Of a stretch of 16,959 bases of DNA, positions 1 through 16,959 are shown piece by piece. Location of the stretch: assembly GCA_002255105.1 (NCBI GenBank), contig NJEK01000009.1, positions 1 to 16,959 of the forward strand, given 5' to 3'. The first letter of the stretch is position 1. Each line of letters opens with the position of its first letter. This DNA comes from Candidatus Wolframiiraptor sp. EX4484-121. Lineage in GTDB: Archaea > Thermoproteota > Nitrososphaeria_A > Caldarchaeales > Wolframiiraptoraceae. Under the pieces are notes generated by a model. The model worked only from the letters and a program-made list of their open reading frames with translations. It had not been told where the DNA came from and searched no databases. The position numbers and the translations under genes were made by a program.

Positions 1-8
1 TGATATCG

Positions 9-311
9 ATGAACATGGCCTCAGCCCTATCCGAGCTGGAATCGGGGGATGATCCGAGCGATTATGTGAGGGAGGCGAGGAGAGTTTATCGAGAGCTTAA
101 GCAGATCTTCTACCTTAGGAGGTTTATCGAGAACATCCCCATCAAATTCTATGACAGGATCTTCAAGCTCGCCGATGAGACGTCGATCGGAGATTATTTG
201 AGGAGGTTTGGGGATATGGATTTTCAATCAACTTCCTTGAAGAATATGATCCATTCTCCAAGGACTATGGTTGAGATGATCTCATCCATCCTCCCAAGCC
301 TTCTCAAATAA
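9..311 (+). CDS. Hypothetical protein, possibly 5'-partial and 3'-frameshifted
   Basis: I do not recognise this 100-residue product. The frame is open to the left edge of the window, so the ATG at 9 may be internal to a longer gene. Residues 1-70 look genuinely coding: charged, helical and rich in Arg/Lys/Glu/Tyr. The last 30 residues are less convincing. From about position 225 the +2-shifted frame reads more like protein (a segment FLEEYDPFSKDYG at 228-268), and after 316 the third frame continues with LEEDGPFSG and on to a stop at 427-429. That pattern suggests a longer gene broken by small indels. No domain, signal peptide or membrane segment is visible. A chance ORF cannot be excluded. 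Confidence 0.4.
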   Translation: MNMASALSELESGDDPSDYVREARRVYRELKQIFYLRRFIENIPIKFYDRIFKLADETSIGDYLRRFGDMDFQSTSLKNMIHSPRTMVEMISSILPSLLK

Positions 312-339
312 CTAACTTGAAGAGGATGGTCCATTCTCC
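237..339 (+). repeat. Imperfect 23-bp direct repeat, 80 bp apart
   Basis: Copies at 237-259 and 317-339 both begin ttgaaga and end tccattctcc, with about 3 mismatches. In one frame of each they encode similar peptides (LEEYDPFS and LEEDGPFS), which favours a duplicated or repetitive protein motif over a regulatory site. Confidence 0.5.
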
Positions 340-621
340 GGGATAAAACCAGATGCAGCTTCGCTGAATAGCCTGATGTCAAAGGTTTTAGAGGTAAGTG
401 AAGTCGTAGGTGGCGAAGGATCCAACTAGATTACGTCTTCGTCCGAGCAGTACTTTGCCCCCACCTCCAAAGATCTTAGAGATCTTCAAATCAAGATTAG
501 GGGCAAAATTAATCTCTCATAATCGAGTAACCGTAAACGGCTAGAAGGTGTGAATCAGACAAAGAAGAGGAGGAGAGGGAGGGTCTAGGCGGTATGGCCG
601 CCATAGTAGCCCCGCAACAAG
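312..621. other. Gene-poor stretch with degenerate repeat and small hairpin
   Basis: No intact gene is visible. A 23-bp segment at 237-259 recurs imperfectly at 317-339 (about 20 of 23 positions match), 80 bp apart. An out-of-frame coding-like stretch runs from about 316 to the stop at 427-429. At 470-486 there is a 7-bp perfect inverted repeat (aagatct, 3-nt loop, agatctt). This stretch is also the 3' flank of the IS110-like gene on the minus strand, where such elements can carry non-coding end sequence. Confidence 0.35.
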
Positions 622-1554
622 CTATTTCGGTCCCTGGATGGCAGACGAGGCGTTACCATGGCCTTCGCCCCGCCTAGACCCGAGAGGCTCCAGCCCATGC
701 ATTGTAGTTATCAACTTCCTTAGAGTCGCTCGTAGATCCCTGAGTCTAGGTGGCCATCTACCCTCTCTGCTGACCATCGATATCGCCACCATCATCAAGT
801 ATCTTCTAGCCTTACCGCTACACCTCTTAATCTCCTTATTCCTCGCCCTATACAGCCCAAGATACCTTAACGCCTTATGATAAGATACTTGCTTCATGTA
901 GGTCATTAGCCCAATCAGCCCTGTTAAGGCGTTCAAGTCGTCTCTCTCCAAGCCAAGCTCCCTTGATACTCGGCTGAGCCACGGCATCAGCTTAAAGCCC
1001 TTCTCAACTATCTCACGTCGAACCCTCCGTAATAGCTCCTTCATCTCCTTGACCTCGTCCACTTGAACATCCACGTCCTTCAACTTCTCAAGCCTATCAA
1101 CCGTCTTGGCAACAATAGCCTCCTTCATCAACAGGGGTCTAAGCTCAACATCTACAACGCTGATCGGCTTAAACCACTTATGCATGTTTCCTTTGGCGAC
1201 GCCCATCTCATAGACTTTCCAGAGGATATAGGCATCCCCAAAGTCGCTCTTCCTAACATTCCTGGACTTAAATCTATCCCTCAGGTCGCCGCTGAAGCGT
1301 TTTCTCAGTTTCCTCCACCACCAAGACCTAGTAAAATGATAGACTTTATGTCCATCGATGATCAATTCCCTCAGCTCGCTCCATATCCCCGGAAACAATA
1401 AAGAATCCAAGTAGATCTCCTCATAGTCCTTGAGATCCGCGAGCCTCTGGACCTCAAAGAACTCATCACTCTCAGGATCATAGCATGCATGCGGCTTCCT
1501 GTTCCACGCCGTATCCACAAACACCCTCCTAACCTCGACATCATCCACACCCAT
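622..1554 (-). CDS. IS110-like DEDD transposase-related protein (divergent)
   Basis: The 310-residue product has the overall plan of IS110-family transposases: an N-terminal RuvC-like DEDD domain and a C-terminal domain with a helix-hairpin-helix and a basic tail. Visible motifs are VFVDTAWNRK (D14), IYLDSLLFPG (D50 where the family usually has Glu), RKSDFGDA (D104, D107), and near the C-terminus ALRYLGLYRARNKEIKR followed by SGKARRYLMMVA. The last part resembles the family's YxGL...KxGxxxLRxxLxxxA region. The Ser-Gly that normally follows the GLxP segment and carries the catalytic serine is not at its usual place; the only nearby serine is in CSGKARR. It may therefore be inactive, domesticated or only distantly related. 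The start ATG is preceded by GGTGG. I see no terminal inverted repeats, as expected for IS110. Confidence 0.5.
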   Translation of the reverse strand: MGVDDVEVRRVFVDTAWNRKPHACYDPESDEFFEVQRLADLKDYEEIYLDSLLFPGIWSELRELIIDGHKVYHFTRSWWWRKLRKRFSGDLRDRFKSRNVRKSDFGDAYILWKVYEMGVAKGNMHKWFKPISVVDVELRPLLMKEAIVAKTVDRLEKLKDVDVQVDEVKEMKELLRRVRREIVEKGFKLMPWLSRVSRELGLERDDLNALTGLIGLMTYMKQVSYHKALRYLGLYRARNKEIKRCSGKARRYLMMVAISMVSREGRWPPRLRDLRATLRKLITTMHGLEPLGSRRGEGHGNASSAIQGPK

Positions 1555-1991
1555 CCACCATTACCCAGCCGGAGAGATCCCTAGAACAAGAAACCCAACC
1601 TATGGTGGAGCAATTCAACAAACCTATCAACCATATCCAAGCATAGATCCACAAACTCAGATAAAACAGTTCGAGACATAATCGAAAATAGACGCGTCTA
1701 AATCCTTCATAGATATTTGGATGAAGAGCTTAAAAGAGCTAAGTGGGCTGTCATAGAGGCTATGAGGAAGAGTGATAGAGGATATAAGAATAGACATATT
1801 TGGGCTTAGCGGTATGTGGGGGCGGATAGCTGATAAAGATGCGGAAAAGGCTGAGGAGACAAGGCTTAGATCGGTCTATAGGATAGCTGATAAGCCATTT
1901 CCACCAGACTTCGAGGTTACCAGAGATCAGAGGGACTTAAGGCTTACAACCAATAATCATTATATTATGGTCTAAGCCGGTAATCTAGGAG
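1555..1991. other. Stretch without an intact gene; decayed coding-like pieces
   Basis: Three pieces look protein-like but are short and in different frames. One is a Gln/Pro/Tyr-rich stretch on the plus strand, about 1562-1678, ending in TAA (contains TYGGAIQQTYQPYPSIDPQ). The second is 1702-1809 (contains LDEELKRAKWAVIEAMRKSD). The third is the 67-residue GTG-start ORF at 1772-1975. A perfect 12-bp palindrome, tagacgcgtcta, lies at 1689-1700. The 13-bp sequence ggatagctgataa occurs twice, at 1824-1836 and 1881-1893, in the same frame. This is also the 5' flank of the IS110-like gene, where IS110 elements encode their bridge RNA. I could not fold a convincing one by eye. Confidence 0.3.
1702..1975 (+). 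pseudogene. Possible frameshifted remnant of an unknown gene
   Basis: Reading 1702-1800 in one frame and roughly 1800-1975 in the next gives a continuous charged, helical sequence of about 90 residues: RYLDEELKRAKWAVIEA, then SGMWGRIADKDAEKAEE, ending in a TAA at 1973-1975. The second half is the ORF with a GTG at 1772. It ends 16 nt before the zinc-ribbon start on the same strand, so it could be the preceding gene of that operon. I do not recognise the family. The two RIADK copies at 1824 and 1881 are identical over 13 nt, which suggests a small internal duplication. Confidence 0.22.
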
Positions 1992-2081
1992 ATGGGCGAG
2001 CAGATAGTCTTACCGCTCTGCACCTCATGTAGGAGGCCGATAGATCCCCATGAGCGAGCTGTGAGCTTCCCATGCGAGATG
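1992..2081 (+). pseudogene. Truncated archaeal small zinc-ribbon protein (N-terminal half)
   Basis: From the ATG at 1992 (preceded by ctaggag) the frame reads MGEQIVLPLCTSCRRPIDP and continues to a second Cys-containing motif, SFPC, at residues 25-28. This matches the N-terminus of the roughly 60-residue archaeal zinc-ribbon protein (HVO_2753-like) that is commonly encoded just before elongation factor 1-beta. The family normally continues after FPC with a Pro-Asn-Cys-Gly ribbon half and a second CxxC pair. Here those are absent. After residue 30 the frame becomes an Arg/Ser/Pro-rich out-of-frame reading of the EF1-beta tail, up to a stop at 2205-2207. Only the first zinc knuckle remains, so the product should not fold as a complete ribbon. 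Confidence 0.7.
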
Positions 2082-2233
2082 CGAAGGTCAAGCCGTTCGC
2101 CTTCGGGATGTCCGTCGTCGAGGCCATGTTCACCATACCCGAGGAGGAGGGGGCGTCGGCGAGGCTTGAAGAGTATCTCAGGAGATTCGAGGATATTCAG
2201 GAGATAAATGTCTTAATGAGTACGAGGCTCTAA
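2072..2233 (+). pseudogene. C-terminal fragment of archaeal elongation factor 1-beta (aEF1-beta)
   Basis: A 53-residue frame from the ATG at 2072 to TAA at 2231-2233 contains KVKPFAFGMSVVEAMFTIPE, then an acidic helix LEEYLRRFEDIQEI and the terminal strand NVLMSTRL. This matches the second half of aEF1-beta, the roughly 90-residue guanine-nucleotide exchange factor for aEF1-alpha: a PxAFGL segment, then a strand, the PEEEGG loop, and a C-terminal strand ending in Arg-Leu. The first alpha/beta half, about 35-40 residues, is missing. Its start lies inside the truncated zinc-ribbon gene in another frame. The simplest reading is that one deletion or misjoin removed the 3' half of the ribbon gene and the 5' half of this one. 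If no other copy exists in the genome, an assembly error is more likely than loss of this core gene. Confidence 0.72.
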
Positions 2234-2311
2234 CCTAATAAACCTAAGTCATGCATAATTAAACTCTGAACGGCTTTGGCTTAAATAGTGGTCTCGTAAA
2301 GGATTATTCAG
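2234..2311 (+). promoter_or_regulatory. Promoter of the Cdc48-like gene
   Basis: A TATA-like element, cttaaatag, lies at 2279-2287. Transcription starting about 25 nt downstream would begin almost at the ATG (2312), so the message is probably leaderless or nearly so. A weak aaagga lies 8-9 nt before the ATG. The AT-rich stretch upstream (cataattaaactc) holds no gene. Confidence 0.4.
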
Positions 2312-4486
2312 ATGAAGGTTAGGGAGCTGAGGTTGAGGGTCGCCGAAGCGCGTCAAAGAGATGTCGGATATGGTATAGCGAGGATAGATAGGGAGGTTGG
2401 AGCCTCAGCGGGATTCCAGACCGGAGACATGGTTGAGATAAGGGGTAGGAAGATAGCGGCCGCAACCCTCTGGCTGGGATACCTCGAGGATGAGAAGGAT
2501 GTTATCAGGATAGACGGCTACATCAGGAGCAACGCGGGAGTCTCGCTGAACGATTGGGTCACGGTTAGGAAGGCGAACGTGAAGGAGGCTCAGCTGGTCG
2601 TCTTGGCCCCGGTGAGTTCCTCGATAAGACCCGATGAGAACTTCACGAGGCTCGTCAAGAGCAGGCTTATAGAGTATCCGCTCGTCCAGAAGAACATAGT
2701 TCCAGTCCTATTCTTCGGAAACCTATTCACCTTCGCAGTCATCCAGACTAGGCCCTCCGGGATAGTTAAGATAACCCCGAAGACCAAGCTCGTCATCCAC
2801 AGCAAGGTCGTCCAGGAGAGGGCGTTCAGAACCAGCGTAACCTATGAGGATATTGGAGGACTGCAGGAGCAGATCCAGAGGATAAGGGAGATGATAGAGC
2901 TCCCGCTAAGATATCCGGAGCTATTCCAGAAGCTTGGAATAGATCCTCCGAAGGGCGTCCTGCTCTACGGCCCACCCGGATGCGGTAAGACCTTGTTGGC
3001 TAAGGCGGTCGCGACCGAGGCTGAGGCGAACTTCATCCTGATAAACGGCCCTGAGATCATGAACAAGTATTATGGTGAGACGGAGGCGAGGCTTAGGGAG
3101 ATCTTCAGGAAGGCCGAGGAGGAAGCCCCGTCGATAATATTCATCGACGAGCTTGACGCGATCGCGCCGAAGAGAAGCGAGGTGACGGGAGAGGTTGAGA
3201 AGAGGGTTGTGGCCCAATTACTGGCCCTAATGGACGGACTCGAATCAAGGGGCCAAGTAATAGTTATCGGTGCGACGAATAGGCCGAACGCCCTCGACCC
3301 AGCTCTCAGGAGGCCTGGGAGATTCGACCGGGAGATCGAGATAGGGATACCGGATAGGAATGGGAGGAAGGAGATCCTACAAATACACACCAGGGGCATG
3401 CCCTTGGCCGAGGACGTGGATCTCGACAAACTAGCCGAGATAACCAGGGGATATACTGGAGCGGACCTAGCCGCCCTATGCAGGGAGGCGGCGATGAAGG
3501 CTATTAGGAGGATTCTGCCGAACATAGACTTCAGCGAGGAGAAGATCCCGCCCGAGATCTTAGATAATCTCGTCGTGGTCATGAAGGACTTCATGAACGC
3601 CTTCAAGGAGATAACCCCGACCGCTCTAAGAGAGGTTGAGATAGAGGTTCCAAACGTTAGATGGGAGGATATAGGAGGACTTGAACAGGTTAAGCGGAGG
3701 CTTATAGAGGCGGTTGAATGGCCGCTAAAGTATCCGGAGAAGTTTGAGAGGCTCGGAATCAAGCCCCCGAAGGGGATATTACTATACGGTCCGCCTGGGT
3801 GCGGAAAGACCCTGCTCGCGAGGGCGATAGCTACCGAGAGCGAGGCCAACTTCATCTCCGTCAAAGGGCCTGAGATATTCAATAAGTGGGTCGGCGAGTC
3901 TGAGAAGGCGATAAGAGAGATATTTAGAAAGGCCAGGCAGGCATCTCCATGCATAGTCTTCTTCGATGAAGTTGAGTCGATAATATCGAGGAAGGATATG
4001 ATCGATGACTCCTCCGGGGTCGCGAACAGGGTTGCAAGCCAATTCCTGGCCGAGATAGATGGGATAGAGGAGCTCTCGGACGTCATGGTCATCGGAGCCA
4101 CGAACAGACCTGATCTGATGGATCCGGCCGCCCTCAGGCCCGGGAGATTTGATAGACTGATCTACGTCCCACCACCGGATGAGAAGGCGAGATACGAGAT
4201 CCTGAAGATCTATACGAGGAAGATGCCCCTATCGCCGGACGTATCCTTGAAGGAGCTTGCCTCCAGAACCGAGGGATATTCTGGGGCAGACCTAGCGGCG
4301 CTCTGCAGGGAGGCGGCCATGAATACCCTCAGAAGAAACCTCGACGCGGAGTATGTCTCGAAGATGGACTTCGAGGAAGCCTTGAAGATCGTTAAGCCAA
4401 GCATCTCCCCGCAGATGATCAAGGAGTATGAAAGGATCGGGGAGCTGCTCAGATATCATGAGAGGCAGCTGACTATGATAGGCTGA
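2312..4486 (+). CDS. cdc48: Cdc48/VAT-like AAA+ ATPase
   Basis: The 724-residue protein has the Cdc48/p97/VAT layout. An N-terminal double-psi barrel and beta-clam region (about 1-185) starts with [19 protein letters not shown] and is followed by two AAA modules. D1 has Walker A GPPGCGKT at 220-227, Walker B IIFIDE ending at E280, and [19 protein letters not shown] carrying sensor 1 and arginine-finger residues. D2 has GPPGCGKT at 493-500, Walker B IVFFDE ending at E553, and [19 protein letters not shown]. In archaea this hexamer unfolds proteins and feeds the proteasome. Length is close to the usual 730-750 residues. The C-terminus (RQLTMIG) lacks an obvious HbYX proteasome-docking tail. The start follows a TATA box at leaderless spacing. 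A small winged-helix gene follows 4 nt after the stop. Confidence 0.95.
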
Positions 4487-4490
4487 GCTG

Positions 4491-4772
4491 ATGGATATGA
4501 AAGGTGTTGGAAAGAAGGCCGTTAAAAGAGGGATTAGACCTGGAAGCGAGGTCTATCCGAGGATCATAGAGATTTTGGAGAAAGTTGGGGGAAAATCTCT
4601 CGAAACCGACCTATTAGATGAGTTGAGGAAAAGGGGCATGGATCTAACCCTCCCAGAGCTAAGACACATGCTGATGAAGCTCGAGATAAGGGACAAGATC
4701 AGGGTATTAAGCCTTGACCGGGAGAGAAAGGTCGTCGAGCTCGTCAGGACGAGGGAGATCACAAAGATTTGA
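4491..4772 (+). CDS. Small winged-helix-like protein, co-transcribed with cdc48
   Basis: The 93-residue basic product begins with MDMKGVGKKAVKRG, then reads as a winged helix: helix YPRIIEILEKVGG, helix LETDLLDELRKRG, a turn and likely recognition helix TLPELRHMLMKLEIRDK, then two strands IRVLSL and KVVELVRT. The ATG at 4491 lies 4 nt after the Cdc48 stop, so the two are probably one transcript; an in-frame ATG at 4497 is an alternative start. The lysine-rich tail suggests nucleic-acid binding, but winged helices also mediate protein contacts, so a Cdc48 adaptor role is possible. No specific family recognised. Confidence 0.65.
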   Translation: MDMKGVGKKAVKRGIRPGSEVYPRIIEILEKVGGKSLETDLLDELRKRGMDLTLPELRHMLMKLEIRDKIRVLSLDRERKVVELVRTREITKI

Positions 4773-4895
4773 ACTTGAGGCCGACCCGAAGATGCATATC
4801 GAGTTGAGGCAAGGAACGTAGTCCTGAAACATGAAGGTGGTAGGGGCCGCTATGAGGTCTGCGGGATTAGCGGAGATTTTCTGGATAGAGCATCT

Positions 4896-5780
4896 TTACT
4901 TTACCGCTCCGGCGACAAGCCCTCTTATCAGATATCTCCTGAAGAGCACCACGATTATTATGGCTGGTATCATGGCCATAACTCCCATTGCGCACATCAA
5001 TCCCTTGCTGTATCTCGGAACCGCGACGGATAATCCTATGATCACCGGAAGGGTTCTTGCGGCGGCAGATTTGGTGAGAATTAGGACGAAGAAGAACTCC
5101 CCATATGAGATCATGAACGAGGTTATGGCGATTGCCACGATCGCGGGCTTTATGATGGGAAGGGTTACCTTCCGCAGGATTTCAAAGTAGGAGTATCCAT
5201 CAACCCTTGCGGCGTCTTCCATGTCTATAGGTATCCCCATGAAGTATGTGTTTAGAATCCAGATCGTGAACGGCATCGTGAACATTATGTGAACTAAGAT
5301 GACCGAGATTAGGGTGTCAAGTAATCCGAGGCTCCTTATAATGACGTAGTATGGAACGGCGATGACGACCGGCGGCATCAGCCTCCCGACTATCGAGGCA
5401 AGGAATAAGGGTGTATCTCCCCTGAACCTTATCCTCGAAAGAGCGAAGGAGCCCAGCGTCCCCGCTATCATGTTATAGATCATTACCGTCACACCGACTA
5501 TCACGCTGTTCAAAATCGCCCTTGGGAAATCCCTTATGGTTCCGGGAACGAATAGGAATAGAGAGGTCCCGAGCTCCATGAAGTATTTTATCGCCTCATC
5601 CACGTTAAAGCAAAACCAGTAATTTCTGAGAGATGGATTCGGCGGGAACAAGTATGGTGGAACCGTGTAGATCTCGCTGTCGGATTGCATGCTGAGATTT
5701 ACCATCCAGTAGATCGGGAATAATACCCAGAACGCGAGGAGGAATGCGGCCACATACACCCCAACTCTATTCAATTTCAT
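4896..5780 (-). CDS. CUT1-type ABC importer permease, MalG-like
   Basis: This 294-residue inner-membrane permease has six expected membrane segments, the first at about residues 8-27 (VYVAAFLLAFWVLFPIYWMV). The cytoplasmic coupling motif is EDAARVDGYSYFEILRKVTLP, starting at E188, which matches the EAA---G---------LP consensus for contacting the ATPase. Length and N-terminal layout fit MalG-type partners of sugar or polyol importers. Its ATG lies 6 nt after the stop of the MalF-like gene, with a GGTGTGAT ribosome-binding site formed by the end of that gene. It is the last gene of the operon; the 3' end faces the winged-helix gene. The substrate cannot be told from the permease. Confidence 0.9.
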   Translation of the reverse strand: MKLNRVGVYVAAFLLAFWVLFPIYWMVNLSMQSDSEIYTVPPYLFPPNPSLRNYWFCFNVDEAIKYFMELGTSLFLFVPGTIRDFPRAILNSVIVGVTVMIYNMIAGTLGSFALSRIRFRGDTPLFLASIVGRLMPPVVIAVPYYVIIRSLGLLDTLISVILVHIMFTMPFTIWILNTYFMGIPIDMEDAARVDGYSYFEILRKVTLPIIKPAIVAIAITSFMISYGEFFFVLILTKSAAARTLPVIIGLSVAVPRYSKGLMCAMGVMAMIPAIIIVVLFRRYLIRGLVAGAVK

Positions 5781-5786
5781 CCCACA

Positions 5787-6671
5787 TCACACCCTCAATC
5801 TGAGCCTACCAAGCCTTAACGCCTTAAAGTAAGCATAGATCAATAAGCCCGTCAGGGCTAGGATCATTATCGTCACGGCCCCAGCCTGTCCAAAGTTGAG
5901 GTAGCTGAACATCCTCTCATAGGTGAAGTACGTTATGAGTTTTGTGAAGTCCGCGGGCCCCCCAGCCGTAATGACGTAGACGGGATCAAAGCACCAGAGG
6001 GCGCCGAGAGACGTATAGACCAACACTATGTGGAGAATGGGTTTGAGCCAGTTAAAGGTGACGACTCTGAATCGCGCTAAAGGTTTGGCGCCGTCTATCA
6101 AGGCGGCCTCATAAAGCTCTTTGGGAATGGATTGGATTCCCGCGAGGAATAGGAGGGTGGGTAGGGGGGTTTGAACCCACAGATACGCTAAGATCATTAT
6201 GAACATCGCCGGCCATTGCATGGACAGCCATGACTGATACCTGTCTATGAAGCCTAGGCTTAACATTATGTAGTTGAATAGCCCGAAGTTTATGTCGAAT
6301 AAGAATCTGAAGACCGCGCCGCTGACGACGAGCGGTATGCCCCATGGGATGAGAGCTAATACTTGAAGTATCTTCACACCCTTAAAGTCCATGGATAGTA
6401 GAACTGCCTCTCCGAGCGAGACCAGAGTGACGAGGGGGACCGTTATCAGGGCGAAGATCCCCGTCGCTCTTAGAGAGGTTATGAAGACCGGGTCGGAGAA
6501 TAGTGAGATGTAGTTGTCTAAGCCGCAAAAGTGTGGGGGGATAGCCGATTTAAGATTATAGTATGTGAAGCTGAGATAGAATGCATAACCAAGCGGGTAA
6601 TAGCCTAATAAAAATAGGGGGGTTAAGGCCGGTATCAGACAGATAAGTATTGTTCTTATCTTCTGATTCAA
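5787..6671 (-). CDS. CUT1-type ABC importer permease, MalF-like
   Basis: A 294-residue permease with a first membrane segment near residues 6-30 and at least five more. The coupling-helix motif is EAALIDGAKPLARFRVVTFN at 188-207. The EAA and Gly are conserved, but the usual Leu-Pro that closes the motif is replaced (TFNWLKP). It lacks the long extra N-terminal region of enteric MalF, as is normal for archaeal and Gram-positive CUT1 permeases. Translation starts at TTG (6671), separated from the binding-protein stop by one base, with AGGAGG about 12 nt upstream inside that gene. No nearby ATG offers an alternative. It should pair with the MalG-like permease as a heterodimeric channel. Confidence 0.9.
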   Translation of the reverse strand: MNQKIRTILICLIPALTPLFLLGYYPLGYAFYLSFTYYNLKSAIPPHFCGLDNYISLFSDPVFITSLRATGIFALITVPLVTLVSLGEAVLLSMDFKGVKILQVLALIPWGIPLVVSGAVFRFLFDINFGLFNYIMLSLGFIDRYQSWLSMQWPAMFIMILAYLWVQTPLPTLLFLAGIQSIPKELYEAALIDGAKPLARFRVVTFNWLKPILHIVLVYTSLGALWCFDPVYVITAGGPADFTKLITYFTYERMFSYLNFGQAGAVTIMILALTGLLIYAYFKALRLGRLRLRV

Positions 6672-6672
6672 T

Positions 6673-8199
6673 CTACATGCCGGCCTCCTTTTTCGCCTTC
6701 TTCCAGTCGTCAGCTATCTCCTTTAGGAATTTTAATATGTCGCTCTCGCTATGGCTTCTGGCCCCCGTTAGGAATTCCTCAAACTTTGGCTTAACCCTTC
6801 CACCCACCTCGCTGCTTGGAGAGCTGAACCAGTCTCCCCACCATGGCGTTAGGTGAGGATCTCTCCATAGGATCGGCGACAACTTCTCATACTGTTCAAG
6901 GAGTACATCGACCGGTATCTTCAACTTCTCCAACGCCTTCTTGTTGGTCGGATCCTCCATGACAGGCCTATATGCAGAGGTTACACCATACTGTCTGATC
7001 AGCCTGTTGCAGACGAAATACTCTCCATGCTCAAAGTCCGGCCTCGCATCCGTCGTCTTCCCTCCCAAGAACTGCATAACACGCCAGACAGCCTCCTGGG
7101 CATCCTTTCCCCTATCCATACAGCGTTTCGAGACGCTGTAATTGGTCGGATGGTAGACCGTGTATCCCGAGCCTGGATTCAGGCACATCGTTATGTTCCC
7201 GCTCTCCTTGGCCTCGGGGACGTTTGCTCCAGCTATGTCGTAGTCCGGGAAGGCGAGGGCGAATGTTACGCTGCCAGCTCCTATAGCCGTCGTTATCCCC
7301 GACTCATCATATTCCCTAATTCCGGGAGAGATCGTCTTATCCACGAAGACCCTGTCGAGGAACCACTTTACGGCGTCATAGAAAGGCGTCCCCCTATCGT
7401 CGAATATAGGATTCAGATCCTCATCGAACATGTAGTGCATTCCCTTCTTCGGCTCATGCATCCCTATCATGATCATATACCACATGGCCGGGAATCCCCA
7501 AGACCAGAGCGCGCCGATTGGATAGTCGCAGATCCCCTTCTTCTTTATCTTCAGAGCCTGTTCGGCGAGTTCGTCATAAGACTTTGGAGGAGCGCCTATA
7601 CCAGCTTCCTCGAGATGCCTCTTGTTATATGCGAGGACGTATGGACCCGCCCAGTAGCAGAGTCCATGAACCTTACCCGTGAATGGGTTGATATAGAAGT
7701 CCCTCATCCCCGGATAGATATCGTCCAAATATTTCCTGATCTCGGGGAAGTAATCCTCCATATCCACAGCCCATTTCCTATATTGGACGACATATGCGAC
7801 GTCAGGGGTAGCGTAGTGTATGTCGACCGGGTCTCCGGCGGCATATCTCGTGTAGAGGGCCTCGGCGAACGGGGGGCCCAGCACCGTAACTTTCAGGGAT
7901 ATGTCGGGATTATTCTTATTGAAGATCGCGGCATTATCATTACACAGCTCGACACCCCAGCTCCAAATTCCCCACTCAATCTCCACCTTCTTCCCGGGAG
8001 GCGCGGTTGGAGTGGTTGTGACCGTTGGAGTGGCGGTGGCTGTAACGGTTTTAGTGACCGTGGCAGTCTTGGTTACAGTAACGGGTGCAGCCGGCCTCGA
8101 TGCAAAATATCCGGCCAACCCCCAGCCAACCGCAGCTGCAACAGCTAATCCGCCAACTGTTCCGAGGAACTTACGTCTCGACATTTTCTGCTCAGACAT
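6673..8199 (-). CDS. Tat-exported extracellular solute-binding protein (family 1)
   Basis: The 508-residue product starts with a twin-arginine signal: SRRKFLG at residues 7-13, then a hydrophobic stretch to about 32. There is no Cys after it, so it is not a lipoprotein. A Thr/Val/Ala-rich stalk follows (about 37-66, KTATVTKTVTATATPTVTTT), then a globular region with the style of family 1 sugar-binding proteins, including DPVDIHYATPDVAYVVQYRK and FGSPS-like C-terminal loops. The signal may remain as a membrane anchor, with the stalk as spacer and probable O-glycosylation target. It is longer than typical maltose-binding proteins. It is the first gene of the permease operon, with SD gaggt 6 nt before the ATG. 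The ligand is unknown; sugar or polyol is inferred from the family and neighbours. Confidence 0.85.
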   Translation of the reverse strand: MSEQKMSRRKFLGTVGGLAVAAAVGWGLAGYFASRPAAPVTVTKTATVTKTVTATATPTVTTTPTAPPGKKVEIEWGIWSWGVELCNDNAAIFNKNNPDISLKVTVLGPPFAEALYTRYAAGDPVDIHYATPDVAYVVQYRKWAVDMEDYFPEIRKYLDDIYPGMRDFYINPFTGKVHGLCYWAGPYVLAYNKRHLEEAGIGAPPKSYDELAEQALKIKKKGICDYPIGALWSWGFPAMWYMIMIGMHEPKKGMHYMFDEDLNPIFDDRGTPFYDAVKWFLDRVFVDKTISPGIREYDESGITTAIGAGSVTFALAFPDYDIAGANVPEAKESGNITMCLNPGSGYTVYHPTNYSVSKRCMDRGKDAQEAVWRVMQFLGGKTTDARPDFEHGEYFVCNRLIRQYGVTSAYRPVMEDPTNKKALEKLKIPVDVLLEQYEKLSPILWRDPHLTPWWGDWFSSPSSEVGGRVKPKFEEFLTGARSHSESDILKFLKEIADDWKKAKKEAGM

Positions 8200-8203
8200 A
8201 TCA

Positions 8204-8303
8204 AACCTCGTATTTCTTACATTGGTGAGTTATATAAATTTTTTTAAGGAATTTCGAGAAATCGAGCAGAAATTTTATATAAATGGCTTAAGATTGGAGT
8301 TTG
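8204..8303. promoter_or_regulatory. Divergent promoter region: binding-protein operon and oxidoreductase
   Basis: Two near-mirror TATA boxes face outward. For the minus-strand binding-protein gene, aatttatataac lies at 8230-8241, giving a leader of roughly 10 nt with gaggt before the ATG at 8199. For the plus-strand oxidoreductase, tttatataa lies at 8274-8282, about 26 nt before the ATG at 8304, so that message is probably leaderless. Between them, TCGAG occurs twice in direct orientation, 8 bp apart (8254-8258 and 8262-8266), a candidate site for a shared regulator. Functional assignment is inference from spacing. Confidence 0.6.
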
Positions 8304-9359
8304 ATGTCTTCTGAAGAGCTTGGTGTTGGTATAGCTGGAGCTGGATGGGTCTCGACCCAGTATGTCCCCGCCTTTGAGAAGAATCCGCATACAAAGGTTG
8401 TGGCCATAATGAGCAGAAGGTTGGTCAGCTGTCAAAACCTAGCTAAGAGCTCCGGATTAAAAGACGTGAAGTTCTACACAGATTACAGGAAGCTCGTTGA
8501 CGATCCGGATGTGGACATAATAGCGATCTGCTCCCCGCAACAGCACCACGCAGAGCAAGCCATCTTGGCAGCTGAGGCAAAGAAGCATATGGTGATCGAA
8601 AAGCCTGTGGCCATAAGTCTTGAGCAATTGAAGGAGATGAGGGACGCCGTTAGAAAGGCCGGCGTTAAGACTGTCGTGGGATTCGTGTTGAGGTGGAACC
8701 CATTATTCGAGACGATAAAATCCTTTGTCACCGAGGGTTCCCTCGGTGATATCTATTACATTGAGACGGGATATAACTCGCATATTGCGGATTGGTGGAG
8801 CGGCTGGAGGTGGGCGAAGAAGAAGGAGTACGGCGTGAGCTCATTCCTCGTGGCAGGCGTTCACGCAATCGACGCGGCGAGGTGGCTATCTTGTAGGGAG
8901 CCAGAAAAGGCGAATAATATAACCGAGGTATTTGCGTACGCCGGTGGACATAGATTCGGCAAGGATATGGAGTATTATGGTCTCGAGGTGATGCTTGTGA
9001 AGTTTGAGAACGGCGCCGTAGGGAAGATAAACTCAAACTTCGATTGCGCAAGCCCCTATTATTTCCCGGTGACGATATTCGGTGATAAGGGAACTATCGT
9101 GAATGATAGATTTTGGGTTCCATCAAGGTTTCCTGGACAGACCGACTGGGTTAAGATACCCACAATCTTACCAGATACCGCAGATGTGAGACATCATCCA
9201 TTTGAGGGGGAGGTTAATCACTTCGTGGACTGCATACTGAAAAATAAAGAATCCCACTGTAACCTAGAGGATGCCATCAACACGCATGAAGCCGCCCTCG
9301 GGGCCATAATATCTTATACGGAGAATAGGCCTGTGAAGCTTCCGCTTATAAAGGATTGA
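8304..9359 (+). CDS. Gfo/Idh/MocA-family NAD(P)-dependent oxidoreductase
   Basis: A 351-residue dehydrogenase. The N-terminal Rossmann domain opens with GIAGAGWVS (residues 9-17, dinucleotide-binding glycine motif), and the family's EKP motif is at 99-101. The C-terminal alpha/beta domain carries GVHAIDAARW with H187 at the usual catalytic-histidine position. Such enzymes oxidise sugars, inositols or sugar acids using NAD(P). I chose ATG 8304 over the in-frame TTG at 8301 because the TATA box puts the transcript start at or near the ATG. It lies between and divergent from the importer genes, so it probably acts on the imported compound or its product. Substrate not predictable. Confidence 0.88.
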   Translation: MSSEELGVGIAGAGWVSTQYVPAFEKNPHTKVVAIMSRRLVSCQNLAKSSGLKDVKFYTDYRKLVDDPDVDIIAICSPQQHHAEQAILAAEAKKHMVIEKPVAISLEQLKEMRDAVRKAGVKTVVGFVLRWNPLFETIKSFVTEGSLGDIYYIETGYNSHIADWWSGWRWAKKKEYGVSSFLVAGVHAIDAARWLSCREPEKANNITEVFAYAGGHRFGKDMEYYGLEVMLVKFENGAVGKINSNFDCASPYYFPVTIFGDKGTIVNDRFWVPSRFPGQTDWVKIPTILPDTADVRHHPFEGEVNHFVDCILKNKESHCNLEDAINTHEAALGAIISYTENRPVKLPLIKD

Positions 9360-9404
9360 TGCCGAGTTTCGTCTTTAAGGCTCGGTTGCCGATAATCCTT
9401 TTTA
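9360..9404 (+). terminator. Possible terminator between convergent genes
   Basis: After the oxidoreductase stop a short imperfect stem (ccgag at 9362-9366 with ctcgg at 9381-9385) is followed by a T-rich run, cctttttat, at 9397-9405. Archaeal termination is mainly driven by T-runs, so this is plausible for the plus-strand gene. The run overlaps the stop of the convergent ATPase gene. Confidence 0.3.
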
Positions 9405-10481
9405 TGGGTAGATGAGATCCTCGTTTTCATCGAAGATGTACAGCTTTTCGAGAAGCGGTTTAATCCAGACCTTTGAGCCTGTTCTGGGGGTTCTGAGATA
9501 GGGTACTTTGGCGAAGATCATATTATTCCCCACCCTCAATGTCAAGATGCTTTCTGAGCCCATCGGCTCAACAGTCTCGACGAGCGCCTCCAGCCCAGGG
9601 GGAGTTCTTAGCACGTCTACGGCGGAGGGTCTAAGTCCAAGGATCAATTTCCGACCAACCATCCCTGACAACTTTTCGCCGAGTTTTGTGACATCTATCT
9701 TGAAATCACCTGATGAGAGTATGAGTTTATCACCCTCTCTCATTAGCTTACATTCCAGCACATTCAGGGGTAGGGAGCTAACGTATTTTGCTATGAAGAG
9801 CTTCCTCGGCCTATCGAAGAATTCTTTTGGCTCCCCCACCTGTAAAAGCTCTCCCTTATGTAGGAGGGCGATCCTATCCGCTATTGTTATGGCGTCGGCC
9901 GTTGCAAAGGTGGCCATCACCGCCGTCTGTTCGAATCTCTTCTGAATCTTCCTGATCTCGACCCTCGCATACACTCTGAGCTTTGCGTCGAGATGGCCGA
10001 GAGGCTCATCCAATAGGAGGATCTTCGATCTCTTAACTAAAGCCCTTCCTAGAGCCACCCTCTGCCTCTCTCCCCCGCTGAGCTGGGCGGGTCTTCTATC
10101 CAATAGATGCTCTATCTTAAGTAGCTCGGCTGTCTCGCGAACCCTGCCTCTTATCTCCTCCTCGGATAGCTTGAGTTTTCTCAGGGGGAAGGCGAGGTTC
10201 TCATATACGGTCATGTGGGGATATAGGGCGAGGGTCTCAAACATCATGGCTACATCTCTCTCAATAGGTGGAACATCATTGACAAGTCTCCCATCTATAT
10301 AGATCTCGCCCTCATCCGGGGTCTCCAGACCGGCGATCAATCTCAGGATAGTGCTCTTTCCGGATCCCGGGGGACCTAAAAGGCTGAAGAACTCCTTGTC
10401 TTTGACCCTGAGGTTTACGTTCTTCACAACAGTTCTCTTACCATACCGTTTTGTGACGTTCTTCAAATATATCTCGGGCAT
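9402..10481 (-). CDS. MalK-like ABC ATPase with degenerate Q-loop and switch histidine
   Basis: With the start I prefer (ATG at 10481, AGGTG 6 nt upstream) the product is 359 residues, the same length as its partner. A GTG at 10490, directly after the upstream stop, would add MFS. Numbering from the GTG: Walker A GPPGSGKS at 39-46, canonical signature LSGGE at 137-141, Walker B LLLDEP with E162, and a MalK-type C-terminal regulatory domain (LGLRPSAVDVL). Two key positions are altered. The Q-loop Gln is Glu (AMMFETLALYPH, E85), and the switch region usually written THDQxEA reads TFATADA (F195 for His). Its own nucleotide site is therefore expected to hydrolyse ATP poorly, while its intact signature can complete the partner's site. 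Confidence 0.9.
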   Translation of the reverse strand: MPEIYLKNVTKRYGKRTVVKNVNLRVKDKEFFSLLGPPGSGKSTILRLIAGLETPDEGEIYIDGRLVNDVPPIERDVAMMFETLALYPHMTVYENLAFPLRKLKLSEEEIRGRVRETAELLKIEHLLDRRPAQLSGGERQRVALGRALVKRSKILLLDEPLGHLDAKLRVYARVEIRKIQKRFEQTAVMATFATADAITIADRIALLHKGELLQVGEPKEFFDRPRKLFIAKYVSSLPLNVLECKLMREGDKLILSSGDFKIDVTKLGEKLSGMVGRKLILGLRPSAVDVLRTPPGLEALVETVEPMGSESILTLRVGNNMIFAKVPYLRTPRTGSKVWIKPLLEKLYIFDENEDLIYP

Positions 10482-10490
10482 GCTAAACAC

Positions 10491-11570
10491 CTACATTATC
10501 ATCTTCTCCGTCTTCTTATCAAAGATATGGAACCTTTTAAGTTCTATGCAGACGAAGGCTCCAGGCTCAACTGGCGTTACGCTCGGGACCAATGCCTTAA
10601 TAATCTTATCTCCCACTCGTATATCCAGCGAGAACTTGTCCTCCATGAACTCTATAAAATCGACCTTGCCCTTGAGATGACTCTCACTTTCACAGACCTC
10701 ATGTATTTCGAGATGTTCGGGTCGAAACCCGAGGACGAGATCGTTCCCAGAGGCTTTCTCCTCAATGAGCTTTGCATATTTGGAGACATCGAGTGTGAAG
10801 TCGTCGAGAGATAGCTTCCTCTTTTCGGGGTTGTAAGTGACGTCGAGGAAGTTCATGGGAGGGCTTCCTATGAATCCGGCCACGAAGAGGTTTGCGGGAT
10901 TATGATATAGGTCTTCGGGCGTGCCGTATTGCTGTAAAACCCCAAGATGCATAACCGCGATCCTGTCGGCCATCATCATGGCCTCGGATTGATCGTGGGT
11001 AACATAGATTATTGTTTGATTCAATTCCTCGTGTAATTTCTTAAGCTCGGCTATCATCGACAACTTAAGCTCCGTCTCAAGGTTCGTCAAGGCCTCGTCG
11101 AGAAGGAGGACCTTAGGTCTCCTAACGAGAGCCCTTCCAAGCGCGACCCTCTGCTTCTCACCCACGTTGAGATCTGATGCGATGTGATCGAGGAGGTGAT
11201 CTATCCTGAGCATCTTCGCGGTCTCAAGAACCTTCTTCCTGATTTCATCCTTCGGATAGCCCCTCTGCTTCAACGGAAACTCAAGGTTGTCTTTTACAGT
11301 TAACCCCGGATAGACCACTGGGAACTGGAAGACCATAGCCACGTCCCTCTCCGCTGGCGAGAGATCGTTCACTATCTGATCATCTATGTAGATGTTTCCC
11401 TCATCCTGTTTCTCAAGACCTGCGATGCATCTGAGTGTTGTAGTCTTACCAGATCCGGATGGACCTAAAAGGCAGACAAACTCTCCATCTTTTATCTCAA
11501 GCGTTAGATTCTTAACCGCGACGGTCTCTCCAAAGGTTTTCGTTAGGTTCTCGATAAAGACCCTGCTCAT
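10491..11570 (-). CDS. MalK-like ABC ATPase with degenerate signature motif
   Basis: A 359-residue cytoplasmic ATPase of the MalK/UgpC class: Walker A GPSGSGKT at 36-43, Q-loop Q82 (VFQFPVVYPG), Walker B LLLDEA with E159, switch H192 in THDQSEAM, then a TOBE-type regulatory domain (LGFRPEHLEI). The signature is LNVGE (134-138) instead of LSGGQ/E. The D-loop reads ALTNLE where PLSNLD is usual. So its own catalytic residues are complete, but the signature it offers to its partner is degraded, exactly complementary to the following ATPase gene. The two genes abut (TAG then GTG). A TATA box (cttaaatatc on the minus strand, 11601-11610) precedes the ATG by about 30 nt. It probably energises the upstream MalF/MalG-like permeases. 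Confidence 0.92.
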   Translation of the reverse strand: MSRVFIENLTKTFGETVAVKNLTLEIKDGEFVCLLGPSGSGKTTTLRCIAGLEKQDEGNIYIDDQIVNDLSPAERDVAMVFQFPVVYPGLTVKDNLEFPLKQRGYPKDEIRKKVLETAKMLRIDHLLDHIASDLNVGEKQRVALGRALVRRPKVLLLDEALTNLETELKLSMIAELKKLHEELNQTIIYVTHDQSEAMMMADRIAVMHLGVLQQYGTPEDLYHNPANLFVAGFIGSPPMNFLDVTYNPEKRKLSLDDFTLDVSKYAKLIEEKASGNDLVLGFRPEHLEIHEVCESESHLKGKVDFIEFMEDKFSLDIRVGDKIIKALVPSVTPVEPGAFVCIELKRFHIFDKKTEKMIM

Positions 11571-11647
11571 TATCAGTCCCCGAGCGTATCGTAGGACAGG
11601 GATATTTAAGCTTAACGACTAGAATTTCCGAAGACTTATGGAATAAG
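11571..11647 (-). promoter_or_regulatory. Promoter of the two-ATPase operon
   Basis: On the minus strand, cttaaatatc at 11601-11610 is a good archaeal TATA element, about 30 nt before the ATG at 11570. The predicted leader is about 10 nt and has no strong ribosome-binding site. The ATPases therefore have their own promoter and are not dependent on read-through from the flap endonuclease gene upstream. Confidence 0.45.
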
Positions 11648-12682
11648 TCAGAGCCATTGATCGAGGCTTGTGACACCTCTTCTCTTTTCTAAGGATGACC
11701 TAAGCTCGGAGAGGGCCTTCTCAACCCTGGCCTCGGAGAAATCGTGTTCTCCGCAGAGCATGTCCTTTATTCCATCGTAGTCCGGCTCCCCCCATTCGAT
11801 GATAAAATCAGTTGTGACCTGAGGTTTCAGGAATAACTCCCTTATCTCGGCCGGATCCCTCTCCAAACTCTTGCCTATGGCCTTCAACGCGTTCTCGGCG
11901 GCTCCATACTCCCTAATGAGCTTCAACGCCGTCTTCGGCCCTATCCCCTTAATCCCTTCACAGTAGTCTGTCCCGATTAATATCCCGACATCTATCAACT
12001 GCTCTCTGGTTATTTTGAGCGTTTCCAGGAGCTTATCGAGATATATGATCTCGGGCTCGATCTCAACATACTCTTTTCTGCCCGGGAGCTTCCTTCTCCC
12101 AACTATCGAGAGATTCCTGACGAGCCTTGGAGATCCGAAGAGGAGGGAGTCGAAGTCCTGCGATCCAGAGGCGTAGGCGTATCCGCCCCTGACGAGGTAT
12201 GCCGCCTGAGCCTCGCCCTCACTTGGAGCCTGAACTATCGGGATCCCCATGAGCTTCAGCAACCTCTTCGAGCTCTCGACTATGAACTCGTTTAGGGTGG
12301 CCGCCTGCTTCGCGTATTTCTGAGCCTCCTCAATCCTCCCCTCGGCCAAGGCCCTCTCATAGAGCCTCGCGGCCTCAGCCCTCCTCTCCTCCCTCCTCTC
12401 AACGGTCTTCATCTTAAGTTCCGGAGGCCTTCCATCATAGACGAATATGGGCTTGATCCCGAGCTTCATGAAGTTTATCGTCCTGAAGAAGATCCCGCTT
12501 AGATGGCTCGTGATCCTACCCCTCCTATCCATGAGGGGTCTCCCATCAGGTCCCCTGATTATCGTGATGAACTGGTAGAGGATGTTGTAGGCGTCGAGGG
12601 CGATCGCCTTACCCGCCAGGGCCTCGAGGCTTATCCTCTCCATCGCCTCTGGAGGAATTATATCCCTAAGCTTAACCCCCAT
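11648..12682 (-). CDS. fen: Flap endonuclease 1 (FEN1/XPG family)
   Basis: A 344-residue structure-specific nuclease that removes 5' flaps during Okazaki-fragment maturation and repair. It starts with MGVKLRDIIPPE and shows the metal-binding acidic residues of the family: D30 (ALDAYN), D83 (VYDG), the two Glu of PSEGEAQAA, the Asp pair of SQDFDSL, and the Asp of GTDYCEGI, followed by the helix-hairpin-helix GIKGIGPKTALKLI. The C-terminus ends in TSLDQWL, a sliding-clamp (PCNA) binding motif with Leu at the final position where Phe is most common. Length is typical for archaea (about 340). Promoter: palindromic TATA gtatttatac at 12711-12720. SD ggag lies 4 nt before the ATG. Confidence 0.96.
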   Translation of the reverse strand: MGVKLRDIIPPEAMERISLEALAGKAIALDAYNILYQFITIIRGPDGRPLMDRRGRITSHLSGIFFRTINFMKLGIKPIFVYDGRPPELKMKTVERREERRAEAARLYERALAEGRIEEAQKYAKQAATLNEFIVESSKRLLKLMGIPIVQAPSEGEAQAAYLVRGGYAYASGSQDFDSLLFGSPRLVRNLSIVGRRKLPGRKEYVEIEPEIIYLDKLLETLKITREQLIDVGILIGTDYCEGIKGIGPKTALKLIREYGAAENALKAIGKSLERDPAEIRELFLKPQVTTDFIIEWGEPDYDGIKDMLCGEHDFSEARVEKALSELRSSLEKRRGVTSLDQWL

Positions 12683-12744
12683 CTCTCCAACTAAGTAGAC
12701 CTAACGCCGGGTATAAATACTGTGATCGCGTTGAGGAGCCGAAT
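12683..12744 (-). promoter_or_regulatory. Promoter of the FEN1 gene
   Basis: The TATA element gtatttatac (12711-12720 on the minus strand) lies about 33 nt before the FEN1 ATG, giving a leader near 8 nt that includes ttggagag. This suggests FEN1 is transcribed separately from the transglutaminase-like gene 62 nt upstream. Confidence 0.5.
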
Positions 12745-13575
12745 CTAAGATCTCTCCACCCAATCCAGGAATTCTTGGGTTGAGGTGAAGGTCTTGACGA
12801 AGGTGTCGTTCGCCACCATCCTTATACTCGGGCTTATCATCTCCCTTCTCCAGTGGTCGAACCAGAGGGCCACAGCATCCTCCGCCTCGAGAAATGTATA
12901 GGCTTCTCCCTCCACGCCCGGAGACTCCATGTAGATTAGATTTGCGAGCCCATGCTCCATCAAAAAATCCTTCTCCTCACGTCTTATCGCAAGCGGGTTT
13001 AGCCAGACTTTCCCCCTCTTCATGGACATCTCCAACAGCACCCTCGCATCCGTCACATAGGCTCCGGCCGGATCCAATATCATGATCTTATCCCTAAGCC
13101 TATATATGGTGCCTACATGGCAGGTTTCGCCGCCGCAGATCTGGACTACGTAGACCTCCTCCCCCCTCCCGAGAACCGCCTTAAGCATCGTGTAGGTTAG
13201 GGTTGCTAGGTCCTCGCAGTCCCCACCGCCTCTGGTGAGCGTCTCGTTTGGAAGTGAGAGGAAGTCTTGATGAGACCCCAATCCATCATCTGTTAGATAT
13301 TGGTGGAAGTCATCATCTAAGTATTCTAGGTTTAGCATGATCCACTCGAGAACACCCTTCGCCTTGAGCTCGGGAGGTGTTTCGGGTCTCAGCCTAAGCT
13401 CTCCGTAGACTACGCCCTTAACCGTCGCCGGGCTCGCCTGCTTTAACATGTCCGGTATCCGATCGCTTGGGGTGAAGATTCTGTCCGAGATCTCCTTCAA
13501 TCTCTCCCTAATCCTTGGAAGACTCACCCCTATCTCGGAGCACCTTGAAGCCAGGTCGCCGTATTTTTCCTTCAA
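12745..13575 (-). CDS. Transglutaminase-like (papain-fold) protein, N-terminus in another frame
   Basis: The intact frame gives 276 residues from a TTG at 13575. A transglutaminase-like core is recognisable by its Cys-His-Asp triad: C120 in GGGDCEDLATL, H153 in ETCHVGTIYR, D168 in ILDPAG. Archaeal members of this fold are usually membrane-anchored and may act as proteases, peptidoglycan-like hydrolases or non-catalytic scaffolds; the activity here is not known. The TTG is probably not the true start. The same frame stays open upstream (YEKLRLQYEDLKEKYGDL, a coiled-coil-like stretch), and a well-placed ATG with a membrane segment lies in the neighbouring frame (13572-13688). A single inserted base near 13620 would join them into a 314-residue anchored protein. 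Confidence 0.75.
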   Translation of the reverse strand: MKEKYGDLASRCSEIGVSLPRIRERLKEISDRIFTPSDRIPDMLKQASPATVKGVVYGELRLRPETPPELKAKGVLEWIMLNLEYLDDDFHQYLTDDGLGSHQDFLSLPNETLTRGGGDCEDLATLTYTMLKAVLGRGEEVYVVQICGGETCHVGTIYRLRDKIMILDPAGAYVTDARVLLEMSMKRGKVWLNPLAIRREEKDFLMEHGLANLIYMESPGVEGEAYTFLEAEDAVALWFDHWRREMISPSIRMVANDTFVKTFTSTQEFLDWVERS

Positions 13576-13688
13576 GTCCTCATATTGGAGCCTGAGCTTC
13601 TCGTAACTATCGGCTGGAGGTATGAGAAGATGAGGAGTACCGCCAAGATGCAGGCTGCTGTCGAGGCCGCGACCGCACTCCAGCTCAT
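13572..13688 (-). pseudogene. Signal-anchor N-terminus of the transglutaminase-like protein (frameshifted)
   Basis: From ATG 13688 this frame encodes a 38-residue peptide. Its first 26 residues form a classic membrane anchor (AACILAVLLIFSYLQP), then the frame runs to a TGA at 13572-13574. Just after LQP the adjacent frame continues as ADSYEKLRLQYEDLKEKYG into the transglutaminase-like protein. The ATG has a run of six G about 4 nt upstream, and a TATA-like cttttattca at 13717-13726, about 33 nt away. So this is the likely true start, and one base is missing near 13616-13620, either in the genome or in the assembly. Confidence 0.6.
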
Positions 13689-13731
13689 AACAACCCCCCT
13701 AAACCATATGTCATGCTGAATAAAAGCTGAT

Positions 13732-14793
13732 TCATTCACGCTTAACCCTTAGGTCCAGGGCTATTGTGGATCTCCGAGGAGCTATCTCCATGACAGTCCT
13801 GGCATAGACTACATCCGCGCCGAATCCCAGATCCCGAACCCTCTCCAAGGCCCTCTCACACGCATCTCCGATCGGATCTCCTCCCCCACCCACCAAGTAT
13901 AGATGTATTATGCCGTTCGGTTTCACCTTCTCCAACGCTAGATCGAGGTAGTTTATCGAGCTATGTGGGAGATCCATTATCACCCTATCGAATTTCTCAC
14001 GAACCTCTTTCAGAACCTCTCTGCAGTCTCCCAGAATGGGCTTCACCCTATCCTCAACCCTATTCAACCTAATATTCTCGAGCATGAGCCTATACGCCTC
14101 AGGATTCAACTCTATGGCGAGGATCTTCGCGGTAGGCTGCCTCCTCGCTATGACTATCGAGAAAGATCCTATTCCGGCGAACATGTCTAGAACCTTCTCG
14201 CCCCCCGATACCGCGCTCGCGACCCTGAGTCTCTCGCCGGACATTCTGGGATTGAAGAAAGCCTTCTTCAAATCTACTCGGTATATGCATCCATGCTCTC
14301 GGTGGATCGTCTCGAATTTGTTTAGGCCCGCGATGACCCTATATTCCCTCAACCTATATACTCCCTTGGTCGCGCCCTCCTTCGACAAGACCGTTCTAAC
14401 TCCGGGATAGAGCCTCATCAACCCCTCGGCCACAATCTTCTCATAGGGCTTAAGCTCCCGCGGGATCTCGACCAAGATTATGTCCCCGATCAGGTCGTAG
14501 GATGATGGGAGGAGGTCTAGCAATTCCACTGGGAGCTTCCCCGAGACCGCCTCCTCCAAGCTCCTCGGCCTCCTCGGCCTCTCCTCGAAGCTCGCGGCCA
14601 CCATAGATACCTTAAGCTCTCTGAGGATGTCGCCGACGCTTCCCCCATCCTTTAATGGGAAGTGGATGAATCCATCCTCCTCGAAGGGCTTTAACCTGAG
14701 GTTCAAGACGCCGAGTTTCAGAAGCTTTCTCCTGACCTCCTCAGCCCTATTCTTCTCAACCCTCGCCGCCCAACACCTGACCTGCTTATCCAA
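13732..14793 (-). CDS. trm5: tRNA (guanine-37 N1)-methyltransferase Trm5
   Basis: A 353-residue SAM-dependent methyltransferase that makes m1G37 next to the anticodon, which prevents +1 frameshifting. Family marks are the N-terminal D1 region, the segment YRVDLKKAFFNPRMSGER before the catalytic domain, the SAM-binding motif VLDMFAGIGSF at 201-211, and the active-site region MDLPHSS at 273-279. Length with the D1 domain fits Trm5b-type archaeal enzymes; distinction from Trm5a, which can also act in wyosine synthesis, is not certain. It starts at TTG (14793); a stop lies just upstream in frame and no better start is seen. The next gene on the strand begins 43 nt after its stop. Confidence 0.93.
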   Translation of the reverse strand: MDKQVRCWAARVEKNRAEEVRRKLLKLGVLNLRLKPFEEDGFIHFPLKDGGSVGDILRELKVSMVAASFEERPRRPRSLEEAVSGKLPVELLDLLPSSYDLIGDIILVEIPRELKPYEKIVAEGLMRLYPGVRTVLSKEGATKGVYRLREYRVIAGLNKFETIHREHGCIYRVDLKKAFFNPRMSGERLRVASAVSGGEKVLDMFAGIGSFSIVIARRQPTAKILAIELNPEAYRLMLENIRLNRVEDRVKPILGDCREVLKEVREKFDRVIMDLPHSSINYLDLALEKVKPNGIIHLYLVGGGGDPIGDACERALERVRDLGFGADVVYARTVMEIAPRRSTIALDLRVKRE

Positions 14794-14907
14794 GCTCTCA
14801 CAGGATCACAGAACTTCTCAGGATTTAGAGATCTTGTTCGGGCTTGATGGCCGAGTTATAGTTTATTAGTTCGGCTGCCGAGGCGTAGGCGAGAAAGTTG
14901 AGCGGCG
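14794..14907. promoter_or_regulatory. Divergent intergenic region between trm5 and the PINA-like gene
   Basis: The 114-nt gap has one AT-rich island, ttatagtttattag (14856-14869), that could serve both directions. On the plus strand tttatta at 14862-14868 is about 40 nt before the ATG at 14908. No strong ribosome-binding site is seen for either gene. Confidence 0.3.
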
Positions 14908-16362
14908 ATGGAGGAAGTAATCATACCGGATCTATCGGCTATCCAGCTGAAGGCCGCCTCCCACCTCGTTAGGGAGGGGCGAGTGAGGGGTAGGCTTCTC
15001 ATCCATAGGGTTTTGTTGAAGAAGGTTATGGGAGTCAAGCTCGAGTACGTCGGAGACCTTAGAGACAGGGAGAGGAGCGATAGATTATTGATAGCTGAGG
15101 AGGCCGCGAGGCTTGACGCCTCTATCCTGACATGCGATCCGGTGATGGCCCAGCTCGCCGAATCTATGGGCTTGAAGCTCCTCTACGAGCTCCCCCCACC
15201 CCCATTCTCGATATCCCAGCTCTTCGAGGAGGATGTCATGAGCATCCACATAAAGGAGGGGCTTCCGCCCAGGGTTAAGCGGGGGGTTCCGGGTAGGTGG
15301 AGGTTTGTCGAGGTATCCGAGAAGCCCGTTTCGAGGCATGAGCTTGAGCTGTTGATAGCCCATCTGATGAGGGAGGCTTACAAGAGCTTCGGGGTTGACG
15401 CATTCCTCGAGATAGATAAGCCCGGGGTTAAGATCTTCCAGTTAAGGGATTATAGGGTTGTTATCACTAGGCCGCCTTTCTCGGATGGATTCGAGCTAAC
15501 CCTCGTCAAGCCTGTCATAAGGAGGGATCTAAGAGACTACTATCTCCCACCGCAGGTCGTCGATAGGCTTGAGAACAGGGCCGAGGGGATCCTGATCGCG
15601 GGCCCGCCTGGAATGGGCAAATCGACCTTCGCCCAAGCCCTAGCCGAATACTATCGCTCCCTGAATAAGGTCGTCAAGACCATCGAGAGCCCGAGGGATC
15701 TGAGGGTCTCACCCGACATAACCCAGTATTCGAAGGCGGCGGCGAGGGAGAGCGAATTGCATGACGTCCTCCTCCTAAGTAGACCTGACTACACGATCTT
15801 CGACGAGATAAGGGATTCAAGCGACTTCGACCTCTTCATAGATCTCAGGCTGGCCGGGATAGGGATGATAGGCGTAATTCACGCGACATCCCCGATAGAC
15901 GCGATTCAGAGGGTTGCGAACAGGGTTGATGTCGGACTGCTCCCATCGATAATAGATACGGTTATCTTCATGGATAAGGGTGAGATCCAGTCGATCTACG
16001 TCTTGGAGATGACCGTAAAGGTTCCAGCGGGGTTGAGGAAGGCGGATCTAGCGAGGCCGACCGTCATAGTCAAGGATCTCCTAACCGATGAACCATTATA
16101 CGAGCTATACGTCTTCGGGGAGAGGACCTTCGTCGTCCCCGTGAAGAAGCTTGAGGAGGGAAGGAAGCCGAGGACCCCTATCAGGCAGATAATGAACGCG
16201 CTTCAGAAGCATATCCCGGACTTCAGGATCGAGGAGGAGGGGAGCTTGGTGAGAATCTATATTCCGGGCCGCTACTACAGGGTCTATGTTAGGAAGGTTC
16301 AGAATAAGCTCCTAAAAATAGCCAGGAAGTATAGCCTAACCCTAGAAGCCCTGCCGAGCTAA
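14908..16362 (+). CDS. PINA-like ATPase: PIN domain, hexameric PilT-type ATPase, KH domain
   Basis: The 484-residue protein has three parts. An N-terminal PIN-like domain spans about 1-95 (IIPDLSAI with D8; SDRLLIAEEA with D58; ILTCDPVMAQLAESMG with D77). A central RecA-like secretion-type ATPase has Walker A GPPGMGKS at 232-239 and Walker B YTIFDE with E300. A C-terminal KH-like domain covers about 420-484 (IEEEGSLVRIYIPGRYYRVY). This is the architecture of archaeal PINA, a hexameric ATPase linked to Holliday-junction migration in Sulfolobus. The PIN domain is shorter than I expect: the stretch between the second strand and D58 that normally holds a conserved Glu and several helices is almost absent, so nuclease activity is doubtful. 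It is divergent from trm5. Confidence 0.88.
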   Translation: MEEVIIPDLSAIQLKAASHLVREGRVRGRLLIHRVLLKKVMGVKLEYVGDLRDRERSDRLLIAEEAARLDASILTCDPVMAQLAESMGLKLLYELPPPPFSISQLFEEDVMSIHIKEGLPPRVKRGVPGRWRFVEVSEKPVSRHELELLIAHLMREAYKSFGVDAFLEIDKPGVKIFQLRDYRVVITRPPFSDGFELTLVKPVIRRDLRDYYLPPQVVDRLENRAEGILIAGPPGMGKSTFAQALAEYYRSLNKVVKTIESPRDLRVSPDITQYSKAAARESELHDVLLLSRPDYTIFDEIRDSSDFDLFIDLRLAGIGMIGVIHATSPIDAIQRVANRVDVGLLPSIIDTVIFMDKGEIQSIYVLEMTVKVPAGLRKADLARPTVIVKDLLTDEPLYELYVFGERTFVVPVKKLEEGRKPRTPIRQIMNALQKHIPDFRIEEEGSLVRIYIPGRYYRVYVRKVQNKLLKIARKYSLTLEALPS

Positions 16363-16442
16363 ACCCAAATATCCGCGCATCGATCGTAGTTTGGATGATG
16401 TGGATCCGCCTCTGAATGGTGATGAGGTGGGAATACCGCTGA
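16363..16442. other. Short convergent intergenic gap
   Basis: An 80-nt gap between the PINA-like gene and the convergent ThiN remnant. I see no terminator hairpin, T-run or RNA gene in it. Confidence 0.4.
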
Positions 16443-16959
16443 TCATCTAGATGCCTCGGCGACCAGCCTCCTAACCTTATCCACGACGTCCATGGAGTCT
16501 CTTCCGAAGACTAGGGTCATGGGCTCCTTTCCCCAGTCTCCCAGATGATAGACTAGGTCTGGGACCCTTCCCCCAACCCTCCTCACGGCCACCTCTATAC
16601 CCCACGGAACAGTCCTCCCCTCGAGCCTCTTAATCTCCTCGGGCTCCTCCCGCCTATCATAGAAGCTTACGGTCCACCCCAGCTTCTCGGCAGCCTCGAT
16701 AAGCCTCTTATCATACCTTAGATTCATCGCCGACCTAATCCTGGGATCGAACTTCATGGCGGTTAGGACCGCGTTCGCGACATGCCTCGACGCCCCAAAC
16801 CAGGGCGCCTCAGATCGCGACATGCCTCGACGCCCCAAACCAGGGCGCCTCAGATGCCTTAACCCCATCATAGACCCTCACGATCCTCCCAGGTATCGCC
16901 GCTACGTCGGATAGGTCGTCTGCCCCCTCGATCGCCATCACTAGATTCGATTGAGATTC
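16443..16959 (-). pseudogene. thiN: ThiN (thiamine-phosphate synthase) domain, disrupted and 5'-partial
   Basis: Read on the minus strand from the window edge, the frame gives NLVMAIEGADDLSDVAAIPG, RIVRVYDGVKASEAPWFGAS and RHVA, then meets a stop (16810-16812). The next frame continues NAVLTAMKFDPRIRSAMNLR and on to a TGA at 16443-16445. Together these are a ThiN domain, which couples HMP-pyrophosphate with thiazole phosphate in archaeal thiamine synthesis; the conserved His of SRHVA is present. The break is caused by a perfect 40-bp tandem duplication (16776-16815 and 16816-16855). Removing one copy restores a single frame. The N-terminus lies outside the window, so it could be a ThiD-ThiN fusion, a stand-alone ThiN, or a ThiR-like regulator with a helix-turn-helix. 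Confidence 0.85.
16776..16855. repeat. Perfect 40-bp tandem duplication
   Basis: Two identical 40-bp units, 16776-16815 and 16816-16855, each starting cgcgacatgcctcgac and ending gcgcctcagat. Because 40 is not a multiple of 3, the duplication shifts the reading frame of the ThiN gene. Identity without a single mismatch points to a very recent event or an assembly artefact. Confidence 0.95.

Follow-up and report, generated by a model that had tools for sequence, protein, structure and literature searches.

MalFGK2, the textbook ABC importer, has two equal ATP sites. Does an importer of this family also run on two unequal ones? The question is raised by a 16,959-nucleotide stretch of DNA from Candidatus Wolframiiraptor sp. 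EX4484-121 (contig NJEK01000009.1, here called the window). In a typical CUT1 importer, as the available text of PMC11519228 describes it, the nucleotide-binding domains (NBDs) form a homodimer encoded by one ATPase gene; the window carries, rather than one such homodimer gene, two distinct ATPase genes, A and B, whose products are 43% identical. We infer, with a probability of roughly 0.85, that the two products are obligate partners in a head-to-tail heterodimer, which would be the motor of a CUT1-type importer with a single hydrolytic site. The heterodimer itself, its nucleotide occupancy and stoichiometry, its partner permeases and its substrate are predictions drawn from sequence.

Gene A (10491..11570) encodes a MalK-like ATPase of 359 residues in which the catalytic residues in cis are intact and the signature is degenerate, and gene B (9402..10490) encodes a MalK-like ATPase with intact signature and D-loop and altered Q-loop and switch residues. 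Both genes, and all motif coordinates given for them below, are on the minus strand, and the TAG stop codon of A and the GTG codon of B are contiguous, with a gap of 0. B has 362 residues if GTG 10490 is the start; its database copy (P0003) has 359, which puts the start at an ATG lying 9 nt further in, and counted from this inner ATG its key positions become E82, E159, and F192, matching the numbering of Escherichia coli MalK, which Q82, E159, and H192 of A follow as well.

Aligned to MalK of E. coli K-12, A reads GPSGSGKT, VFQFPV, LNVGE, LLLDEALTNLE, and VTHDQ. It keeps the Q-loop Gln82 within VFQFPV (11325..11327), the catalytic Glu159 (11094..11096), and the switch His192 (10995..10997), and it has a degenerate signature, LNVGE (residues 134-138; 11157..11171). 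Its D-loop, TNLE (residues 162-165; 11076..11087), has Glu in place of the Asp of SNLD in MalK, an extra defect that was absent from the first-pass annotation of this DNA and that also falls on the degenerate site. The corresponding motifs of B are GPPGSGKS, MFETLA, LSGGE, LLLDEPLGHLD, and ATFATADA. Here the signature LSGGE (residues 137-141; 10068..10082) is intact, the D-loop is GHLD (residues 165-168; 9987..9998), and the catalytic Glu is present (E162 when numbered from GTG), and the Q-loop Gln is replaced by Glu (E85, or E82 in MalK numbering; 10236..10238) and the switch His by Phe (F195, or F192 in MalK numbering; 9906..9908). On re-reading and alignment to E. coli MalK, the open reading frames, the coordinates, and every residue that the first-pass annotation had named in the two proteins were found to be correct.

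Both proteins have the domain order that defines the MalK/UgpC type, namely, an ABC_tran domain followed by an OB/TOBE regulatory domain. A matches ABC_tran at 109 bits and OB_MalK at 45.8 bits (cut-off, 27), with TOBE_2 at 20.1 just below its cut-off of 21; B matches ABC_tran at 119 bits and TOBE_2 at 24 (cut-off, 21), with OB_MalK at 21.7, below its cut-off. Structure models predict each confidently as a full-length MalK fold, and the best 50 structural matches of either model are ABC ATPases, the top ones being of MalK type. The CUT1 motif G[IV]RPE[DH], as printed in the available text of PMC11519228, is absent from the window, where A has GFRPEH and B has GLRPSA, and we therefore label the importer CUT1-type and not a strict CUT1 member.

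The assignment of the pair to a CUT1 importer, made when the sequence was first annotated, is supported, with one correction to the gene order. A CUT1 gene set lies nearby on the minus strand, comprising an extracellular solute-binding protein of 508 residues identified by its SBP_bac_1 domain match (6673..8199) and two BPD_transp_1 permeases, one UgpA/GlcT/MalF-like (5787..6671) and one GlcU/MalG-like (4896..5780). However, this set is not contiguous with the ATPase genes, as a Gfo/Idh/MocA-family dehydrogenase gene on the plus strand (8301..9359) sits between the pair and the permease operon. The partners of A and B are probably the adjacent binding protein and the two permeases, and the substrate would be a sugar or polyol; since the opposite-strand gene splits the pair from the permease genes, A and B might alternatively serve another permease set. 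Neither glpD nor glpK nor DUF2160 was found among the open reading frames of the window that were scanned. The flap endonuclease of the window scores above the cut-off of the archaeal FEN1 model, which, taken with the named relatives of A and B given below, marks the window as archaeal.

Homologs were gathered by two protein searches and one profile search, taking the best 120 matches of each out of more than 7,000. The A-type set consists of 31 cluster representatives, for which both rank and motif served as selection criteria (P0002, P0123-P0150, P0162, and P0172), and the B-type set consists of 30 cluster representatives set apart by profile score, with full-length members at 543 bits or above, a fragment (P0034) at 477, and the next non-B protein at 463. 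Named members of the two groups come from Nitrososphaerota, Bathyarchaeia, and Thermoproteota, and one is labeled Halobacteria. Across the A-type proteins, the Q-loop Gln, the catalytic Glu, and the switch His are each present in 31/31 and the Walker A Lys in 30/30 readable cases, SGG occurs in none of the 31, and the D-loop Asp is kept in 21 and lost in 10. The B-type proteins have LSGGE, and with it SGG, in 30/30, GHLD with its D-loop Asp in 30/30, and the catalytic Glu in 29/30, and the switch His is missing from all 30, its place being taken by Phe (23), Val (5), Leu (1), or Pro (1). Their Q-loop residue is Gln in 6 and Glu in 24 of the 30, and Walker A has Lys in 18 of 29 readable proteins and Arg in 11. 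The complementary defects claimed for the two window proteins are thus a property of their families, and no related pairs with canonical residues at these positions appeared among the 31 A-type and 30 B-type representatives. Chance or sequencing error at the motifs of the window pair is ruled out by this family conservation.

Of the 202 other MalK-like proteins in the three lists, all carry Lys, Gln, Glu, and Asp, 198 carry the His, and 173 carry SGG. The 29 that lack SGG make up an A-like archaeal group with LTAGE and similar signatures, and no partner for such proteins (e.g., P0151-P0159 and P0161) was found among the best 120 matches per search. Three SGG-less A-like proteins also lack the His (P0184, P0199, and P0200), and P0212 lacks the His alone. 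P0184, P0199, and P0212 look like mosaics of A-like and B-like paralogs, arisen as chimeras or by gene conversion. In its strict form, the G[IV]RPE[DH] motif occurs in 8 of the 31 A-type and none of the 30 B-type proteins and in just 94 of these 202 others. A contig scan with the A alignment yielded ordinary MalK patterns, with no archaeal A-type locus among the 80 loci listed, and none of seven pattern matches in a viral contig scan with the B alignment was confirmed. The A profile run against 117 relatives of a Haloferax genome gave 393 bits for the best match listed, on a scale that is uncalibrated for a true A-type score.

According to the available text of PMC7756269, a composite ATP site is built from the Walker A/B motifs and the Q- and H-loops of one NBD and the signature of the other. 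With this geometry, an A-B dimer would have one consensus and one degenerate site, and each homodimer would have two broken ones: an A homodimer contains no canonical signature in either site, and a homodimer of the window's B contains neither a switch His nor a Q-loop Gln. Site 1 of the heterodimer, formed by Walker A, Q82, E159, and H192 of A with LSGGE and the D-loop of B, would be fully consensus and would hydrolyze ATP, and site 2, formed by Walker A, Glu82, and Phe192 of B with LNVGE and TNLE of A, would be degenerate. Counting residue cells over the relatives, which share ancestry so that the cells are not independent, 183/183 are canonical for site 1 (A in cis, B in trans) and 74/181 for site 2 (B in cis, A in trans), in agreement with the layout that had been proposed for a putative heterodimer. 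At the counted positions, all deviations lie on one composite site, and the other site is fully consensus. Loss of the catalytic Glu, which is common but not universal in degenerate sites elsewhere, is not a feature of this one, and since B-type proteins keep that Glu (29/30), site 2 may not be dead and could hydrolyze slowly.

In the proposed cycle, ATP binding at site 2 would serve to close the dimer or hold it, with turnover slow or nil, at a cost of about 1 ATP per importer cycle. For exporters with degenerate sites, a single hydrolysis event appears to suffice for resetting the transporter; the degenerate site of TmrAB can remain closed around ATP with ADP present at the consensus site, as stated in the available portion of PMC7756565. 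By analogy, this one-hydrolysis reading may apply to the A-B importer.

The retained Glu, present in 29/30 B-type proteins and in all 16 complete upstream ATPases of the glycerol operons described below, would also suit a heterodimer in which both sites hydrolyze ATP and the substitutions merely tune rates. We regard this as unlikely, given that the same B proteins have lost the His in 30/30, have changed Gln to Glu in 24/30, and have replaced the Walker A Lys with Arg in 11 of 29 readable cases, and that the signature of A has SGG in 0/31. Multitask ATPases of CUT1 type do exist, MsmX being the example in the available text of PMC11466899, and an opposite-strand gene does part the pair from the permeases; A and B could on these grounds be separate MsmX-like ATPases that serve different permeases as homodimers and tolerate their deviations. 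Such an arrangement would leave A-A without SGG in both sites and B-B without the switch His in both, in a family in which 173/202 other MalK-like proteins keep SGG and 198/202 keep the His, and it is at odds with the confinement of the deviations to one composite site (183/183 versus 74/181), so that we consider it very improbable. That the two genes are decaying or mis-sequenced, as might be suspected from the draft contigs of many relatives and from the mosaic proteins P0184, P0199, and P0212, is hardly credible, as the same deviations recur in 31 plus 30 representatives whose other motifs are intact and as A and B of the window give confident MalK models.

The preferred reading, an obligate A-B heterodimer, also concerns whether the two genes travel together. 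Eleven A/B pairs, including that of the window, were assigned to a common contig, an assignment that in the relatives is based on equal longest-contig size in two lists and not on DNA; for the remaining 19 B and 20 A representatives, no such length match was found. The smallest of these contigs, at 2,937 bases, is little more than two such ATPase genes. Over the 11 pairs, the A proteins differ on average at 40% of their positions and the B proteins at 45%, and the A and B distances correlate at r 0.94, a value reached in none of 5,000 permutations, although shared species history alone could explain much of this mirror-tree correlation.

Bacteria offer a comparable case. A glycerol-operon ABC importer of proteobacteria was reportedly described by Ding et al. 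in 2012; we take its name to be GlpSTPQV, and we presume its ATPases to be GlpS and GlpT, names assigned here by gene order, as the records state only "ABC transporter ATP-binding protein." Plasmids of Azospirillum, Paracoccus, and Sphaerotilus carry glpD, two adjacent ATPases, two permeases, DUF2160, and a binding protein, with glpK behind the operon in Azospirillum and Paracoccus and divergent in Sphaerotilus, and Ruegeria has a similar gene set in a region from which glpD and glpK are absent. These four loci, together with loci from a 142-genome sample of the alphaproteobacterial class, provided 16 complete pairs; the class sample gave 15 matches in 14 genomes, 12 of the 15 lying within complete pairs. 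One match (L108) is cut at a contig end, and another (L109) is only a partial GlpS match. In Mangrovicoccus (L101), GlpS and GlpT occupy one open frame of 753 codons; a clean fusion was considered and rejected, and a frameshift is the likelier cause because the end of GlpS matches another frame. Plasmid regions L082-L087 and L093 contained no unusual ATPase.

All 16 upstream ATPases (GlpS) have LSGGQ and have replaced the switch His with Thr (12) or Ser (4; L089, L099, L103, and L105), keeping the Q-loop Gln in 16/16 and the catalytic Glu in 16/16, and all 16 downstream ATPases (GlpT) have a degenerate signature (LTPDA, LTADQ, LSPDN, or similar) and keep the His. Every complete pair (16/16) is thus complementary, which bears out the suggestion that the glycerol systems are part of a broader class. 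Like A and B, GlpS and GlpT are adjacent MalK-like ATPases, one with an intact signature and a lost His and the other with a degenerate signature and intact His and Gln. Unlike A and B, they belong to an operon with glpD, glpK, DUF2160, and a larger binding protein, they stand in the reverse gene order with other replacement residues, and their upstream member keeps the Q-loop Gln. GlpT also resembles A in having FQFPV at the Q-loop, a stretch that 31/31 A-type proteins and the GlpT proteins read have in common and that none of the 30 B-type and 202 other proteins contains; it could stem from a common ancestor or from a similar mode of gripping the permease.

Two further kinds of pair were seen. 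The Av/Bv class, rhizobial and roseobacterial (Mesorhizobium L044, Pararhizobium L091, and Pseudosulfitobacter L092), combines an LSVNI signature with a partner that has LSGGE and Asp in place of the catalytic Glu. A Thermomicrobiales pair (L169) has LDNGT and His beside LSGGQ and Ser with Glu changed to Asp, and its A-type protein, searched against 151 genomes of the phylum of its genome (G267), matched only that genome at E 1e-90. In a putative division of labor, the catalytic partner of a pair would be the one with intact cis residues and a lost signature, and the docking partner the one with an intact signature and a lost switch or catalytic residue.

The association of pairing with deviation was surveyed in all 58 regions around OB_MalK matches in four alphaproteobacterial genomes, which are not an unbiased sample, three of them (G002, G003, and G004) having been included on account of an unusual ATPase already noted there (L044, L031, and L064). 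These regions hold nine adjacent same-strand ATPase pairs, of which four are strictly complementary (the glycerol-type L124, L137, and L161 and also L128), three are near-canonical (L112, and L127 and L136, where one partner has LAGGD), and two are mixed, L126 showing both kinds of deviation when its partners are taken together and L135 having Gln changed to Glu in both partners and His to Pro in one. Without the previously seen L128 and L135, there remain three complementary, three near-canonical, and one mixed. Two extra regions were picked for two close OB_MalK matches; that from Haloferax denitrificans (L168) encodes two canonical proteins, and that from Thermomicrobiales (L169) is complementary. 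Deviations occur over the 60 regions in 16 of 22 paired proteins versus 8 of 51 unpaired ones as first computed, with a Fisher p of 4e-6 that includes four false Walker A flags among the eight, in which the Lys is present and the preceding Gly is replaced by Ala or Ser; the corrected count is 4/51. The four left are incomplete or misaligned frames (L139 and L149) and GlpT proteins (L144 and L145), that of L144 sharing one frame with GlpS. Since the unpaired deviants reduce to artifacts and GlpT, strongly degenerate ATPases in this sample are nearly all members of pairs. Pairing does not always amount to a clean complementary split, some pairs being near-canonical or mixed.

TM287/288, TAP, Pdr5, and ABCG5/G8 likewise join a consensus to a degenerate composite site; in contrast to A and B, they are exporters and often have a changed catalytic Glu, whereas the MalK-type pair keeps it. 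The available text of PMC7756269 reports, at degenerate sites, an LNVEQ signature and an H-loop change in Pdr5 and a Walker A Lys-to-Arg change in ABCG5/G8, the first signature resembling that of A and the Lys-to-Arg change resembling B-type proteins. RbsA/NupO are, like A/B, importers with one degenerate ATP site, but they are type II importers with fused NBDs and a second Walker A without Lys, as described in the accessible part of PMC11466899. DppD/DppF have been aligned to consensus and degenerate examples in the portion of PMC12136057 at hand. The pentose importer of Haloferax volcanii shares with A/B its two NBDs, XacJ and XacK, and its status as an archaeal CUT1 system, according to the available text of PMC11519228, the homodimer norm of that article aside. 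The adjacent pair of Haloferax denitrificans (L168), which we do not equate with XacJ/XacK, differs from A/B in being canonical in both proteins. Among the papers listed in a literature search that covered few subscription journals, we found none on asymmetric MalK partners in an importer of CUT1 type. As predicted from its residues, A/B is the already known one-consensus, one-degenerate design, now in a class for which homodimers are the printed rule. Operation with a single hydrolytic site, and why cells evolve it, have been studied mostly in exporters; asymmetric MalK pairs beside near-canonical ones form a natural set for direct comparison, and the glycerol-operon importer makes the one-engine idea testable by a simple growth assay on glycerol.

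Because the selection of A-type proteins had partly used the motif, the phylogenetic tree was made with the motif columns masked. In this tree of 97 proteins, 12 A proteins form one clade (100/99) and 12 B proteins form another (100/100). Archaeal A groups with its LTAGE relatives (98/85), within archaeal MalK and apart from GlpT; a joint clade of A and GlpT costs 31 log units and is not rejected (p-AU 0.19), and a joint clade of B and GlpS is not disfavored (p-AU 0.54). Av and Bv branch away from both A/B and GlpS/GlpT, Bv beside some members of the near-canonical Y group (96/83) and Av beside a single-ATPase bacterial row (95/94). The separate tree positions of A, GlpT, and Av/Bv suggest that a repeated independent origin is likely for some classes of asymmetric pair. 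We give even odds to the wider proposition that CUT1-type importers with one engine have arisen repeatedly in archaea and bacteria, in part independently, by duplicated MalK genes splitting into catalytic and docking partners; the glycerol-operon importer of proteobacteria would be one of them. In a quick motif-masked tree, which omits three rows of the earlier one (Bac_L065_9062, which had joined GlpT, GlpS_L107_428, and GlpT_L109_1432), the two members of the Thermomicrobiales pair L169 join GlpT (87) and GlpS (92), on long branches whose placement is uncertain.

At its Q-loop, the MalK-like ATPase A carries the stretch FQFPV (window 11316-11330, minus strand), which is found in all 31 A-type archaeal proteins and also in the GlpT proteins read, the downstream ATPases of glycerol-operon pairs. 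Its counterpart in the Thermomicrobiales ATPase pair L169 is FQYPVV. Among the matches listed, the motif is present in 0 of the 30 B-type and 0 of the 202 other MalK-like proteins.

A second archaeal A-like group, including P0151-P0159, P0161, and others, has LTAGE/LTVGE-like signatures. These proteins lack the SGG signature core but have canonical Q-loop Gln and switch His, except for three with Pro at the His position. No partner ATPase for this group appears among the matches listed; a B-like partner is predicted. These three are P0184, P0199, and P0200; with P0212 they make up the archaeal A-like proteins whose switch His is replaced by Pro. P0199 and P0212 further contain long stretches identical to other A-like proteins, fused to divergent B-like segments; such mosaics could have arisen when one paralog converted part of another, or else be chimeras produced during assembly.

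Among bacteria, a near-canonical two-ATPase CUT1-type class, represented here by eight loci (L002, L009, L011, L012, L018, L112, L127, and L136), has LSGGD or LAGGD in one partner and LSGGE in the other, providing a natural symmetric control. Deviations are mixed in the Mesorhizobium ATPase pair L126 (2770-5543): one partner combines Gln-to-Glu at the Q-loop with GQLE, and the other has LSNGQ, Glu-to-Asp, and His-to-Gln. This is a split of a different kind.

Elsewhere in the window, family scans of a 310-aa open reading frame (622-1554, minus strand) gave no Pfam or NCBIfam match and no convincing PHROG match. A 142-aa open reading frame (16443-16871, minus strand) is, by domain match, a ThiN domain (PF10120) standing alone; it matches a longer kinase model over that model's C-terminal portion.
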